64,000 nucleotides of DNA from Cellulomonas palmilytica (GTDB lineage: Bacteria; Actinomycetota; Actinomycetes; Actinomycetales; Cellulomonadaceae): the NCBI RefSeq assembly GCF_021590045.1, contig NZ_CP062221.1, positions 1,302,001 to 1,366,000 on the forward strand, given 5' to 3'. Numbering within the stretch: position 1 is the first letter of the stretch; every line of letters begins with the position of its first letter. Shown piece after piece: positions 1 through 64,000 of the stretch. Under the pieces are notes generated by a model. The model searched no databases, was not told the DNA's origin, and worked only from the letters and a program-made list of their open reading frames with translations. A program made the position numbers and the translations under genes.

Positions 1-233
1 GCGTACGAGATCGAGATGCCGAACTGGCTCCCGTCGCCCAGCAAGCGCTGGAACTGCTCGGCGTCGTGCGGGGTCGTGATGACCAGCACGTCGCGGACGC
101 CCGCGAGCATGAGCGTCGAGAGCGGGTAGTAGATCATCGGCTTGTCCCAGACGGGGACGAGCTGCTTGCTGACGCCGAGGGTGATGGGGTGCAGTCGCGT
201 TCCGGAGCCCCCCGCAAGAATGATGCCGCGCAT
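1..233 (-). CDS. rmlA: Glucose-1-phosphate thymidylyltransferase, N-terminal part (cut by window edge)
   Basis: The first 78 codons of RmlA, which makes dTDP-glucose from glucose-1-phosphate and dTTP as the first step to dTDP-L-rhamnose for cell-wall glycans. The reverse strand reads [18 protein letters not shown] from the ATG at 231-233. It contains the nucleotidyltransferase signature GGSGTRLHP at residues 8-16, then [21 protein letters not shown], which is typical of the family. The reading frame stays open to base 1, so the C-terminal three quarters lie outside the window. It is divergent from the permease at 348, with about 114 bp between them. Family assignment is secure; the specific role in rhamnose synthesis is inferred. 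Confidence 0.93.
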
Positions 234-347
234 CCACCGAGTATGTCTGAATCACCGGGAAGAGCGGGTGTGATGCGCGCCGCTCGCGGGACCACGATGT
301 GACACGAACTGTCCACATGGGAAACCTGTGTCTGCCACACTTCGCGC

Positions 348-1793
348 ATGGCTTCGACCCCTCCTGCGGCTGACGTCCGCGTCATTCCCCCCAAGAACGC
401 CATCGACCGGTTCTTCAAGATCTCCGAGCGTGGGTCCACGATCGGCACGGAGATCCGTGGCGGTCTCGTCACGTTCTTCACGATGGCCTACATCATCGTC
501 CTCAACCCGATCATCCTCGGCGGGTCCGACGGCACTGGCGCCCCGCTAGCGGAGCCGACGACCATCGCAGCGACCACGGCGCTCGTCGCCGGTGTGCTGA
601 CGATCCTCATGGGCGTGATCGCGAACTTCCCCCTCGCGCTCGCGGCCGGCCTCGGGCTCAACGCGGTCGTCGCGTTCTCGATCGCGATCCTGCCGGACGT
701 GACGTGGCAGGACGCGATGGGCATCGTCGTCCTCGAGGGCATCGTCATCTTCGTCCTGGTGCTGACCGGGTTCCGCAAGGCGGTGTTCGAGGCGGTCCCG
801 GCGTGGCTGAAGACCGCCATCAGCGTCGGCATCGGCTTGTTCATCGCGTTCATCGGCTTCTTCGACGCCGGCTTCGTCAACGTGCCGTGGAACCCGGACT
901 TCCCGCCGTCGGTCCCGGTCGAGCTCGGCGTCGGCGGCTCGATCTCCACGTGGCCGGTCGCGGTGTTCGTCTTCGGACTGCTGCTGACGATCATCCTCAT
1001 GGTCAAGAAGGTCCGCGGCGCGATCCTCATCTCGATCCTGGGCACCACGGTGCTGGCGGTCATCGTCAACGCGGTCGCCGACGTGCAGTGGAAGCTCACG
1101 ACGCCCGAGGTGCCGGACAAGGTCGTCTCGACCCCGGACTTCTCGCTCGTCGGTCACTTCTCGCTGTTCGGTGCGTTCGAGAAGATCGGCGTCCTGTCGG
1201 TCCTTCTGCTGGTGTTCTCGCTCCTGCTCGCGGACTTCTTCGACACGATGGGCACCATGGTCGCCGTCGGTGGCGAGGCCGGGCTGCTCGACAAGGACGG
1301 CAACCCGCCGAAGACGCAGCAGATCCTCATCGTCGACTCGATCGCCGCGGCCGCGGGTGGTGCTGCGGGTGTCTCGAGCAACACGTCGTACATCGAGTCC
1401 GCGTCGGGTGTCGGTGACGGTGCGCGGACGGGTCTGGCCTCGGTCGTCACGGGCATCGCGTTCCTGCTGGCGACGTTCCTGGCCCCGCTCGTCGCGGTCA
1501 TCCCGTCGGAGGCGGCCGCCCCGGCGCTCGTCGTCGTCGGCTTCCTGATGGTGACGCAGGTGCTCGACATCGACTGGCACGACTACACGATCGCCATCCC
1601 GGCGTTCCTCACGATGATCCTCATGCCGTTCGCCTACTCGATCACGGCGGGCATCGGCGCGGGCGTCATCCTGTTCGTGATCCTGCAGGTCGTCGTCGGC
1701 AAGGGTCGCAAGATCCACCCGCTGATGTGGCTGATCACGGTGATGTTCGTCCTGTACTTCGTGCGCGGCCCGATCGAGAACCTCGTCGGCTGA
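348..1793 (+). CDS. NCS2 (AzgA-like) purine nucleobase permease
   Basis: A 481-aa polytopic membrane protein, normal length for the AzgA branch of the NCS2 family, which imports adenine, guanine or hypoxanthine by proton symport. The family opening FFKISERGSTIGTEIRGG followed by LVTFFTMAYIIVLNP is at residues 22-56. SSNTSYIESASGVGDGARTG near residue 345 matches the conserved NCS2 loop, and about 12-14 hydrophobic segments follow one another. The ATG at 348 lies about 17 residues ahead of the family core. It stands alone between divergent rmlA and convergent vanZ-like genes. Exact purine specificity cannot be read from sequence. Confidence 0.92.
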   Translation: MASTPPAADVRVIPPKNAIDRFFKISERGSTIGTEIRGGLVTFFTMAYIIVLNPIILGGSDGTGAPLAEPTTIAATTALVAGVLTILMGVIANFPLALAAGLGLNAVVAFSIAILPDVTWQDAMGIVVLEGIVIFVLVLTGFRKAVFEAVPAWLKTAISVGIGLFIAFIGFFDAGFVNVPWNPDFPPSVPVELGVGGSISTWPVAVFVFGLLLTIILMVKKVRGAILISILGTTVLAVIVNAVADVQWKLTTPEVPDKVVSTPDFSLVGHFSLFGAFEKIGVLSVLLLVFSLLLADFFDTMGTMVAVGGEAGLLDKDGNPPKTQQILIVDSIAAAAGGAAGVSSNTSYIESASGVGDGARTGLASVVTGIAFLLATFLAPLVAVIPSEAAAPALVVVGFLMVTQVLDIDWHDYTIAIPAFLTMILMPFAYSITAGIGAGVILFVILQVVVGKGRKIHPLMWLITVMFVLYFVRGPIENLVG

Positions 1794-1814
1794 CCGATCC
1801 GCGCTCGACGCACG

Positions 1815-2354
1815 TCAACGACGGGCCGGTTCTCCTGCGGGGGAGCCGGCCCGTCGGCGTTCGGCTCGGCGAGCCCGGCGGGCGTCGAGCAGGACGACGG
1901 CGGCTGCGCCGAGCAGGGCGCCGAGCGTGTTCATGACGACGTCCTGGACGGTCGGGACGCGCGTGGGCAGCCAGGTGCGCTGCGCGAGCTCGATCGCGCT
2001 GGACAGCACGAGGCCGGTGACCGTGCTGAGCGCGACCACGCGGGCGGGTCCGCGCAGGGGCGCGGGGGTCGGGTCGGTGCCGACGAGCAGCGTGAGCAGC
2101 ACCCCGAGCGGCACGAACATCACGACGTTCGCGAGGGCCTCGGTCACCTCGAACGACAGGGGGACGCCGTGTGCGGCGAGCCACGTGCAGATTTCCCGGA
2201 CGACTCCCAGCTCGTCGTCGAACTCGTCGGCGGGCCGCAGCGTGATCCAGGCGACGAGCATGGTCCAGCAGGTGAGAGCGCCGACGAGCACCCGGCGGCG
2301 TGTGTGCCAGGGGCGCCCGGAAACGGGCGAGCCGGACGAGACGGATGGGACCAC
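1815..2354 (-). CDS. VanZ-like family membrane protein
   Basis: About 179 aa from a GTG start. It has a hydrophobic N-terminal helix (VLVGALTCWTMLVAWITLRP), then EALANVVMFVPLGVLLTLL, which is the VanZ-like NxxxFxPxG signature, then a further pair of helices (VALSTVTGLVLSSAIELAQ and VVMNTLGALLGAAAVVLL). VanZ-like proteins are small integral membrane proteins; VanZ itself gives low-level teicoplanin resistance, but most chromosomal homologues have no known role. The start is uncertain: the frame is open much further upstream under ugd, and the GTG at 2352-2354 or a later GTG before VLVGAL are both possible. It is divergent from ugd with about 70 bp between. Confidence 0.78.
   Translation of the reverse strand: MVPSVSSGSPVSGRPWHTRRRVLVGALTCWTMLVAWITLRPADEFDDELGVVREICTWLAAHGVPLSFEVTEALANVVMFVPLGVLLTLLVGTDPTPAPLRGPARVVALSTVTGLVLSSAIELAQRTWLPTRVPTVQDVVMNTLGALLGAAAVVLLDARRARRAERRRAGSPAGEPARR
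1821..1854. terminator. Probable bidirectional terminator hairpin
   Basis: ACGGGCCGG (1821-1829) pairs with CCGGCCCGT (1846-1854), and partial pairing continues inward. It sits between the convergent permease and VanZ-like genes and overlaps the last codons of the VanZ-like frame. There is no U tract, which is common in this kind of genome. Confidence 0.55.
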
Positions 2355-2424
2355 GGGTGTGAGGGTAGGCCGGATCCGGCCGGTACCCTCGTGCGAGACC
2401 GTCCCTGGAACAGGAGTGCAAGTC

Positions 2425-3750
2425 GTGCGCATCAGCGTGATCGGTTGTGGGTATCTGGGTGCGGTGCACGCCGCGGCCATGGCGTCTCTCGGCCACGAGG
2501 TCGTCGGGATCGACGTCGACGAGCGCAAGATCGACGCGCTGCGTGCGGGTCGTGCGCCGTTCTTCGAACCGGGTCTGCCGGAGCTGCTGCTCGAGGCGGG
2601 CGCGGCGGGCGGTCTGACGTTCTCGACGGACATCGCCGCCGTCGCGGGCGCGCGCGTGCACTTCGTGTGCGTGGGCACGCCGCAGATGAAGGGCGAGTTC
2701 CGCGCGGACATGCAGTACGTCGACGCGTCGGTCACGTCGCTGCTGCCGCACCTGCAGCCGGGTGACGTGGTCGTCGGCAAGTCGACGGTGCCGGTGGGCA
2801 CGGCGGAGCGGCTCGCGGAGCAGATCGCGCCGACGGGCGCGACGCTGATCTGGAACCCGGAGTTCCTGCGTGAGGGCTTCGCGGTGGAGGACACGCTGCA
2901 TCCGGACCGGTTCGTGTACGGCCTGCCGACCGACGCGCAGGGTGTGGTGACGCCCGCGGGCGAGGCGGCCAAGGTGCTGCTCGACGAGGTGTACGCGACG
3001 CCGCTGGCGGACGACACCCCGCTCGTCGTGACGGACTACCCGACGGCGCAGCTCGTGAAGGTCGCGGCGAACTCGTTCCTCGCGACGAAGATCTCGTTCA
3101 TCAACGCGATGGCGGAGCTGTGCGAGGCGACGGGCGGTGATGTCACGCAGCTCGCGGACGCGATCGGCTACGACGTGCGCATCGGCCGCAAGTTCCTCAA
3201 CGCGGGCCTCGGCTTCGGCGGCGGGTGCCTGCCGAAGGACATCCGCGCGTTCATGGCGCGTGCGGGCGAGCTGGGCGTGGACCAGGCGCTGACGTTCCTG
3301 CGTGAGGTCGACTCGATCAACGGCCGGCGCCGGGAGCGCATGGTCGAGCTGGCGCGCGAGGTGTGCGAGGGCACGCTCGTCGGCAAGCGCGTCGCGGTGC
3401 TGGGTGCGACGTTCAAGCCGAACTCCGACGACATCCGGGACTCGCCGGCTCTCGCGGTCGCGGACATGCTCGAGAAGGCGGGTGCGCACGTCGTCGTGAC
3501 GGACCCGCAGGGGATCGAGAACGCGCGGGCCGCGCGCCCGAACCTGCACTACGCGGACGACGTGCTGGACGCGGTGAAGGACGCGGACGTGGTGCTGCTG
3601 GGCACGGAGTGGGCGGAGTACCGGGACCTCGACCCGGACAAGCTCGCGGACGTGGTCGCCGCGAAGCACATCCTCGACGGCCGCAACGTGCTGGACCCGG
3701 CGCGCTGGCGTGCCGCGGGCTGGACGTACCGGGCACTGGGCCGACCCTGA
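2425..3750 (+). CDS. ugd: UDP-glucose 6-dehydrogenase
   Basis: Oxidises UDP-glucose to UDP-glucuronate with two NAD+, feeding acidic surface polysaccharides. It is 441 aa, the usual length. The N-terminal Rossmann fold has GCGYLGAVHAAAMASLGHEV at residues 7-26. The central helix and the catalytic cysteine in GFGGGCLPKDIRAF (about residue 265) are present. The C-terminal UDP-binding domain contains VAVLGATFKPNSDDIRDSPA. The GTG at 2425 was chosen because VRISVIGCGYLG begins the fold exactly and a GGAG lies 9-10 bases upstream; the open frame continues upstream only as antisense to the VanZ-like gene. Confidence 0.95.
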   Translation: MRISVIGCGYLGAVHAAAMASLGHEVVGIDVDERKIDALRAGRAPFFEPGLPELLLEAGAAGGLTFSTDIAAVAGARVHFVCVGTPQMKGEFRADMQYVDASVTSLLPHLQPGDVVVGKSTVPVGTAERLAEQIAPTGATLIWNPEFLREGFAVEDTLHPDRFVYGLPTDAQGVVTPAGEAAKVLLDEVYATPLADDTPLVVTDYPTAQLVKVAANSFLATKISFINAMAELCEATGGDVTQLADAIGYDVRIGRKFLNAGLGFGGGCLPKDIRAFMARAGELGVDQALTFLREVDSINGRRRERMVELAREVCEGTLVGKRVAVLGATFKPNSDDIRDSPALAVADMLEKAGAHVVVTDPQGIENARAARPNLHYADDVLDAVKDADVVLLGTEWAEYRDLDPDKLADVVAAKHILDGRNVLDPARWRAAGWTYRALGRP

Positions 3751-3778
3751 CCCGACGGCGTACGCGCCGCACGGACTC

Positions 3779-3818
3779 ACGACGCCGCTCGTCCCCTGGT
3801 GGGGGCGGGCGGCGTCGT
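3779..3818. terminator. Hairpin after ugd
   Basis: ACGACGCCGC (3779-3788) and GCGGCGTCGT (3809-3818) form a perfect 10-bp stem with a 20-nt loop, 29 bp after the ugd stop and ahead of the marR promoter. No T tract follows directly; CCTTTTCCC occurs about 22 bases later. Confidence 0.6.
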
Positions 3819-3853
3819 CGTGCGTGAGGCGCGGAACGGCCTTTTCCCAGAGT

Positions 3854-3870
3854 CATTACTACAGGTAATG
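3854..3870. promoter_or_regulatory. Palindromic operator upstream of the MarR regulator
   Basis: CATTAC-TACAG-GTAATG is a perfect 6-bp inverted repeat with a 5-bp spacer, AT-rich within GC-rich DNA. It ends just before TATGCT (3874-3879), a plausible -10 hexamer for the marR-MFS operon. This size and position are typical of MarR-family autorepression sites. That the MarR protein binds here is inferred. Confidence 0.7.
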
Positions 3871-3886
3871 AGTTATGCTCACGACC

Positions 3887-4312
3887 ATGCCCTCCGACGC
3901 CCACGCCCTCGCCTCGGAGCTGCGCCCCGCCGTGATCATGGCCGCCCGTCGGATCCGCGCCGAGCGCGGCTCCGCCGACCTGTCCGACCCGCAGTACTCC
4001 GTCCTCGTCCACCTCGAGAAGCGCGGCCCCCTCACGCCGGGCCAGCTCGCCGACCTCGAGCGCATCCAGCCGCCGTCCATGACACGCACGGTCAACTGCC
4101 TCGCGGACGCGGGCCTCGTCGCGAAGGACGCGCACCCCACCGACGGCCGCGTCGTCGTCGTGAGCCTCACCGACGCGGGCCGCACCGAGGTCAGCGAGAC
4201 CCGGCGCAAGCGGTCGCAGTGGCTCGAGGCGCAGCTCGAGGCGATGACGTCCGACGAGCGCCGGCGCCTCGACGAGGCGATCGCGCTGCTGCGGAGGATC
4301 GCCGAGGCATGA
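3887..4312 (+). CDS. MarR family transcriptional regulator
   Basis: A small dimeric winged-helix repressor, about 141 aa. The DNA-binding part reads LSDPQYSVLVHLEKRGPLTPGQLADLERIQPPSMTRTVNCLADAGLV, with the wing DGRVVVVSLTDAGR. The ATG at 3887 is preferred over one at 3875 because the likely -10 (TATGCT, 3874-3879) overlaps the first ATG, which suggests a leaderless message. The alternative start adds only four residues. Its stop overlaps the start of the MFS gene (ATGA), so the two are co-translated, and the palindrome just upstream suggests autorepression of both until a ligand exported by the transporter is sensed. Confidence 0.88.
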   Translation: MPSDAHALASELRPAVIMAARRIRAERGSADLSDPQYSVLVHLEKRGPLTPGQLADLERIQPPSMTRTVNCLADAGLVAKDAHPTDGRVVVVSLTDAGRTEVSETRRKRSQWLEAQLEAMTSDERRRLDEAIALLRRIAEA

Positions 4313-5664
4313 GCACGTTCGACTCCCTGAGGTTCTTCAACTACCGGCTGTGGTTCGCCGGCGCGCTCGTCGCGAACGTCGGCACGTGGATGCAGCGCGT
4401 CGCGCAGGACTGGCTCGTCCTGACCGACCTGTCCGACGACTCCGGCGTGGCGGTCGGCATCACCACCGCGCTGCAGTTCGCGCCGACCCTGTTCCTGTCC
4501 GCGTGGGCCGGCCTGCTCGCGGACCGCCTCGACCGGCGCAAGCTGCTCATCGCCACGCAGGTGGGCCAGGGCGTGCTCGCCGCCGCGCTCGGTGTGCTCG
4601 TGCTGTCGGGCCATGCGCAGCTGTGGCACGTGTACGTGTTCGCCGGCCTGCTCGGCTGCGTCTCGGCGATCGACGGACCGGTGCGCCAGACGTTCGTCGC
4701 CGAGCTCGTCCCGGCCGACAAGCTGTCCAACGCGGTCGGCCTGAACTCCGCGTCGTTCAACGCCGCGCGCCTCATCGGCCCCGGCCTGGCCGGGCTGCTC
4801 ATCGCGTGGGTCGGCACCGGGTGGGTGTTCGTCATCAACGCGGTCTCGTTCGCCGCGACGATCCTCGCGCTCACCGGCATGCGCCTGACCGAGCTGCACA
4901 CCATGCCGACCGCACCGCGCGGCACCAAGGGGCAGATCCGCGCGGGTATGCGGTACGTGCGGCGGCGCACCGACATCGTCGTGATCATGGTCGTCGTCGG
5001 CGTGGTCTCGACGTTCGGGCTCAACTTCCAGCTCACGAGCGCGCTCATGGCGCGCACCGAGTTCGGCAAGGGCGCCGGGGAGTACGGGATCCTCGGCTCG
5101 ATCCTCGCGATCGGCTCGCTCACGGGGGCGCTGCTCGCCGCGCGACGTGAGCGGCCGCGGGTGCGCCTCGTGATCGGGGCGGCGTTCGGGTTCGGGCTCG
5201 CGTCCGGCGCGATGGCGCTCATGCCCACGTACGCGTCGTTCGCGGTCGCGTGCATCCCCGTCGGGCTCGCGTCGCTCACGATGATGACGGCCGCCAACGC
5301 GACCATCCAGATGACCACCGAGCCCGCGATGCGAGGGCGCGTCATGGCGCTCTACATGATGGTCTTCCTCGGCGCGACGCCCATCGGCTCGCCGGTCGTC
5401 GGCTGGATCGGGGAGGAGTTCGGCGCGCGGTGGTCGATCGGCATCGGCTCGATCACGGCGCTCCTGGTCTCCACGGGTGCCGCGCTGTGGGCGCGCAAGG
5501 CGTGGGACGTCGAGGTCCGCTACCACCTGCACCGCCCGCACCTGGAGGTCGTGCACCGCGACGGTTCGGGCGTCGCGGAGCGCGCGTCCGACGAGCACGC
5601 GCGCCTCGAGGGTGCCGCACGCTCGGCCGCCCAGGACACCGCCGACAAGGCCACCGCCGCCTGA
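4309..5664 (+). CDS. MFS exporter (DHA3/EntS-like)
   Basis: 451 aa with about 12 membrane helices. The N-terminal MSTFDSLRFFNYRLWFAGALVANVGTWMQRVAQDWLVL and the loop LADRLDRRKLLIATQ (the MFS A-like motif D-R-x-D-R-R-K) match the DHA3-type exporters (EntS, macrolide and multidrug efflux). The start overlaps the marR stop by 4 bases. The C-terminal tail of about 60 residues is hydrophilic and charged. Function as drug or metabolite efflux controlled by the MarR neighbour is an inference from gene order; no substrate can be assigned. Confidence 0.88.
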   Translation: MSTFDSLRFFNYRLWFAGALVANVGTWMQRVAQDWLVLTDLSDDSGVAVGITTALQFAPTLFLSAWAGLLADRLDRRKLLIATQVGQGVLAAALGVLVLSGHAQLWHVYVFAGLLGCVSAIDGPVRQTFVAELVPADKLSNAVGLNSASFNAARLIGPGLAGLLIAWVGTGWVFVINAVSFAATILALTGMRLTELHTMPTAPRGTKGQIRAGMRYVRRRTDIVVIMVVVGVVSTFGLNFQLTSALMARTEFGKGAGEYGILGSILAIGSLTGALLAARRERPRVRLVIGAAFGFGLASGAMALMPTYASFAVACIPVGLASLTMMTAANATIQMTTEPAMRGRVMALYMMVFLGATPIGSPVVGWIGEEFGARWSIGIGSITALLVSTGAALWARKAWDVEVRYHLHRPHLEVVHRDGSGVAERASDEHARLEGAARSAAQDTADKATAA

Positions 5665-5695
5665 TCCCTGTCCCACCCAGTCAGGACCAGACCCG

Positions 5696-5816
5696 GACGA
5701 CCCGGTCGCGACGACCCCGCACCCTCGACGACCCGGTCCCGACGACCCCGCCCCTCGACCACCCGGTCCCGACGACCCCGCCCCTCGACGACCCGGTCCC
5801 GACGACCCCGTCCTCG
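5696..5816. repeat. 30-bp tandem repeat, four copies
   Basis: Four consecutive units (31, 30, 30, 30 bp) of the pattern GACGACCCGGTCCCGACGAC followed by CCCGCCCCTC lie 31 bp after the MFS stop. Units 2 and 3 differ at one base. Open frames here run through several phases on both strands and look like repeat artefacts rather than a gene. No other gene is seen in 5665-6187. Confidence 0.85.
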
Positions 5817-5853
5817 CTCGCGGACCGACCCCCGACGCCGCGAGCAGCAGACT

Positions 5854-5998
5854 CGTCGCGCCTCCCGCCGAGACCGTCATCACTCGCGGTATGGACGACG
5901 GAAGCCGGAGGAACCGCGGGTTCGTCGTCGCGCCTCCCGCCGAGACCGTCATCGCTCGCGGTATGGATGACGAAAGCCGGAGGAAGCGCGGGGTCGCG
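5854..5998. repeat. Two tandem copies of a 73-bp palindrome-containing repeat
   Basis: Copies at 5854-5925 and 5927-5998 share CGTCGCGCCTCCCGCCGAGA then CCGTCATCxCTCGCGGTATG, and end GAAGCCGGAGGAA(C/G)CGCGGG(T/G)TCG. The 3' half (AGCCGGAGGAAGCGCGGGGT) is nearly identical to repeats at 43.5-43.9 kb and related to the hairpins at 14.4 kb. This defines a dispersed REP-like family in this genome. Confidence 0.85.
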
Positions 5999-6187
5999 AC
6001 AGACGGGCGGGGTCGGGAGTCGCTGACGAGGGCAACGGACCACCCGGACGGGGCAAGAAAACAGGTCGAAGGTATGGGAGCCGGTGGAAATCACCCGATC
6101 TGCCGCTAGGAGAGGTGGCCCGCGAGCGCGAGGATAGGTCCCGAAATGTACGAATCGTCCGAACTCTCCAGACGGTGGGTCGCCCTC

Positions 6188-6880
6188 ATGCGCAAGCTCC
6201 TGCGGACCTGTCTCGCACTCATGATCGCCGTGCTCGTCGTGGGCGCGCCGTCGATGGCCTCGGCGGTCACCGAGCCGCCGCCCACGGACGGCTGCGAGAT
6301 CAACGCCGACGCCCCCGCCGCCGACGGCGAGGGCGACTACGCACCGCCGCTGCCGTGCGAGCTGCGCGTCGTCACCAAGAACCCGATCTGCGACAACGAC
6401 GTGCCGAAGCTGCAGTACGCGGTCGAGGCCATCGGGACGCCGAACACCACCGTGACGATCACGTGGATCAACCCGAGCGGCGCCGACGTCGTCCAGTCCG
6501 GCCTGCCGCTGTCCGGCACCGTGCTGTGGCCGGGTGCCGTGGAGCAGAACGGCAAGGGCGTCGACTGGCCGGGCTGGCGGCAGCTGCCGGACGGCACCTG
6601 GGTCGAGGGCGACGAGTACGACTGGGTCCGCCCGTCCGTGCAGGTGAAGTTCGAGGTCAACCCCGAGGCGACCGTGACCGTGGCGTACCCGCCGTCGAGC
6701 CCGCAGTGCCTGACGAGCCCTCCGGGCAGCTCGGTGCTCGCGGACGACCCGACGCCTGAGCTCTCCGCGACCGGGTCGAACGCGCTGCCCGTGGCGCTCG
6801 TGGGTGGCGGGCTCGTGGCCGCCGGTGCGATCGCGCTCGCCGCGACCATGCGTCACCGCCGCCGGGCGCAGCAGTCCTGA
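6188..6880 (+). CDS. Secreted protein with LPxTG-like (LSATG) wall anchor
   Basis: About 230 aa, unknown function, exported and probably sortase-attached. A signal peptide (MRKLLRTCLALMIAVLVVGAPSMASA) precedes a mature domain with four cysteines and several beta-rich stretches. The C-terminus has ELSATGSN, then the hydrophobic span ALPVALVGGGLVAAGAIALAA, then a basic tail MRHRRRAQQS. LSATG resembles the LAxTG/LPxTG signals used by actinobacterial class E sortases. The ATG at 6188 places the signal peptide n-region correctly; an in-frame ATG at 6146 would add 14 residues. Surface role inferred. Confidence 0.75.
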   Translation: MRKLLRTCLALMIAVLVVGAPSMASAVTEPPPTDGCEINADAPAADGEGDYAPPLPCELRVVTKNPICDNDVPKLQYAVEAIGTPNTTVTITWINPSGADVVQSGLPLSGTVLWPGAVEQNGKGVDWPGWRQLPDGTWVEGDEYDWVRPSVQVKFEVNPEATVTVAYPPSSPQCLTSPPGSSVLADDPTPELSATGSNALPVALVGGGLVAAGAIALAATMRHRRRAQQS

Positions 6881-6918
6881 CACCAGGCAGTCCTGACACC
6901 AGGCAGTCCTGACGTCAG
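6871..6918. repeat. 16-bp direct repeat, three copies
   Basis: GCAGTCCTGACACCAG occurs at 6871, 6887 and, with two changes, 6903. The first copy contains the stop codon of the wall-anchored protein, so the gene end has been duplicated downstream. Confidence 0.8.
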
Positions 6919-6950
6919 ACAGACCTGACGCAGCGGGCTCGTCCCGCGAT

Positions 6951-6997
6951 CACGACGAAGGTCGCCGGCCACGAGGGGGTCGGCGACCTTCGTCGTG
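6951..6997. terminator. Strong bidirectional terminator
   Basis: CACGACGAAGGTCGCCG (6951-6967) and CGGCGACCTTCGTCGTG (6981-6997) form a perfect 17-bp stem with a 13-nt loop between the convergent wall-anchored protein gene and serC. Confidence 0.85.
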
Positions 6998-7080
6998 CCT
7001 GGACGTCGCGGGAGCCAGGCCCACGCGGGACCGGCGAGGGACGGGGCGAACGGCGGGCGAAGGACGGGCGAAGGACGGGG

Positions 7081-8292
<1,212 letters not shown>

Positions 8293-8341
8293 TCACTGCG
8301 GCCGAGGACGCAGCGGCCGTTGCGACCTGGGAGGCAACGCG

Positions 8342-9034
8342 GTGAGCGACCTGATCGACACGACGGAGATGTACCTCAAGACTGTCTACGAGCTCACCGA
8401 GGAAGGCATCACCCCCCTGCGCGCGCGGATCGCGGAGCGCCTCGGCCACTCGGGTCCGACCGTCTCGCAGACCGTCGCGCGCATGGAGCGTGACGGGCTC
8501 GTCGTCGTGACGGGGGACCGTCACCTGGAGCTCACGGAGCTCGGCCACGCGAAGGCCGTGCGGGTCATGCGCAAGCACCGCCTCGCGGAGCGGCTGCTCA
8601 CCGACGTCGTCGGCCTCGAGTGGCCGTACGTCCACGAGGAGGCGTGCCGCTGGGAGCACGTCATGAGCGAGCGCGTCGAGAAGCGCCTCGCGGCGCTGCT
8701 GGACCACCCGCACTTCGACCCGTACGGCAACCCGATCCCGGGCCTGCCGGAGATCGGGGAGGAGCAGACGCCGGTCGGGTTCCTCGACGGCGTCCAGTCG
8801 CTCACGCAGGCGACGGCCGGCGCCGACGGGCGCGCGGTCGTGTCGCGGATCGCGGAGCCGCTGCAGGTCGACGTGGAGCTGCTGACGCGGCTCGCGTCGG
8901 CGGGCGTGGTCCCGGGTGCGGAGATCACGGTCGAGAAGGCCGCGGGGGTCGTGACCGTGGGCGTGCCGGGGGCGGAGGTCGTCCTCGACCTTCCCGACGA
9001 GGTCGCGCGGCACATCTTCGTGGGCCAGCGCTGA
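8342..9034 (+). CDS. DtxR/IdeR-family metal-dependent repressor
   Basis: 230 aa, the DtxR/IdeR length with all three domains. It opens VSDLIDTTEMYLKTVYELTEEGITPLRARIAERL, the canonical DtxR winged helix, continuing HSGPTVSQTVARMERDGLVVV. The dimerisation/metal region has HEEACRWEHVMSERVEKRL and HFDPYGNPIPG, and a C-terminal SH3-like domain follows. Iron-loaded IdeR normally represses siderophore and uptake genes and controls iron storage. The GTG at 8342 is used because it begins the family sequence exactly. Whether the metal is Fe2+ or Mn2+ cannot be decided here. Confidence 0.92.
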   Translation: MSDLIDTTEMYLKTVYELTEEGITPLRARIAERLGHSGPTVSQTVARMERDGLVVVTGDRHLELTELGHAKAVRVMRKHRLAERLLTDVVGLEWPYVHEEACRWEHVMSERVEKRLAALLDHPHFDPYGNPIPGLPEIGEEQTPVGFLDGVQSLTQATAGADGRAVVSRIAEPLQVDVELLTRLASAGVVPGAEITVEKAAGVVTVGVPGAEVVLDLPDEVARHIFVGQR

Positions 9035-9364
9035 CCGCTGCGCGCCGTACCCCGCCCGGCCGCAGCGGGGGCGCCGTGATCTGCGCGTGATGTGGTCATC
9101 CGTCCGAATTGGTCGGATGCTGAGACGACCGCTCGCCGGGTGAACTGCGTCACGATCCGTGACGCACGCTCCCACCGCCTCTGGCCAGGACCTTCGCCCC
9201 GACCTGGCGCGCGCCTCCTGGGCGCGTGTCCAGACTGCCGCGGATTCGTCGTGATCGGAACGTGACAATCTCCGGGGGCCTCATGTACGTTCGACCTGCT
9301 TCACGGAACCCCTCCTCCGCGAAGCCCTCGAGCGGAACGCCTAGCCCTGCCGCCGCGAGAGGTC

Positions 9365-9503
9365 CGCACGAACCGCCGGCAGGGGCGGGGGACCCACATT
9401 CGGGCGCTACGGCGTCCTTGGGGTGAAGCCCCGTCGCAGACTCCGGTCCGCGGCGAGGCCGGGTGATCTCCCACCCGAACCCGACAGCTGACCTCGCAGG
9501 CGC
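9365..9503 (+). ncRNA. ydaO/yuaA-type cyclic di-AMP riboswitch
   Basis: The leader of the NlpC/P60 gene contains the conserved blocks of the actinobacterial ydaO motif in order: GGGCGGGGGACCCAC, then TTGGGGTGAAGCC, then CCGGGTGATCTCCCACCCGA directly followed by ACCCGACAGCTGACCTCGCA and GGCG. ydaO RNAs bind c-di-AMP and, in Actinobacteria, mostly precede secreted cell-wall hydrolases, exactly as here. The boundaries are approximate because the 5' pairing partner was not folded. The remaining 330 bp upstream (9035-9364) contain no gene that I can support. Confidence 0.9.
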
Positions 9504-9516
9504 TAGGAGACCACGC

Positions 9517-10272
9517 ATGACGAATGCACGTCACCGGGCCGCACGCCGGCCCTCGACGCCGCTGACCGAGCTGGCCGCGGTCGCATCAGAGCAGATGGGT
9601 ACCGTCGGTCGCCGTTCGGCCGTCGTCGCCGCCTCCGGCGGCCTCGTCGTCTCAATGCTCGGCGCGACCCCCGCTCTGGCCGCGACGTCGGACGACGCCT
9701 CCGTGGGCGCGCTCGCCGCCGTCGACACCGAGGCGCTCACCGCCTCCGCCCGCGCGCTGCTCGAGACCGAGGCCGTCGTCAGCGCCCCGGCCGACGCCGC
9801 GTGGACGATCGACGCCCCCGCGCTCAAGGTGTCGATCCCCAAGCCCAAGGCCCCGCCGGTCGTCGAGACCCGCACGGTCACGAAGTCGCCCTCGCGCTCG
9901 TCGCAGCGCGTCGCGAACAACCCGGTGCCGCAGAGCGTCTCGGGCAACGCGGTCCTCGAGATCGCCGCGCGCTACGTCGGCGTCCCGTACGTCTCGGGCG
10001 GCTCGAGCCCCAGCGGCTTCGACTGCTCGGGCTTCATCTCGTACGTGTACCGCCAGCTCGGCGTCTCGCTGCCCCGCACCTCGAGCGGCATGCGCTACGC
10101 GGGCACCGTGGTCTCGCGCGCCGACGCCAAGCCGGGCGACATCATCTGGAGCCCCGGCCACGTCGCGATCTACGCGGGCGGCAACCAGCAGATCGACGCG
10201 CCCCGCCCGGGCAAGACGATCCAGTTCCGCTCCATCTGGCAGAGCTCGCCGGTCTTCATCCGCATCGGCTGA
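9517..10272 (+). CDS. Secreted NlpC/P60 peptidoglycan endopeptidase
   Basis: 251 aa. The N-terminal part contains a signal-like segment (SAVVAASGGLVVSMLGATPALA), a linker rich in Ala and Pro, and a C-terminal NlpC/P60 domain from about residue 148. The catalytic Cys is in GFDCSGFISYVYRQLG (residue 170) and His in SPGHVAIYAGG (residue 215). Such enzymes cut within stem peptides during growth or separation. The start at 9517 has GGAG 8 bases upstream and lies 14 bases after the riboswitch core, so c-di-AMP is expected to control expression. The hydrophobic stretch begins near residue 35, so the signal peptide is unusually long at its N-terminus. Confidence 0.9.
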   Translation: MTNARHRAARRPSTPLTELAAVASEQMGTVGRRSAVVAASGGLVVSMLGATPALAATSDDASVGALAAVDTEALTASARALLETEAVVSAPADAAWTIDAPALKVSIPKPKAPPVVETRTVTKSPSRSSQRVANNPVPQSVSGNAVLEIAARYVGVPYVSGGSSPSGFDCSGFISYVYRQLGVSLPRTSSGMRYAGTVVSRADAKPGDIIWSPGHVAIYAGGNQQIDAPRPGKTIQFRSIWQSSPVFIRIG

Positions 10273-10290
10273 GCTGCCCCGCACGTCACG

Positions 10291-10323
10291 AAGCCCCGGC
10301 GACACGAGCTGTCGCCGGGGCTT
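10291..10323 (+). terminator. Rho-independent terminator after NlpC/P60 gene
   Basis: AAGCCCCGGCGACA (10291-10304), loop CGAGC, then TGTCGCCGGGGCTT (10310-10323) and TTG: a perfect 14-bp stem ending in Ts, 18 bp after the stop codon. Confidence 0.9.
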
Positions 10324-10496
10324 TGTCGTGTCCTCGCACCGTGAGGTGTGGTTAGTCTGATCGCGCACCGAAGCTCCTCGGACGGGCCAGCCAGGTCCGT
10401 CCCACCACGCAGGGAGGGCGCCGTGCCGCCGACAGTCGCCACATCAGGAGACGGACCAGGGGGCGCGCGGGCGCGCGTCCGGCGACGGGGGCGCCC

Positions 10497-11006
10497 GTGA
10501 GCGGCACGCTCGTCCTCAACGCCTCCTACGAGCCGCTGTGCGTGGTCCCCGTGCGGCGCGCGGTGCTCCTGCTCCTTTTGGAGAAGGCGGTCGTCGAGCG
10601 GCCGGGCGCGACCGTCCTGCACTCCGAGCGGCTCAGCGTCGTCGCCCCGTCGGTCGTGCGCCTGCAGCGCTACGTGCGCGTCCCGCACCGGTCGCACGTG
10701 CCGATCACGCGCCGTGCGGTCCTCGCACGCGACCACGAACGGTGCGCCTACTGCGCCGGACGTGCCGACACGGTCGACCACGTCGTGCCGCGCAGCCGCT
10801 CCGGTCCGCACGCGTGGGAGAACGTCGTCGCGGCGTGCGCGCGGTGCAACCACCGCAAGGCCGACCGCCTGCTGTCCGAGCTCGGCTGGGAGCTGCCCTT
10901 CACGCCGCGCGCGCCGCGCGGCCCGCTCGCGGGTCACACCGTGCACGTCCGGCAGCCCGACTGGGAGCCGTACCTGCTCGGCTGGGCGGACGCCTCGGTC
11001 GCCTGA
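10497..11006 (+). CDS. HNH endonuclease domain protein
   Basis: 169 aa, GTG start. The first 60 residues (VLNASYEPLCVVPVRRAVLLLLLEKA) are typical of the stand-alone actinobacterial HNH proteins. The nuclease core is CAYCAGRADTVDHVVPRSRSGP, then the second half W-E-N-V-V-A-A-C-A-R-C-N-H-R-K-A. Two CxxC pairs bind zinc, and the D-H of TVDHVVP and the N-H of CNHRK form the beta-beta-alpha-metal centre. The family is usually chromosomal and its biological role is unknown. It is not in an obvious mobile context here. Confidence 0.88.
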   Translation: MSGTLVLNASYEPLCVVPVRRAVLLLLLEKAVVERPGATVLHSERLSVVAPSVVRLQRYVRVPHRSHVPITRRAVLARDHERCAYCAGRADTVDHVVPRSRSGPHAWENVVAACARCNHRKADRLLSELGWELPFTPRAPRGPLAGHTVHVRQPDWEPYLLGWADASVA

Positions 11007-11121
11007 CGGCGGCGGGGACGGCACGTCACGCGGTCGGCGGGGGAGCGCCTCGCTCTTGAGGAACGCTTGGTGTTGACTTGAGGGAGGGCACCCGGGCAGC
11101 ACCAGCGAAGGAGCAGGGCAC

Positions 11122-12132
11122 ATGACGCGCGACGACGTGATCCTCGTGGGGGTCGACGGGTCGACGGCGAGCCTCTACGCGCTCGACTGGGCCGTCGAGG
11201 AGGCGGTGCGCCGCGGCTGGCGCCTGCACCTCGTGTGCGCGTACGCGCTGCCGTCGTTCGCGGCTGCGTCCCTCGACGGCGGGTACGCCGCGCTCGACGA
11301 CACCGCGATCCAGGAGGGTGCCGCCGCCGTCCTCGCCGAGGCCTCCGCACGCGTCGCCGACCGGGGCGTCCCGGTCACCGCGAAGGTCCACACCGGCGAC
11401 GCCGCGGGCGTGCTCGTCGAGCTGTCGCGCGAGGCGCGGCTCGCGGTCGTCGGCACGCGCGGGCGCGGCGGGTTCGCCGACCGGCTGCTCGGCACCGTGT
11501 CGTCCGCGCTGCCCGCGCACGGGTACTGCCCGGTCGTCGTCGTGCCGCTGCGCGACGCGCAGGGCCACCAGCTGCCCGAGGACGCCGAGGTGCCGCCCGT
11601 CCCGCCCGTGCGCCGCATCGTCGTCGGCGTCGACGGCTCCCCGCAGGCCGAGCGCGCGCTGCGGTACGCGATCGACGAGGCCGGCGCGTGGGGTGCGCAG
11701 CTCACCGCGGTCTCGGGCGTGCCCGTGGGGTCCATGACCGGGCTGCTCGCGTGGCTGCCGTCCACGGTCGACCACGAGCAGGTGCTCGGGGACATGACCG
11801 AGGGGCTCAACGTCGTCGTCGACAAGGCCGTGGCCGGCACCGGCGTCGAGGTGCGGCGGTTCGCGCTCGACGGCACGGGCGCCGAGCTGCTCACCGAGTT
11901 CTCGACCGCGTGCGACCTCGTCGTGCTCGGGTCGCGCGGACGCGGCGGGTTCCGCGGGCTGCTGCTGGGGTCGACGAGCCAGGCCGTGCTGCACCACGCG
12001 TCGTGCCCCGTCATGGTCGTCGGGAGCCGCGCCGAGGACCTCGCCGACCAGGCCGCCGCCGCTGCCGAGGCCGCGCCCGACCCCGTCGAGCCCACGACCG
12101 ACCCCACGGGCGAGCCCACGCCTGAGGCCTGA
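11122..12132 (+). CDS. Universal stress protein with two UspA domains
   Basis: 336 aa, two tandem UspA folds (about residues 5-150 and 168-308). Each begins with a V-G-V-D-G-S strand-loop and ends with the ATP-binding G-x2-G-x9-G signature, seen as GTRGRGGFADRLLGTVSS and GSRGRGGFRGLLLGSTSQ. ATP-binding Usp proteins are induced by stress and stationary phase. A purine-rich GAAGGAGCAGGGCAC ribosome-binding region precedes the ATG at 11122. The last 20 residues are a low-complexity tail of Asp, Pro and Thr. Confidence 0.92.
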   Translation: MTRDDVILVGVDGSTASLYALDWAVEEAVRRGWRLHLVCAYALPSFAAASLDGGYAALDDTAIQEGAAAVLAEASARVADRGVPVTAKVHTGDAAGVLVELSREARLAVVGTRGRGGFADRLLGTVSSALPAHGYCPVVVVPLRDAQGHQLPEDAEVPPVPPVRRIVVGVDGSPQAERALRYAIDEAGAWGAQLTAVSGVPVGSMTGLLAWLPSTVDHEQVLGDMTEGLNVVVDKAVAGTGVEVRRFALDGTGAELLTEFSTACDLVVLGSRGRGGFRGLLLGSTSQAVLHHASCPVMVVGSRAEDLADQAAAAAEAAPDPVEPTTDPTGEPTPEA

Positions 12133-12177
12133 CCGGAGCCGCCTGACCGGAGCCGCCTGACCGGAGCCGCCTGACCG
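12128..12177. repeat. 14-bp tandem repeat at the 3' end of the Usp gene
   Basis: CCTGACCGGAGCCG is repeated three times plus a partial copy, starting within the last codon of the Usp gene. As with the repeat at 6871, the stop-codon neighbourhood itself is duplicated. Confidence 0.85.
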
Positions 12178-12206
12178 TCGCCGGGCTTGCGGCGGGGCGA
12201 CGAGCG

Positions 12207-12656
12207 CTACAGGGGCGTGACGTCCGGGCGGCGCACGAGCGCCGAGAGCACGACCGTCGACCGCGTGCGGGACACGAACGGCTCCGCCGCGAGCCGCTCC
12301 ACCACCTGCTCCAGGTGCCGCATGTCACGCGCCCGGACCTGCACGACGAGGTCCACGTCGCCCGTCACCGTGCTCGCCGTCACCACCTCCGGGTACTGCT
12401 CGACCGCGGCGCGCATGGTCGCCGGGCTCGTCGAGCCCTGGCAGTAGATCTCCACGAACGCCTCGGTCTGCCACCCGAGCGCGGCCGGGTCGAGCCGGAC
12501 CGTGAAGCCGCGGATCACGCCGTCGTCCCGCATGCGGTCCACGCGACGCTTGACCGCGGGCGCCGAGAGCGCGACCTGGGCGCCGATCTGGGCGTACGTC
12601 GCACGCGCGTCGGCCGCGAGGACGCGCAGGATCGCCGCGTCGAGGGGGTCGGTCAT
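12207..12656 (-). CDS. Lrp/AsnC family transcriptional regulator
   Basis: 149 aa, full length for the family. An N-terminal helix-turn-helix (LDAAILRVLAADARATYAQIGAQVALSAPAVKRRVDRMRDDGVI) is followed by a C-terminal RAM ligand-binding and oligomerisation domain (FVEIYCQGS, then VVTASTVTGDVDLVVQVRARDMRHLEQVVERL). The ATG at 12656 begins MTDPLDAAIL, as expected. In mycobacteria an AsnC-type gene sits beside DDAH-like and rocD genes (Rv2321c-Rv2324). Here the same set lies within 4.5 kb, so this protein is the natural candidate regulator of ddaH-rocD; that link is inference. Confidence 0.92.
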   Translation of the reverse strand: MTDPLDAAILRVLAADARATYAQIGAQVALSAPAVKRRVDRMRDDGVIRGFTVRLDPAALGWQTEAFVEIYCQGSTSPATMRAAVEQYPEVVTASTVTGDVDLVVQVRARDMRHLEQVVERLAAEPFVSRTRSTVVLSALVRRPDVTPL

Positions 12657-12873
12657 GCGCCCATGATCCCGCGGACGACGCCGTGCGTGACCAGGTGGCG
12701 ACCCGGTGAGTCGGCGGTGAGTCGGCGGGTGGGTCGGCGGGTGGGTCGGCGGGCGGTCGGCGGGTGAATCGTCGGATGGTCCGGCGAGTGGTCCGGCGGG
12801 CGGCTTCAGTCGAGAGGCGGGCCTGCCGATGCCATTGCAGGATGTTTGCCACGAAAGCGACGGGAGGGACTGC

Positions 12874-14337
12874 GTGAACCAGCCGACGCCGACGACGGAC
12901 GCGCCCGACGGCGCGAACGCCCAGGCGGCGGACCCGCGAGAGGTGGCTGCACCACAGCCCGCACGCGAGACCCCGCCGCCGAGCCCCACCGTCCCGACCC
13001 AGCGCCCCGCCCGCTCGGGCACGCCCGTGACCGCCGCCGACGCCGCGCACACGTCCTCGCACACGTCGTCGCACGCGTCCTCGCCCGCCGGCGGGTCGGC
13101 GCGGCCCGCCGGGGCCGTGCTGCCCCGGCAGCGCGCGCTCCCGACCGAGCCGGGCACCCCCTCGGGGGTCGAGACGCCCGTCCGGACCATCCCGACGCAG
13201 CGCGCGCAGCCCTCGTCGGGCGGCGCGCACGCCCTCGCGGGGATGCCCGCGGGCCTCGTCGCTTCGCCGACGACGCCCGCCCAGGACCCGCCGGCCGGGA
13301 CCCCGTCCTCGACGCAGGCCGCGCTGCCGCCCGAGGTCGCGCGCCGCGCGCTGCGGGTCGCCGACGAGCTGCGCGCACCGCGGACGCTGCGGCCCGCGCA
13401 CCGGCGTGCGCTGCGGGCGGTCGCCGTCGCGGGGATCGTCGCGCTCGCCGCGACCGCGACGGGCGGCTGGGTCGCGCAGGACCGCGCGCACCGGCAGGAC
13501 GTCGCGCGAGCCGAGGCCCGCGCCCGCGTGGACGCGGTCACCGCCGCCGTCGAGGCGCAGGCGCCGTCGTCGTCGGGTGCCCGCGTCGAGGTCGCGACGT
13601 GGACGGGCGCGCGCTCGTCGGAGGTCGCCGCGCTCACCACCGCCGTCGAGGCCGCGGCCGCCGCGCTCGCGGCGACGACGCACGCGCCCGCCGACGCGCG
13701 CACCGCGCTGCAGCGCGCCATCGACACCGCCCGCACGACGGCGGCCGACGACGCGGCGAGCCTGCACGAGCTGCGCACGGCCCGCGCCGGGCTCGTCGGA
13801 CCGCAGAAGACCGCCCAGGACGGCGAGAAGGCGTGGCAGAAGGCCGAGGAGGAGCGCAAGGCCGCCGAGGCCGCGGCCGCCGCCGAGCGGGCGCGTCAGC
13901 GCGTCGCCGCACCGCCACGCTCGACCACGACGAGGCCTCGCACCGGCGGCTCGACGCCCGTGCAGCGCGGGATCCCCGCGGGCGGGCTGGTCTGCTCGGG
14001 CACGGGCGGCTCCGGGGCACGTGAGGCCAGCGCGTCGACGCTGGGCGCCGCGATCAACTCCTACCGCGCGTCGCTCGGCCTGCCGAAGCTCTCGGTCTCC
14101 CGGTCCGGCTCGCTCACCTCGCACGCGCTCGACATGGGCACGCGCGGCGGCATCTGGCACTCGGGCGGCGACAACATCGTCGGCTGCGTGGGGACGAGCA
14201 CCGCGTCGTACCTGGTCCAGGCGTGGGCTCGCTCCGCGAGCCACGACAAGCAGATGCGCCGTACGGACGTCTCGACGATGTACGTCGGCGCGGCGACCCA
14301 GAGCGGCTGGCTGTTCGGCGCGGTCCTCTTCCGCTGA
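12874..14337 (+). CDS. Membrane-anchored CAP (SCP/PR-1) domain protein
   Basis: About 487 aa. Residues 1-180 are a Pro/Thr/Ala-rich cytoplasmic segment. Near residues 185-205 is one membrane helix (ALRAVAVAGIVALAATATGGWV), then an Ala/Glu-rich coiled coil to about residue 345. The C-terminal extracellular domain (SASTLGAAINSYRASLGLPKL, SLTSHALDMGTRGGIWHSGGDNIVG, AWARSASHDKQMRRTDVSTM) is the CAP fold, with the His/Glu-type pocket replaced by HALDM and HSGG. The GTG at 12874 has GGGAGGGAC just upstream; an ATG at 12829 in frame lacks such a site. Role unknown: bacterial CAP proteins are mostly uncharacterised wall-associated proteins. Confidence 0.82.
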   Translation: MNQPTPTTDAPDGANAQAADPREVAAPQPARETPPPSPTVPTQRPARSGTPVTAADAAHTSSHTSSHASSPAGGSARPAGAVLPRQRALPTEPGTPSGVETPVRTIPTQRAQPSSGGAHALAGMPAGLVASPTTPAQDPPAGTPSSTQAALPPEVARRALRVADELRAPRTLRPAHRRALRAVAVAGIVALAATATGGWVAQDRAHRQDVARAEARARVDAVTAAVEAQAPSSSGARVEVATWTGARSSEVAALTTAVEAAAAALAATTHAPADARTALQRAIDTARTTAADDAASLHELRTARAGLVGPQKTAQDGEKAWQKAEEERKAAEAAAAAERARQRVAAPPRSTTTRPRTGGSTPVQRGIPAGGLVCSGTGGSGAREASASTLGAAINSYRASLGLPKLSVSRSGSLTSHALDMGTRGGIWHSGGDNIVGCVGTSTASYLVQAWARSASHDKQMRRTDVSTMYVGAATQSGWLFGAVLFR

Positions 14338-14390
14338 CCCGCCCCCGTCCCCGCCCCGCCCCGCGGCCCCGCCCCGCGACCCCAACCCGC

Positions 14391-14444
14391 GACCCCGCGC
14401 TTGCTCCGGCTCCGACCGCCGGAACCCGGAGCAACCGCGGGGTC
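14391..14444. repeat. REP-like hairpin, possible terminator
   Basis: GACCCCGCGCTTGCTCCGG and CCGGAGCAACCGCGGGGTC are 19-bp arms with one mismatch around a 16-nt loop, 53 bp after the CAP gene. The arms match the palindrome found at 43.4-43.9 kb. It lies between convergent genes, so it may act as a terminator. Confidence 0.85.
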
Positions 14445-14465
14445 GGCCGTGCCCGACCCGCCGAG

Positions 14466-14513
14466 ACCGTCGTTGCTCCGGCTCCGGGGCGCGGGAGCCG
14501 GAGCTACGACGGT
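14466..14513. repeat. Second REP-like hairpin
   Basis: ACCGTCGTTGCTCCGGCTCC (14466-14485) and GGAGCCGGAGCTACGACGGT (14494-14513) form 20-bp arms with one mismatch around loop GGGGCGCG. CGAGACCGTCGTTGCTCCGG recurs exactly at 43877 inside an eCIS gene. The remaining 230 bp to rocD are G-rich low-complexity sequence with no supportable gene. Confidence 0.85.
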
Positions 14514-14743
14514 GTGGGGGCGGGACGGCCGGGGTGGGTCAGGACCGACCCCGCCACGGCTCCGGGAGTGGAGGGGAGTCACCGGAGGGATGACGGGGTC
14601 GGCGGCTGGGTCGGGCCGGGAGGCCCGGGGCGAGGTCGTCGTGCGGCGGGGTGGCCGGCGCGGCGGGGTCGTGGGCGGGGCGGTCGGGTCAGGTCAGACG
14701 GGTCAGACGGGTCCGCGGGGTCAGGGGGTCACGTCAGGGGGGG

Positions 14744-15967
14744 TCACGTCAGGGTGCGCAGGGCCGTGGCGGTGCGCGTGAGGGCCTCGGTGAGGTCCGC
14801 GGGGCTGATGGTCAGCGGCGGCGCCAGACGCAGCGTGCGGCCGTGCGTGTCCTTGGCCAGCACGCCCGCACCCAGCATCGCCTCGCACGCGGCCCGGCCG
14901 GTGCCGTGCGGCACGTCCAGACCGGCCCACAGCCCGAGGCGCCGGTAGCCGGTGAGCAGCCCCTGCGCGGTCATGGCGTCGAGCGCGGCGCCCAGCTCGA
15001 GCCCGCGGGCGCTCGCCGCGGCCTGCACGTCGCCGGGCGTCAGCAGGTCGATCACGGCGAGCGCGACCGCGCACGCGAGCGGGTTGCCGCCGAACGTCGA
15101 GCCGTGCGTGCCGGGGGTCAGCACGCCGAGCACGTCGGACCGCCCGACGACGGCCGACACGGGGAGGATCCCGCCGCCGAGCGCCTTGCCGAGCGTCACG
15201 AGGTCGGGCCGCACGCCCCACGTCTCGCACGCGAGCGTGCGACCGGTGCGGCCGAGCCCGGACTGGATCTCGTCGGCGACGAGCAGCACGCCGGCCTCGT
15301 CGCACGCGGCGCGCACGGCGGGCAGGTACCCGTCGGGCGGCACGACGACCCCGTGCTCGCCCTGCACGGGCTCGAGCAGCACGGCGACGACGGTCTCGTC
15401 GAGCGCGTCCCGCAGCGCGGCGGCGTCGCCGAACGGCACGGTCCGGAAGCCGGGGGTGAAGGGTCCGAAGCCGGTGCGGGCGTCGGGGTCGTCGGAGAAC
15501 GACACGATCGTCGTCGTGCGGCCGTGGAAGTTCCCGGCGGCGACGACGATCGTCGCGCGGTCCGGCGCGATGCCGCGCGTCTCGTAGCCCCACTTGCGCG
15601 CGGCCTTGACGGCGGTCTCGACGGCCTCGGCGCCGGTGTTCATGGGCAGGACGAGCGGGTCGCCGCCCAGCGGACCGGGTGCCAGCAGGGGCCCGACGAG
15701 CGCGGCGAGCGCGTCCGCGAACCGCGGCAGCAGGTCGTGGTCGAACGCGCGGCTCGTGAGCGTGAGCCGGTCGAGCTGCGCGTGCGCGGCGGCGACGAGC
15801 GCGGGGTGCCGGTGGCCGAAGTTGAGCGCGGAGTAGCCCGCGAGCAGGTCGAGGTACCGGTGACCCTCGTCGTCGGTCACCCACGCACCCTCGCCCGAGA
15901 CCAGCGTGACGGGCAGGGGCGCGTAGTTGCGCGCGAGCCGGCTGACGGACGTGGTCGTGGCGGTCAT
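14744..15967 (-). CDS. rocD: Ornithine aminotransferase
   Basis: 407 aa class-III PLP aminotransferase. It converts ornithine + 2-oxoglutarate to glutamate semialdehyde + glutamate in arginine/ornithine catabolism. Conserved features are LDLLAGYSALNFGHRHP, NTGAEAVETAVKAARKWGY, GNFHGRTTTIVSFS, LLVADEIQSGLGRTG and the Schiff-base lysine in LVTLGKALGGG near residue 261, followed by GTHGSTFGGNPLAC. N-T-G-A-E-A rather than N-S-G-A-E-A favours RocD over ArgD. It lies 34 bp downstream of ddaH, so the two form one operon. Confidence 0.93.
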   Translation of the reverse strand: MTATTTSVSRLARNYAPLPVTLVSGEGAWVTDDEGHRYLDLLAGYSALNFGHRHPALVAAAHAQLDRLTLTSRAFDHDLLPRFADALAALVGPLLAPGPLGGDPLVLPMNTGAEAVETAVKAARKWGYETRGIAPDRATIVVAAGNFHGRTTTIVSFSDDPDARTGFGPFTPGFRTVPFGDAAALRDALDETVVAVLLEPVQGEHGVVVPPDGYLPAVRAACDEAGVLLVADEIQSGLGRTGRTLACETWGVRPDLVTLGKALGGGILPVSAVVGRSDVLGVLTPGTHGSTFGGNPLACAVALAVIDLLTPGDVQAAASARGLELGAALDAMTAQGLLTGYRRLGLWAGLDVPHGTGRAACEAMLGAGVLAKDTHGRTLRLAPPLTISPADLTEALTRTATALRTLT

Positions 15968-16001
15968 CGCGCTCTCCTTCGTCGGTCCCGTGAGCCGTCG
16001 C

Positions 16002-16838
16002 TCAGGCGCGGATCTCGAGGGTGCAGCACTTGGCCCCGCCGCCGCCCTTGAGCAGCTCGCTCGTGTCGACGGGGATCGGGGTGTAGCCGCGCTCGCGCAG
16101 CGCGGCGGCCAGGTCGCGCGCCCCGGGGGCGACGACCACGTTCTCGCCGTCGGACACGGCGTTGAGGCCGAGCGCGGCGGCGTCGGACGCGGTCGCGTGG
16201 ATCGCGTCGGGGAACAGCTGGTCGAGCACCGCGCGGCTGCCCGCGGAGAACGCGGGCGGGTAGTACGCGACCTGCGGGGACGCGGGGTCCGACGAGATCA
16301 CGGCGAGCGCGGTGTCGAGGTGGTAGTAGTGCGGGTCGACGAGCTCGAGGCTGATGACCGGGCGGCCGAACAGCTCCTGCGCCTCGGCGTGCGCGGCGCG
16401 GTCGGTGCGGAACCCGGTGCCGGCGAGGACCAGGTCGCCGACGACGAGGATGTCGCCCTCGCCCTCGTTGATCTGCGCGGCGGTGTGCGTGACGTAGCCG
16501 CGGTCCGCGAACCACTTCTGGTAGGCGGGGCCCTCGGGCTGGCGCTCGGGGTACCGGAACTTCGCGGAGTACACGACGCCGCCGACGACGGTCGCGCCGT
16601 TCGCCGCGTAGACCATGTCCGGCAGGCCGGGCAGGGGGTCGATGAGCTCGACCGTGTGCCCGAGGTCGAGGTACGTGTCCCGCAGCGTGCGCCACTGCCG
16701 CAGCGCGAGCTCCACGTCGGTGTACCGGGTCTTGTCCATCCACGGGTTGATCTCGTAGGAGACCGTGTAGTGCACGGGCTCGCACATCAGGTAGTGGCGG
16801 TCGGTACGGCCGGGGGCTCGTCGGGCGGTGGCGGTCAT
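16002..16838 (-). CDS. ddaH: Dimethylarginine dimethylaminohydrolase-type amidinohydrolase
   Basis: 278 aa of the DDAH/arginine deiminase superfamily. DDAH hydrolyses N-methylated arginines to citrulline. Visible motifs are MVYAANGATVVGG, the EGEGDILVVGD loop, the catalytic His in VDPHYYHLDTALAVI, and the nucleophilic Cys near the C-terminus in GGGGAKCCTLEIRA. The ATG at 16838 (MTATARRAP) was chosen because a further 37 codons upstream run into the repeated regulatory region. It is first in an operon with rocD. True substrate might instead be arginine or another guanidino compound. Confidence 0.88.
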   Translation of the reverse strand: MTATARRAPGRTDRHYLMCEPVHYTVSYEINPWMDKTRYTDVELALRQWRTLRDTYLDLGHTVELIDPLPGLPDMVYAANGATVVGGVVYSAKFRYPERQPEGPAYQKWFADRGYVTHTAAQINEGEGDILVVGDLVLAGTGFRTDRAAHAEAQELFGRPVISLELVDPHYYHLDTALAVISSDPASPQVAYYPPAFSAGSRAVLDQLFPDAIHATASDAAALGLNAVSDGENVVVAPGARDLAAALRERGYTPIPVDTSELLKGGGGAKCCTLEIRA

Positions 16839-16914
16839 GGTGCTCCCTGGCTCGGGGACGGGGGTGCGCGGCGCGTGAGGCCGTGGTCGCTTCGAGCGTA
16901 GAGGCGCGCGGCCG

Positions 16915-16992
16915 CGCAACCGATGAACGGCGCTTGCGCATCGGGGCACGATCCGTTGCGTCCGACGAGCCCGGATGAACGATCTGTTGCGC
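16915..16992. promoter_or_regulatory. Repeated GTTGCG-type sites upstream of ddaH-rocD
   Basis: ACGATCCGTTGCGT (16948-16961) and ACGATCTGTTGCGC (16979-16992) are direct repeats 31 bp apart, about three helical turns. Nearby GCGCAACCGATG...CTTGCGCA (16914-16940) supplies an inverted pair. Regularly phased half-sites like this are usual for Lrp/AsnC octamers. Binding by the Lrp protein at 12.2 kb is inferred only. Confidence 0.5.
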
Positions 16993-16994
16993 GC

Positions 16995-17414
16995 CTACGC
17001 GCGGGCCGGGGTGCCTGCGCGTAGCTCGCGGCGCACCGCGCGCAGGGCGAGCGCAGCCGTCCCCGCGAGCACGGGTCGCAGCGCCGCGCGCGTGAGCGCC
17101 CGCGGCAGCGGACCGGCGAGGTGGACGTCCTCGAGCCACAGCACGTGCGACTCGTCGCCGTCGGCACGCACCGCGATCAGCGCACGCCCCAGCAGCAACG
17201 GTCCGCGCTTGGCGAACACCGCGACCCCCGCGCGGTCCCCGTCCGGCGGGTCGAGGCGCGTGATCGTCATGCGGTCCACCAGCACCCGTGCGGTCCTCGC
17301 CTCGACGCGCCCACCGACCGCGGGCGGGCCGTCGGTGGACACCGTCGTCCACGGGATCCACCGCGCGTGGTGGCGCGCGTCGACCAGCAGGTCCCACGCC
17401 TGGTCGGAGGTCAC
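16995..17414 (-). CDS. SRPBCC (START-like) family protein
   Basis: About 139 aa from a GTG; no earlier ATG or GTG exists before an in-frame stop. The opening TSDQAWDLLVDARHHARWIPWT is the usual N-terminus of polyketide-cyclase/START-like proteins, though the first strand appears to be upstream of the GTG (reading A-S-L-T-L-P), so a non-standard start such as CTG is possible. The helix-grip fold binds hydrophobic ligands, and the specific role is unknown. It is divergent from the aldo/keto reductase gene. Confidence 0.75.
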   Translation of the reverse strand: MTSDQAWDLLVDARHHARWIPWTTVSTDGPPAVGGRVEARTARVLVDRMTITRLDPPDGDRAGVAVFAKRGPLLLGRALIAVRADGDESHVLWLEDVHLAGPLPRALTRAALRPVLAGTAALALRAVRRELRAGTPARA

Positions 17415-17502
17415 GGGGAGCGTCAGGGACGCACGGGCTGCAGACGTGGCCGGCCCCCTGTCCGGTTCGGAGAACGTGCTGCGGCGACGTTAACCTCCAG
17501 GC

Positions 17503-18495
17503 ATGGAGACGCGCGCGCTGGGGCGGACGGGACGACAGGTCGGGGTCGTGGGGCTGGGCTGCTGGCAGCTCGGTGCGGACTGGGGCGAGGTCGACCAGGA
17601 CACCGCGCTCGAGGTCCTCGCCGCCGCGGTCGACGCGGGCGTCACGTTCCTCGACACCGCGGACGTCTACGGCGACGGCCGCTCCGAGCGGCTGGTGGGC
17701 GAGTTCGTCGCGTCGCGCGGCGGGGCCGCCTCCGGGCTGACGGTCGCGACGAAGATGGGCCGCCGGGCGAACCCGCACGTGGCCGACGCGTACAGCCTGG
17801 ACGCGTTCCGTGCGTGGAACGACCGCTCGCGCGAGAACCTCGGCGTCGACACGCTCGACCTGGTCCAGCTGCACTGCCCGCCCACCGAGGTCTACTCGCG
17901 CGAGGCCACGTGGGACGCGCTCGACACGCTCGTCGACGAGGGCCGGATCGCCGCGTACGGCGTCTCCGTCGAGACCGTCGACGAGGCGCTCACCGCGATC
18001 GCCCGCCCGCACGTCGCCTCGGTGCAGATCATCCTCAACGCGTTCCGACGCAAGCCCCTGGAGCGCGTGCTGCCCGCCGCGGCCGAGGCCGGTGTCGGGA
18101 TCATCGCGCGCGTGCCTCTCGCGTCCGGCCTGCTGTCGGGCCGGTACGACGCGACGACGACGTTCGCCGAGAACGACCACCGCAGCTTCAACCGCCACGG
18201 CGAGGCGTTCGACGTCGGCGAGACGTTCTCCGGCGTGCCGTACGACGTCGGCGTCGAGGCCGCGCGCGAGGTCGCGGCGCTCACGCCCGACGGCGCGACG
18301 ACCGCGCAGCTCGCGCTGCGCTGGATCATCGACCAGCCGGGGGTCTCCGTGGTGATCCCCGGCGCGCGCAACCCCGAGCAGGCGCGCGGCAACGCGGGCG
18401 CAGCGGGGCTCGCGCCGCTCACGCCGGAGCTGCAGGAGCGATTCGCCGCGATCTACGACGAGCGCATCCGCGCGCACGTGCACGACCGCTGGTGA
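17503..18495 (+). CDS. Aldo/keto reductase
   Basis: 330 aa TIM-barrel NADPH-dependent oxidoreductase. It opens METRALGRTGRQVGVVGLGCWQLG, a typical AKR N-terminus. The catalytic tetrad is represented by D and Y in FLDTADVYGDGRSERLVG, K in TVATKMGR and H in LVQLHCP. The C-terminal cofactor loop is VSVVIPGARNPEQARGN. TAACCT lies 6 bases before the ATG, a good -10 for a leaderless transcript. Substrate is unknown. Confidence 0.9.
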   Translation: METRALGRTGRQVGVVGLGCWQLGADWGEVDQDTALEVLAAAVDAGVTFLDTADVYGDGRSERLVGEFVASRGGAASGLTVATKMGRRANPHVADAYSLDAFRAWNDRSRENLGVDTLDLVQLHCPPTEVYSREATWDALDTLVDEGRIAAYGVSVETVDEALTAIARPHVASVQIILNAFRRKPLERVLPAAAEAGVGIIARVPLASGLLSGRYDATTTFAENDHRSFNRHGEAFDVGETFSGVPYDVGVEAAREVAALTPDGATTAQLALRWIIDQPGVSVVIPGARNPEQARGNAGAAGLAPLTPELQERFAAIYDERIRAHVHDRW

Positions 18496-18594
18496 CCCGG
18501 ACGCCGGACACCGCACACCCCTGGTGACGGTCCGCGCCGCCCGCTGACCCGCCGCACCGCGGGCCGGGCGGCGCCCCGGGGTGGTCGCCGTGGG

Positions 18595-19386
18595 TCAGCG
18601 GCGGCCGAGACGCGGCAGCCCGCGACGGCGCGGCGGCGGTCCGGCGGGCAGCGCGGGAGCGTCCGACGAGACCGGCGCATCCGACGAGACCGGCGAGCCC
18701 GCCGTGAGCTCGTCGCGCACCGGCTGTGCGGGGAGCTCGATCGGGTCGCGGAACGTGGCCGGAGCGGGGCCGAACGTCTTGCGCGTGCCCGCGATGACCT
18801 CGCGGCCCAGCGCGCGACCGCCCGTCGCCCCGACGACGACGCCGATCCCGTAGGGCAGCAGGCGACCGAAGAACAGCCCCGACTGCTTGGCGAGCTGCTT
18901 GCGCAGCAGGCGCCGCGTGAGGGTCGTGTTGACCTTCTTCACGGTCGCGACGGGCATGCGCGTCAGGAGCAGCCGCGCGACGTTCGTCGCGCCGATGCCT
19001 GTGACGTCCGTGAGCGCCTTCGCGCCGGACTCGCCGAGCAGCGCGGTCAGCAGGAGCGCGCGGCGCCGGTCGACGTCCTCGACCTCGATGCCGTGCACGG
19101 ACGCGACCGCGAGCACGTACGCGGCGGACGCGCTGAAGAACGTCGCGACGTCGCTCGCGGTCAGGACGAGCGCGACCCCGGTGCCCACCGCGGGAGCCGC
19201 GGCGGCCGCACCGACGGCGCCGCCCGCGCTCGCGACGACGACGAGGAACTCCTTCTCGAGCAGCCGCACGAGCTGCTCGGGCGTCGCCTCGGGGTTGCGC
19301 CGTCGCAGGCTCGCGACGTGCTGGTGCACGGCGCTGGACGGCACCTGGACGGCGCGGGCGATGGCCTCCTCGACGATGCGGGGCAC
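18595..19386 (-). CDS. EcsC-like hypothetical protein
   Basis: 263 aa from GTG at 19386. It has an amphipathic N-terminus (VPRIVEEAIARAVQV), a Gly/Ala hydrophobic segment (VVVASAGGAVGAAAAAPAVGTGVALVL), a long helical middle, and GRLLPYGIGVVVGATGGRALG, which resembles the glycine zipper near the end of EcsC-family proteins. The last 45 residues are low-complexity. It lies 5 bp after the OsmC stop and is probably co-transcribed with it. Function unknown; the EcsC resemblance is by eye and moderate. Confidence 0.6.
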   Translation of the reverse strand: MPRIVEEAIARAVQVPSSAVHQHVASLRRRNPEATPEQLVRLLEKEFLVVVASAGGAVGAAAAAPAVGTGVALVLTASDVATFFSASAAYVLAVASVHGIEVEDVDRRRALLLTALLGESGAKALTDVTGIGATNVARLLLTRMPVATVKKVNTTLTRRLLRKQLAKQSGLFFGRLLPYGIGVVVGATGGRALGREVIAGTRKTFGPAPATFRDPIELPAQPVRDELTAGSPVSSDAPVSSDAPALPAGPPPRRRGLPRLGRR

Positions 19387-19391
19387 GGCGC

Positions 19392-19895
19392 TCAGCGCTC
19401 CCCGACGACGGTTAGGTCGACGGTCGCGCCCGCCTGGAGCGTGCGGCCCACGGTGCAGTGCTGGTCGATCGCGCGGTGCACGACCGTCAGCAGGCGCTCG
19501 CGCGCCGCCGGGTCGAGGGAGGACAGGTCGACCACGAGCCGCTCGGTGAGCGCCGGGTAGCGGTCCTCGGCCTCGTCGGCGAGACCCTCGACCTCGATCG
19601 TCACGGGCACGTCGTCGCCCAGGCGTCGCGCGAGCGCGGCGTCCGACGAGAGGCCCGAGCAGCCCGCGAGCGCGATCTTCATGAGCTCGCCGGGCGTGAA
19701 CGCACCCTCGTAGGCGATGTCCCCGATCTCGACGCTCGCGCCGCGCGAGCTGCGTCCCACGTACCGGCGCGTGCCCGTGCGCTCGACCCACAGGCGGGTG
19801 CCGCCCGCGTTGGCGGGTTCGCGGGAGGGGATCGGCGCGGGGACGTGCGCGGGGGAGGCAGCGACTGCGTCGGGGGCCGGCGTCTGGCTCGTCAT
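19392..19895 (-). CDS. OsmC family protein
   Basis: 167 aa. OsmC/Ohr proteins reduce organic hydroperoxides using two cysteines. Here GAFTPGELMKIALAGCSGLSSDAALARRLG shows the C-terminal cysteine helix, and the partner position is TVGRTLQAG near the end. The first 30 residues are a Pro/Ala-rich extension. It is the first gene of a two-gene unit with the EcsC-like gene. One of the two classical Ohr cysteines is not obvious, so a non-peroxidase OsmC-like role is possible. Confidence 0.82.
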   Translation of the reverse strand: MTSQTPAPDAVAASPAHVPAPIPSREPANAGGTRLWVERTGTRRYVGRSSRGASVEIGDIAYEGAFTPGELMKIALAGCSGLSSDAALARRLGDDVPVTIEVEGLADEAEDRYPALTERLVVDLSSLDPAARERLLTVVHRAIDQHCTVGRTLQAGATVDLTVVGER

Positions 19896-19943
19896 GCGCC
19901 GATCCTCGCACGGGGCGCGGCGCTGCGCGGCGGGTGCGATTGC

Positions 19944-19960
19944 GCAACGACTACGGATGG
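19944..19960 (+). promoter_or_regulatory. Weak third copy of the eCIS motif
   Basis: GCAACGACTACGGATGG matches the GTAGCGATTACCGATGC element at 48.2 kb at 12 of 17 positions and points toward the lipoprotein-PAAR pair, 55 bp upstream of its start. The match is imperfect and may be chance. Confidence 0.3.
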
Positions 19961-20014
19961 CGGGCTCGTCGGCGCTCGTTAGGCTCGCGGCGGTTCGTCC
20001 GGTCCGGGGGAGCC

Positions 20015-20542
20015 GTGAGGGGGTCGCCGGTGCACGTCGGGGTGCGGGTCGTCAGGCCCGTCGGGCTCGTCAGGGCGCGGTCGGCGCTGCGTGCCGGGGC
20101 TGCCGCGGCGCTCGTCGTCGCCGTCTGCGCGGGGTGCTCGCTGCTCGACCGCGACGAGGAGGTCGACCAGGTCTCGGTGTTCGACGTCGCCGTGGGGGAC
20201 TGCTTCCGCGCGCCGGAGGACATCGAGCAGGAGCTGACCGAGCTGTCCCGCGTCGACTGCGCCGAGCCGCACGAGCAGGAGCTGTACGCGCTCGCGGTGT
20301 ACGACGACGAGGGGGCGACCGACTTCCCGGGGGCGGAGGCCCTCAAGGCCTTCGCGGACGGGCGCTGCGCGCAGGAGTTCGAGGACTACGTCGGCGTGGA
20401 CTACCGCGACTCGACGCTGTTCTTCACGTACCTGGTGCCGTCGCCGCGCAGCTGGGACCGGGACGCGGACCGCACGACGCTGTGCTTCATCACGACGACG
20501 GGCGAGCAGCTCACGGCGTCCGTGGCCGGGAGCGAGTGGTGA
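20015..20542 (+). CDS. Septum-formation-type hypothetical lipoprotein
   Basis: About 175 aa. Residues 1-45 form a signal peptide (RSALRAGAAAALVVAVCAGC), with Cys in CAGCSLLDRDEE as the probable lipidation site; the -3 residue is Cys rather than Leu, so the lipobox is not perfect. The mature part has VFDVAVGDCFRAPED, VDCAEPHEQELYA and FFTYLVPSPRSW, resembling the actinobacterial Septum_form/DUF4190-tail proteins. GTG at 20015 was chosen for the GGGGGAG site just before it. It is 15 bp upstream of the PAAR-like gene and probably co-transcribed. Any link to the injection system is by position only. Confidence 0.65.
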   Translation: MRGSPVHVGVRVVRPVGLVRARSALRAGAAAALVVAVCAGCSLLDRDEEVDQVSVFDVAVGDCFRAPEDIEQELTELSRVDCAEPHEQELYALAVYDDEGATDFPGAEALKAFADGRCAQEFEDYVGVDYRDSTLFFTYLVPSPRSWDRDADRTTLCFITTTGEQLTASVAGSEW

Positions 20543-20557
20543 ACCGGTGGTGACCCG

Positions 20558-20947
20558 ATGAGCAGACCGGCGGTCGCGGCGACGGCCATGATGATGTGCA
20601 GCTTCGGGGCGGCGCCCGCGTCGCTGATCGTGCTGCCGACGTCGCGCGTGCTCGTCGAGGGCAAGCCCGCGGCGACGATCGTCGACGCGACCCCGCTGGT
20701 GAACATCCCGACGTTCGGCATGTGCACGTCGCTCGCGAACCCGACGGTCGCGGCGGCGACCGCGTCCGCGCTCGGGGTCCTCACGCCCATGCCGTGCGTG
20801 CCCGCGACGACCCCGTGGGTCAACGGCGCGACGACCACGGTGATCGGCGGCCAGCCCGCCCTGGTGCTCGGCGCCCAGTGCCAGTGCGCGTGGGGCGGCG
20901 TGATCCAGGTCCTCAACCCGAGCAGCACCCGCACGCTCGAGTCCTGA
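20558..20947 (+). CDS. DUF4280 PAAR-like tip protein of the eCIS
   Basis: 129 aa. It shows the cysteine-rich DUF4280 pattern: MMMCSFGAAPASLIVLPTSR, VNIPTFGMCTSLANPTVAAA, ALGVLTPMPCVPATTPW, then LGAQCQCAWGGVIQVLNPSS. DUF4280 proteins are PAAR-like and are thought to sharpen the tip of the central spike in contractile injection systems. It is the only PAAR candidate in the window, yet it lies outside the main baseplate operon, beyond the ATPase gene. Family identification is firm; the structural role is inferred from families such as Afp10. Confidence 0.87.
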   Translation: MSRPAVAATAMMMCSFGAAPASLIVLPTSRVLVEGKPAATIVDATPLVNIPTFGMCTSLANPTVAAATASALGVLTPMPCVPATTPWVNGATTTVIGGQPALVLGAQCQCAWGGVIQVLNPSSTRTLES

Positions 20948-20959
20948 CCCGCCCCCGCC

Positions 20960-21036
20960 GAGTGCGCACGTTCGTGTGCGAGTGCGGTCGTCGAGCGTGC
21001 GCGCTCGGCGCGGGACGTGCGCGCTCGACGGGCTGG
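20960..21036. repeat. GTGCGCAC-word repeat, copy 1
   Basis: GAGTGCGCACGTTCGTGTGC, then GAGCGTGCGCGCTCGG and ACGTGCGCGCTCGACG. Related blocks occur at 21.6 and 21.8 kb on the other side of the next gene. Several short self-complementary words could fold. Confidence 0.7.
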
Positions 21037-21062
21037 GGCGGGCCGGTCCGGTGGGCAGGGAG

Positions 21063-21533
21063 TCAGCGGGGTGGGGGGTTGTGGGTCTTGGGCAGGGGGA
21101 TGCCCAGGATCGTGCGTTCCGGGACCGCGAGACGGTCCAGGTCCTCCGGCACCTCGGGGAACGCATCCGGGGCCGGGCCGGCCCACACGCGCCACAGGAC
21201 GCCGTGGCGGTCGTCGCCGTCACGCGGGACCTCGTGCACCTCGGGGTGGACGCAGCCGTGCACGACTCCCACGGCGTGCCCGCCTGGGAGCCGGGCGGTC
21301 AGCTCGGCCGTGCGGTCGGGCGGGACGAAGCCGACGATCATGTTCCGCCACACGACGACGAGCGCGCCCTCGCGCCCCTCCTCGAGCTCGAGCTCCGCGG
21401 GCACCGGGACGCCGCCGACCTTGTCCGCGCCCAGGACCTGCACGATCGCGCGCTGCAGCGCGGGCGCCTCGGCGACGTGGAATCCGTCGTCGACCTCGAT
21501 CGGCACGCGTTCCTGACGACCCCAGAACCTCAC
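21063..21533 (-). CDS. Hypothetical protein
   Basis: About 156 aa from GTG at 21533 (VRFWGRQERVPIEVDDGFHV). I do not recognise a family. It is soluble and acidic, with an alternating beta pattern (GALVVVWRNMIVGFVPPDR) and a Pro-rich end. The frame is open far upstream on this strand under the ATPase, so only the section after 21533 is credible. Both flanks carry GTGCGCAC-type repeats, suggesting an insertion unit or duplicated terminators. It lies inside the eCIS cluster but has no visible eCIS feature. Confidence 0.55.
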   Translation of the reverse strand: MRFWGRQERVPIEVDDGFHVAEAPALQRAIVQVLGADKVGGVPVPAELELEEGREGALVVVWRNMIVGFVPPDRTAELTARLPGGHAVGVVHGCVHPEVHEVPRDGDDRHGVLWRVWAGPAPDAFPEVPEDLDRLAVPERTILGIPLPKTHNPPPR

Positions 21534-21574
21534 ACCCCCACCCTCCCACGGCCCACCCCACCCCCCGCGCCCCA

Positions 21575-21850
21575 CCCCCGCCGAGCGCGCCCCCTCTGCA
21601 CCCACTGCGCACGCTCGACGTGCGCACTCGTGGACCGACGTGCGCAGTCGCGCGTCGGCGCGGATGGGGGTGCGTGGGGGCGGGCACGGACCGGGCCGGG
21701 CCGGGCGCGCGAGGCGGGGAGATCGGGTCGGGTTCGGTCCGGGAGGTTCGCTCGCGCCCATCTGGCGAGTGCCGACGTTGCGCGGCGACTGCGCACGGTT
21801 GGCGTGCGCAGTCGGGTGTAAACGTGCGCGCTCGGCGGGGTGGGGGCGCG
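21575..21850. repeat. GTGCGCAC-word repeats, copies 2 and 3
   Basis: Copy 2 (about 21580-21665) reads ACTGCGCACGCTCGACGTGC then GCACTCG...ACGTGCGCAGTCG. Copy 3 (about 21770-21845) reads GACTGCGCACGGTTGGCGTG then CGCAGTCG...ACGTGCGCGCTCGGCG. The two are about 60-70% alike and related to copy 1. They fill most of the 374-bp gap 21534-21907, in which I see no gene. Confidence 0.7.
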
Positions 21851-21907
21851 GGGGAGGGGGTGGGTGGGCGCGGCGGTCGCTGGGGGTCAGGGGTGGATGG
21901 GGCGGGG

Positions 21908-23842
21908 TCAGGGGTGGGTGGGCCAGTCGGGGTGGGAGATGCGGCGGCCGAGCTTTGCCGCCTCGCGGGTGGCGGCGAGGCGGACGTCGCGCATGCCGAC
22001 GGGGCGGTGCTCGGCGACCGCGTCGTAGGCGGCGGCGAGGACGATGTTGCGGATGTCGCCGCCCGCGAGCTCGAGGGCGCGGGCGAGGAGCTCCACGTCG
22101 ACGGGGTCGGCGGGGTCCGTCGTGGGCAGCTGGGCGAGGTGGTGCTTCCACAGGTGGGCGCGCGTGGTCTCGTCGGGGTCGGGGAAGTGGACCGTGAAGT
22201 GCAGGCGGCGGGCGAACGCGGGGTCGAGGTTGCCGCGCAGGTTGGTCGCGAGGATGGTCACGGCCTCGGACGCCTCCATGCGTTGCAGCAGGTAGGAGAC
22301 CTCCTGGTTGGCGTACCGGTCGCGCGCGTCGGTGACGGCGGAGCGCGCGCCGAACAGCGCGTCGGCCTCGTCGAAGAACAGCACCGCACCGAGGGACTCG
22401 GCGTGCGCGAAGACGCGTTCGAGGTTCTTCTCGGTCTCGCCGATGTACTTGTCGACGACGGCGGCGAGGTCCACCTCGTACAGGTCGGCGCCCAGGGAGT
22501 CGGCGACGACGTGGGCGGCGAGCGTCTTGCCGGTGCCGGGGCTGCCGGAGAACAGCGCCGTGATGCCGGTGCCCTTGCCGCCCTTGCCGTGCAGGTCGCC
22601 GAGCGCGAGCACGTCGTCGCGGTCCCGTACCCAGGCGACGAGGCGCTCGACCTCGCGGCGGGTGCGCGGGGGCAGGACGAGGTCGTCGAGCGACGCGCCC
22701 GAGCCGGTGGACGTGCGGGACACGGTGCTCGTGGACAGGCGGCGGGCGGCCGCCAGCAGCGTGGCCGGCTCGGGCGCGGGGTCCCCGGCGAGCTCGGCGT
22801 CGGCGAGCGCACGCCGGGCGACGGCGTCGATCTGCTCGGGTGCGAGGCGCAGCGCGAGGACGTCGCGGGTCGCGACGCCGTCGCCGAGCACGTGGTCCCA
22901 GTGCTCGGCGCGGGCGGCGGTGGTGAGCCGGGTCGCGGTGACGGCGGCGGGGAGGGTCGCGGCCCAGCGCGCGTCCCACGCGGTGCGGCCGACGGCGACG
23001 ACGGGCATGACGGCGCGGTCGAGCTCGACGACGTGCGGTCCGGCGACGTGCGCACCGGCGACGACGAGCACGGACCCGGTCATGCCCGCCTCGAGCGCGA
23101 GGTCGCGCAGCGTGCGGCGCACGAGGTCGGCGTCGAGGGGCGCGTCGGGGGCCGTCGGGAGGCGTTCGAGGTCGGCGACGAGCACGGCGACGTCGAGCGT
23201 GCGGCACGCTCCGACGGCCTCGGCGGTGCCCGCGGTGCCGAGCGGGGCGTGCACCCACACGAGGGGTTCCCCCGCCCGCAGGGCCGCGGCGACGGCGGCC
23301 GCGGCGGGGCTGTCGCACGGGACGGGGGCGACGAGGAGCCGGGCGAGGTGCTCGGGCGGATGCACCGCGCCGACGAGCCGCGCGGCGACCCGGGGTGGCA
23401 GGCGCAGGGTGCGGGCGGGCAGCGGGTCGTCGCCGGCGAGCTCGAGCAGGCCCGTGCGGCACAGCGGGCCTGCGGGGTCGACGAGGGCACGCGCCGCGAC
23501 CGAGCCGAGATGCGCACCGGTGAGCTCGAGCGCGAGCGCGACGGTGGGCCGTCCCGCGCCGGCGGCGCCGGACAGCAGCCCGGCGAGCAGGTGGCCGGAC
23601 GGGTGGACCTCGGCGAGCTGGGCGACCGCGAGGGCCCCGGCGGCGGCGTCGTCGAGGCCGAACAGGCCGACCACCTCGTCGAGCGCCGCGTCGGCCCCCG
23701 CGAGGGCGTGCGCGTCGCCGGTGATCACGTCGAGCGCGGAGCGCAGCAGCGCGGCCGTCTCGGGTGGCACGAGCGCCTCGCGGCGCGCGACGGCGGGGCC
23801 GAGCGCGTCCCGCACGCGCGCCGCCGCCGTCGTCGTCGTCAT
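21908..23842 (-). CDS. eCIS AAA+ ATPase (Afp15/Pvc15-like)
   Basis: 644 aa. The first 350 residues are a degenerate, Ala-rich helical region typical of eCIS ATPases. The C-terminal AAA+ module has Walker A GSPGTGKTLAAH, the pore-like loop VDKYIGETEKNLERVF, Walker B AVLFFDEADALFG, sensor-1 ILATNLRGNLDPAFARR with the arginine pair, and lid HFPDPDETTRAHLWKHHL. Afp15-type ATPases are needed for particle assembly. It is divergent from the DUF4255 gene, sharing a 240-bp intergenic region that holds a motif also found upstream of the sheath gene. Start ATG 23842 begins MTTTTAAARVRD. Confidence 0.93.
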   Translation of the reverse strand: MTTTTAAARVRDALGPAVARREALVPPETAALLRSALDVITGDAHALAGADAALDEVVGLFGLDDAAAGALAVAQLAEVHPSGHLLAGLLSGAAGAGRPTVALALELTGAHLGSVAARALVDPAGPLCRTGLLELAGDDPLPARTLRLPPRVAARLVGAVHPPEHLARLLVAPVPCDSPAAAAVAAALRAGEPLVWVHAPLGTAGTAEAVGACRTLDVAVLVADLERLPTAPDAPLDADLVRRTLRDLALEAGMTGSVLVVAGAHVAGPHVVELDRAVMPVVAVGRTAWDARWAATLPAAVTATRLTTAARAEHWDHVLGDGVATRDVLALRLAPEQIDAVARRALADAELAGDPAPEPATLLAAARRLSTSTVSRTSTGSGASLDDLVLPPRTRREVERLVAWVRDRDDVLALGDLHGKGGKGTGITALFSGSPGTGKTLAAHVVADSLGADLYEVDLAAVVDKYIGETEKNLERVFAHAESLGAVLFFDEADALFGARSAVTDARDRYANQEVSYLLQRMEASEAVTILATNLRGNLDPAFARRLHFTVHFPDPDETTRAHLWKHHLAQLPTTDPADPVDVELLARALELAGGDIRNIVLAAAYDAVAEHRPVGMRDVRLAATREAAKLGRRISHPDWPTHP

Positions 23843-23931
23843 GGCTCGCCCCCTCGCTCCCCGATGAGCGCGATCTTGCCCGCCCCGTCGGCCCAGCGGA
23901 ACCGCCCGGGCGGCCGCGCCGGGCAACTGCG

Positions 23932-23950
23932 GTAGCAATTACCGATGTCC
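23932..23950 (+). promoter_or_regulatory. Shared eCIS promoter motif, copy 1
   Basis: GTAGCAATTACCGATGTCC lies 133 bp upstream of the DUF4255 gene and points toward it. It is AT-rich relative to its surroundings and contains CGGTA-N5-TACCG (23930-23944), a small inverted repeat. The same 16-base core with one change occurs at 48194-48213, upstream of the sheath operon. It is probably an activator or sigma-factor site coordinating the two operons. Confidence 0.6.
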
Positions 23951-24082
23951 GGCCTCCACGCCGGTTCCTACCGTCAGGTGTCCCGGCCGAGCCGCGCCCG
24001 CGGCCTCGTACGGCGCCCCGACGGGGCGAGTCGCCGGCGTGGGGGAAGACGTGGGGGAAGGCGTGGGGGAAGGGGGCGGCGC

Positions 24083-24646
24083 GTGCTGATCCCGGTCGTC
24101 GAGGACGGGCTCGAGCGGCTCCTGCGCGACACCCTGCCGCTGCCCGAGGACGCGGGGGACGTGTCCTTCGACCCGCCGTCGAGCGCATGGTCGGCGCAGG
24201 TCAACCGGCTCACCGTGAACCTGTTCCTGTACCAGGTGGGGCGCTCGGCGCAGCCGTCGCGCGGCCCGCAGGCGCGGCCGGGTGCGGGCGGGGTGGTCGA
24301 GCGGCGGTTCGCGCTGCCGATGGTCGACCTTGCGTACCTGGTGAGCGCGTGGGCGGGCTCGCCGCGCGACGAGCACTCGCTGCTGGGGGACGTGCTCACG
24401 CGGCTGCTCGCGTACCAGGTCCTGCCGTCCGAGCACCTGGCGCGGCCGCCGTCGTCGCCCGTGCAGCTCTCGCTCGTGACCGACGAGCGCAACCGGCCGC
24501 GTGAGCTGTGGTCGACGCTCGGCGGTGCGCTCAAGGCGTCGTTCACGCTCACCGTCACGGTCGCCGCGGACGCGTACGACTGGGAGGAAGCGGCCCCGCT
24601 GGTCACGCAGGTGGTCCCGGCGACGTCCCGGTGGGGCGCGCCATGA
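24083..24646 (+). CDS. DUF4255 (Pvc16/Afp16 N-terminal) tail terminator-like protein
   Basis: 187 aa from GTG 24083. It opens VLIPVVEDGLERLLRDTLPL, followed by VNRLTVNLFLYQVGRSA, LPMVDLAYLVSAWAGSPRDEHSLLGDVLTRL and LVTDERNRPRELWSTLGGALKASFTLTVTV. These are diagnostic DUF4255 blocks. Afp16/Pvc16 caps the tube and sheath and sets tail ending. The region before the GTG is a tandem CGTGGGGGAAG repeat that supplies a strong purine-rich ribosome-binding site. Its stop overlaps the next gene (ATGA), so it is translationally coupled to the first membrane protein, which is an unusual partnership. Confidence 0.9.
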   Translation: MLIPVVEDGLERLLRDTLPLPEDAGDVSFDPPSSAWSAQVNRLTVNLFLYQVGRSAQPSRGPQARPGAGGVVERRFALPMVDLAYLVSAWAGSPRDEHSLLGDVLTRLLAYQVLPSEHLARPPSSPVQLSLVTDERNRPRELWSTLGGALKASFTLTVTVAADAYDWEEAAPLVTQVVPATSRWGAP

Positions 24647-26883
24647 GGGTCTCGAGCACGGTCGAGCGGCTCGACGTCGCGCCCGGCGGCACGGGCGTCG
24701 TCCCGCTCGAGGTGGTGAACACCTCCGAGGTCATCGAGTCGCTGTCGGTGCGTGCGTTGGGCGTGCCCGAGGCGAGCGTGCGCGTCGAGCCGGACGCGCT
24801 CGCGCTGTTCCCGGACGCGGCGGGCGAGGTCCGGCTCACGGTGGGGCTGCCCGGGTCGTTCCCGGCGGGGACGTACCCGGTGACGTTCGTCGTCGCCGGG
24901 CGGGCGCCCGGTGCGCGCGAGGCGTTCCACGACGTCGACCTCGTCGTGCCCCCGAACCCGCACGTGCGCCTCGACGCGACGCCGACGCTCGTGCGCAGCC
25001 GCAGCCGCGGCGCGTTCACGCTCGAGGTCCGCAACGACGGCAACACCCCGCTCGACGTGGCCCTGCGCGCGCAGGACGCGGACCGCACGGTCCGCACGAC
25101 GATCACGCCGTCGACGCTCGCGGTGCCCGCCGGGTCGGTCGGCACGGCGACGGCCCTGGTCAAGGGGCCGCGGCAGCTGCTCGGCGGGGACCGGGACCGG
25201 CCCGTGACGGTGCACGCCGAGGCGCCGGGCACGCAGTCGCGCGTCGACCTGGTGCTCAAGCAGCGGCCCACGATCAGCCGCGGGCTGCTGACCGCGCTGA
25301 TCCTGCTCGCGATCGTCCTCGCGTGGGCGCTGGCGTTCCTGCTCGGCACGCGCGAGGTGCTGGGCGCCGAGCCGTACGCGAAGGTCGCGCCCGCGTCGTT
25401 CTTCGCGGCGACGCACGAGGAGTCCCGCACGGGCGACGAGCAGGCCGCCGCGGCGGCCGGTGGCGGCGGGGGAGCCGTCCGCCCGGCGGGTGCGGTGTCC
25501 AAGAAGGGACCGGTCCCCGCGGGCGTCGGCGCGACGCTCACCGGGACGGTGCGGGGGCAGGCGGACGGCCAGGGCCTGGGCCGGATCACGGTCGTCGTCG
25601 TGCGCGAGGGCCGCGACGGGCCGGAGCCGGTGGCGTCCGCGGCCACGAAGGCCGACGGGACGTACGCGATCACGGGGCTGTTCCCGGGCGAGTACGTGGT
25701 GCGCGTGCGGGCCGACGGGTACGACGCGGCCCGGTACCCGGCGTCCGCGTCCGGCACGGGCGCCGACCACGTCGAGGCGGCCGCCGGCCAGGTCACCAAG
25801 GGCGTGGACCTCACGCTCACGGGGCACCCCGCGACGTTGTCGGGCACGGTCGAGGTGGGTGAGGAGACTCCCGGCACCGAGGTGACGGTCACCGCCCGGC
25901 CCACGTGGGGCGGGGCCGACGCGGCGCTCGTGCGCGAGACGACCGCGGACCCCGAGGGCGGGTACACGTTGACCGACCTGGCGGCGCCGGGCACGTACGA
26001 GCTCACGTTCACCGCCGAGGGCTACCAGCCGACCACGACGACCGAGCGCGTGCTCGGCGGCCAGGAGCGGTTCGCGCTCGCCGTGCGGCTCGGCGCCGGG
26101 ACCGGCTCGATCGCGGGGACGGTGACCGACGGCTCGGCGGGCGTGGGCGGCGTACAGGTCAGCACGTCCGTGGACGGCAAGGAGCTCGTCGTGGGCACGC
26201 CCACGGTCGGGTCGGTCGGGAGCTTCGTGCTGCCGAACCTGCCGACGCCCGCGACGTACGTGCTGACGTTCACGCGCGGCGGCTTCACCACGCGCACCCT
26301 CGCCGTGGACCTGCGTCCGGGCGAGGTGCGCGCGGACCTGTCGGTCGTGCTCACCGGCGGCGAGGGGACGGTCACGGGCCGCGCGGTCGACGAGGACGGC
26401 GCGGGCCTGGGCGGGGTCACGGTGACCGCGGGCGGCGCGGGCGCCACCGCGAGCACGACGACCCTCACGTCGGGTGACGTCGGGGCGTTCACGCTCACGG
26501 GGCTGGGGTCCGACAAGCCGGTGACGCTCACGTTCGCGCGCGAGGGGTTCACCTCGGTCACGGTCCCCGTGACGATCCCCGCGAGCGGTCCCGCGGCCCC
26601 GGTCGCGGTGACGCTGCGCCCCGCGGTCGGGACGGTCGTCGGACGCGTCACACGGGACGGGACCGGGCTGGTCGGCGTGACCGTGAACGCGACGGACGGC
26701 GAGGTCACACGGACCACCACGACGACCGCGACGGGCCGGCACCGGTCGGGGTCGTACGTGCTGAGCGGGCTGCCGCCGGCCACCTACACGGTGACGGTCG
26801 TGGTCGACGACGAGGTGGTCGCCACCTCGATCGTCACCGTCACGGGCGGCGAGGTCCGGCGCGACCTGCCGGTGGAGGGCTGA
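24643..26883 (+). CDS. Membrane protein with carboxypeptidase-regulatory-like repeats, paralogue 1
   Basis: 746 aa. Residues 1-205 form two beta-sandwich-like domains (VVPLEVVNTSEVIESLSVRALG; FTLEVRNDGNTPLDVALRAQD). There is no signal peptide; a single membrane helix lies at about 210-232 (LLTALILLAIVLAWALAFLL). After a Gly/Ala linker come about five CarboxypepD_reg-like Ig-fold repeats, each with the pattern G-T-V...G-x-Y/F-x-x-x-G-L-x-P-G-x-Y. By charge, the N-terminus is probably cytoplasmic and the repeats outside. It is coupled to DUF4255 upstream and overlaps paralogue 2 by one base. A role in tying particles to the membrane is inference. Confidence 0.82.
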   Translation: MRVSSTVERLDVAPGGTGVVPLEVVNTSEVIESLSVRALGVPEASVRVEPDALALFPDAAGEVRLTVGLPGSFPAGTYPVTFVVAGRAPGAREAFHDVDLVVPPNPHVRLDATPTLVRSRSRGAFTLEVRNDGNTPLDVALRAQDADRTVRTTITPSTLAVPAGSVGTATALVKGPRQLLGGDRDRPVTVHAEAPGTQSRVDLVLKQRPTISRGLLTALILLAIVLAWALAFLLGTREVLGAEPYAKVAPASFFAATHEESRTGDEQAAAAAGGGGGAVRPAGAVSKKGPVPAGVGATLTGTVRGQADGQGLGRITVVVVREGRDGPEPVASAATKADGTYAITGLFPGEYVVRVRADGYDAARYPASASGTGADHVEAAAGQVTKGVDLTLTGHPATLSGTVEVGEETPGTEVTVTARPTWGGADAALVRETTADPEGGYTLTDLAAPGTYELTFTAEGYQPTTTTERVLGGQERFALAVRLGAGTGSIAGTVTDGSAGVGGVQVSTSVDGKELVVGTPTVGSVGSFVLPNLPTPATYVLTFTRGGFTTRTLAVDLRPGEVRADLSVVLTGGEGTVTGRAVDEDGAGLGGVTVTAGGAGATASTTTLTSGDVGAFTLTGLGSDKPVTLTFAREGFTSVTVPVTIPASGPAAPVAVTLRPAVGTVVGRVTRDGTGLVGVTVNATDGEVTRTTTTTATGRHRSGSYVLSGLPPATYTVTVVVDDEVVATSIVTVTGGEVRRDLPVEG

Positions 26884-29399
26884 TGCACCTCGACCTGGAG
26901 CCGCGCCGGCTCGTCGTGCAGCCCCACCAGGGGGCCTCGCTCGTCGCGACCGTCACCAACACCACGGACGTCATCGCGGGCTACGCGGTGCGTGTGCTCG
27001 GCGCCGACCCGTCGTGGGTGAGCGTCGACGAGCCGCAGCTGCGCCTGTTCCCGTCGGAGACGGCCGCGGTCGTCGTCACGCTGCGCCTGCCCGAGGGGCT
27101 GCCCGCGGGCGAGCGGCGGGTCGCGGTGCAGGTGCGCGACCTGGCCGACGAGAGCGCCATCGCGGTGCAGGACGTCGTGCTGGACGTGCCGCCCGTGCCC
27201 CGCACGTCGGTGCGCCTCGACCCGCCCACGGTCACCGCGGGCAAGGCCGCCGCGTACTCGGTCGTGGTGCACAACGAGGGCAACACGCAGCAGGTCACGG
27301 GCCTGCTCGCGCGGGACCCCGAGGCGGCGACGACGTTCACGTTCCGCCCGGAGAGCCTCACCCTCCCGCCCGGGCAGAGCGCGACGGTCGCGATGCAGGC
27401 GCGCGCCCGCCGCCCGTTCGCAGGCGACCCGCGGCTGCGGCCGTTCGAGCTGCGGCTCACCGGGCCCACCGCGCCGCCACCCGAGGCGCCGCCCGCGGCG
27501 GCGGGCGTGTTCGTGCAGAAGCCGCGGTTCGCGCGCGGCGTGATCGCGCTCGCGGGCCTGCTGCTCGCGCTCACGACGTTCGCGGTCGTCATCACCGTCG
27601 CGCTCAGCTCGGTCGTCAGCCGGTCCGCGGCCGACCGCCAGCTCGCGCTCGAGGTCGCGCAGGCCCGCGCGCAGGAGGACACGACCGGCAGCTCGTCGCT
27701 CACGGGCACCGTCACGGACCTGTCCACGGGGGAGGGCGTCTCCGGCCTGACCGTCGAGCCGTACGGCGACGGCTCGACGACGCCCCTGACGAGCACGACG
27801 ACCGACGACGCGGGCGCGTTCACGTTCACCGCGATCCCCGCGGGCGAGTACACGCTGCGCGTGAGCGGCGCAGGGTTCACGGAGACCTGGTACCCGTCGG
27901 CACCCACCCAGGCAGACGCGCAGCCCGTCGCCGTGCAGGACGGCCAGACCGTGGCCGACCTGGGCGTGCTCGTCGGCGGCGTGCCCGCGACGCTCGCCGG
28001 GACCGTCACGGGCGACGACGTCGCGGGGGCCGTGCTCACGGTCGAGCTGCCGCTCGACACCGGACCGCTCGCGGGCACCCCGCCCGAGCCGGGCGAGGCC
28101 GCGTCGACGAGCAGCGGGGCGGTCGTGCGGACCGTGCCCGTCGGGGCCGAGGGCACGTTCGAGGTCGCCGACCTGCCGTCGCCCGGCGTGTACGACCTCG
28201 TCGTCACCAAGGAGGGCTTCTCGTCGTCCGTGCAGCGCGTCGACGTCGCGGCCGGCGAGGACCGTGCGGGCGTGCAGCTCGCGCTCCTGCAGGGCGACGG
28301 GTCGATCGCGGGCAGCGTGAGCGGGTTCTCGGGACCGGTCCCCGGTGCGACGGTCGTCGCGAGCAGCGGGCAGGTCGTCGTCGAGACCGTGACGCTCACG
28401 CAGGACGCCCCCGGCACGTTCGTCGTGCGCGGCCTGCCGACGCCGGGCGCGTACACGGTCGTCGTCGCCGCCGAGGGGTACGCGTCCGCCACGCTCGCCG
28501 TGACGCTCGACCAGGGGCAGGCGCTCACCGGGCTGGCGGTCGTGCTCGGGACCGACGAGGCGACGCTCGGCGGGCGCGTGACCGTCACCGGGTCGTCGGC
28601 GGGCGGCGTGGACGTCACCGTCACCGACGGTGCGGTGACGCAGTCGACCGTCACGCAGTCGACCGACCCCGAGGGTGCCTGGAGCCTGTCCGGGCTGCGC
28701 GTCCCGAGCACGTACACGGTGACGTTCTCGCGCGCCGACCTCGAGCCGCAGGTGCTGTCCGTGAGCATCGACGCGTACGGCACGGTCACGGCCGGTGCGC
28801 CCTCCGCGAGCGCCGTCGACGTGACGATGCGGGGCGCGACCGCGCGCATCCACGGGACCGTCGAGCAGGAGACGGGCTCGAGGTCCGACCTGCGGCCCGT
28901 CGGGAACGTGCGCGTCACCGTGAGCTCCGCGAGCAGGCAGCGCGTCGTGCACACCGCGTCCACTCCCGCCGGCGACGTGGGCCGCTTCGACGTCCGCGGG
29001 CTCGAGCCCGGGACGTACACCGTGACGTTCTCGCGGTCCGGCACGAAGCCCACGTCCGAGATCGTCGTGCTCGCGGCCGGCGAGGAGAAGCAGGTGTCCC
29101 CGGACCTCGTCGCGCCGGCCAGCGTCCACGGGCACGTGACCCTCGGGAAGGACAGCACGCCCGAGGACCTGGTCGTGCTGCTCTACCGCGCGTCCGAGTA
29201 CGGCACGGCAGCGGGCCCCACGGCCACGACGACGACCGACGCCGACGGGAAGTACGAGTTCCTCGACGTCGACGCGCCCGAGAACTACCTCGTCGAGGTG
29301 CGTCTCACGCGCGACGGGCAGGTGCTCGCCACGTCTGCCGCGACGACCGTGACGGCGAGCGAGCGCCAGCAGGTGAACTTCACGATCGAGGCGGGCTGA
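26883..29399 (+). CDS. Membrane protein with carboxypeptidase-regulatory-like repeats, paralogue 2
   Basis: 838 aa with the same plan as the preceding gene: an N-terminal domain (LVATVTNTTDVIAGYAVRVLGADPSWVSV), a second sandwich (YSVVVHNEGNTQQVTGLLARD), a membrane helix at about 218-240 (GVIALAGLLLALTTFAVVITVAL), then about six CarboxypepD_reg-like repeats ending near the C-terminus. Its ATG overlaps the previous stop (TGATG). No catalytic motif is seen. The repeats are the non-catalytic transthyretin-like fold used for binding. Divergent repeat sequences argue against a recent tandem duplication. Confidence 0.82.
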   Translation: MHLDLEPRRLVVQPHQGASLVATVTNTTDVIAGYAVRVLGADPSWVSVDEPQLRLFPSETAAVVVTLRLPEGLPAGERRVAVQVRDLADESAIAVQDVVLDVPPVPRTSVRLDPPTVTAGKAAAYSVVVHNEGNTQQVTGLLARDPEAATTFTFRPESLTLPPGQSATVAMQARARRPFAGDPRLRPFELRLTGPTAPPPEAPPAAAGVFVQKPRFARGVIALAGLLLALTTFAVVITVALSSVVSRSAADRQLALEVAQARAQEDTTGSSSLTGTVTDLSTGEGVSGLTVEPYGDGSTTPLTSTTTDDAGAFTFTAIPAGEYTLRVSGAGFTETWYPSAPTQADAQPVAVQDGQTVADLGVLVGGVPATLAGTVTGDDVAGAVLTVELPLDTGPLAGTPPEPGEAASTSSGAVVRTVPVGAEGTFEVADLPSPGVYDLVVTKEGFSSSVQRVDVAAGEDRAGVQLALLQGDGSIAGSVSGFSGPVPGATVVASSGQVVVETVTLTQDAPGTFVVRGLPTPGAYTVVVAAEGYASATLAVTLDQGQALTGLAVVLGTDEATLGGRVTVTGSSAGGVDVTVTDGAVTQSTVTQSTDPEGAWSLSGLRVPSTYTVTFSRADLEPQVLSVSIDAYGTVTAGAPSASAVDVTMRGATARIHGTVEQETGSRSDLRPVGNVRVTVSSASRQRVVHTASTPAGDVGRFDVRGLEPGTYTVTFSRSGTKPTSEIVVLAAGEEKQVSPDLVAPASVHGHVTLGKDSTPEDLVVLLYRASEYGTAAGPTATTTTDADGKYEFLDVDAPENYLVEVRLTRDGQVLATSAATTVTASERQQVNFTIEAG

Positions 29400-29405
29400 G
29401 CGGCC

Positions 29406-32400
29406 ATGGCCAAGGCACCGCGCCCCGGTCGCGTCGCGACGACCGTCCTGGTCGAGCCCGGCGCGCACGCAGCACCGGGCGAGCACGCGACCCTGCGGGT
29501 GGCCGCGCGCAACGTCACGACGACGACGCGGGACCTCGTCGTGTCGGTCGTCGGGCTCGAGGGGTCGTGGCTGCCCGCGCCCGTCGTCGTGACGGACGTC
29601 GTCGCCGACGCGACCGTGACCGTCGACCTGCCGATCCTGCCGCCCGTGGGCGCCACGCCCGGCGACTACCCGTTCGTCGTGGCCGTCGAGTCCGTGCGGC
29701 ACGCGGGCGCCGCCGACGAGGCCGCGCAGGAGCGTGCGACGACGCTCGCGGACGGTGCGCTGCGCGTCGACGGCGAGTCCGGGCTGGTGCTCAGCGTCGA
29801 GCCCGCCGAGGTGCGGGGCGTGCGGTCCAAGCGCGTCCAGGTGGTGCTCGCCAACCGCGGTGAGACCACCACGCGCGTGCAGCTCGACGCGCACGCGCAG
29901 GACACCGGGTTCGTGGACCTCGCGGCGCGCGAGGTCGACATCGCGCCGCACGCGAGCGTGCGCGTCGGTGCGCGCGCCGGGACGCGGCGGGTCGCGCTCG
30001 TCGGGACCGCGCGGCGGATCGGCTGGCACGTGACCGCGACGGGCCAGCAGGCGCCGCACCGGTTCGACGCGGCGTTCACCGCCCGACCCGTGCTCACCGG
30101 GACCGCGCTGCGTGCGACCGCCGTCGTGACGCTCGGGCTGCTGTGGGTCGGGCTCGTGCTCGCGGCGCTGCCCTGGCTGTCCGGGCAGGTCACCGACTCG
30201 GCGCAGCGGGACGACACGGAGACGACCGCCCCCGCGACCCCGGGTGCCTCCCCGGGCGCGGGTGGGAACGACGGCGGCGGGGCCGGCGGGGGCGCCGGTG
30301 GTGGGGCCGGCGGACCAGGCGCAGGGTCCGGCGGCGGGTCCGCCGGCGAGGACGGCGGCGAGGACGGCGCCGAGGACGGCGCCGACGAGGGCGTGCGCAT
30401 CGGCGGGGTCGTGACCTCCAGCGACCCGTCGGACGTGACGGTGCAGGTCGTGCCCGCGGGGGCGCTCACCGGCACGGACGCCCCGGACGGCTCGACGGAC
30501 GGCTCGTCGGAGACCGGCGCCGCGGCGGGCGACGACGACGGCCTGACCGCGCGGGCGTCGCGCGCGCTCGCGGAGCACCACCCCGTCGGCGCGGCCGCGT
30601 GGCTCGTCGGCGCGTTGCGCGGCACGAGCACGAGCCGCGCGCCCGGGTCCTCGGGTGCCGGCAAGATCTCGGGACTCGCGCTCCCGGTCGAGCGCACCGA
30701 CGTCACCCCGCAGCGCCGGTCCACCAGCACGGGCGACGACGGCGCGTGGGCGTTCGCGGGACTGTCGCCGACCGCGCGGTACCTGCTGACGTTCTCCAAG
30801 GCGGGCTACGAGACGCAGCGGTTCTGGGTCACGGGCGCCGAGGCCGCCGCCGCGCCGCTCGAGATCGAGCTCACGCCCGGTGACGGCACGCTGCGCGGCA
30901 CGGTCCGCGGGCCGGACGGCCCGGTGGGCGGGGTCCGGCTCACGCTCTCGGACGGCACGACGACGATCACCACGCGCAGCGCGACGTCGGGCGCGGTCGG
31001 CCGCTGGGAGGTCGACGGCCTGTCCACGCCGTCGACGTACCTGGTGAGCGCGACGTCCGAGAAGCTCGGGGCACAGGCCGCGCTCGTGTCGCTGCCCGCC
31101 GCGGGCAGCCGCACGGTCGACCTCACGATGCGCGCCGGCGTGACCACATTGTCCGGCACCGTTGAGGGCCGCGACTCGCTCGGCGGGCAGGACGGGCTCG
31201 GCGGCGTCACGGTCACGGCGCGCAAGGGGTCCGTGGTGCGCACCGCGACGACCGTGACCGGTACCGCGCGCGGCACGTTCGTCCTGCCGGACCTGCCCGT
31301 CGGGGCGTACACGGTCACGTTCGAGGCACCCGGCTACGCGACGCAGACGCACCGGCTGCAGCTCGGCGTGGCGGGACGCGCACCCATGATCGTCAGCCTC
31401 ACGTCGCTCGGCGGCACGCTCGGCGGCACCGTGAAGGACAGTGCGGGGCACGGCCTGACGGCGGTGGGACTGACGTTGAGCGGCCCCGCGGGCCGGTTCC
31501 GGACGATGTCCATCTCGGACGGCCAGGGCACGTTCACGTTCGTGGGCATCCCCGCCGGGCAGTACACGCTGGTCGGCGAGCTGTTCGGGCACAGACCCGC
31601 GTCGGCGCAGGTCACCGTCACGACGTCGGGCGCCACCGCGCACCTCGAGCTCGTCGAGCTCGACAACGACGGGGTGAGCGACGACGCGAAGATCGTCGGA
31701 CGGGCGACGGACGCCCGCACCGGTGGGTTCCTCACGTGTCCGAAGGGCAGGTCCGACGAGGTGTGCACACTCACCGTCACCACGACGCGGCACCTGCCGG
31801 GTGGCGGCACGGAGCCCGTCACGGTCAGGGGGCCGGCGTCCGAGACGTACCGGCTGCCGGGCGCGCGGGACGGCGGCCTGCTCCCGGGTTCCTACCGGCT
31901 CACGCTGAGCGCGCCGGGGTACGAGCCCGGGCACGTCGACGTCGCCGTCGCCATGGGGCAGGTCGTCGAGGCGCCCACGGTAGCGCTCGACCTGGCGCCG
32001 TCGATCATCGGGTCCGTCGCCGCGCGCGTGGGTGTGGTCCCGACCAGCACGTGCGTCGTCGCCGTCGAGCAGGGCGAGCCCGGTCCCGGGCCCGACCCGT
32101 GCGCCCGCGAGGGCCGCGCCGGGTGCCACACGGACGAGGGCGCGTGCTCCTTCACGGGCGTGAACGGGTCGTTCGAGATCAACCGCCTGCGCGCACGCCC
32201 CTACGTCGTGTACGTCGTGCCGGCGCTGGGCGGCGAGTACGTCAGGCCCACGCCGGTCGGCGTGACCCTCAAGGCCGGGGAGCCGCGCCGGGTCGACTTC
32301 ACGCTCGACCGGCTGGGCGTGATGATCGTGACGGCCCTGACGTCGGACGGCAACGGGGCCCTCTCCGCCGCTGCCGACGCGCAGGTCACGGCGAAGGGAC

Positions 32401-35400
32401 CCGCGACGGTCTCGGGGTCGGCGCCCAACGGAGTGGTCGAGCTGCGCAGGTTGCCGGCGGGTTCGTACGAGGTGACCGGCCAGACCGTGGGAGCGTCGGG
32501 CACGGTGAAGGACGTCCAGATCAGCCTGAACCAGGAGCTCCCGGTCCAGGTGGTGCTCACCACTGCGGTGAGCACGGTGCGCAAGCAGGTCGTCGTGAAC
32601 CTGGGGGCCTCCCCGACGAACGTCGCCGGAGCGACGGTGGAGGCCTCGGGTGTCGTCGGGTACCGCGGGGTGGTGCCGATCCCGGGCGCCGGCACCCGGC
32701 CGGCGTCGACGACGGACGGAGGCATGTTCGAGGTCTGCACGTTGCCCGACCCGAAGAGCTGCCCGGACCGCGACGACGTGATCCCCTTGCCGCTCGTCGA
32801 GAAGCGGGTCGACCTCCGCGTGACGAAGGACGGCTACGAGCAGTACGTGGCGAACGGTGTCAGCACGACGGACGAGGCCCCGATCGTGCTGACGCCGACC
32901 GGGCGCACGTTCGCGGGCAAGGTGACCCTGCAGGGCGCGACCGCCGCCGAGCTGCCCGCGGCGTACTCGAAGGTCACGTTCCGGGTGACCAAGGCCCCGC
33001 CCGGCGTCGGGGAGATCGCGGTCGTCGCCGACAATGCCGGCCGGCTTACCTGGAGCGACTCCGCACAACCCGCGGGCTCCGGCAAGATCCGGCCTGGCAG
33101 CTACACGGTGGCCGCGTCGCTGCCCGGCTACGTCTCGGACCCGGTCCCGCTCGAGGTCGCCGTGGGCGCGGACCCTCCCGAGCTGGAGGTGACGCTGCAG
33201 AAGAACGGCGTGCTGCGCATCAAGCTCGTCGACTCGGCGGACACCGACGTGCCCGTGACGGACGCGGTCGTGACGCTCACGGTCGACAACATCGAGCAGC
33301 GTCGTTCGGCGCTGCCGGGTACGGACTACGTGGACTTCGGTGAGCTCGCGCCGAACATCGACCCCGGCTACGACGTGGTGGTGCGGGCAGCCGGGTTCAG
33401 GACGTTCTCGGGCAAGGTCCCGCTCGCGGCGGGCCAGACGACCGGGGCGCCGTCGAAGCTGGCACTGGAACGGCTGGGCACCATCGCGGGCCACGTCGAG
33501 GCGGTGATCACGAGGACCATCAGCGAGAGCCTCGCGGGTGCCCAGATCACGGCCACGTCGGGGAGCACGACGTTCACGTCCACGACGAGCGCTGCCGGGA
33601 CGTACACGGTGACGGGTACGACCGAGGTCGACGGGCTCGCCCAGGCAGAATGGAGCGTCAAGGCGACGGCGGACAACTACGTGGCGGCCTCGGGGACGTC
33701 CGACACCACGGTGGTACCCGTCACGATGCCCGGCAAGACCGAGCCCGCGCCGGAGCTCCTCCTGAGCCCGAAGCCCGCGAGCCTGACAGTTCTCGTCCTG
33801 TCCGGCAGCGAGGGGGTCGAGGGCCTCTCGGTCGAGCTCACGTACAACAACGGCACGAGCACGGACCGGCCGCAGCTGACCTCGCAGGGCGGCGGCTACT
33901 ACCGGTTCGAGAACAACCTCGCGCCGCTGTCGTACACGCTCAACATCATCGGCTCGGGGTACTCGCCCGTGGTGATGGACGTCCCGATCGCCGCCGGACG
34001 GAGCCGCGCGATGACGGTGCAGGTGACCGCGCCGACCGGCTCCCTGGAGGGGGTCGTGCAGCGGCAGGCCGCGAACGGCGCGACCTCGGTGGTCCCGGGC
34101 GCGACGGTCGAGCTGTCCGGAGACGGCGTGACGAGCACTCAGCCCTCGGACGACGACGGGCACTACCTGTTCGAGGACGTCGCGGCGGGGACGTACACGC
34201 TGTCGGTCTCGGCGGGCGGGCTGTCGACGTCCCGGACGGTCAAGCTGCAGGCGGGCGCGGGGCTCGTCGTCGACCTGCTCCTGACGGAGACGACGCACGC
34301 GCTGAGGGTCACGGTGACGTCCGCCTCGGACCTCACGGGCGCGCTCGTGAGCCTCACGGGACCGTGGACGTCGGTCGCGCAACCCGTGGTGCGGGCCGGG
34401 CCGGGCACGTTCTCGACGACGTTCGCGCAGCTCGGCGACGGCGTCGGGACCGCGACGCTGTCCGGGCCGGCGGGGCACCTCGGCACGTGGACGACCGACG
34501 TGGAGATCGACGGTGCCGACGCGGAGATCGAGTTCGAGGTCGAGGAGACGCAGGTCCGCCTGCGCGCCACCGGCCCCGCGGGTGCGCCCGGCACGCTCAC
34601 CGCGCGCGTCACGCCCGCGTCCAACGGGGTGGCCCGGAACTTCGTCGTGACCGTCGGCGGCAGCGACACGACCGTGTGGGTCCCGGACGCGGGTGCCACC
34701 GTGGCCGTCGCGGACAGCGGCGGGTGGGACCTGACGATCACGCCGACGAGCGTCCCGGCGGGCGTCGACTTCCAGCTCGTGACCCTCGCGCTGACGGCCC
34801 GCGCCACGACCATCGCGGTCACGAGCGCGCCGACGACGATCGTCGAGGGCACCACGCTGACGGTGGGCGTCCGGGTGACGGCAGGCACCACCGCTGTCAC
34901 GGTGGGCGACGTGGTGCTCGAGCGCAGCACCAACGCGGGCACCTCGTGGACGCAGATCGACACGTCGCCGCTCGGCGGGAGCGGGACCGCGAACCTCACC
35001 GAGGACACGTCGGGCTGGCAGAGCGGCGCCCAGACCCTGCGCGTGCGCTACGCGGGCTCGGGCCGGTTCGCGGCGTCCGGCAACGTCGCGGTCACCGGCG
35101 TGACCGTCCAGATCCCGGCGACGATCGCGTTCACCACGGTCACGGCGTCGAGGCTCGTCGTGGCCCTCACCCGAAGCACGGCCGGGACCGGGACCCCCAC
35201 CGGCACGGTGCAGTTCCAGTCGCAGTCCGGCACCACGTGGACCACCATCGACGGCTGCGACGCGGTGACCGCGGTGGGCGGGTCGGCGACGTGCAGCCCG
35301 GCGACCGACCTCCCGGCGGGCACGACCGTCCGTGCGACGCTCACCGGCTCGGGCATCTGGACCGACGCGGGTCCGGTCCAGGGCACCGTCCCGGCCGCCG

Positions 35401-35408
35401 CACCCTGA
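29406..35408 (+). CDS. Giant membrane protein with Ig-like repeats, paralogue 3
   Basis: 2000 aa. It shares the N-terminal domain pair (ATLRVAARNVTTTTRDLVVSVVGLEGSW; VQVVLANRGETTTRVQLD) and the single membrane helix (about 236-258, VVTLGLLWVGLVLAALPWL) with the two genes before it. A Gly/Glu/Asp-rich linker of about 60 residues follows. The remaining 1600 residues are roughly 15 Ig-like units: CarboxypepD_reg-like first, then two C-terminal bacterial-Ig-like units with the pattern TPTGTVQFQSQSGTTW. It could reach far across the cell wall. It starts 6 bp after paralogue 2 and ends at a hairpin shared with the convergent baseplate operon. Confidence 0.82.
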   Translation: MAKAPRPGRVATTVLVEPGAHAAPGEHATLRVAARNVTTTTRDLVVSVVGLEGSWLPAPVVVTDVVADATVTVDLPILPPVGATPGDYPFVVAVESVRHAGAADEAAQERATTLADGALRVDGESGLVLSVEPAEVRGVRSKRVQVVLANRGETTTRVQLDAHAQDTGFVDLAAREVDIAPHASVRVGARAGTRRVALVGTARRIGWHVTATGQQAPHRFDAAFTARPVLTGTALRATAVVTLGLLWVGLVLAALPWLSGQVTDSAQRDDTETTAPATPGASPGAGGNDGGGAGGGAGGGAGGPGAGSGGGSAGEDGGEDGAEDGADEGVRIGGVVTSSDPSDVTVQVVPAGALTGTDAPDGSTDGSSETGAAAGDDDGLTARASRALAEHHPVGAAAWLVGALRGTSTSRAPGSSGAGKISGLALPVERTDVTPQRRSTSTGDDGAWAFAGLSPTARYLLTFSKAGYETQRFWVTGAEAAAAPLEIELTPGDGTLRGTVRGPDGPVGGVRLTLSDGTTTITTRSATSGAVGRWEVDGLSTPSTYLVSATSEKLGAQAALVSLPAAGSRTVDLTMRAGVTTLSGTVEGRDSLGGQDGLGGVTVTARKGSVVRTATTVTGTARGTFVLPDLPVGAYTVTFEAPGYATQTHRLQLGVAGRAPMIVSLTSLGGTLGGTVKDSAGHGLTAVGLTLSGPAGRFRTMSISDGQGTFTFVGIPAGQYTLVGELFGHRPASAQVTVTTSGATAHLELVELDNDGVSDDAKIVGRATDARTGGFLTCPKGRSDEVCTLTVTTTRHLPGGGTEPVTVRGPASETYRLPGARDGGLLPGSYRLTLSAPGYEPGHVDVAVAMGQVVEAPTVALDLAPSIIGSVAARVGVVPTSTCVVAVEQGEPGPGPDPCAREGRAGCHTDEGACSFTGVNGSFEINRLRARPYVVYVVPALGGEYVRPTPVGVTLKAGEPRRVDFTLDRLGVMIVTALTSDGNGALSAAADAQVTAKGPATVSGSAPNGVVELRRLPAGSYEVTGQTVGASGTVKDVQISLNQELPVQVVLTTAVSTVRKQVVVNLGASPTNVAGATVEASGVVGYRGVVPIPGAGTRPASTTDGGMFEVCTLPDPKSCPDRDDVIPLPLVEKRVDLRVTKDGYEQYVANGVSTTDEAPIVLTPTGRTFAGKVTLQGATAAELPAAYSKVTFRVTKAPPGVGEIAVVADNAGRLTWSDSAQPAGSGKIRPGSYTVAASLPGYVSDPVPLEVAVGADPPELEVTLQKNGVLRIKLVDSADTDVPVTDAVVTLTVDNIEQRRSALPGTDYVDFGELAPNIDPGYDVVVRAAGFRTFSGKVPLAAGQTTGAPSKLALERLGTIAGHVEAVITRTISESLAGAQITATSGSTTFTSTTSAAGTYTVTGTTEVDGLAQAEWSVKATADNYVAASGTSDTTVVPVTMPGKTEPAPELLLSPKPASLTVLVLSGSEGVEGLSVELTYNNGTSTDRPQLTSQGGGYYRFENNLAPLSYTLNIIGSGYSPVVMDVPIAAGRSRAMTVQVTAPTGSLEGVVQRQAANGATSVVPGATVELSGDGVTSTQPSDDDGHYLFEDVAAGTYTLSVSAGGLSTSRTVKLQAGAGLVVDLLLTETTHALRVTVTSASDLTGALVSLTGPWTSVAQPVVRAGPGTFSTTFAQLGDGVGTATLSGPAGHLGTWTTDVEIDGADAEIEFEVEETQVRLRATGPAGAPGTLTARVTPASNGVARNFVVTVGGSDTTVWVPDAGATVAVADSGGWDLTITPTSVPAGVDFQLVTLALTARATTIAVTSAPTTIVEGTTLTVGVRVTAGTTAVTVGDVVLERSTNAGTSWTQIDTSPLGGSGTANLTEDTSGWQSGAQTLRVRYAGSGRFAASGNVAVTGVTVQIPATIAFTTVTASRLVVALTRSTAGTGTPTGTVQFQSQSGTTWTTIDGCDAVTAVGGSATCSPATDLPAGTTVRATLTGSGIWTDAGPVQGTVPAAAP

Positions 35409-35434
35409 CCGGTCCGGGTCTCGGCCCGGACCGG
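35409..35434. terminator. Bidirectional terminator between the two eCIS operons
   Basis: CCGGTCCGGG (35409-35418), loop TCTCGG, CCCGGACCGG (35425-35434): a perfect 10-bp stem filling the 27-bp gap between the convergent stop codons. Confidence 0.85.
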
Positions 35435-35435
35435 C

Positions 35436-35927
35436 TCAGAACAGCCAGACGAGCAGCAGGACGAGGGCCGCGGTCGTCGCGGCGGTCATCACGACCACCC
35501 ACCAGGTGTCCGGGTGCCCGCACGGCGCGGGCGGGGGTGGCGGCTGGATCACGACGACGGGCGCGGGTGCGGGCGGGGGTGCCGGCACGGGCGGCGGCGG
35601 GGGTGTCATGGGCGACCCGCAGCGCACGCAGGTCACGGCGGTGGGCAGGTTGAGCTCGGAGCACACCGGGCACGCGAGCGTCGACGCGACCACCGACCCG
35701 GACGCGCCGGGGGCGCGCCAGCGCGCGTCGTCGCCGGACTCCTGCGGGGCCTCGTCGGTGCGGGTGGGGTGCGCCCAGAACAGCGGGTAGTCGCAGGTGG
35801 GGCAGAAGTCGCTCGCGAGGCGGCGGTCGCCGCGCACGCGCGTGACGGTGCCGCACTCGGGGCAGGTGACGCGCAGGCCGTCGTCGGGCTGGTCCAGCCC
35901 TGTCGGGGTGTCGTGCAGGTCGGTCAT
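35436..35927 (-). CDS. Zinc-ribbon, tail-anchored protein of the eCIS operon
   Basis: 163 aa. It has two zinc-ribbon-like units (VTCPECGTVTRVRG...FCPTCDYPLFW and ACPVCSELNLP...CVRCGSPM), a polyproline stretch, and a C-terminal hydrophobic helix (WWVVVMTAATTAALVLLLVWLF) ending at the last residue. This is a tail-anchor topology with the ribbons inside the cell. It overlaps the gpI-like stop by 4 bases (ATGA) and is the last gene of the baseplate operon. I know no defined function. A membrane-bound adaptor for the baseplate is a reasonable guess, nothing more. Confidence 0.75.
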   Translation of the reverse strand: MTDLHDTPTGLDQPDDGLRVTCPECGTVTRVRGDRRLASDFCPTCDYPLFWAHPTRTDEAPQESGDDARWRAPGASGSVVASTLACPVCSELNLPTAVTCVRCGSPMTPPPPPVPAPPPAPAPVVVIQPPPPPAPCGHPDTWWVVVMTAATTAALVLLLVWLF

Positions 35928-36478
35928 GACGCGAGCTCCTCCTCCTGCTCCGCGGCGGGCACCGGCCAGATGCGCTCCCCGCCGACGCGGACCTCGACGA
36001 GCACGTGCGCGGGCACCTCGTCGAGCACGAGCGCGAGGAAGTCGGCCTGCCCGAGCGGGCCGGTCGAGTCGACCTCGAGCACCACCCACGCGACGTCGTC
36101 GGGCACCTCGCCCTCGGCGAACACCCCGCCGCTGTCGGTGACGCGCGCGGGTCCGCCGGAGTACAGCTCGAGCAGCCGCGTGAGACCGGCGACGGTCCCG
36201 CGCCACTGCAGGGTCTGCGCGGCGGTGCGCAGGATGCGGCGCTGCGTCTGCGGCGGGTAGGACGCGTCGATGCCGGGCAGCCCGAGCCAGCGGGCCATCT
36301 CCTGCATCATCTGGGTCGGTGCGATGTCGATGTCGGCGAGGTACGGCAGGTTGTCGGCGTGCTGCAGGAGCGTGCCGGCCTGCTCCTGGAAGATCGACAC
36401 GAACCGCACGAAGAACTCCTCCGCGAGCATGCCGTGCGGCAGCTGGCGCAGGAGCCAGTCGGAGGGGCGTGCGTTCAC
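35924..36478 (-). CDS. Baseplate protein, phage tail protein I-like (Afp12-like)
   Basis: 184 aa from GTG 36478 (VNARPSDWLLRQLPHGM). The core FFVRFVSIFQEQAGTLLQHADNLPYLADIDIAPTQMMQEMARWLGL, then YPPQTQRRILRTAAQTLQWRGTVAGLTRLLELYSG, matches the gpI/phage_tail_TIGR02242 family that completes baseplate wedges with gpJ. The start overlaps the gpJ stop by 4 bases (GTGA), and its own stop overlaps the zinc-ribbon gene. No fibre-like extension is present. Confidence 0.9.
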   Translation of the reverse strand: MNARPSDWLLRQLPHGMLAEEFFVRFVSIFQEQAGTLLQHADNLPYLADIDIAPTQMMQEMARWLGLPGIDASYPPQTQRRILRTAAQTLQWRGTVAGLTRLLELYSGGPARVTDSGGVFAEGEVPDDVAWVVLEVDSTGPLGQADFLALVLDEVPAHVLVEVRVGGERIWPVPAAEQEEELAS

Positions 36479-38412
36479 CGCACCACCACCCGGTGGTCGG
36501 CGGACAGGAACAGCGCGTTGTCGGACAGTGCGATGGCCTCGCGGCCGCCGCCGACGCGCCGCCCGGTGCGCAGGTCGTACTCGAACAGCTGCAGCTCGTC
36601 GACGGCGAGCACCCCGTCGATGCCTTCGACGACCTGCGCGACGGCGGTCGCGGTCAGGGGTGCGTCGAACGGCCAGCCGCCGCCGTCGGGCCCACCGGTG
36701 AGCGGGTGGATGAACCGGGTGAGCGCGTCGGAGATGCGTTGACGGACCATCGCGGCGGGCCGGCCGGGCAGCGCGCGCACGAGCGCCGCGACGCTCACGC
36801 CCTGGTAGTAGGGGGTGCCGAGCTCGACGGACGTGCCGATGGTGCGGCGCTCGTCGAGCGCGTCGGCGATCGCGTCGAACAGCTCGGCGGACAGCGCGAA
36901 GTCGTCGATGCGGTGCGTGCGCGGGTCGCTGCGCAGGGCGGGGACGACGAGCACGCGGACGGTCGCCGAGCCGGTCTGCGCGGCGGGCAGGCAGCGGGCG
37001 CGGGCGACCTCGACGGACGCCTGGCGCGTGATGGCCTCGAAGTCGGAGGCGGTGACGGCGCGCTGCCCGGTGCGCAGCGTGAGCGGCCCGCGGACCTTGG
37101 CCTCCTCGACGGACTCGGCGTCGACGCCGCCGGTCGCGGCGCGCGCGTTGGAGACGGACGCGACGAACGGCACGCCGCTGCGCAGCGAGACGAGCGTGCG
37201 CGCCCCGACGTTCCCGCGCGCTCCGCCGCCGGTGCGGTAGGCGGTCACGCGGATCTCGGCGCCGTCGGGCGGGACGGCGCCGTGCTGGCGCACGATGCCG
37301 TCGGGGTGCCGGATCGCAGGGCCGAACCGCACCTCGCCGGTGGTCGAGTCCCACACGACGTGCGGGTCGCCGGGTCCGGACGCCGAGAAGTCCGGCACCT
37401 CGGTCCAGCGTCGCGTCTGCCCGCGGTCGACGACGAGCACGCCCTCCTCGTCGCGGCGTGCGGCGACGGGCCACGACGACGCGCGCAGCACGAGCCCGGG
37501 CGCGCCGGTGGACCGGCCGAGCAGCTCGGCGGGGACGGTGGTGGCGTGCTCGGCGGGCACGGTCACGCCGATCGCGAGCAGGTGCGCCGACGAGATGCGC
37601 GGCGACGCCTGGAACGTCGGCTGGCCGGGCTGCGGGCGGGTCAGGCGCACGCGCAGCCAGTGCGCGAGCTCGCCCGCGAGCACGAGCGGCTCGTGCCGGT
37701 GCGGCACGAGCAGCACCACCGACCCGGACTTGTTGAGGCCGCCGGTGGAGTCGGACTCGACCTGGCACGCGACCCACGCCTCGCCGTCCCACGCCTCCCA
37801 CGCGAGCGGCGGGTTGCGCGGGTCGACGCCGATGCCCTCGGCGCGCGCCGCGAGGTCGAGCCGCACCGCGTACCCGCCGAGCGAGCCCTTGGTGCCCAGG
37901 TAGAGCGCGTCGTCGGTGGCGACGGGGTCGGACGGGAAGCACAGCGCGGACGCGCCGGGGACGGTGAGGTCCTCCCACACGTCGTGCAGCTGACCCGCGG
38001 CAGTGCCGGCGAGCGCGGCGACCAGCTCGGGTGGTGCGACGACGGCCTCGTCGGACGTGGAGAACACCACCGGGTCGTCGCCGACCGTGGCGACCTGCGT
38101 GCCCGCGGGCACGCGCACGGGACGGTCCGCGGGTGCGGACAGCCAGAACGTCAGGTCGGCGTGCGCGACGCTCGGCGGGAAAGGCTCGATCCCGACCAGG
38201 TTGAGGAAGTGCACGTACATGCGCTCGGGCACCTGGTTGACGCGGAACAGCACCATCTCCGACATCCAGGCGAACAGCTCGATCAGCGCGACGCCCGGGT
38301 CGGACACGTTGTGGTTGGTCCACTCCGGGGTGAAGCGGGGGATGAGCCGCTTGGTCTCGTCGACGATGTCCTGGAACGTCCGGTCGTCGAGGTGCGGCGG
38401 GTCGAGCGGCAT
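36475..38412 (-). CDS. Baseplate wedge protein, gpJ/gp6-like (Afp11-like)
   Basis: 645 aa, typical of the putative baseplate assembly protein family in eCIS. It starts MPLDPPHLDDRTFQDIVDETKRLIPRFTPEWTNHNVSDPGVALIELFAWM, a highly conserved opening. Later parts include GTQVATVGDDPVVFSTSDEAV, FGPAIRHPDG, TAYRTGGGARGNVGARTLVSL and LRTGQRAVTASDFEAITRQASVEVARARCLP. gpJ forms the periphery of the baseplate, joins gp25 and gpI, and transmits the firing signal. The ATG overlaps the gp25 stop by one base (TGATG). Confidence 0.93.
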   Translation of the reverse strand: MPLDPPHLDDRTFQDIVDETKRLIPRFTPEWTNHNVSDPGVALIELFAWMSEMVLFRVNQVPERMYVHFLNLVGIEPFPPSVAHADLTFWLSAPADRPVRVPAGTQVATVGDDPVVFSTSDEAVVAPPELVAALAGTAAGQLHDVWEDLTVPGASALCFPSDPVATDDALYLGTKGSLGGYAVRLDLAARAEGIGVDPRNPPLAWEAWDGEAWVACQVESDSTGGLNKSGSVVLLVPHRHEPLVLAGELAHWLRVRLTRPQPGQPTFQASPRISSAHLLAIGVTVPAEHATTVPAELLGRSTGAPGLVLRASSWPVAARRDEEGVLVVDRGQTRRWTEVPDFSASGPGDPHVVWDSTTGEVRFGPAIRHPDGIVRQHGAVPPDGAEIRVTAYRTGGGARGNVGARTLVSLRSGVPFVASVSNARAATGGVDAESVEEAKVRGPLTLRTGQRAVTASDFEAITRQASVEVARARCLPAAQTGSATVRVLVVPALRSDPRTHRIDDFALSAELFDAIADALDERRTIGTSVELGTPYYQGVSVAALVRALPGRPAAMVRQRISDALTRFIHPLTGGPDGGGWPFDAPLTATAVAQVVEGIDGVLAVDELQLFEYDLRTGRRVGGGREAIALSDNALFLSADHRVVVR

Positions 38413-38837
38413 CAGGACTCCTCCCGGGGGATGACGTAGAACGGGAAGACGAGGTTGCGGCGGTCGTTGGTGGCCCGGACGCGGTAGTCGATCCGCACGC
38501 GCACGAGGCCGGCCTCGGCGTCGTCCTGCAGGGGCGTCACGTCGTCGACGACGATGCGCGGCTCCCACTGCGCGAGCGCGTCCCGCACCGCCTGCGAGAT
38601 CAGCCCCAGCAGGTTCGCGGTGATCGGCTCGAACAGCAGGTCCCAGATGCGGCAGCCGAACTGCGGGCGCATGAGCCGTTCGCCGGGCGCGGTCAGCAGG
38701 ACCACGCGGATCGAGTCCTCGAGGTCGCCGCCGGGCGCGGTGAGCGCGATCGAGCCCGTGTGGTCCACGTGCAGGGGCCAGGCGAAGCCGCGTCCGACGA
38801 AGTCGGGCGAGGCGGGCAGGAGCGGGGTCTCGGACAT
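38412..38837 (-). CDS. Baseplate wedge protein, GPW/gp25 family (Afp9-like)
   Basis: 141 aa. It has FVGRGFAWPLHVDHTGSIALTAPGGDLEDSIRVVLLTAPGERLMRPQFGCRIWDLLFEPI, the gp25 signature, with the conserved acidic/EPR-like element in AQWEPRIVVDDV. gp25 anchors the first sheath ring to the baseplate. It is one-base-overlapped on both sides (TGATG) with the spike gene and gpJ, so stoichiometry is probably set by translational coupling. Confidence 0.94.
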   Translation of the reverse strand: MSETPLLPASPDFVGRGFAWPLHVDHTGSIALTAPGGDLEDSIRVVLLTAPGERLMRPQFGCRIWDLLFEPITANLLGLISQAVRDALAQWEPRIVVDDVTPLQDDAEAGLVRVRIDYRVRATNDRRNLVFPFYVIPREES

Positions 38838-40597
38838 CAGTTGATCTTCACCATCGTTCCCTTGACCTCGGCGACGGCACCGGACTCGACGACCGTCGAG
38901 GCCGTGCCCTTGAACGTGGCGGTCATGCCCTGCAGCGCGAGCCCCGTGCCCGCCTTGACGGCGACGTCCGCGGACGACGAGACGTCGACCTTGGAGCGGG
39001 CCTTGAGCTCGAGCGTCGTGCCGGTGAGCGTGACCTTGCCGTTGCCGTCGAACGCGAGCGACGACTGCCCCGCGTTCAGCGTGAGCGGCACGCCGTCGGG
39101 CGCCTCGAGCACCACGGCGTCCTTGCCGACCCGCAGCCGCGCGCCGGACGCGAGGCTCAGCAGGATGTGCTGCTCGGCGTCGCTCGTCCCCTCGGACAGC
39201 TCGATGACGTGGCCCGTGCGTGTCTTGATGGCCTGCGCGACCACCGCGCCGTCCTCGCCGATCGCCGCGCGGTGCGGCGCCGCCTTCGTGCCGTACAGCC
39301 CGCCGATCACGACCGGCCGGTTCGGGTCGTCGTTCTCGAACCCGACGAGCACCTCGTCGCCCACGTGCGGCAGGAAGAGGTGCCCGCGCCCGCTGCCCGC
39401 GCCGGGCTGCGTGACGCGCGCCCACGCGGACTTCGCCTGGTCGCTCGCGGTCGACAGGGACACGCTCACGCGCCCGAGCGCGTCGGGGTCCTTGACGTTG
39501 TCCACCACGCCGACGACGAGCCCGCCGCGCCGGAACGTGGACGCCGCGCTCGTCGGCGGCGCGGCGACCAGCCGCACGGGGTCGCGGTCGCCCGCGACGA
39601 ACGCCGTCGTCGACCCCGCGCGGTCCACCGTGTGCGTCACCTCGCGCACGTAGTAGGCGCCCGAGTTGGGACCCATGCCCGCCACGGACACCGTGGTGCC
39701 GGGCCGCAGCGTCGGCTGGTAGAGGCAGCGCCCGCGCGCGACGATCCGGCCGGTGCGCGCCGCGAGGCCCGTGGCGACGGCCTGCGCGTCCTCCTGCGAG
39801 GACGTGCTCGCGTGCGCGTCGGTGCGCGTGAACGTCGCGTCGCTGTTCTGCGGCTGCCGTCCCGCGCGCGGGCTCGGGGTCTGCGCGCTCGCCGTGACCG
39901 CCTCCTGCGCCTTCGGGTCCCAGCCGCGTACCGTCACCTCGGTCGTCGCGTCGGTCACCTGCCGCACCGCGAACGCCAGCAGGTTCACCCCGGCCGTGAG
40001 GTCGTCTGACGTGCCCAGCGAGCCCGACGACGCCGACCACACGTGCAGCGCCTGCCCCTCGACGACCCAGTCGCACCCGTACCGCACCGCGATGTCGTCG
40101 ATCGTCGCGAGCGCGGTGTCGCTGCGCAGCGCGAACGCCACGGGGGCCGTCGGCAGCTCCGCGACCTCCGCCGTCAGGCCCGCGTCCCCGACGAGCTGCG
40201 CGACGACCTGCGTGTACGACATCTCGTGGAACGTCGTGACCTCCGCGCTGCGCGTGAGCCCGACCCCGAAGTCGTCGACCGTCACCGTGAGCTGCAGCTC
40301 GCCGCGCTCCGTGAGCGCCGACTCGACCGCCGTCACCGTCCCCGTCAGCAGCGTCGTCGACGCCAGCCCCTGCGTCGTGACCGACGAGATCTCCACCGCC
40401 TCGCCGATCGCGAACGTGCTCGACCCTGCGAGCGCGTACGCCGAGTCCGTGAACCGCAGCCACGCCCGCCCGATCGTGCGCAGCGCCCGCTCCACCCGCA
40501 ACGACTCGAGCTGGTCCGTCCACTCCTCGGCCAGCTCTTGCCCGGCCACGAGGATGCGCGGCCAGGTGAGCGCCTTCTCGTCGCGCAGGACCGTCAC
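38837..40597 (-). CDS. VgrG-like spike protein (gp27/gp5 fusion, Afp8-like)
   Basis: 586 aa from GTG 40597. Residues 1-340 resemble the gp27/gpD hub (TLLTGTVTAVESALTERGELQLTVTVDDFG; YTQVVAQLVGDAGL; VRYGCDWVVEGQALHVW). From about 380 is the gp5 OB-fold (GVVDNVKDPDALGRVSVSLSTASDQ...WARVTQPGAGSGRGHLFLPHVGDEVLVGFENDDPNRPVVIGGLYGTKAAP). The C-terminus is the triple-stranded beta-helix needle with repeating V-x-L-x-A/G pattern. There is no lysozyme insert and no C-terminal effector extension. It overlaps the LysM gene by 4 bases (GTGA). Confidence 0.93.
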   Translation of the reverse strand: MTVLRDEKALTWPRILVAGQELAEEWTDQLESLRVERALRTIGRAWLRFTDSAYALAGSSTFAIGEAVEISSVTTQGLASTTLLTGTVTAVESALTERGELQLTVTVDDFGVGLTRSAEVTTFHEMSYTQVVAQLVGDAGLTAEVAELPTAPVAFALRSDTALATIDDIAVRYGCDWVVEGQALHVWSASSGSLGTSDDLTAGVNLLAFAVRQVTDATTEVTVRGWDPKAQEAVTASAQTPSPRAGRQPQNSDATFTRTDAHASTSSQEDAQAVATGLAARTGRIVARGRCLYQPTLRPGTTVSVAGMGPNSGAYYVREVTHTVDRAGSTTAFVAGDRDPVRLVAAPPTSAASTFRRGGLVVGVVDNVKDPDALGRVSVSLSTASDQAKSAWARVTQPGAGSGRGHLFLPHVGDEVLVGFENDDPNRPVVIGGLYGTKAAPHRAAIGEDGAVVAQAIKTRTGHVIELSEGTSDAEQHILLSLASGARLRVGKDAVVLEAPDGVPLTLNAGQSSLAFDGNGKVTLTGTTLELKARSKVDVSSSADVAVKAGTGLALQGMTATFKGTASTVVESGAVAEVKGTMVKIN

Positions 40598-41250
40598 GAG
40601 TCGATCCTCGGGACCGTGAGGAGGGACCCGGGCCGCAGCGCCAGCGGGTCCGTGATGCCGTTCGCCGCCGCGAGCGTGCGCCAGCGCGTCGAGTCGCCGT
40701 AGTACGTCGCCGCGATCCGGTCGAGCGTCTCGCCCGACTGCACGCGGTGCACCCGGTGCGGCTTCGGTGTCCCCGACGTCGGGTTCTGCCGCCCGAACGC
40801 CTGCGACTCCTCGTACTGCCGCAACGTCAGCGACACCGTCGCGCGCAGCGGCGTGCCCGACCCGGAGAAGTACGTGAACGTCAGGTCCAGGTCCGTGACC
40901 ACCGCCTTGAACGAGTGCAGGTCGCCCCAGTGGAACGTCACGTACGGCGGGCGCGCGTTGTGGCTCGACTCGTCCGTGCCCGGCAGCGACGGGTCCACGT
41001 CCATGAGCGCGACGACCTTGCCCGTGTGCGCCGCCACCGACGACCCGTCGTTCGTCGTGTCGAAGAACAGGTCCACGTGCAGCACGCCCGACGACGCCCC
41101 CGTGTACCGCAGCCGCGGCACCCCGCGCCCCGGCACCGGCGCACCCGCCCACGAGTTCGACCGCGTGAGCTGCAGCTGCGCCGGGTTGAACAGGCACGGC
41201 ACGCGCGTCCCGCCCTCGATCTCGAGGAACGCCTTCTCGATGCCCGTCAT
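40594..41250 (-). CDS. LysM-containing hub/adaptor protein (Afp7-like)
   Basis: 218 aa. The N-terminal part (MTGIEKAFLEIEGGTRVPCLFNPAQLQLTRSN and VLHVDLFFDTTNDGSSVAAH) is the conserved domain of eCIS tube-initiator proteins. The C-terminal 50 residues are a LysM (HRVHRVQSGETLDRIAATYYGDSTRWRTLAAANGI). In Afp/PVC and R-type systems the equivalent sits between tube and hub; the LysM packs in the baseplate rather than binding wall. The ATG overlaps the stop of the large upstream gene by one base. Confidence 0.92.
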   Translation of the reverse strand: MTGIEKAFLEIEGGTRVPCLFNPAQLQLTRSNSWAGAPVPGRGVPRLRYTGASSGVLHVDLFFDTTNDGSSVAAHTGKVVALMDVDPSLPGTDESSHNARPPYVTFHWGDLHSFKAVVTDLDLTFTYFSGSGTPLRATVSLTLRQYEESQAFGRQNPTSGTPKPHRVHRVQSGETLDRIAATYYGDSTRWRTLAAANGITDPLALRPGSLLTVPRIDS

Positions 41251-44200
41251 CAGAACACCTCCGACCCCACCCGCCACGCGCGACGCTCGGTCTCCTCCTC
41301 GAGCCGCCGCTCCACGAGCCGCAGCACGTGCTCGTCCAGCTCGTCGCGGTTCCAGCGCTCCAGCTCGGCGATCCGCTCGACCAGCCGGCGTTCGACCTCG
41401 TCGACCAGCGACGACGGGTCGCCGGCGACGGGCGCGGGGACGAACCCGTCAGGGGCGGGCAGCGACATGGCACCTCCCGGGAGGGACGAGGGTGGTCCGA
41501 CGAACGGGTCGCCGACGACGAGCGGGGCAGCGTGACCGGTGACCGCCGCGGGCCCGGTCCACTGCGCGGCGAGCGAGGCGATCGCGCTGCTCGCGAGCGT
41601 CGGGTCGGCGGTCCCGCGCGCGGCGTCCGCGAGCGCGAGCGCGGCGGTGGGGGACAGCCCGTCCGTCGCGGCCGCGGGTCCGCCCGACGCGGCCGCGTCG
41701 GTGCGGTGCGACGCCACGGCCGGACGGCCGGGCTCCCGCAGGGACGCGCCCCGCGGGGGCGCGACGTTCCACGACGTCGGCAACGGGGGAGCGGCGAGCG
41801 CGCTCGCGGGCGGTGCCGTCCGGGGCGTCGTCCGCGCGCGCGGCCGAGCGGGCCGCCCACCGAGCCGCCCCGACACCCACCTCCGCACGACCGCCGAGAC
41901 CGACCCCGGGAGCTCAGCAGCACCGCCCGGCTGCGACGAGCCCATGCCCGTCACCCCGGACGACGCACCGACCGCACTGCTCACGCCTGCGCCCAGGACC
42001 GCCCCGGGCCCGACGACGCCGCGCGACGTCCCCGCCGCGTCGGCGGACCCCGCGCTCGCGGGCGCGGAGCCCGACCGCGAGGTCGCCGCTGAGCCGATCG
42101 ACCGCCGGACCACCGGAGCACCCGCGGGAGCGATGGGCGACGAGGACCCCCCGACAGACGACGCAGACGTCGTGCCCGTCGACCTCGACGCCGGCAGCGC
42201 CGACCGCCCAGCCGCCCACCCGGACGGCGACGATGCGGGACCGGCTGACCACCCGGATGACGACGACGCGGGACCGGCGGACCACCCGGATGACGACGAC
42301 GCCTGGCCCGCCGACCACGCACCCGTGGTGGCTCCAGGGTCGAGCGCGCTGCGTCGGACGACGCCCGCCGCGGCGAGAGCGGACGGCGCGGGTGCGGGAG
42401 CAGCCCCCGAGGCCGGGCGCACCGTCACCGGAGCGAGCGCGGCCAGCACCGACCCGGGTCCGTGGCCCACGAGCCCGCCGGCCGGCCCGCCGACCTCCCA
42501 CGAGGCCACGGCCGCGAGCCCGCCGCCGCCCTGCCACGAGGCCACCGCTCCGGGCCCGCCGCCGACCTGCGACGGGGCCCTCGCTCCGACCCCGCCGCCG
42601 ACCTGCGACGGGGCCCTCGCTCCGACCCCGCCTCCACCGCGTTCCGATGCGGCCCCGGACCACGCAGCGCGGCCCGTGCCACCCGGCGCTGCGCGGCCTC
42701 CGCCGCTCGCGGGGTCGACCGTCGGTGCGTAGCCGGACCGTGGGGTGCGCGGACCACCAGGACGGCTGGGCCCAGGCGCGCCTCGTCCGCCGTGGCCGGG
42801 AGCGCTCGGCGTGGATCGCGTGGCGCGTCGGATCGGGCCGGGCTCGATCCCGAGCGGACGGCCGGGGTCGTCGGACCAGTCCGGCCGGTGCCCCGCCCGC
42901 CGGTGCCCCGCACCGGGCAGCCGCCCGACCCCGTGCGCGCTCGACCGCCGCACCAGCCCGCCGCCGTCCGCCGCCCCGCCGTGCGCACCCGACCCGGCGT
43001 CGCCCCCCACGGGACGCACCGTCGAGCTGCCGGGACCCGTCGCCCGCGAGGACGCGGCAGCCGACGAGGCCGCGGCCGAGGGTGCAGTCGTCGAGCCCGA
43101 GCGCGAGGACGCGGCCAGGGTGCTCGTCGGGTCTGGGCGCGGCGAGGAGGTGAGTGCGCTCGTCGTCCCGCCGGGGCGCGACGACGAGGGGAGAGCGCTC
43201 GTCGTCGCCCCGGCCGAACCGCTGGGCGTCTTCTCCGACGCGCGCCGCGCGAGCTCGGACGCGATCGGGGCGTTCGGCGCGACCGACCGTCGTGCCCGTG
43301 CGGTCGGATCACCGGTGGTACCGGTCGAACCCGGGACCGACCGCCCCAGCACCCGGGTCACAGCGCCCACGAACCGCCGCACCACGGCAGGCAGCGGCGC
43401 CGCGGCGTCGCCGGTCGCCCGCGCGAGCCTCCCCACCGACCGACCACCCCCGTCATCACTCAGGGAACGACCACCCGCAGCCGGAGCAACCCCGGCCTCG
43501 ACGGACCTCCTCCCCACGACCCCGTGCTCGCTCCGGGAATGACCCACCGAAGCCGGAGGAACCGCGGCCTCGACGGACCGCCTCCCGACGACCCCGTCGT
43601 CGCTCCGGGAATGAGCCACCGAAGCCGGAGGAAGCGCGGGGTCGGCGGAGCGCCGTCCGGTGACCCCGTGGTTGCTCAGGGACTGGCCCGTCGGAGCCGG
43701 AGGAAGCGCGGGGTCGAGTGAGCTCGTTCCCGCGGTCGTCCCTGGTGGGTCCGACGACGGTCCGGACGATGCGTTGCCGGCCCCCGCCGTCCCGCCGGCT
43801 CCGACGACCCCGTGGTTGCTCCGGGTGTGAGTCGTCGGAGCCGGAGGAAGGGCGGGGTGGGCGGGGTTCGTCGCGACGAGACCGTCGTTGCTCCGGGAAT
43901 GGCCGGGCGAAGCCGGAGAGATGGCGGGGTCGGCGGGGGTGGCTGCTCGGGCGGTGCGGGCGGCGGCTGCAGCCGAGGCGAGCGCGCGGCGGCGCAGGAG
44001 GCGGCCGCCTGGCAGCGGCGCCGGGGACGCCGGGCCCAGGGCGCGGTCCGCCGCCACGGTCGTCGAAGTCGGGGCGGCGGCCACGGTCGGGGTCGGGGTC
44101 GGGGCCAGCGCCGGGGTCGGGGCCAGCGCCGGGGTCGGGGTGGTGGGGGTGGGGTGCAGGGGGGAGCGGCGGAGGGAGGTCGTCGTCGGCGCGCTCGTCG

Positions 44201-44840
44201 GAGTCCGGGTGCCCGCGGCGGGCGCGGGGGACGACGCTCGCCCGGACCCCTCGCGGTCCCCCGGGGGACCGGGCCGGGGCTCGGGCAGGGCGTGTGGCTC
44301 GGGCAGGGCGCGGGTGGAGCGGGGGCGGGCGCCGTCGGCGGAGGTGAGCATGCGGCCGGCGGCGCGCACGTCGTCGGCGACGCGCACGCGGATGGTCTGC
44401 GGTGCGAGGCGCGCGGGCGCGGCGCCGGGCTGGCGGGACTCCTGGGTGGGGATGCGCTGGACCATGAGCGGCAGGCCGCGCGGCACCTCGCCGGCGTCGG
44501 ACTCGGGGAGGTCGTGCTGGTGGCGCACCGCCGCGGTCTGCGCCCACCAGCGCGGCGGTGCGACGTCGGCGCCGCGGGACCGGACGTGCACGGGCGAGGG
44601 GCCGGCGAGCGCGCGGCGGACCTCGACGGGTCGGCCCCAGCCGGTCGCGAACCGCACGGACGACGACGCGAGCGACCCGATCGGCGAGGGCCGCGCGTGC
44701 CCGGGCCGGGGGCCGGGTGGGGCCATGCGGCGCGCGACGGCCCGGCCGAGGCGGTTGCGGTCGTCGGACGAGCCGGTGGCGGCGGGCACGCCGGCGACCG
44801 TCGGGAGCCCGACGGTCGCGCTGCGCGGCTGCTCGCTCAC
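41250..44840 (-). CDS. Large Pro/Ala/Ser-rich eCIS protein with 24-residue repeats
   Basis: About 1196 aa from GTG 44840 (VSEQPRSATVGLPTVAGVPA). No known fold is recognised. The first 170 residues and last 60 look ordered, ending in a charged helix (LVDEVERRLVERIAELERWNRDELDEHVLRLVERRLEEE). The 900 residues between are low-complexity with recurring VVRRS and a 24-residue unit of pattern DPALPPASVAHSRSDDGVVG at about 303-466. Position between the second tube protein and LysM, and coupling (TGATG) to LysM, mark it as part of the particle operon. A length ruler or internal tube cargo are possibilities. The middle could be partly mis-framed, but no stop interrupts it. Confidence 0.7.
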   Translation of the reverse strand: MSEQPRSATVGLPTVAGVPAATGSSDDRNRLGRAVARRMAPPGPRPGHARPSPIGSLASSSVRFATGWGRPVEVRRALAGPSPVHVRSRGADVAPPRWWAQTAAVRHQHDLPESDAGEVPRGLPLMVQRIPTQESRQPGAAPARLAPQTIRVRVADDVRAAGRMLTSADGARPRSTRALPEPHALPEPRPGPPGDREGSGRASSPAPAAGTRTPTSAPTTTSLRRSPLHPTPTTPTPALAPTPALAPTPTPTVAAAPTSTTVAADRALGPASPAPLPGGRLLRRRALASAAAAARTARAATPADPAISPASPGHSRSNDGLVATNPAHPALPPAPTTHTRSNHGVVGAGGTAGAGNASSGPSSDPPGTTAGTSSLDPALPPAPTGQSLSNHGVTGRRSADPALPPASVAHSRSDDGVVGRRSVEAAVPPASVGHSRSEHGVVGRRSVEAGVAPAAGGRSLSDDGGGRSVGRLARATGDAAAPLPAVVRRFVGAVTRVLGRSVPGSTGTTGDPTARARRSVAPNAPIASELARRASEKTPSGSAGATTSALPSSSRPGGTTSALTSSPRPDPTSTLAASSRSGSTTAPSAAASSAAASSRATGPGSSTVRPVGGDAGSGAHGGAADGGGLVRRSSAHGVGRLPGAGHRRAGHRPDWSDDPGRPLGIEPGPIRRATRSTPSAPGHGGRGAPGPSRPGGPRTPRSGYAPTVDPASGGGRAAPGGTGRAAWSGAASERGGGGVGARAPSQVGGGVGARAPSQVGGGPGAVASWQGGGGLAAVASWEVGGPAGGLVGHGPGSVLAALAPVTVRPASGAAPAPAPSALAAAGVVRRSALDPGATTGAWSAGQASSSSGWSAGPASSSSGWSAGPASSPSGWAAGRSALPASRSTGTTSASSVGGSSSPIAPAGAPVVRRSIGSAATSRSGSAPASAGSADAAGTSRGVVGPGAVLGAGVSSAVGASSGVTGMGSSQPGGAAELPGSVSAVVRRWVSGRLGGRPARPRARTTPRTAPPASALAAPPLPTSWNVAPPRGASLREPGRPAVASHRTDAAASGGPAAATDGLSPTAALALADAARGTADPTLASSAIASLAAQWTGPAAVTGHAAPLVVGDPFVGPPSSLPGGAMSLPAPDGFVPAPVAGDPSSLVDEVERRLVERIAELERWNRDELDEHVLRLVERRLEEETERRAWRVGSEVF
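43445..43933. repeat. 72-nt-period palindromic repeat array inside the large eCIS gene
   Basis: Units begin at 43445, 43517, 43589, 43661, a degenerate one near 43733, then 43805 and 43877: exactly 72 nt each, 24 codons. A typical unit is CGACCCCGTCGTCGCTCCGG, then a GAATG-containing spacer, then GAAGCCGGAGGAAGCGCGGG GTCG. The arms CTCCGG/CCGGAG and GACCCCG/CGGGGTC make each unit an imperfect hairpin. The same element occurs between genes at 5.9 and 14.4 kb. Confidence 0.9.
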
Positions 44841-44884
44841 TCGGTCTGAGGTCCTCTCGTCGTCGTACCCGGAAGAAGCCGCGG

Positions 44885-45349
44885 TCAGGAGGCCGCGGCG
44901 CGGAAGCCGTTGTGCGCGACCTCGAGGGTCTCGACGAGCGACTCGGCGACCTCGGCGGACAGGCGCGGACCGGACCACGCGACGGCGAACACCCCGTCGA
45001 GCTGCCAGGACCGCAGGCGCTTGCCGGTGCCGTCGACGACGGTCACGGCGCCGGTGGCGCGGGTGAGCGCGTTGCCGTTGCCCGCGAACTCGTCGCCGGA
45101 GGTCTTGGTGACCCACGAGAACAGGGCGTCGGAGTTGACCAGGCCCCGCCGGAACACGAGGTTCGGCCAGCGCATGACGCCGGGGAACCGGTGCACGTAC
45201 TGGTTCTGCCCGCCCTCGACGTACTCCTGCGTGGTCACGACGAGCTCGAGCCCGCTGACCTCCTTGAACGCGCCGATCTCGACGCCGTCGACCTCGAACA
45301 CGAAGTTCGCCGCGACGGGGGCGTCGCCGCCCAGCGGTGCCTCAGGCAC
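44885..45349 (-). CDS. Second inner-tube protein (T4 gp19 family, Afp5-like)
   Basis: 154 aa from GTG 45349. It has ANFVFEVDGVEIGAFKEVSGLELVVTTQEYVEGGQNQYVHRFPGVMRWPNLVFRRGLV, then SWVTKTSGDEF and GVFAVAWSGPRLSAEVAESLVETLEVAHNGF, the classic conserved tail-tube sequence. In Afp/PVC the Afp5-type copy forms the first tube layers on the hub while the main tube protein polymerises above. It overlaps the DUF6760 gene by 8 bases. Confidence 0.92.
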   Translation of the reverse strand: MPEAPLGGDAPVAANFVFEVDGVEIGAFKEVSGLELVVTTQEYVEGGQNQYVHRFPGVMRWPNLVFRRGLVNSDALFSWVTKTSGDEFAGNGNALTRATGAVTVVDGTGKRLRSWQLDGVFAVAWSGPRLSAEVAESLVETLEVAHNGFRAAAS

Positions 45350-45515
45350 TGTCCCGCACCGCCTCCCACGCTCGGGCGTTCATGGCCGAGACCGCGCGCA
45401 CCATGCGCACACGGTCCATGTGCTCCAGGTCCAGCAGGTCGGGCAGCGGCCAGTGCAGGTGGTACGCCAGGTAGGCGATCTCCTGCCAGAGCGCCTCGAC
45501 GGGGTAGCGCAGCAT
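45342..45515 (-). CDS. Small DUF6760-type eCIS protein
   Basis: 57 aa, beginning MLRYPVEALWQEIAYLAYHL and continuing HWPLPDLLDLEHMDRVRMVR. This matches the short DUF6760/GpE-like proteins found between tube and baseplate genes of eCIS clusters (position of Afp6). A strong AGGAGG lies upstream of the ATG, 9 bp after the previous gene. The stop overlaps the second tube gene by 8 bases, arguing for coupling. Function unknown; GpE-type proteins in phages help tail assembly. It is easily missed because it is so short. Confidence 0.85.
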   Translation of the reverse strand: MLRYPVEALWQEIAYLAYHLHWPLPDLLDLEHMDRVRMVRAVSAMNARAWEAVRDSA

Positions 45516-45524
45516 GCCGCCCTC

Positions 45525-45992
45525 CTAGCGACCCTCCGCGCGGATCTCCTCGATCGCGGCTCGTCCCGGCCGGGGCAGCGGGACCGCGGCACCGTCGAGG
45601 TCGGTCTCGTCGGCGGCCTCGACCACCGGTTCGGGGACCGTCCCGGGTGCCGCGCCGAGCGCCTGCTGGGCCGCGACGAACTGCGCGAACTCCTCGGCGG
45701 TGCCGAAGTTGATGACGCCGTAGAAGTCCTGCAGGTACGCCAGGTCGGCGGCGAACAGGCCCTCGATCTCGTGCGGGGTGACCTGCGTGAGCGTCCCGAG
45801 GCTCTCCACGACGCGGGCGAGGACGACGATCGTGAGGCGCGGGTCGTCCGGGCCCGTGACGGTGGGGTCGCGCAGCGGCTCCAGCTCGTCACGGGCCGTC
45901 GCGAGGCGCATCACGCCGTCGCGGTGGACGGCCCCGTCGCGGTCGACGTAGCCGCGCGGCAGGGTGAACTCGTAGCGGGTCCGCAGGGTCAC
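45525..45992 (-). CDS. Phage tail assembly-type protein of the eCIS operon
   Basis: 155 aa from GTG 45992, overlapping the tube stop by 4 bases (GTGA). It begins VTLRTRYEFTLPRGYVDRDGAVHRDGVMRLATARDELEPLRD and continues RLTIVVLARVVESLGTLTQVTPHEIEGLFAADLAYLQDFYGVIN, the conserved pattern of actinobacterial eCIS proteins annotated as phage tail assembly protein. The C-terminal 50 residues are variable and acidic. Likely a chaperone or tube-associated factor by analogy; no residue-level function is known. Confidence 0.82.
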   Translation of the reverse strand: MTLRTRYEFTLPRGYVDRDGAVHRDGVMRLATARDELEPLRDPTVTGPDDPRLTIVVLARVVESLGTLTQVTPHEIEGLFAADLAYLQDFYGVINFGTAEEFAQFVAAQQALGAAPGTVPEPVVEAADETDLDGAAVPLPRPGRAAIEEIRAEGR

Positions 45993-46468
45993 TTGATCCG
46001 CTCGAGGGACTCGATCGTGAGCGTGACGTTCTCCTTGACGGGGTCGTTGGAGTCGACGCTCAGCTGGTCGGTGGCGATCTTGCTGGGCCAGCCGTTGGTG
46101 AAGTTGAACCGCGCGACCTCCACGTGCGTGGAGTCGTAGAGGACGATCGAGCCGTTCTTGCGGTTGTTGGTGCGGTCGGACTGCAGGATCCCCTTGCTGC
46201 GGATCTCGTGGAACCACTGCCAGAGCTTGTCGGCGGTGGCGTCCGGCGGCGCCATGCGCGTGAGCGTGAGGTCGCCCTGCTTGTTGCGGCCGGCGAGGGT
46301 CTTGATGGTCTGCGACTTGCCGTCCTTGCCGACCTGCTGCGTGGAGGCGACCTCCATCTCGATGTCCAGGCCGGACACGGAGGCGAGGATCGTGACGACG
46401 GAGCCGTCGATCTCCAGGAAGAAGTTCTGGGCGATGAGCGGGTCACCGTCGATGAGGTCGTTGGGCAT
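45989..46468 (-). CDS. Main inner-tube protein (T4 gp19 family, Afp1-like)
   Basis: 159 aa. MPNDLIDGDPLIAQNFFLEIDGSVVTILASVSGLDIEMEVASTQQVGKDGKSQTIKTLAGRNKQGDLTLTRMAPPDATADKLWQWFHEIR is the standard eCIS tube sequence. It polymerises as hexameric rings inside the sheath to form the channel carrying cargo. AAGGAGATCCCG precedes the ATG. It sits 45 bp after the sheath gene, the usual order in this class of system. Confidence 0.95.
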   Translation of the reverse strand: MPNDLIDGDPLIAQNFFLEIDGSVVTILASVSGLDIEMEVASTQQVGKDGKSQTIKTLAGRNKQGDLTLTRMAPPDATADKLWQWFHEIRSKGILQSDRTNNRKNGSIVLYDSTHVEVARFNFTNGWPSKIATDQLSVDSNDPVKENVTLTIESLERIK

Positions 46469-46513
46469 CGGGATCTCCTTGGGTCAGTGGGTCAGTCGGT
46501 CGCGCGAGCGGTC

Positions 46514-48088
46514 TCAGCTCGCGACCTGCTTGTTCTGGCTGATGCGGAAGATGACGAACTCGGCGGGCTTGACGGGTGCGATGCCGACCTCGACGACGAG
46601 CTTCCCGGCGTCGATCGACTCGGGCGGGTTCGTCGTCTCGTCGCACTTGACGAAGAACGCCTGGTCGGGCGACGAGCCGAACAGCGCGCCGGCCTGCCAC
46701 AGGCCGCGCAGGTAGGCGTTGAGGGTGCGCTTGACGCCTTCCCAGAGCGCGACGTCGTTCGGCTCGAACACGGCCCACTGGGTGCCTTCGAGGATCGTCG
46801 ACTCGATCATGTTGAACAGGCGGCGGACGTTGATGTACTGCCAGTCGGTGTCGGACGCGAGGGTGCGTGCGCCCCAGACCCGGATGCCGCGCGTGCCGAA
46901 CGGGCGGATCGCGTTGATGCCGATCGGGTTGAGGATGGCCTGCTCGTTCTGCGTGATGGAGCGTTCGACGTCGAGCGCGCCGCGGATCGTGTCGTTGGCG
47001 GGGGCCTTCCACACGCCGCGCGTCTCGTCGGTGCGCGCCCACACGCCTGCGACGTGACCCGAGGGCGGGACGAGGATCTCGGCGTTGCCGTTGGTGCCGG
47101 TGGGGTTCTCGACCCTGATCCACGGGTAGTACAGCGCTGCGAACGCGGAGTCGTACTGCGCGGCGTCGCTGCGCCACTCGCGCACCTGCTGCGGCGTGAG
47201 CCCGGGCGGGGCGTCGAGGATCGCGACGCGGTTGGCGTGCTGCTCGCAGTGCGCGATGAGGCTGGTCTGGACGGCCTTCCACAGCCCGAGGTCGAGCGTG
47301 CCGTCGGCCTTGGTGGCGGCGGTCAGCAGGTCGGGGACGGCGACGATCGTGACGTCCTCGGCGATCGCGAGGCCGTTGATGCCGGAGCGGGCGGTCTCGG
47401 AGCCGGCGAACTTGCGGCCGGAGACGGGCACGGGCTTGGGCGCGGCCTTCTCGAGGCGGTACTGGCCGGGCTTGAGCAGCTCGAGCTGGCTGGACAGGTC
47501 GATGTCGTCGGCGACCTTGACCTCGACCTTCACCTTGGTGGAGGTCGCGTTGATGACGGTCGCGGCGTCGCGCGGTCCGCCGAGGGTCAGGTCGGGGAAC
47601 GTCTCGACCGCGTCGTTGCCCTCGATCACGGTGATGGTGAACGGTGCGGGGCCGTCCTCGTCGTCGGGCGCGTCCTGGGACTCGACGAGGACCGTGAGGT
47701 CCGCGTCGGGCTCGACGGACTCGACCGCGAGCGGCAGGCCGAGCGCGCGGTCCTGCGCGGGCAGCTCGAGGCGCGCGGGCTCGCCGGACGGCTCGGCGTT
47801 GGGCACGCGGACCACGTAGGCCTGCGCGCCGCCGTTGAGGAAGAAGCCGTACACGGACAGGGGCAGCAGTGCCCCCTCGACGAAGCCCCCGTACAGGGCC
47901 TCGAACTGCGGCCAGCTCGTGACGAGCCGGGGCGCGAGGCCGTCGGGGTCGTTCGGGTCGTCGGTGGGCGCGGTGGCCGTGAAGCCGACGAACGCCGCCA
48001 CGGCGGTCGGGGCTGAGGTGAGGACCTTCTGGGAGGAGGGGATCTCCTCGACGTACACGCCGGGCGCTGCGTAGGTGGGCACGGCCAT
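46514..48088 (-). CDS. Contractile tail sheath protein (Afp2-like)
   Basis: 524 aa. MAVPTYAAPGVYVEEIPSSQKVLTSAPTAVAAFVGFTATAP is the canonical sheath N-terminus. The C-terminal half has RVAILDAPPGLTPQQVREWRSDAAQYDSAFAALYYPWIRV, VPPSGHVAGVWARTDETRGVWKAPAN, GINAIRPFGTRGIRVWGARTLASDTDWQYINVRRLFNMIESTI and NKQVAS at the end, including the strands that knit neighbouring subunits. It is the first gene of the baseplate operon. GAAAGAAGG abuts the ATG directly, so translation could instead start at the GTG two codons later; the difference is two residues. Confidence 0.96.
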   Translation of the reverse strand: MAVPTYAAPGVYVEEIPSSQKVLTSAPTAVAAFVGFTATAPTDDPNDPDGLAPRLVTSWPQFEALYGGFVEGALLPLSVYGFFLNGGAQAYVVRVPNAEPSGEPARLELPAQDRALGLPLAVESVEPDADLTVLVESQDAPDDEDGPAPFTITVIEGNDAVETFPDLTLGGPRDAATVINATSTKVKVEVKVADDIDLSSQLELLKPGQYRLEKAAPKPVPVSGRKFAGSETARSGINGLAIAEDVTIVAVPDLLTAATKADGTLDLGLWKAVQTSLIAHCEQHANRVAILDAPPGLTPQQVREWRSDAAQYDSAFAALYYPWIRVENPTGTNGNAEILVPPSGHVAGVWARTDETRGVWKAPANDTIRGALDVERSITQNEQAILNPIGINAIRPFGTRGIRVWGARTLASDTDWQYINVRRLFNMIESTILEGTQWAVFEPNDVALWEGVKRTLNAYLRGLWQAGALFGSSPDQAFFVKCDETTNPPESIDAGKLVVEVGIAPVKPAEFVIFRISQNKQVAS

Positions 48089-48193
48089 CCTTCTTTCGGC
48101 TGCGAGGTCCCCGCGCCGGCGGCGTCGTCGGCACGGGCGGGTTCCCCCTGCACGAGGGTGGGTCGTTGCTGACGCTAGGAACGCGGTGGTCGC

Positions 48194-48213
48194 GGGGCAT
48201 CGGTAATCGCTAC
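48194..48213 (-). promoter_or_regulatory. Shared eCIS promoter motif, copy 2
   Basis: On the minus strand GTAGCGATTACCGATGCCCC lies 106 bp upstream of the sheath start and points toward it. Its first 16 bases differ from copy 1 at 23932 by one base. It sits in the 281-bp region between the sheath gene and the divergent LuxR-type regulator. Confidence 0.6.
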
Positions 48214-48369
48214 GCAACGTCCGTCGCGCCCTGGTCCAGGTCAGGCGTTCAGCCTTTCGGGGAATACCTGCCGGGTGGATGAAATGTGGTCGTTCACCCT
48301 CTGACCCTCTTGCTTCACCCTCTCGTGGCGGCAAGATGGCGGAATCGTCCCCTTTCGCTGGGAGACTCT

Positions 48370-50991
48370 GTGACAGCGTGGTCATCCCCTTTGCCGGGGG
48401 CAATCGACGTCGTGCCGGGTGGGCAGCCGGCCCACGGCTTCGCCCGGCACGGTTCGCGTGGCCCGCGGCAGTGGGTGGCGCCGCCGTCGCGGCGGCGCGC
48501 GGTCGAGGAGCTGCGCGAGAGCCTGCGCGCGCAGCGCTCGGTGATGGTCGTCGGCGAGGCGGGGGTGGGGAAGACCGCGCTCGCGGCGCGCGCGCTCGAG
48601 GGGCTGACGGTCGACGGGCAGGCGCCCGTGGCGGTCGCGCTCACGGGGGCGTCCGCGCGTGCGGGGCTGCCGCTGTCCGCGCTGGAGCCGCTGCTGGGCG
48701 ACGAGATCCTCGCGTACGGGAGCTTCGCGCGGACCGTGCGCGCGCTGCACGACTCGCTGGCCCAGCTGAGCGCCGGGTCGCCCGTGGTGCTGCGCCTCGA
48801 CGACGCGCACCTGCTCGACGACGCGTCCGCGCAGGCGCTCGCGTGGGTGGTGCGGCAGGACGAGGTGGTGCTCGTCGCGACGATGCGGCCCGCGGGCGCG
48901 TCCGGCTCGCCGTGGCTCGAGCTGTGGAAGGACGACGTGGTCGAGCGCGTCGACGTCTCGCCGTTCACGGTGAGCGAGATGGAGCAGTGGCTCGCGGGCG
49001 AGCTCGGCGGCACGCCCACGGCCGACACCGTGCAGCGCGTGTGGGGCGAGACGCAGGGCAACGTGTTCCACGCGCGCGAGCTGGTGCGCGCCGAGAAGGC
49101 GTCCGGGGCGCTGCGCGAGTACGAGTCGGTGTGGGTGTGGACCGGGCGGGCGACGCCCGGGGCGCGGCTGCTGGAGATCGTCGAGAACGACGTGTCGCGC
49201 CTGTCGTCGGACGCGCACCGCGCGCTCGAGGTCGTCGCGATGCTGTGCCCCGCGCCGCTGTCGCTGCTGCTGGACGCGGTCCCGCAGGCCGCGGTCGACG
49301 AGCTCGTGCACGGCGGGGTCGCGACGCTGCGGCCCGAGCGGTCCGCCGGGGGCGGCAGCGAGATCGTCGTCGACCTGGCGCACGCCCTGTACGCGGAGGC
49401 GGTGCGCGCGCGGGTGCCCGGCGGTCGTCGTCGCGAGGTGCTGGACCTGGTCGCGGACTCGACGCACGCCGCGACGGGCGCGTCCCTGCTGCGCTCGGTG
49501 CTGCTCGCGATGGACGCCGGGCTCGCGGTGGGGCCGCACCGGTTGGAGTCCGCGATCGAGGAGGCGTTCACGCTCCAGCAGCCGGACGTCGTCGTACGGC
49601 TCATCGACCTGGCGCTGCGCTCGGCGACCGTCGGCGGGGACCGGTGGGCGCAGCTCATGAACTGGCGCGCGCAGGCGTGGTGGGCGCAGACGGACCTGGT
49701 GCGCGCGCAGCACGACGCGGAGACCGTGATCGACACGCTGCGCGCGCTGCCCACGCTGGACGCGGGGCTCGCGCTGCGGCTCGCGGACGCCGTGCAGGTG
49801 GTCGCCGCGTCGTTGCACGCGTCGGGGATCGACGTCGCGGAGGCGCTGCGCGTGGTCGACGACGCCGCCGCGCACCTGGAGGCCGTGCGCGCGCCGGGGA
49901 CGTGGCGGGCCGAGCTGCGCGCCACGCGTCTGACGCGGCTGGGGTGGGGCGGGTACGACGAGCGTGCGCACGACGAGGCGCTCGCGCTGCTGGCCGCGCC
50001 GCGCGTGCCCGCGACGGCCGTGCGGCTGGTGGCGCCCACCGCGCTGCGCCTGGCCAACGCCGGCCGGTTCGCCGAGGCGCACGCGCTGTGCGAGCGGCAC
50101 GTGCCCATCGCGGTCGCGTACGGCGAGCGGTACCGCTGGGGTGTCGGGGAGATCGCGATGCTCGACGCGGTCATGCGCCTGTGGTCCGGGGACGTGCGGC
50201 CGCTCGCGATGGCGGAGGACCCCGAGGCCGGGGCGCCGCTGGACTGGGTCGCGACGCAGATCGCGCGCGGCATCACCGGCATCGCGTTCGGCGTGTGGTC
50301 GCAGGCCGCCACGGACCTGCGCGCCGCGAACGCGCGCCTGCGCGTCGACGACTCCCGCGCCCTGACCGCCTACACCACGGCCGCCGAGGCCCTGGCCATG
50401 GCGGCGAGCGGCACGACGCGCGCCGCGCACCACCTGCTCGACCAGCTGCGCACCGTGCCCCTGCGCGCCGCGGCGGCGCTCGAGCCCGAGATCCGGCTCG
50501 TCCGCCTCGACACCCTGACGTGGCTGCACGACGAGGACCCCGCGCGCGAGGCCGCGTCGCTGGCGGTGTGGGCGCGCGAACGTGGTGCGCTGCGCGTCGA
50601 GCTCGAGGCCCTGCACCGCTACGTCCGCGCCGGCCACCACGCGCCGGACGTCATCGCGCGCGTCGACGAGCTCGCGACGCTCGTCGAAGGCCCCCGCGCC
50701 GCCGCGGTGGCCGCCCACGTCGCCGCGCTGGCCGCGCAGGACGCGGACCTCGCGCGCATCGCCGAGCGCGAGCTCAACCGCTGCGGCCTGTGGCTCCCGC
50801 CCGTCGAACCACCCGTGGCCCTCACTCCTCGCGAGCGTGAGATCGCCTCGCTCGCGGCGGGCGGCATGACGAGCCGCGCGATCGCCGCCCGCCTGACGCT
50901 CTCGGTGCGGACCGTCGACTCCCACCTGGCGCGCGTCTTCACCAAGACGGGCGTGCACTCCCGCGAAGGCCTGATCGCGGTCCTGCGCTGA
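48370..50991 (+). CDS. LAL-type LuxR family regulator
   Basis: 873 aa from GTG 48370, with CTGGGAGA just upstream. The N-terminal ATPase module has Walker A VMVVGEAGVGKTALAAR near residue 60 and a Walker B-like VVLRLDDAHLLDD near 140. A long helical TPR-like middle follows. The C-terminal 60 residues form the LuxR helix-turn-helix LTPREREIASLAAGGMTSRAIAARLTLSVRTVDSHLARVFTKTGV. LAL proteins activate adjacent gene clusters on binding ATP and a ligand. It is divergent from the eCIS sheath operon and likely its activator; binding to the GTAGCxATTACCGATG motif is a hypothesis. Confidence 0.92.
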   Translation: MTAWSSPLPGAIDVVPGGQPAHGFARHGSRGPRQWVAPPSRRRAVEELRESLRAQRSVMVVGEAGVGKTALAARALEGLTVDGQAPVAVALTGASARAGLPLSALEPLLGDEILAYGSFARTVRALHDSLAQLSAGSPVVLRLDDAHLLDDASAQALAWVVRQDEVVLVATMRPAGASGSPWLELWKDDVVERVDVSPFTVSEMEQWLAGELGGTPTADTVQRVWGETQGNVFHARELVRAEKASGALREYESVWVWTGRATPGARLLEIVENDVSRLSSDAHRALEVVAMLCPAPLSLLLDAVPQAAVDELVHGGVATLRPERSAGGGSEIVVDLAHALYAEAVRARVPGGRRREVLDLVADSTHAATGASLLRSVLLAMDAGLAVGPHRLESAIEEAFTLQQPDVVVRLIDLALRSATVGGDRWAQLMNWRAQAWWAQTDLVRAQHDAETVIDTLRALPTLDAGLALRLADAVQVVAASLHASGIDVAEALRVVDDAAAHLEAVRAPGTWRAELRATRLTRLGWGGYDERAHDEALALLAAPRVPATAVRLVAPTALRLANAGRFAEAHALCERHVPIAVAYGERYRWGVGEIAMLDAVMRLWSGDVRPLAMAEDPEAGAPLDWVATQIARGITGIAFGVWSQAATDLRAANARLRVDDSRALTAYTTAAEALAMAASGTTRAAHHLLDQLRTVPLRAAAALEPEIRLVRLDTLTWLHDEDPAREAASLAVWARERGALRVELEALHRYVRAGHHAPDVIARVDELATLVEGPRAAAVAAHVAALAAQDADLARIAERELNRCGLWLPPVEPPVALTPREREIASLAAGGMTSRAIAARLTLSVRTVDSHLARVFTKTGVHSREGLIAVLR

Positions 50992-50999
50992 CACGCGCA

Positions 51000-51029
51000 G
51001 GGGCGGGACCGCTGGTGCGGCCCCGCCCC
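51000..51029. terminator. Bidirectional terminator between LuxR regulator and xylanase
   Basis: GGGGCGGGACCGC (51000-51012), loop TGGT, GCGGCCCCGCCCC (51017-51029): 13-bp arms with one mismatch between convergent stops. A 19-bp duplication (GTGGTGCGTGTGTGTCA) then covers the end of the xylanase gene, so the stop-codon triplet occurs twice. Confidence 0.85.
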
Positions 51030-51061
51030 GGTGGTGCGTGTGTGTCAGTGGTGCGTGTGTG

Positions 51062-52072
51062 TCAGCAGAACGCGCTGGGCGTCCAGTTCACGTTGTTCGG
51101 ACCCTTGTAGTAGGTCACGCCGAACGTGTTGCCGGCACCGTTCGGGGTGAACGTGTTGCCGTTGCGGTTCGCGTTCCAGTGGTTCTGGATCGACTGGCCG
51201 TTCGACGGGTACACCGTCACCGTCCAGCTGTTCGAGCCGGAGACCGAGTAGGTGACGTTGAAGCGGTCACCCCACTCCTGCGTCTTCGTCGCGGACACCG
51301 TGCAGGAGCCGCCGCCGCCGGTGTTGCCGCCACCGCCGGTGTTCCCGCCGCCGCCGGTGTTGCCACCGCCGCCCGAGCCCTCGGACACGGTGATGTTCGA
51401 CGAGCCGGAGGACTGGTACCCCTCGGTCGCCAGGATCTGGTAGTTCTGCGAGCCCAGGTTCATGCCCTTCGACGCCCACGCGTTGAAGTGGTTCGCGGCC
51501 GTGATCGTGCCGCCCGTCCGCTTCTGCTGGCGCACCGACCAGTACTGGTAGAACGTGGCCGTGCCCTGGATCGAGGGCTGGTTCACGCGCTGCGTGCGGT
51601 AGATGTCGTACGTGCCACCGTCGGAGTTCACGGTGCCCATGTACGAGCCCGTCGGGCGGTACGTGCCCCAGTTGTCGACGATGTAGTACTCGATCAGCGG
51701 ACCCGTGGTCCACCCGTACAGCGTCAGGTACGCGTTGCCCGACGGGTTGAACTGCCCGCTGTAGGACACCGCGCGGCCCGACCCCGTCTGCCAGCCCTTG
51801 CCGGCGACGAAGTTGCCCGTGTTGCGCCACGACGTCGAGTAGTTACCACCCGAGCCGAGCTCCATCGACACCGTGCCCTGCGAGTCCGTCCAGAACGAGT
51901 AGTAGTACCCGCCGCTGTTGCCGGTCTGGTTGGACGTGACCGCCGCCGACGCCGGCAGCGCGATCGCGAGACCCGTCCCGACGAGACCGGCGACGGCCAC
52001 GCCTGCGACGAGCTGCTTCACGGACCGACGACGATGCTTCGGACGCCGGAGGGTTGCGAAACTTGCGGTCAT
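51062..52072 (-). CDS. Secreted GH11 endo-xylanase with C-terminal CBM2-like module
   Basis: 336 aa. Endo-1,4-beta-xylanase cutting internal xylan bonds, exported by a signal peptide ending LAIALPASA near residue 43. The GH11 jelly roll (about 44-230) contains [12 protein letters not shown], the nucleophile Glu in [13 protein letters not shown] and the acid/base Glu in [16 protein letters not shown] linker of repeated GGGGNT joins a C-terminal module of about 85 residues ([22 protein letters not shown]...[10 protein letters not shown]) with terminal cysteines and spaced Trp typical of CBM2-type carbohydrate-binding modules. Monocistronic; expected in a plant-biomass-degrading actinobacterium. 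Confidence 0.94.
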
Positions 52073-52429
52073 TCTGCACTCCTTCGTGCGGAATCGTGGA
52101 TCGGGGAGACGCGAGGGTCGTTGGCCGCTGCACTATGCCGCTGACCTGCGGCGATGCGGCTCGATCCACACCGATGACCTGCCTGAGGACCTTCCCCTGC
52201 AGGACCTTGCCCGAGGAGTGTGGGCGCGTTGCCCCGAGATGGTCAAGATGTCTGAGATGAACTTTCGTCCGCTGAACCGGTTATTTTTCGAACTCTCGCT
52301 GGCCCCTGGCAACCGACCGCCCCTCGCCCGAGCGCAGCGCTCCGCACCGACGACCCTCCCGCCGGCCGGTAGGCTGGCCTGCGCCGCCGCGACCCCGCGT
52401 CGCACGCGGCAGCCCGGGCCCCGGCCCGA
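52073..52429. other. Xylanase promoter region and tRNA upstream region
   Basis: No gene is supportable in these 357 bp. TGAACTTTCG (52259-52268) and CGAACTCTCG (52289-52298) are similar direct repeats flanking CCGGTTATTTTT, an AT-rich patch that could hold the xylanase promoter (minus strand) or a sugar-regulator site. The 120 bp before the tRNA show no further clear signal. Confidence 0.3.
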
Positions 52430-52502
52430 GCGCCTGTAGCTCAGGGGATAGAGCACCGCTCTCCTAAAGCGGGTGTCGGCAGTTCGAATCTGCCCAGGCG
52501 CA
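52430..52502 (+). tRNA. tRNA-Arg (anticodon CCT)
   Basis: A complete cloverleaf: acceptor GCGCCTG/CAGGCGC with discriminator A, D stem GCTC/GAGC, anticodon stem CCGCT/AGCGG with loop CTCCTAA (anticodon CCT), T stem GGCAG/CTGCC with loop TTCGAAT. CCA is not encoded. It reads the rare AGG codon, and its 3' part is the insertion target of the following island. Confidence 0.97.
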
Positions 52503-52523
52503 CAGAGTGTCTTCGCAGGTCAG
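52461..52523. repeat. attL: direct repeat in the tRNA 3' half
   Basis: Begins at the anticodon loop (CTCCTAAAGCGGGTGTCGGC) and runs 21 bp beyond the tRNA to TCGCAGGTCAG. It matches 62829-62891 at 58 of 63 positions. The crossover probably lies in the perfectly matched first 27 bases, which restore a full tRNA. Confidence 0.92.
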
Positions 52524-52574
52524 CCGCCTGTACGGTGCCTCGGACGCCGGGACCGCTTCGTCCGCCTGGGGCTC

Positions 52575-52594
52575 GTGGTCAGCGTGTGGTCAGC
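52575..52594 (+). repeat. Island-end direct repeat, left copy (arm-site-like)
   Basis: GTGGTCAGCGTGTGGTCAGC, two GTGGTCAG words 10 bp apart, recurs with one change at 62726-62745 near the other island end. Paired repeats at this distance from att cores resemble integrase arm-binding sites. Confidence 0.55.
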
Positions 52595-52892
52595 GACTCG
52601 TCTCAGGACGTGGACGGACGCCGGCGGACGGGGCCGGCCATCGGGGCGGTGGCTCGGCGCCGCTGGCGGCGCCAAGTCCTCTAGGTCATCCGGGCATCGG
52701 TGAGCCGAGTCGGGTGCGCCGGACGACGTTGCGATCCCTTCCAGTCACTCGAAAACCACAGGCGTGGTCCTCGCAGCCGGCTGCAGCCCGAGGTGGAGGA
52801 TGCCGACGGCAAGGCGCCGCGTACGGGCAAGTTCGACCGTGCCAAGTCCGCGGCCCTGCATCCCCTGTCTGCCGCCTTGAGAGGATGATCGC

Positions 52893-54089
52893 GTGGACCT
52901 CCGGTATGCCCTGGCCTTGATGGGCTCGCCCATCAATGTGTTTGGCCGCAGCGACGCGACGTTGGCGGCAGAGGCGCAGCAACGGCTCAAGAGTTCCATC
53001 GCGTTCGGCCTTCCGTACCTCGACGGCGGGATCACCGTGCGGCCGGTGCAAATCCTGCACGAGCTCGCCGTCGCGACGAGGTTCGCGTACGCGCCTGACG
53101 TCTTCGAGGTGTATCGGTACTGGGCTCTCATGCGCTACGTCGGGGGGTTCGACCGGACCAAGGCCATGCCGCCCGCTCTCACGCTTTCAGCCGCGGCGCG
53201 GAAGGTGCGCGGTCACCAGCGAGCGATCATGAGCGAGGAGTTCGGGGTGGGAATGTCCGTCGTCCTGGCGCGGCGTTGGTTCGAGCACACCTTCCCGGGC
53301 CTCGTGATGGACACCGTCGACGTCGATGTGGCGATCGCCTCCGGCATGGTCGACAAGCCGAAGGGCCGGCGAGCGGACTTCGTCTTGAGCGCCACCGCCC
53401 CAGGCGCTCGCAGGATGTCGGCGCACGGCGTGCTGGAATCAAAGGGCGCGACGCGGTCCGACAAGCACGCGCGGGATATCCCGGCTGGAGCCGGGCAGGT
53501 CGAGGCCACGACAATCCAGGGGAAGGCGGTGCCCGGCATCGTGGGAGGGGTGCTCGCGGGCGCCGAACTTCGGTACGCCGCGGTGGGGGTGCAGCCCCTA
53601 CACAGCGGAGGGCCCGTCGACCTCGGCGAGGTCGGCAGACTCGATGGCGGCACGCGCGTGGCTAAGCAAGTGGACGCGTCACGTGCAGCCACCGACGTGT
53701 TCGGCACCGTGCTTGCCCGGTATGCCGAGATCGCAGACGTGCCGGAGTTGTTCCTTCGTCTCGCACCCGCGCGGCTCCGGGCGCAACGCCGTCCCACCGG
53801 CCGTCGCGGCCAAGCGGCGCAGGAGGTCGTGAATCAAGTCGTGTACACCGGTACCCGTTCCAGGGTGCCGCTGCCCGGCGGCGAAATGGAGGCCTTCCTC
53901 GGCGTCGATCGGGAACTGATCGGCGCCCTCTGGGAAGGCGACTTTGCGACCATCAATCGCGTGCGGGCACGCCCTAGCCGGAGAGGCGACGTGACGGCCC
54001 CGGCCCCTGACGCGCAGGCAGCGCGGGATGAGATTGTGAGCACCTCCACGCCCGCCACAGCCCTCGTGCTGCGGGCCCTGCGCGACTGA
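52893..54089 (+). CDS. Unknown island protein with PD-(D/E)xK-like motif
   Basis: 398 aa from GTG 52893 with GAGAGGATGATC upstream. I do not recognise a named family. The middle region reads GRRADFVLSA, then ARRMSAHGVLESKG near residues 150-185. An Asp followed about 20 residues later by E-x-K at the end of a hydrophobic strand is the pattern of PD-(D/E)xK nucleases. The remaining sequence is mixed alpha/beta with no membrane segment. Position as first island gene next to att suggests cargo, possibly defence; that is inference. Confidence 0.6.
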   Translation: MDLRYALALMGSPINVFGRSDATLAAEAQQRLKSSIAFGLPYLDGGITVRPVQILHELAVATRFAYAPDVFEVYRYWALMRYVGGFDRTKAMPPALTLSAAARKVRGHQRAIMSEEFGVGMSVVLARRWFEHTFPGLVMDTVDVDVAIASGMVDKPKGRRADFVLSATAPGARRMSAHGVLESKGATRSDKHARDIPAGAGQVEATTIQGKAVPGIVGGVLAGAELRYAAVGVQPLHSGGPVDLGEVGRLDGGTRVAKQVDASRAATDVFGTVLARYAEIADVPELFLRLAPARLRAQRRPTGRRGQAAQEVVNQVVYTGTRSRVPLPGGEMEAFLGVDRELIGALWEGDFATINRVRARPSRRGDVTAPAPDAQAARDEIVSTSTPATALVLRALRD

Positions 54090-54167
54090 CTGGAGAGTTC
54101 TCCCACCGGGGAGATGGCCTGGGGTCCGGGTGCTGCCGGCCCGCTCCCGACCCCAGGCCCTCGCCGA

Positions 54168-54275
54168 TCACCTCGCGAGCATCTGAGTGACCCACTCGCG
54201 AAACACCCACACGCCTGCGCCCAGCACCGTCAGCCTCACGGCCAACTCGACGAGGCCGTCGACCAGCTTCTCCAT
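54168..54275 (-). CDS. 35-aa single-helix membrane peptide
   Basis: MEKLVDGLVELAVRLTVLGA followed by GVWVFREWVTQMLAR: one amphipathic/hydrophobic helix with charged ends. GGAGGTGGAGGAC immediately precedes the ATG, a very strong ribosome-binding site, which is the main argument that it is real. It is the last of three small minus-strand genes divergent from the XRE gene. Function unknown. Confidence 0.55.
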   Translation of the reverse strand: MEKLVDGLVELAVRLTVLGAGVWVFREWVTQMLAR

Positions 54276-54367
54276 GTCCTCCACCTCCCAACTTGCTCGA
54301 TCTGTCGGACCCGTCCAGGGCGCCCCGGTCGCGCTACCGACAGGGAGCATCGGTCGCTCCCGCGGCC

Positions 54368-54496
54368 TTACTTGCGCTTGCCCTTGGTCGACTCGTTCAC
54401 AGTCGTCCTCGGCGACTTCTTGACGGTGGACTGCTTCACGAACCGCCCAGAGATCGCGCTGCGCCCACGCTTGCCGCTGCCCTTGCTCGTTGCCAT
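54368..54496 (-). CDS. 42-aa basic small protein
   Basis: Starts MATSKGSGKRGRSAISGRFV and ends TTVNESTKGKRK, with 13 Lys/Arg. The G-R-F-V then P-R/K-T-T-V-x-E pattern is widespread in short bacterial proteins near mobile elements, sometimes mis-annotated as transporters. GGAAGGAGGTGATCAC before the ATG is a near-perfect anti-16S match. It is the middle gene of the three-gene group. Confidence 0.75.
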   Translation of the reverse strand: MATSKGSGKRGRSAISGRFVKQSTVKKSPRTTVNESTKGKRK

Positions 54497-54530
54497 GTGA
54501 TCACCTCCTTCCCCTCCGTCGTCGGCGCCG

Positions 54531-54695
54531 TCACGCCTTGCGGATGAGCTTCCAGGTGACCGCCGCGGCTGCGTACGGCGGCATCGTGTTGCCCTTGGCG
54601 ATGGGGGCGGTCGTGGATGGCGTCCCGACGGCCTGCCACACGCCGCTCTCCGGGCAGGTCTCGCCGGTACGGGCCGTCGTGCCGATCTCAGCCAT
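54531..54695 (-). CDS. YjzC-like small protein
   Basis: 54 aa: MAEIGTTARTGETCPESGVW, then QAVGTP, PIAKGNTMPP and WKLIRKA. G-E-x-x-P-x-S-G-x-W/Y, G-x-x-x-P-P and the final W-x-L are the conserved positions of YjzC-type small proteins. GAGAGAGGATCACC precedes the ATG. It heads the small-gene group and is divergent from the XRE/ImmA operon across 130 bp. Confidence 0.72.
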   Translation of the reverse strand: MAEIGTTARTGETCPESGVWQAVGTPSTTAPIAKGNTMPPYAAAAVTWKLIRKA

Positions 54696-54762
54696 GGTGA
54701 TCCTCTCTCGTGTCAGTGATCCGATATCGAACCACGGTGCCGACGCTAGCCCGTCGGCGTGC

Positions 54763-54783
54763 CGGAATGCAACCGCTGTTCCG
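54763..54783. promoter_or_regulatory. Possible XRE operator
   Basis: CGGAA (54763-54767) and TTCCG (54779-54783) form an inverted repeat with an 11-bp spacer, 42 bp before the XRE start and in the shared divergent promoter region. CGATATCG (54722-54729) is a second perfect palindrome nearby. Confidence 0.4.
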
Positions 54784-54824
54784 AAAGTGCGACACTGGAG
54801 GCTGGACGATCAGGAGGGAGCCTC

Positions 54825-55199
54825 ATGTCGAAGGCCCGGATCGATGCCGCAGCTCTGCAGAACGCACTGGAGCAGGCGCGTCTGACGAAGGGGCTGTCGT
54901 GGCGACAAGTCGCCGCCGAGAGCGGCGTGACACCGTCGCTCCTCTCGCGCCTCCGGAACGGATACAAGCCGGACGCCGACGGATTCATGACGCTGGTCAC
55001 GTGGCTCGGGCTGCCGGCGGAGGACTTCCTCATCGAGGAAGGCGAAGCACGCGCCGCTTCCGAGCCCGAGCTGACGGTGCGCCTCGCGCCGCTGCTCCGA
55101 GCGAGCAAGGACTTGGAGGAGGAGGACGTCGCAATGCTGCAAGAGCTCATCCAAGCCACGCTGCGACGTGCAGCCGTCAGGCGGCAGGAGCGCGGGTGA
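54825..55199 (+). CDS. XRE family transcriptional regulator
   Basis: 124 aa. The helix-turn-helix is LEQARLTKGLSWRQVAAESGVTPSLLSRLRNGYKPDADGFMTLVTWLGL, followed by a helical tail. CAGGAGGGAG precedes the ATG. It ends by a GTGA overlap with an ImmA/IrrE-type metalloprotease gene. In ICEs such as ICEBs1 the same pair (ImmR/ImmA) forms a switch: DNA damage triggers the protease to cleave the repressor and turn on excision. The same logic here is inferred from gene order. Confidence 0.9.
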   Translation: MSKARIDAAALQNALEQARLTKGLSWRQVAAESGVTPSLLSRLRNGYKPDADGFMTLVTWLGLPAEDFLIEEGEARAASEPELTVRLAPLLRASKDLEEEDVAMLQELIQATLRRAAVRRQERG

Positions 55200-55765
55200 A
55201 TAAGGCGGGGCTGAAGCGGCTCGCATTGGAGGTGCGGGAGGAGATTGGGCTCGGCCCGCACGACCCACTGGATCCGCTTCAGCTCGCCGACGCTTACGGG
55301 ATTGATGTCCTCCCGCTGTCCCAACTCGGGTGCTCGCCCACGGTGCTCGCCCACTTCCAGTCCGCCAGGCAGTCGGTGTTCTCGGGGGCGCTGGTGCCCC
55401 TCAGTGATGGCAGCACGGTGATCGTGGAGAACGACACGCACGCACCCGAGCGGCGCGTGTCCACTGCGAGCCACGAGATGGCCCACGTGATCCTCGAGCA
55501 TCCCTTCACCGCCACGCTCATGGACGGGAAGGGCTGCCGCATCTCCGAGCCGGCACACGAGGCGGAGGCTGCAGAGCTCGGTGGTGAGTTGCTGATCCCA
55601 ACGGACGCCGCACGGCGGCTCGCCTACCTCAACGTCGCTGATGTCGATGTGGCGCGTAGGTTCGGTGTGAGCGTCGAGATGGCGAGGTGGCGGATGACCG
55701 CGACCGGCGCGCGCAAGGTGGCAGCCCGTGCGCGTGCGAAGCGAGCAGGTCAGCGAGCGCGGTAG
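55196..55765 (+). CDS. ImmA/IrrE family metallo-endopeptidase
   Basis: 189 aa from GTG 55196. The zinc site is HEMAH in STASHEMAHVILEHPF near residue 100, with a downstream acidic EAEAAELGGELLIP helix supplying the third ligand, which is the family arrangement. The C-terminal part has DVDVARRFGVSVEMARWRM. Expected to inactivate the XRE repressor encoded just upstream. It is convergent with the integrase stub, and the two 3' ends overlap by 16 bp. Confidence 0.92.
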   Translation: MNKAGLKRLALEVREEIGLGPHDPLDPLQLADAYGIDVLPLSQLGCSPTVLAHFQSARQSVFSGALVPLSDGSTVIVENDTHAPERRVSTASHEMAHVILEHPFTATLMDGKGCRISEPAHEAEAAELGGELLIPTDAARRLAYLNVADVDVARRFGVSVEMARWRMTATGARKVAARARAKRAGQRAR

Positions 55766-55968
55766 GAATCGCTTGGAAGAGGCCGTGGCCTGTGTTTGTC
55801 TGCGGGTGGCACGGAGGACGCAGGTGAGTCGATAAGCCTCGGCACCTGCATCAGCGGTATCACCGGTAGCCGCTCCATCGCCTGCCAGGTCGCCTCGCTG
55901 AACAGATGCCCGTACAGGTCCATCGTCATCGTCGCCGTCGAGTGCCCGAGGATCACCTGCACCGCCTT
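55750..55968 (-). pseudogene. C-terminal remnant of a tyrosine integrase
   Basis: Only the last about 72 codons remain: GSKAVQVILGHSTATMTMDLYGHLF, including the conserved L-G-H and catalytic Tyr of phage-type tyrosine recombinases, then a Pro/Ser-rich tail. The frame is cut where the IS3-type terminal repeat begins. Catalytic Arg and the DNA-binding half are not found on the far side of the insertion, so part of the gene was deleted as well as interrupted. It probably integrated this island. Confidence 0.85.
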
Positions 55969-56117
55969 GGAGCCTGACCCGGTTTCCCGGACAGTTCGGG
56001 TTGGTTGATCATGCCGCCGCGGTAGCGGTGGTGTGTGTCGACGACGCCTGAAGACTGATCAGGGATCGACGGCTGAAATCTGACCAGGCTGCCGTGATCC
56101 TGAGGAGGGTGATCGGT

Positions 56118-57332
56118 GTGGAGGACTGGGCAGAGGTCCGTCGGCTGCGTCGCGTCGAGGGCAAGTCGATCTCGGCGATCGCGCGTGACCTCGGGATCGC
56201 GCGGAACACCGTGAAGAAGGCGCTGGCCAGCGACCGGCCGCCGAAGTACGAACGCCCGGCGAAGGGCTCGCTGGTCGACGCGGTCGAGCCGCAGATCCGC
56301 GAGTTGTTGGCGTCGTGCCCGAGCATGCCTGCGACGGTGATCGCGCAGCGGATCGTCTGGGAGCACTCGTTGACGATCTTGAAGGACCGGGTGCGGGTGC
56401 TGCGCCCGTACTACCTGCCCCCGGATCCGGCGTCGCGCACGACCTACGAGCCGGGGCACCGGTTGCAGTGCGACCTGTGGTTCCCGCCGGTCGACGTGCC
56501 GCTCGGGGCGGGGCAGGTCGGGTCCCCGCCGGTGCTGGTGATGGTGGCGGGCTACTCACGGATGATGTTCGCGCTCATGCTGCCCTCGCGGCAGGCCCCG
56601 GACTTGATCGCCGGGCACTGGGCGCTGCTGACGTCGATGGGCGCGGTGGCTCGTGAGCTGGTCTGGGACAACGAGGCCGCGGTCGGGTCCTGGCGGGCCG
56701 GCAGACCGAAGCTGACCGAGGAGTTCGAGGCGTTCCGCGGGGTCCTGGGCATCGGGGTCCACCAGTGCCGCCCGCGCGATCCGGAAGCCAAGGGGCTGGT
56801 CGAGCGCGCGAACGGCTACTTGGAGACCTCGTTCCTGCCCGGGCGGGTGTTCACCAGCCCCGAGGACTTCAACGCCCAGCTCGCTGACTGGCTGCCGGTC
56901 GCGAACGCCCGCCAGCACCGCGCTCTGGGTTGCCGGCCGTTGGACCGGTGGGCGGCCGACCGGGACGCGATGCTCACCTTGCCGCCGGTCACCCCGCAGC
57001 TCGGATCACGCGCGCGGGTCCGGTTGCCGCGTGACCACTACGTCAGAGTCGGGTCGAATGACTACTCGGTCGACCCGGTCGCGGTCGGCCGGTTCGTCGA
57101 GGTCGTCGCCGACCTTGAGCAGGTCACCGTGCGCCTGGGCGCGAAGGTCGTCGCGTCGCATCAGCGGTGCTGGGCGCGGTGGCAGACGGTCACCGACCCC
57201 ACCCACAAGGCCGCCGCCCTGGCGCTGTCCCACGCGGCCGCGCACCGCGCGCCGGCGACGGACCTCGACGAGGTCGAGCAGCGTGACCTGGGCGCCTACG
57301 ACGCCGCGTTCGGCCTGACCGAGGTCGCCTGA
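56118..57332 (+). CDS. istA: IS21 family transposase
   Basis: 404 aa from GTG 56118, with AGGAGG upstream. The N-terminal helix-turn-helix is VRRLRRVEGKSISAIARDLGIARNTVKKAL. The DDE catalytic residues appear in LQCDLWFPP, LVWDNEAAV and EAKGLVERANGYLE. The C-terminal beta region contains VRVGSNDYSVDP, as in IstA. It overlaps istB by one base (TGATG). Intact and probably functional. Confidence 0.93.
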   Translation: MEDWAEVRRLRRVEGKSISAIARDLGIARNTVKKALASDRPPKYERPAKGSLVDAVEPQIRELLASCPSMPATVIAQRIVWEHSLTILKDRVRVLRPYYLPPDPASRTTYEPGHRLQCDLWFPPVDVPLGAGQVGSPPVLVMVAGYSRMMFALMLPSRQAPDLIAGHWALLTSMGAVARELVWDNEAAVGSWRAGRPKLTEEFEAFRGVLGIGVHQCRPRDPEAKGLVERANGYLETSFLPGRVFTSPEDFNAQLADWLPVANARQHRALGCRPLDRWAADRDAMLTLPPVTPQLGSRARVRLPRDHYVRVGSNDYSVDPVAVGRFVEVVADLEQVTVRLGAKVVASHQRCWARWQTVTDPTHKAAALALSHAAAHRAPATDLDEVEQRDLGAYDAAFGLTEVA

Positions 57333-58120
57333 TGCCCGCCACGAGGGCCCCGGCCCGGGACGTGACCAGCGAGCTCGCGTTCTTGACCCGCGCGCTGAAG
57401 GCCCCGACGCTGCGCGAGGCGGTCGAGCGGCTCGCCGAACGCGCCCGCGCGGAGTCCTGGACCCACGAGGAGTTCCTCGCGGCCTGCCTGCAACGCGAGG
57501 TCGCCGCCCGCGAGACCCACGGCGGCGAAGGACGCATCCGCGCCGCCCGGTTCCCCGCCCGCAAGTCCCTGGAGGACTTCGACTTCGAGCACGCCCGCGG
57601 CCTGGCCCGCGACCAGATCGCCCACCTGGGGACCTTGGACTTCGTGACCGCCCGCGAGAACGTCGTCTTCCTCGGCCCGCCCGGCACCGGCAAGACCCAC
57701 CTGGCCACCGGGATCGCGATCCGCGCCTGCCAGGCCGGGCACCGGGTCCTGTTCGCGACCGCCTCACAGTGGGTCGACCGCCTGGCGACCGCGCACCACG
57801 ACGGGCGCCTGCAAGACGAGCTACGCCGCCTGGGCCGCTACCCGCTGCTCGTGATCGACGAGGTCGGCTACATCCCCTTCGAACCCGAGGCCGCGAACCT
57901 GTTCTTCCAGCTCGTCTCAGCCCGCTACGAACGCGCCTCCCTGATCGTCACCTCGAACAAGCCGTTCGGCCGCTGGGGCGAGGTCTTCGGCGACGACACC
58001 GTCGCCGCCGCGATGATCGACCGCCTCGTCCACCACGCCGACGTCATCGCCCTCAAAGGCGACTCCTACCGACTCAAGAACCGCGACCTCGGCCGCCCAC
58101 CCGCGGCCAGCACAGACTGA
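57332..58120 (+). CDS. istB: IS21 family helper ATPase
   Basis: 262 aa. Walker A GPPGTGKTHLATGIAIRAC and Walker B LLVIDEVGYIPFE, then VTSNKPFGRWGEVFGDDTVAAAMIDRLVHHADVI, the standard IstB/DnaC-like sequence. IstB selects targets and activates IstA. Ends 48 bp before the right terminal repeat. Confidence 0.94.
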   Translation: MPATRAPARDVTSELAFLTRALKAPTLREAVERLAERARAESWTHEEFLAACLQREVAARETHGGEGRIRAARFPARKSLEDFDFEHARGLARDQIAHLGTLDFVTARENVVFLGPPGTGKTHLATGIAIRACQAGHRVLFATASQWVDRLATAHHDGRLQDELRRLGRYPLLVIDEVGYIPFEPEAANLFFQLVSARYERASLIVTSNKPFGRWGEVFGDDTVAAAMIDRLVHHADVIALKGDSYRLKNRDLGRPPAASTD

Positions 58121-58172
58121 CGACAACCAAGGCAGGGTGGTCAACTTTCAGACGTCGATCCCTGATCAGGAT

Positions 58173-59033
58173 TCAGCCGTCGTTGACAGTGTGAAGGTCC
58201 TCGAAGTCGTTCGGGGACCGGTAGCCGAGGCCGGAGTGGCGCCGGTGGGGGTTGTAGAAGCCTTCGATCCACTCGAAGATCGCCGCGGCGAGCTCCTCGC
58301 GGCTGGCCCAGGTGCGCCGGTCCAGGAGCTCGCGCTGCATGGTCGACCAGAACGACTCCATCATCGTGTTGTCCACGCTCGAGGCGACCCGGCCCATGGA
58401 CCCGAGCAGGCCGGCCGAGCGCAGCCGGTGCCCGAAGATCCACGAGGTGTGGGCTCCGCGGTCCGCGTGGACGATCACGCCCGGCGCGGGCTGGCGGGTC
58501 CAGATGGCCATCTGCAGGGCGTCGACGACCAGCTCGGAGCGCATGTGGTCCGCGATCGACCACCCCACGACCTTGCGGGTGAACACGTCCAGGACCGCGG
58601 CGCAGTAGACCTTCCCGGTGTTCGTGGGGTGCTCGGTGATGTCGGTGCACCACAACCGGTCCGGGCTGTCGGCGGTGAAGCGCCGGCGGACCAGGTCCTC
58701 GTGCGGTGCAGGCAGCGGCCGCTGTCCACGACGTTTGCGCCGGTGACACACCCCGGCCAGGCCCGCGGAGCGCATCAGCCGGGCCACGCGCTTGCGCCCG
58801 CTGGCCAGACCCAGACCGAGCCGCAGCTCGGCATGGACCCGGGGAGCCCCGTAGGTGCACCGCGACATCTGGTGGACCGCCACGATCGTCGCGGTGAGCT
58901 CGGCGTCGGCCAGCGACCGGGCCGAGGGCGGCCGGACCTGCCAGTAGCCGGACCTGGAGACCTTCAGCACCCGGCAGGCCACCGCGACGGACACCCCGTC
59001 CTCGGCGAGCTCACGGACCAGCCGGAACGTCAT
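58173..59033 (-). CDS. IS3 transposase, OrfB catalytic part
   Basis: 286 aa from ATG 59033 (MTFRLVRELAEDGVSVAVACRVLKVSRSGYW). The DDE triad is in RLWCTDITEHPT, VIVHADRGAHTS and MESFWSTMQREL, with the C-terminal NPHRRHSGLGYRSPNDFE. It overlaps the OrfA stop (ATGA) at a CCCAAAATGA, so it may be made by -1 frameshifting on A-A-A-A as an OrfAB fusion, as is usual for IS3 elements. Confidence 0.92.
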   Translation of the reverse strand: MTFRLVRELAEDGVSVAVACRVLKVSRSGYWQVRPPSARSLADAELTATIVAVHQMSRCTYGAPRVHAELRLGLGLASGRKRVARLMRSAGLAGVCHRRKRRGQRPLPAPHEDLVRRRFTADSPDRLWCTDITEHPTNTGKVYCAAVLDVFTRKVVGWSIADHMRSELVVDALQMAIWTRQPAPGVIVHADRGAHTSWIFGHRLRSAGLLGSMGRVASSVDNTMMESFWSTMQRELLDRRTWASREELAAAIFEWIEGFYNPHRRHSGLGYRSPNDFEDLHTVNDG

Positions 59034-59341
59034 TTTGGGAGGACGTTCTCCCGGGCGAAGTAGGCGCTGGCGCGCTTGAGGATCTCGTTCTCCATCTCCA
59101 GCACCCGGGTCCGGCGGCGCAGCTCGACCAGCTCCTTGCGTTCCTCGCTGGTCAGACCCTCCCGACGGCCGGTGTCCACGTCGTCCTGGGCCATCCACCG
59201 ACGCAGGCACGACTCGCTGATCCCTAGGTCGGCCGCGACCTTCGCGACCGGCTGCTGGCCACTGCGGGCCAGGTCCACTGCTCGGCGCCGGAACTCCGGC
59301 GGCTTGGCTGCAGGCACAAGGACTCCTCTCGAAGGTGACAT
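59030..59341 (-). CDS. IS3 transposase, OrfA DNA-binding part
   Basis: 103 aa. PPEFRRRAVDLARSGQQPVAKVAADLGISESCLRRWMAQDDVD is the helix-turn-helix, followed by the leucine-zipper-like KELVELRRRTRVLEMENEILKRASAYFARENVLPK. The start may be the ATG at 59341 or a later GTG. It reads toward OrfB and ends in the overlap. Confidence 0.9.
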   Translation of the reverse strand: MSPSRGVLVPAAKPPEFRRRAVDLARSGQQPVAKVAADLGISESCLRRWMAQDDVDTGRREGLTSEERKELVELRRRTRVLEMENEILKRASAYFARENVLPK

Positions 59342-59405
59342 CGTCACCTCACGGCAGGTGTCCGGGAAACCGGGGCAGGCTCCGTCGTTCGAATACCTCA
59401 GCGCG

Positions 59406-59666
59406 ATGGCCGACGTCACACCGCTGCTCTCCGAGACGACGTGGCATCGGATGTTGGACGAGCGTGAGCTCGGCTGGCGAGGCCGGGTTCTGATCTTCCT
59501 GGACTATGTCGCACGTGAAGACGCCCAATACTGCACAATCCCCGACCATGCGACCTACGAGAGTCAGAGGCGCATCACCATCCAGCTGGCCGATGTCGCC
59601 CGCCGCATCGAAGTGCAGACAGGCGCCGGCGGAAGGAGGTCGTCGGCGGATACGGCTAGGGGCTAG
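59406..59666 (+). CDS. Short hypothetical, possibly truncated by the IS3 end
   Basis: 86 aa (MADVTPLLSETTWHRMLDER onward). The composition looks protein-like (WRGRVLIFLDYVAREDAQYC), but no ribosome-binding site is visible, and the frame is open back to the insertion-sequence boundary at 59383. So this could be the 3' part of a gene whose start was lost. No family recognised. The following 166 bp hold nothing I can identify. Confidence 0.35.
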   Translation: MADVTPLLSETTWHRMLDERELGWRGRVLIFLDYVAREDAQYCTIPDHATYESQRRITIQLADVARRIEVQTGAGGRRSSADTARG

Positions 59667-59832
59667 TTGCGACCGAGTCCGGCGCAGCGAAGGGTGCACG
59701 TAGAGGCCCGTCTAGGCGATGCTGCGCAGCGAAGGGACTGGTCCCGGTGGCTACGCCGTGGGCCAGGGCCGCTGGCGAGCAGCCCTCTCCCGGGCCGCAT
59801 CCGGGTGAGTGAGCACTCAGCTAGTGCCTACG

Positions 59833-62559
59833 TCACCCTTCTGGAGCGCCCTCATCAGTTGCGTCGGCTTCGTCGATGATGGTGATCGCGTGGACGCGGG
59901 GCTCCTCAACAACCCGCCATTGCAGCGACTCGCCGAGTTCGACTCGCGCCCTGGGCTCCGACCCCTTGGACGGATGTGTGAAGACACCGACCGCAACGCC
60001 TACGTCGGCGAGGGGCTCCAGCTCCTCTTTCGCTTCGGGCTCTCGCAGCGCGTCCAGGCTGTGGAGACGGTCGACCAAGATGACCTTTCCATCCAAGCTG
60101 TCATCGAACAGTGGAAACACTCGAATCGCCGACTGATTCAGGCGCACCTCGCCCGTCTCGAAGTCCCGCACGCCAAGTGTGGCGAGGGCCTCATAGGAGG
60201 AGGCTATTGCTACCGGTTCGATCATGTCGGTCGCGAGGCCGAAAAGCAGAGCGGGCAGGTCTGCGACCCGCGCACTGTGCTCGTGGCCTAGGTCGAGGCA
60301 TTGCTCAACGATGGACGCCTCTTCGCCGCGAACCATTGCGTTGGCCAACTGTCGGCCCAGGTCCTCTGGCGGCGCTATCGTCCGGGGCGACTCGACGAAG
60401 AACACCTTGGGCACGATCACGTTCATGCCGAGCACCCGCCTTTGGCCGACGGTGGACCAAGAGGCCGAAGACGTTTGTCCGACGAAGAGATCGAGAAGCC
60501 TTGGCGGGTCCACCAGAGACTGACGAAGCGTGTTCACGAAGGCGTCCACTCTCGAGTCGTCGAGAGGTAGTTCGGCGAGGATCCGGTTCTGCTTTTCCTC
60601 CCACTCGCTGATCATCTTCCTAAGAGCCTCGACCGTGGTCTCCACCTTGTACTTCGCCGAGTCCGTTGCGCCGCCTAGCGGGGCGGCTTGTCCCGACGCG
60701 TGCACGAGTCGCTGTGCGAGGCTAAGGTCTTCATCGTTGCGGATCGTGAAGCCAGGGGATCCGCGCATGGCCAGTAGCCCGACCCGCACCGCAAAGGAAC
60801 CTAACTCGAGTGACTGGGCTACTAGCGGTAGGGCGTCGCGCGTTTCCCAGAAGCGCCATTGCCCAGCAGACTCGTGTCGTTCGTCGAGAACTTCGAGCGC
60901 CTCTCCAACGGACCGCCGGTCGAGGCGCTCCAAGAGCGGTGCTGGGTCGACTCCCGCGAGCTTGCCGAGTTTCTCCTGGGAGTACATGACCCAGGCTGCA
61001 AGCGCGATCAAGCCGGCATTCTTGTGGACGAGGGCTGCGTCGAGGTCGCGACGGCCGAATCGGTATAGGTTCGACATGTAGTCGAGTGCGCGAAGAGCGC
61101 GCGAGTCCAGGCCTGGGCCGTCGAGGGAGTGCTTGATCATCTCTACGTAGGTCCAGATGCATGCCTTTGCGCTGTCGACCGCCGCGCTTTGGTCGGCCAA
61201 CTCCGCGGGAATCATAAGTTCGGCGATGTTCTGAAGAGCCACGAGCGCGTGCTCCTGGGCGTCTTCGCCGGAGGCCGGTTGGTCCAGGAGCAGACGCCAG
61301 GCGTGAGGGAACGTGAGGAGGGCAGCCTGCAGGGCGGGGAGGTCGTTCGACCTGACGGCTCTCGTGCACCTGGCTTGCGCTGCGCTCGTGGCCGCCATTG
61401 CGAACCTTGAGCCAGCCTGCACTGCGGCGTCGTCGACCTCCCAGGTCTGCGACTCAATCCAGCGCAGCTGCTCGGGTGCCGCTTTCGAGCCTCGCCGGCG
61501 CGTCTCGGACCGGATCCAATCGATCACCTCGCGGTAGTAGGTGTACCCACGCTCGGTGCGCCCGAGACGCCCGGCTCGAATTGCCTCCAAGACGCCGTCT
61601 TCCAGGTCAGCCATTTCGGCACGGATGCGGGCACGCCAATCGTTTCCCCCGGTTATGGCTGCGGCGAGGAGGGCGCGCTGCGCTCCCTGGAGTCGGCGTG
61701 GCTCCATGTCGGGCCGGATCCCGGACACGCGCAGGATTGGGTTGCCCGGCATTACGGGTGCGCCCGGACGCAGGAGGAGCCTAACCCGTGCCCCCGTGAC
61801 GTCCGCCTCCTCCGGGGCGGGCGATTCGCTGGCCTTCGGCCCTATTGGTCCGTCGAGTAGCGCCTTAGCGTTGTCCAGCCGGGTGAAGTCCCACCGAACG
61901 AGTGTGGTCGGTTCTCCTTGGTAGGTGACTGCGAAGCCTTCGTCAGGCGAAGTGCCGCTGCGTTCGATCAAGTAGGGGCGGGCGTTGACCCCGTCCCAGT
62001 GCGCGGCGACCGCTTCGGCATCCTTCTCCATTCCGAGAACCTCGAGCAATAAGCCCTTTCTCAGGTTCGCAACCGTCAGTACCTCAATCTGGTGCGGATC
62101 GGAGAAGATGCGCGCGAGCCGTGCGTAAGCGATCAAGACGAGCACCACCGACGGGGCGAGCACGAAGACGGTCCCCAGCACGACGTTCAGGTCCGAGGCT
62201 AGCCACACGGCTCCTATCGCCAGCAGCGCGTTGGCTGCCGCTCCTTGGAGTAGCAGGCCGCGATACGCGATGAAGTCGACCACGGCGCGTCTCGCGGGCC
62301 CTGCTGCCAGCGGAGGCTCGGGAAATGCCTGAAAGGCTATGGCGATACCTGCTACGCCGATCGAGAGGAAGGCCGTGTGGATCTGCCAGGCATGGCCGAG
62401 TGCCTCGTGCGGCTCTGGGGCCCACTGTGCAAATAGGTGCGGCTCGACCAGCGAGCCGACCACGGTCAAGATGCCGAGCGCTACGACGAGAAGCGCTGCC
62501 TGTGGCGTCGTAAGGACCCAGAGGTAGCAACGGTCGAGCGTGCCGTCCTTGAGGTCCAC
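59833..62559 (-). CDS. Large unknown membrane protein of the island
   Basis: About 908 aa from GTG 62559 (VDLKDGTLDRCYLWVLTTP); an in-frame GTG at 62721 would add 54 Arg/Pro-rich residues. Four hydrophobic segments lie in the first 180 residues (AALLVVALGILTVVGSL; AFLSIGVAGIAIAFQAF; ANALLAIGAVWLA; VFVLAPSVVLVLIAYARL). The remaining 700 residues are soluble, mostly helical and cytoplasmic by prediction. No catalytic motif or known family is seen. Base composition is clearly less GC-rich than the chromosome, indicating transfer. It could be a defence or signalling protein, but nothing in it shows that directly. Confidence 0.7.
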   Translation of the reverse strand: MDLKDGTLDRCYLWVLTTPQAALLVVALGILTVVGSLVEPHLFAQWAPEPHEALGHAWQIHTAFLSIGVAGIAIAFQAFPEPPLAAGPARRAVVDFIAYRGLLLQGAAANALLAIGAVWLASDLNVVLGTVFVLAPSVVLVLIAYARLARIFSDPHQIEVLTVANLRKGLLLEVLGMEKDAEAVAAHWDGVNARPYLIERSGTSPDEGFAVTYQGEPTTLVRWDFTRLDNAKALLDGPIGPKASESPAPEEADVTGARVRLLLRPGAPVMPGNPILRVSGIRPDMEPRRLQGAQRALLAAAITGGNDWRARIRAEMADLEDGVLEAIRAGRLGRTERGYTYYREVIDWIRSETRRRGSKAAPEQLRWIESQTWEVDDAAVQAGSRFAMAATSAAQARCTRAVRSNDLPALQAALLTFPHAWRLLLDQPASGEDAQEHALVALQNIAELMIPAELADQSAAVDSAKACIWTYVEMIKHSLDGPGLDSRALRALDYMSNLYRFGRRDLDAALVHKNAGLIALAAWVMYSQEKLGKLAGVDPAPLLERLDRRSVGEALEVLDERHESAGQWRFWETRDALPLVAQSLELGSFAVRVGLLAMRGSPGFTIRNDEDLSLAQRLVHASGQAAPLGGATDSAKYKVETTVEALRKMISEWEEKQNRILAELPLDDSRVDAFVNTLRQSLVDPPRLLDLFVGQTSSASWSTVGQRRVLGMNVIVPKVFFVESPRTIAPPEDLGRQLANAMVRGEEASIVEQCLDLGHEHSARVADLPALLFGLATDMIEPVAIASSYEALATLGVRDFETGEVRLNQSAIRVFPLFDDSLDGKVILVDRLHSLDALREPEAKEELEPLADVGVAVGVFTHPSKGSEPRARVELGESLQWRVVEEPRVHAITIIDEADATDEGAPEG

Positions 62560-62725
62560 CTTCCGGAGAGTAGTGGGCGCGATGACGAGGAGGCAGTGCT
62601 TGGGACCCCTGCCTGCCAGCCATCCGCACGCGTGTCCCGCGCTGCGCCCGGGGGCGCCGGCCGTGGGTGGTGCGGCTCGCGGGCGAGGGAGTAGGAGTCG
62701 AGCTGAGTCCCGAGGCGGCACGACT

Positions 62726-62745
62726 GTGGTCAGTGTGTGGTCAGC
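62726..62745 (+). repeat. Island-end direct repeat, right copy (arm-site-like)
   Basis: GTGGTCAGTGTGTGGTCAGC, matching 52575-52594 at 19 of 20 positions in the same orientation. It lies about 84 bp inside attR, compared with about 52 bp inside attL for the left copy. The 360-bp gap 62560-62919 holds this, attR and no gene. Confidence 0.55.
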
Positions 62746-62828
62746 CGGTACCCCGGAACGGGGTCACCGGACGAACTACCCGCATGTAGTTCCGCAGGTC
62801 AGCGCGTTATCCACAGTCCAAGATCGAA

Positions 62829-62891
62829 CTCCTAAAGCGGGTGTCGGCAGTTCGACTCTGCCCAGGCGTACAGAGGTTCGTCGCAGGTCAG
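62829..62891. repeat. attR: partial tRNA-Arg copy at island end
   Basis: CTCCTAAAGCGGGTGTCGGC and onward, 58 of 63 bases identical to the tRNA 3' half and its flank. It lacks the 5' half of the tRNA and has two changes in the T arm and acceptor stem, so it is an attachment-site scar and not a gene. Confidence 0.92.
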
Positions 62892-62919
62892 GCGACGGGT
62901 TGGTGCCCGGGTAGCAGCG

Positions 62920-63366
62920 TTAGGGCTCTGGTTCCGGAGCCTTGAAGCCGCGGAAGACGCCATCGGTGTCGGCGGCATCCGCGAACTCGAAGAAGTCCAG
63001 GTTGCCGATCGCGAGGTTCGCCGTGATGGGCTCGACCTCCTGCGGTACCGCCCGGAAGGTGCGGCCGACCTCCTCGTTGTAGTCGTTGATGTCGACGAAC
63101 ATGACCGTCAGGTCCTTCATCGTGCGGGCGTCCGCGACTGCGAGGTGAGAGAGGTAGCCGTCGCGAGGCAGCCGCACCAGGTCGGGCGCCGTCAGGCCGG
63201 CCGACTCGGGCGACTCGAACGGTTGCAGCGAAGCGCCGGCTCGGTCGAAGTCTCCGGCGTCGTAGACGGCGGTCGCCGCGTTGACGGCCGCCTGCCAGGC
63301 GACATCGTCGGAGTAGTCCGTACGAAGAAGCAGTGTGCACATGTCGGCTGGCTTGGCCAGAAGCAT
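62920..63366 (-). CDS. DUF6924-type protein
   Basis: 148 aa. CTLLLRTDYSDDVAWQAAVNAA, then TVMFVDINDYNEEVGRTFRAVPQEVEPITANLAIGNLDFFEFADAADTDGVFRGF. The L-R-T-D-(Y/F)-S-D-D opening, the central R-T-F-R-x-V-P and the closing F-x-E-F-A-D-A-x-D-x-D-G-V-F-R-G-F are the features I associate with DUF6924. Members often lie near polymorphic-toxin or mobile loci and could be immunity-like, but the function is unknown. Start ATG 63366; a second ATG 8 codons later is possible. Confidence 0.72.
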   Translation of the reverse strand: MLLAKPADMCTLLLRTDYSDDVAWQAAVNAATAVYDAGDFDRAGASLQPFESPESAGLTAPDLVRLPRDGYLSHLAVADARTMKDLTVMFVDINDYNEEVGRTFRAVPQEVEPITANLAIGNLDFFEFADAADTDGVFRGFKAPEPEP

Positions 63367-63451
63367 GTTCCGAGACTAGGTCTCCGTCTCCTCTGGAGGC
63401 GGCCATCTACGGTCCTGGATCCGAGCGAGGGCCGAGCCTCGGCGGCGCTCC

Positions 63452-63694
63452 CTATGGCAGCAGGTCGAGGTACTTCCGGCGGGCTGGCATCGCGTGGATG
63501 ACGATCTCGTCACCGCTCTCGAGCGTGAGTACCACCGTCTCGAGCAGGCGGGCCTGGGTGTCGAAGCCGAGGCGCAGCTCGCGATAGGGCGGGCCGTCGT
63601 CGTCCAGTGGCTCGATCCACAGCGACCACGCGGCCGCCTGGATCGCGTCATCCTCCGCGACGCCGTGCTTCCGCGCGCTGCGGTGGACCCTCAC
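63452..63694 (-). CDS. Putative toxin of an RHH-linked toxin-antitoxin pair
   Basis: 80 aa. MRVHRSARKHGVAEDDAIQA, then LRLGFDTQARLLETVVLTLESGDEIVIHAMPARRKYLDLLP. The H-G-(I/V)-x-x-x-D-(A/I) opening and the closing V-I-H-A-M-x-x-R-x-K-Y-x-x-L-L are typical of small BrnT/RelE-superfamily-like proteins that accompany ribbon-helix-helix partners. It overlaps the upstream antitoxin by 4 bases (ATGA). Antitoxin-first order with overlap is the usual arrangement. Toxicity is inferred. Confidence 0.72.
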   Translation of the reverse strand: MRVHRSARKHGVAEDDAIQAAAWSLWIEPLDDDGPPYRELRLGFDTQARLLETVVLTLESGDEIVIHAMPARRKYLDLLP

Positions 63695-63930
63695 GCAGCG
63701 AAGTGGGCGAGCGCGGCCCGGATCGCCTCGGACCGGGTCATGTCCTGCTTGGCTGCCGCGGCGTCGAGGGCGTCGAGCTCCTCAGCCGTGAGTCGGACGG
63801 CCACGACCTGCATCGGCTCAGCCCCGCGGCCAGGGCGCCCGCGCCCTCGACGCCTCAGCGCGTGGACGTCGTAGCCCGCCTCGGCCTCATCGGCCCACTG
63901 CTGGATCTGGTCGTCGCTCACCACGCGCAT
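63691..63930 (-). CDS. Ribbon-helix-helix antitoxin
   Basis: 79 aa from ATG 63930 (MRVVSDDQIQQWADEAEAGYDVHALRRRGRGRP). The C-terminal MQVVAVRLTAEELDALDAAAAKQDMTRSEAIRAALAHF is a CopG-type ribbon-helix-helix. W-A-D-E-A-E-A-G-Y-D is a recurrent opening of actinobacterial antitoxins. TCGT-ATG-ACGA (63933-63943) just upstream is a small palindrome that could be its operator. An in-frame start at 63969 would add 13 residues. Confidence 0.78.
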   Translation of the reverse strand: MRVVSDDQIQQWADEAEAGYDVHALRRRGRGRPGRGAEPMQVVAVRLTAEELDALDAAAAKQDMTRSEAIRAALAHFAA

Positions 63931-64000
63931 ATCGTATGACGAAAACTCGCGCGCGGGTAGGCCGTGCACGCTCCGAGCGTCGGCACGAGCAATCCGTCAT

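Follow-up and report, generated by a model that had tools for sequence, protein, structure and literature searches.

A REP-like palindrome family of Cellulomonas with an in-frame array inside an eCIS gene

REPIN/RAYT systems consist of paired palindromes, with one family per lineage. Rickettsia palindromic elements (RPEs) were reportedly described by Ogata in 2000 and 2002. In the account by Di Nocera et al. (2013, PMC3733652), REP units are 20-40 bp long, mostly intergenic, near gene 3' ends, and present in dimers and clusters. The same account states that some REPs of the GTAG and CGTC superfamilies lie entirely in ORFs of several species and that, in Thauera and R. conorii, clusters of coding REPs specify stretches of 43 to 82 residues (PMC3733652). 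RPEs are described as elements of approximately 150 bp, nearly half of them in ORFs, that are read in frame within genes (PMC10969869). PARCELs (palindromic amphipathic coding repeats) are, in their description, defined by the coding repeat (PMC2996958). Coding REPs and RPEs are thus established as a phenomenon. Among titles and abstract openings in the open-licence literature we found no relevant account of palindromic repeats of Cellulomonas, and in the open-licence literature we found none that treated REPs and open reading frames together with RAYT and actinobacteria.

We analyzed an array of palindromes in a window of 64,000 nt (the whole stretch of DNA under study). Six 54-nt imperfect palindromes follow each other with spacings of 72, 72, 72, 144, and 72 nt (Table 1). 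The array spans 43446-43931 and is wholly within, and in frame with, an open reading frame that begins with GTG at 44840, so that it corresponds to 162 residues (304-465) of a 1196-aa protein. The stretch DPALPPASVAHSR is one example of the peptide sequence predicted from the array. The initial annotation had correctly placed the repeats in frame inside this protein and had recognized in them the hairpin that is also found between genes at 5.9 kb (starts at 5870 and 5942) and at 14.4 kb. It had also counted seven consecutive units. We found six, and one slot in which no palindrome was recognizable, with fewer matches to the consensus than the mean of 18 at other positions of the region. The 72-nt register runs on through this slot, and that part of the description holds.

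Table 1. Coordinates of the array, its host gene, neighboring genes, and intergenic copies in the window
Feature	Position	Strand	Remarks
Host gene, 1196-aa low-complexity eCIS protein	41250..44840	-	conserved at both ends (first ~230 aa, last ~80 aa)
eCIS tube protein (PF06841)	44885..45349	-	upstream neighbor of array gene
CIS_tube + LysM protein (PF19266, PF01476)	40594..41250	-	downstream neighbor of array gene
Palindrome unit	43446..43499	.	encodes aa 448-465 on - strand, EAGVAPAAGGRSLSDDGG
Palindrome unit	43518..43571	.	aa 424-441, EAAVPPASVGHSRSEHGV
Palindrome unit	43590..43643	.	aa 400-417, DPALPPASVAHSRSDDGV
Palindrome unit	43662..43715	.	aa 376-393, DPALPPAPTGQSLSNHGV; closest mate elsewhere 91%, within array 85%
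Slot in 72-nt register without recognizable palindrome	43734..43787	.	13/54 positions match consensus
Palindrome unit	43806..43859	.	aa 328-345, HPALPPAPTTHTRSNHGV; closest mate elsewhere 87%, within array 85%
Palindrome unit	43878..43931	.	aa 304-321, DPAISPASPGHSRSNDGL; closest mate elsewhere 87%, within array 78%
Intergenic palindrome pair	5870..5995	.	72 nt apart
Intergenic palindrome trio	14391..14600	.	starts 14391, 14463, 14547; 72 and 84 nt apart

The host gene is in an eCIS locus, as had been proposed. Two tube (gp19) genes (PF06841) and genes for the sheath (PF04984/PF17482), CIS_tube/LysM (PF19266/PF01476), baseplate V (PF04717), gp25 (PF04965), and baseplate J (PF04865) occur together. 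The array protein matched no Pfam family and has low complexity, with 18% A, 14% G, 12.5% each of S and P, and 10% R. The protein (41250-44840, minus strand) contains nine [VIL]RR motifs, compared to 1.6 expected after shuffling, and 12 complete orthologues and two database proteins contain 7-14 each (1.0-2.0 expected). Judged from its residues, this [VIL]RR-rich low-complexity chain looks like a multi-site binding protein. The gene also has tandem repeats of 33, 36, and 39 nt (42216-42302, 42487-42632, and 43124-43213); these lengths are multiples of three, and the repeats are in frame.

The array occupies a variable linker of the eCIS gene. Of 58 genomes searched, 14 have the tube protein at E<=1e-20, namely that of the window and those of 13 among 35 congeners. 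In each of these 13 congeners, the gene that follows the tube gene matched the array protein in its N-terminal part, and in eight of them the C-terminal part was matched as well (tblastn). Twelve of the 13 orthologous genes are open to a stop, and the remaining one is cut by a contig end. In the 12 loci that contain the whole orthologous gene, R1, a covariance model of the palindrome, had no match inside that gene. There were two weak R1 matches in the 13 eCIS loci (L082, 20.8 bits, E 0.018; L075, 17.6 bits, E 0.1); their coordinates place one within the tube gene and the other past the end of the gene, and therefore neither is inside the array gene. The array was absent from every relative examined and is known from one genome. 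The repeat-free orthologues are approximately 1000-1340 aa long. In the three of 15 relatives' proteins that our pattern measured, the linker matching the array site was 120 aa (G025, locus L075), 283 aa (G031, locus L077), and 69 aa (P0002, a database protein). In the array protein the two blocks that bound the linker begin at residues 279 and 505.

The palindrome is present in many copies elsewhere in the genome. R1 (a 55-nt hairpin) was made from 11 copies in the window, the six in the array and the five at 5.9 and 14.4 kb. The genome-wide count that the initial annotation had called for found at least 96 sites in at least 44 clusters on the chromosome (3.83 Mb, one contig). Because the 11 window copies are source rows of R1, the independent evidence is the remaining 85 of the 96 listed sites, together with the absence of matches from 52 of the 55 genomes screened under stricter filters (see below). 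The array units scored 57.4-77.9 bits, far above chance, and the unit at 43590, one of the source rows, had the highest score of the genome (77.9 bits). The consensus of the listed sites has 19-nt arms, GACCCCGCGGTTGCTCCGG and CCGGAGCAACCGCGGGGTC, around a 16-nt loop, with 17 modelled pairs in 54 nt. Four R1 matches in the window were excluded from the 96: 15346-15397 (27.0 bits), 5804-5855 (17.1 bits), and 42046-42085 and 864-933 (15.4 bits each). The first of these outscores the weakest retained site (22.7 bits); we rejected it as a family site, as it is in an aminotransferase-like gene (by eye) with an ordinary protein reading and without the arms.

Most copies are just downstream of genes. 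Forty-one of the at least 44 listed clusters are outside genes, as determined with a home-made codon-model gene finder plus the eCIS ORF; the array gene itself largely escapes this finder, and captures within further genes of low complexity may do so too. The three clusters inside genes are two flagged by the finder and the eCIS array. For the 41 listed clusters outside genes, the median distance to a gene 3' end was 44.5 nt (27/42 within 60 nt) and that to a gene 5' end was 150 nt (2/40 within 60 nt). The flanking genes are convergent at 11 clusters, divergent at 10, and in tandem at 20, by eye no enrichment, and we rejected the idea that the palindromes are terminators between convergent genes. 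One third of the chromosome (1.66-2.86 Mb) is nearly free of the element, with one of the 44 listed clusters.

The family has a narrow distribution. With stricter filters, at which some weak matches are lost, the palindrome was detected at E<=1e-5 in three of 55 genomes (the window's genome and relatives G025 and G026) and in none of the other 52. A strict DNA pattern, which fits 47 of the 96 listed sites, was used in a search of genome contigs that may omit the window's genome and those near to it. It found 25 stretches, every one of them in Cellulomonas uda NBRC 3747. The C. uda sites used below were chosen with this pattern and do not represent the genome at random. The best reading of these results is that the palindrome is a lineage-restricted REP-like family, present singly, in pairs, or in short arrays, mostly just downstream of genes.

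The geometry of the element is compatible with translation. The palindrome (54 nt), the spacer (18 nt), and the period (72 nt) are all multiples of three. Frame 0, the frame used in the array, has a stop in two of the 90 listed non-array palindromes on either strand, whereas in each of the remaining four frames 10-22 of the 90 have one. These two counts match the column-shuffled means (2.5 and 3.3), and we rejected selection for an open frame in the intergenic copies. Two other frames were just under the shuffled range (10 versus 11-20, and 14 versus 15-32), for which we offer no explanation. Given the triplet lengths and one frame nearly free of stops on both strands, reading through in frame requires no special selection. 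The initial annotation had regarded a preserved frame as rare. That the frame is remarkable here was not supported: the intergenic clusters share the 72-nt period, and frame 0 is as poor in stops as column composition predicts.

Palindromes are read in the same frame in two more genes of the window's genome and in one gene of G026, all unrelated to each other and to the eCIS gene. In an RNase H gene (PF00075, E 1.4e-29), a pair of palindromes is between the enzyme domain and the final residues, DPLF. The best 11 orthologues among 38 congeners with a match all terminate in [DE][TV]LF, and the G026 orthologue has no palindrome pair at that place. C. uda has a pair at the same place and in the same frame, before MDPLF; in this gene the reading frame is kept in a relative. 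The RNase H units of the two genomes are 78% and 69% identical, with no third-position excess. The RNase HI orthologues (L107:2433-3098, L131-L142) retain the C-terminal [DE]-x-L-F behind a variable linker, a tail that we take to resemble a short interaction motif, e.g., a sliding-clamp binder. The second gene (L093:2379-3629) is one ORF in which a palindrome pair joins what we take to be an SGNH-hydrolase-like domain to a GNAT-like domain. Among 39 other genomes, the GNAT part matches alone in 28 and the SGNH part alone in two, and both SGNH homologues end at their own stop. In the G026 gene, presumably an Rrf2-like regulator, the C-terminal tail is encoded by a palindrome. In checking 28 clusters of G025 and 23 of G026 (in G026, part of the known sites), we rejected other flagged overlaps as captures: in G025, a palindrome that overlaps the end of a gene by 25 nt and a weak match of 24 bits within a gene, and in G026, a small gene located between palindromes.

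We infer, with a probability of approximately 0.73, that a REP-like palindrome with triplet-compatible geometry entered the disordered linker of the eCIS gene in the window's genome, grew there partly by duplication, and is passively translated. Growth would have been at least in part by 72-nt tandem duplication, with the units at 43446, 43518, and 43590 sharing spacers, and at least the unit at 43878 would have arrived separately or been converted. Translation would be without evident harm to the protein, owing to lengths of 54, 18, and 72 nt that are multiples of three, a frame nearly free of stops on both strands, and a linker that tolerates changes in length.

The distance of 72 nt recurs outside the array. 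Among listed neighboring intervals under 400 nt outside the array, 28 of 47 are exactly 72 nt and 38 of 47 are 71-73 nt. The same interval accounts for 14 of 25 under 400 nt in G026 and 22 of 40 under 400 nt in the C. uda stretches; G025 has mostly solitary sites (one of five intervals is 72 nt). One C. uda locus (L248) is an exception, with six palindromes at approximately 119-nt spacing and a difference of +2 units and +487 nt. The exact period reported for the array is therefore real, and in register there, but not specific to it: it belongs to the element itself, not to the gene. The 18 nt after the palindrome are 43% identical within clusters and 39% between clusters of the window's genome; spacers thus drift while the distance from palindrome to palindrome mostly holds.

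It is possible, although less likely than not, that some machinery, or a nucleoprotein or RNA structure, sets the palindromes 72 nt apart and thereby supplies genes with in-frame 24-residue modules. Because 72 is divisible by three, a process of spacing would deliver such modules wherever an ORF runs into palindromes, and they would then enter linkers, C-terminal tails, and gene fusions. Such a process would fit a distance that stays fixed while the spacers drift towards unrelated sequence, and also the finding that one or more of the eCIS array units resemble their neighbors no more closely than copies elsewhere. Two candidates for mobilization were rejected. PF01797 (RAYT) had no match at E<=1 in the window's genome, whereas a control search was positive in 10 of 14 genomes. 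A mobilizing gene beside the clusters was rejected as well: all-against-all blastp of the genes flanking the 41 clusters found no recurrent mobile gene. The one recurrence between distant clusters was a biotin-carboxylase-like pair (by eye), and the others were a local duplicate in L095 and genes common to adjacent clusters.

We considered it unlikely that the array acts at the level of RNA or DNA in the eCIS operon, e.g., through mRNA hairpins that lower expression of downstream baseplate genes (here, those downstream of the tube genes). The RNA of the array folds better than shuffled sequences (z -4.4, 0/100), and the proximity of intergenic copies to gene 3' rather than 5' ends is REP-like. 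In addition, arms persist across orthologous intergenic units of the window's genome and C. uda (identity 0.88), with more drift in loops (0.62) and in spacers (0.53), in a comparison of 18 unit pairs, nine clusters of equal unit number, and nine spacers, the means of which are raised by one wholly identical cluster. However, non-orthologous pairs have nearly the same arm identity (0.85, with 0.44 for loops and 0.41 for spacers), and the arm signal may thus be family identity and not local constraint. Furthermore, 78% of the stem cells in the array are paired, a share that none of 500 shuffles of the array columns undercut (mean 80%), compared to 84% in the other units, and the array has no two-sided stem change. 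Compensatory change in the stem of the non-array copies was not demonstrated: there were 38 two-sided cells versus a shuffled mean of 31 (maximum 43), and the paired fraction of 0.844 was close to the shuffled 0.839 (maximum 0.850). Two miRNA matches were far under the gathering score; we took them as chance and rejected membership in a known RNA family.

Growth of the array from one captured unit solely by slippage or unequal recombination, as in a VNTR, seems to us quite unlikely, although part of the array behaves in this way. The units at 43446, 43518, and 43590 are alike in the palindrome (0.78-0.89) and in the spacer on the sides they share (0.67-0.89). The similarity of each to its best mate in the array was reached by none of 5000 samples of five other units each, and this likeness makes a 72-nt duplication likely. 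For the units at 43662 and 43806, the best mates in the array (0.85) were reached by 20% and 11% of samples, respectively, and the other in-frame tandem repeats of the protein would also fit a VNTR. In contrast, the best array mate of the unit at 43878 was reached by 68% of samples, no closer to the array than chance. The last three units all have their best matches elsewhere (0.91, 0.87, and 0.87) and have unrelated spacers; this evidence is weakened by the unequal choice of mates, 90 candidates elsewhere against five within the array. It may weakly suggest a separate arrival of the units at 43662 and 43806.

The number of units does change at intergenic sites. We compared 23 pairs of loci between the window's genome and C. 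uda, of which 18 had usable anchors, and 11 of 19 orthologous intergenic sites differed in unit number. The differences in length broadly track 72 nt per unit (+1 unit and +84 nt, +3 and +232, -2 and -152), with departures (-2 and -80, -2 and -233), and sites with equal numbers of units differ by up to 55 nt. The initial annotation had suggested that the array could expand or contract by recombination in steps of 24 residues. Change in unit number was seen at the intergenic sites, and a 24-residue change in the length of the eCIS protein is plausible.

We saw no clear sign of codon-position constraint in the array. Among its six units, the per-site differences were 0.33, 0.16, and 0.26 at the first, second, and third codon positions, respectively, and among the other 90 listed units they were 0.33, 0.28, and 0.29. 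The ratio of third to first and second positions in the array (1.09) was reached by 20% of random six-unit sets of the others. The synonymous fraction among differing codons was 0.158, compared to 0.151 in resampled other units, 40% of which reached the array value. The lower variation at second positions (0.156 versus 0.281) hints at constraint, but neither summary test (0.20 and 0.40) supported this. The codon-position analysis proposed in the initial annotation was thus negative in both tests.

These results bear on the suggestion that the 24-residue repeat is selected at the level of the protein, as a ruler or tether with the number of units setting its length. The strict 72-nt register within the gene, the 24-residue steps on offer with unit number varying at intergenic sites, and the low second-position variation would all fit such a role. 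Nonetheless, intergenic copies have the identical period, both constraint tests were negative, the repeat-free orthologues are approximately 1000-1340 aa long, and the three linkers that were measured range from 69 to 283 aa. We rejected the ruler or tether on the negative tests and the wide natural range of linker length, consider it very improbable, and a ruler role in this gene is now less to be expected. An intergenic position of the array, with the long ORF as a high-GC artefact, is scarcely credible: the home-made codon model skips the middle of the gene, but the conserved blocks before and after the array share one frame, and 12 orthologues and two database proteins are open through their full length.

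The preferred reading, capture of a palindrome and passive translation, indicates that the geometry of a repeat (length, spacing, and a frame poor in stops) can decide whether a mostly non-coding repeat is taken up as protein. With its orthologous sites in C. uda, this actinobacterial system can be used to test the origin and the copy-number change of coding palindromes.

The Cellulomonas family can be compared with four described systems. Like REPIN/RAYT systems, it has paired palindromes and is specific to a lineage; unlike in them, the window's genome has no match to PF01797. It shares with PARCELs the tandem protein repeats and coding DNA with dyad symmetry, and differs in that the intergenic palindrome is the main form. 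It resembles RPEs in having palindromic DNA in frame inside unrelated genes, whereas three of the 44 listed clusters of the window's genome are in genes, and its units are in tandem. It can also be set beside the intragenic REPs of the GTAG and CGTC superfamilies. Both are dispersed palindromes, mostly intergenic (here at least 96 sites in at least 44 clusters, 41 of them outside genes), near gene 3' ends (27/42, versus 2/40 for 5' ends), in dimers and clusters, with some in ORFs. The Cellulomonas family differs in its longer unit (54 nt versus 20-40 bp), in the absence of PF01797 from the window's genome, and in its tags: GTAG/CTAC is in the end windows of 0 of the 96 listed sites, and there is no uniform CGTC (CGTC in 19/96 and GACG in 36/96, counted in GC-rich DNA without a chance control). 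Further differences are its 72-nt period, the poor conservation of its spacers, and the 162 residues that the array region covers. The eCIS array is a large example of a known, little-studied phenomenon. The palindrome family and its triplet-compatible period appear to be new, as do the large size of the captured array and its location within an eCIS gene.
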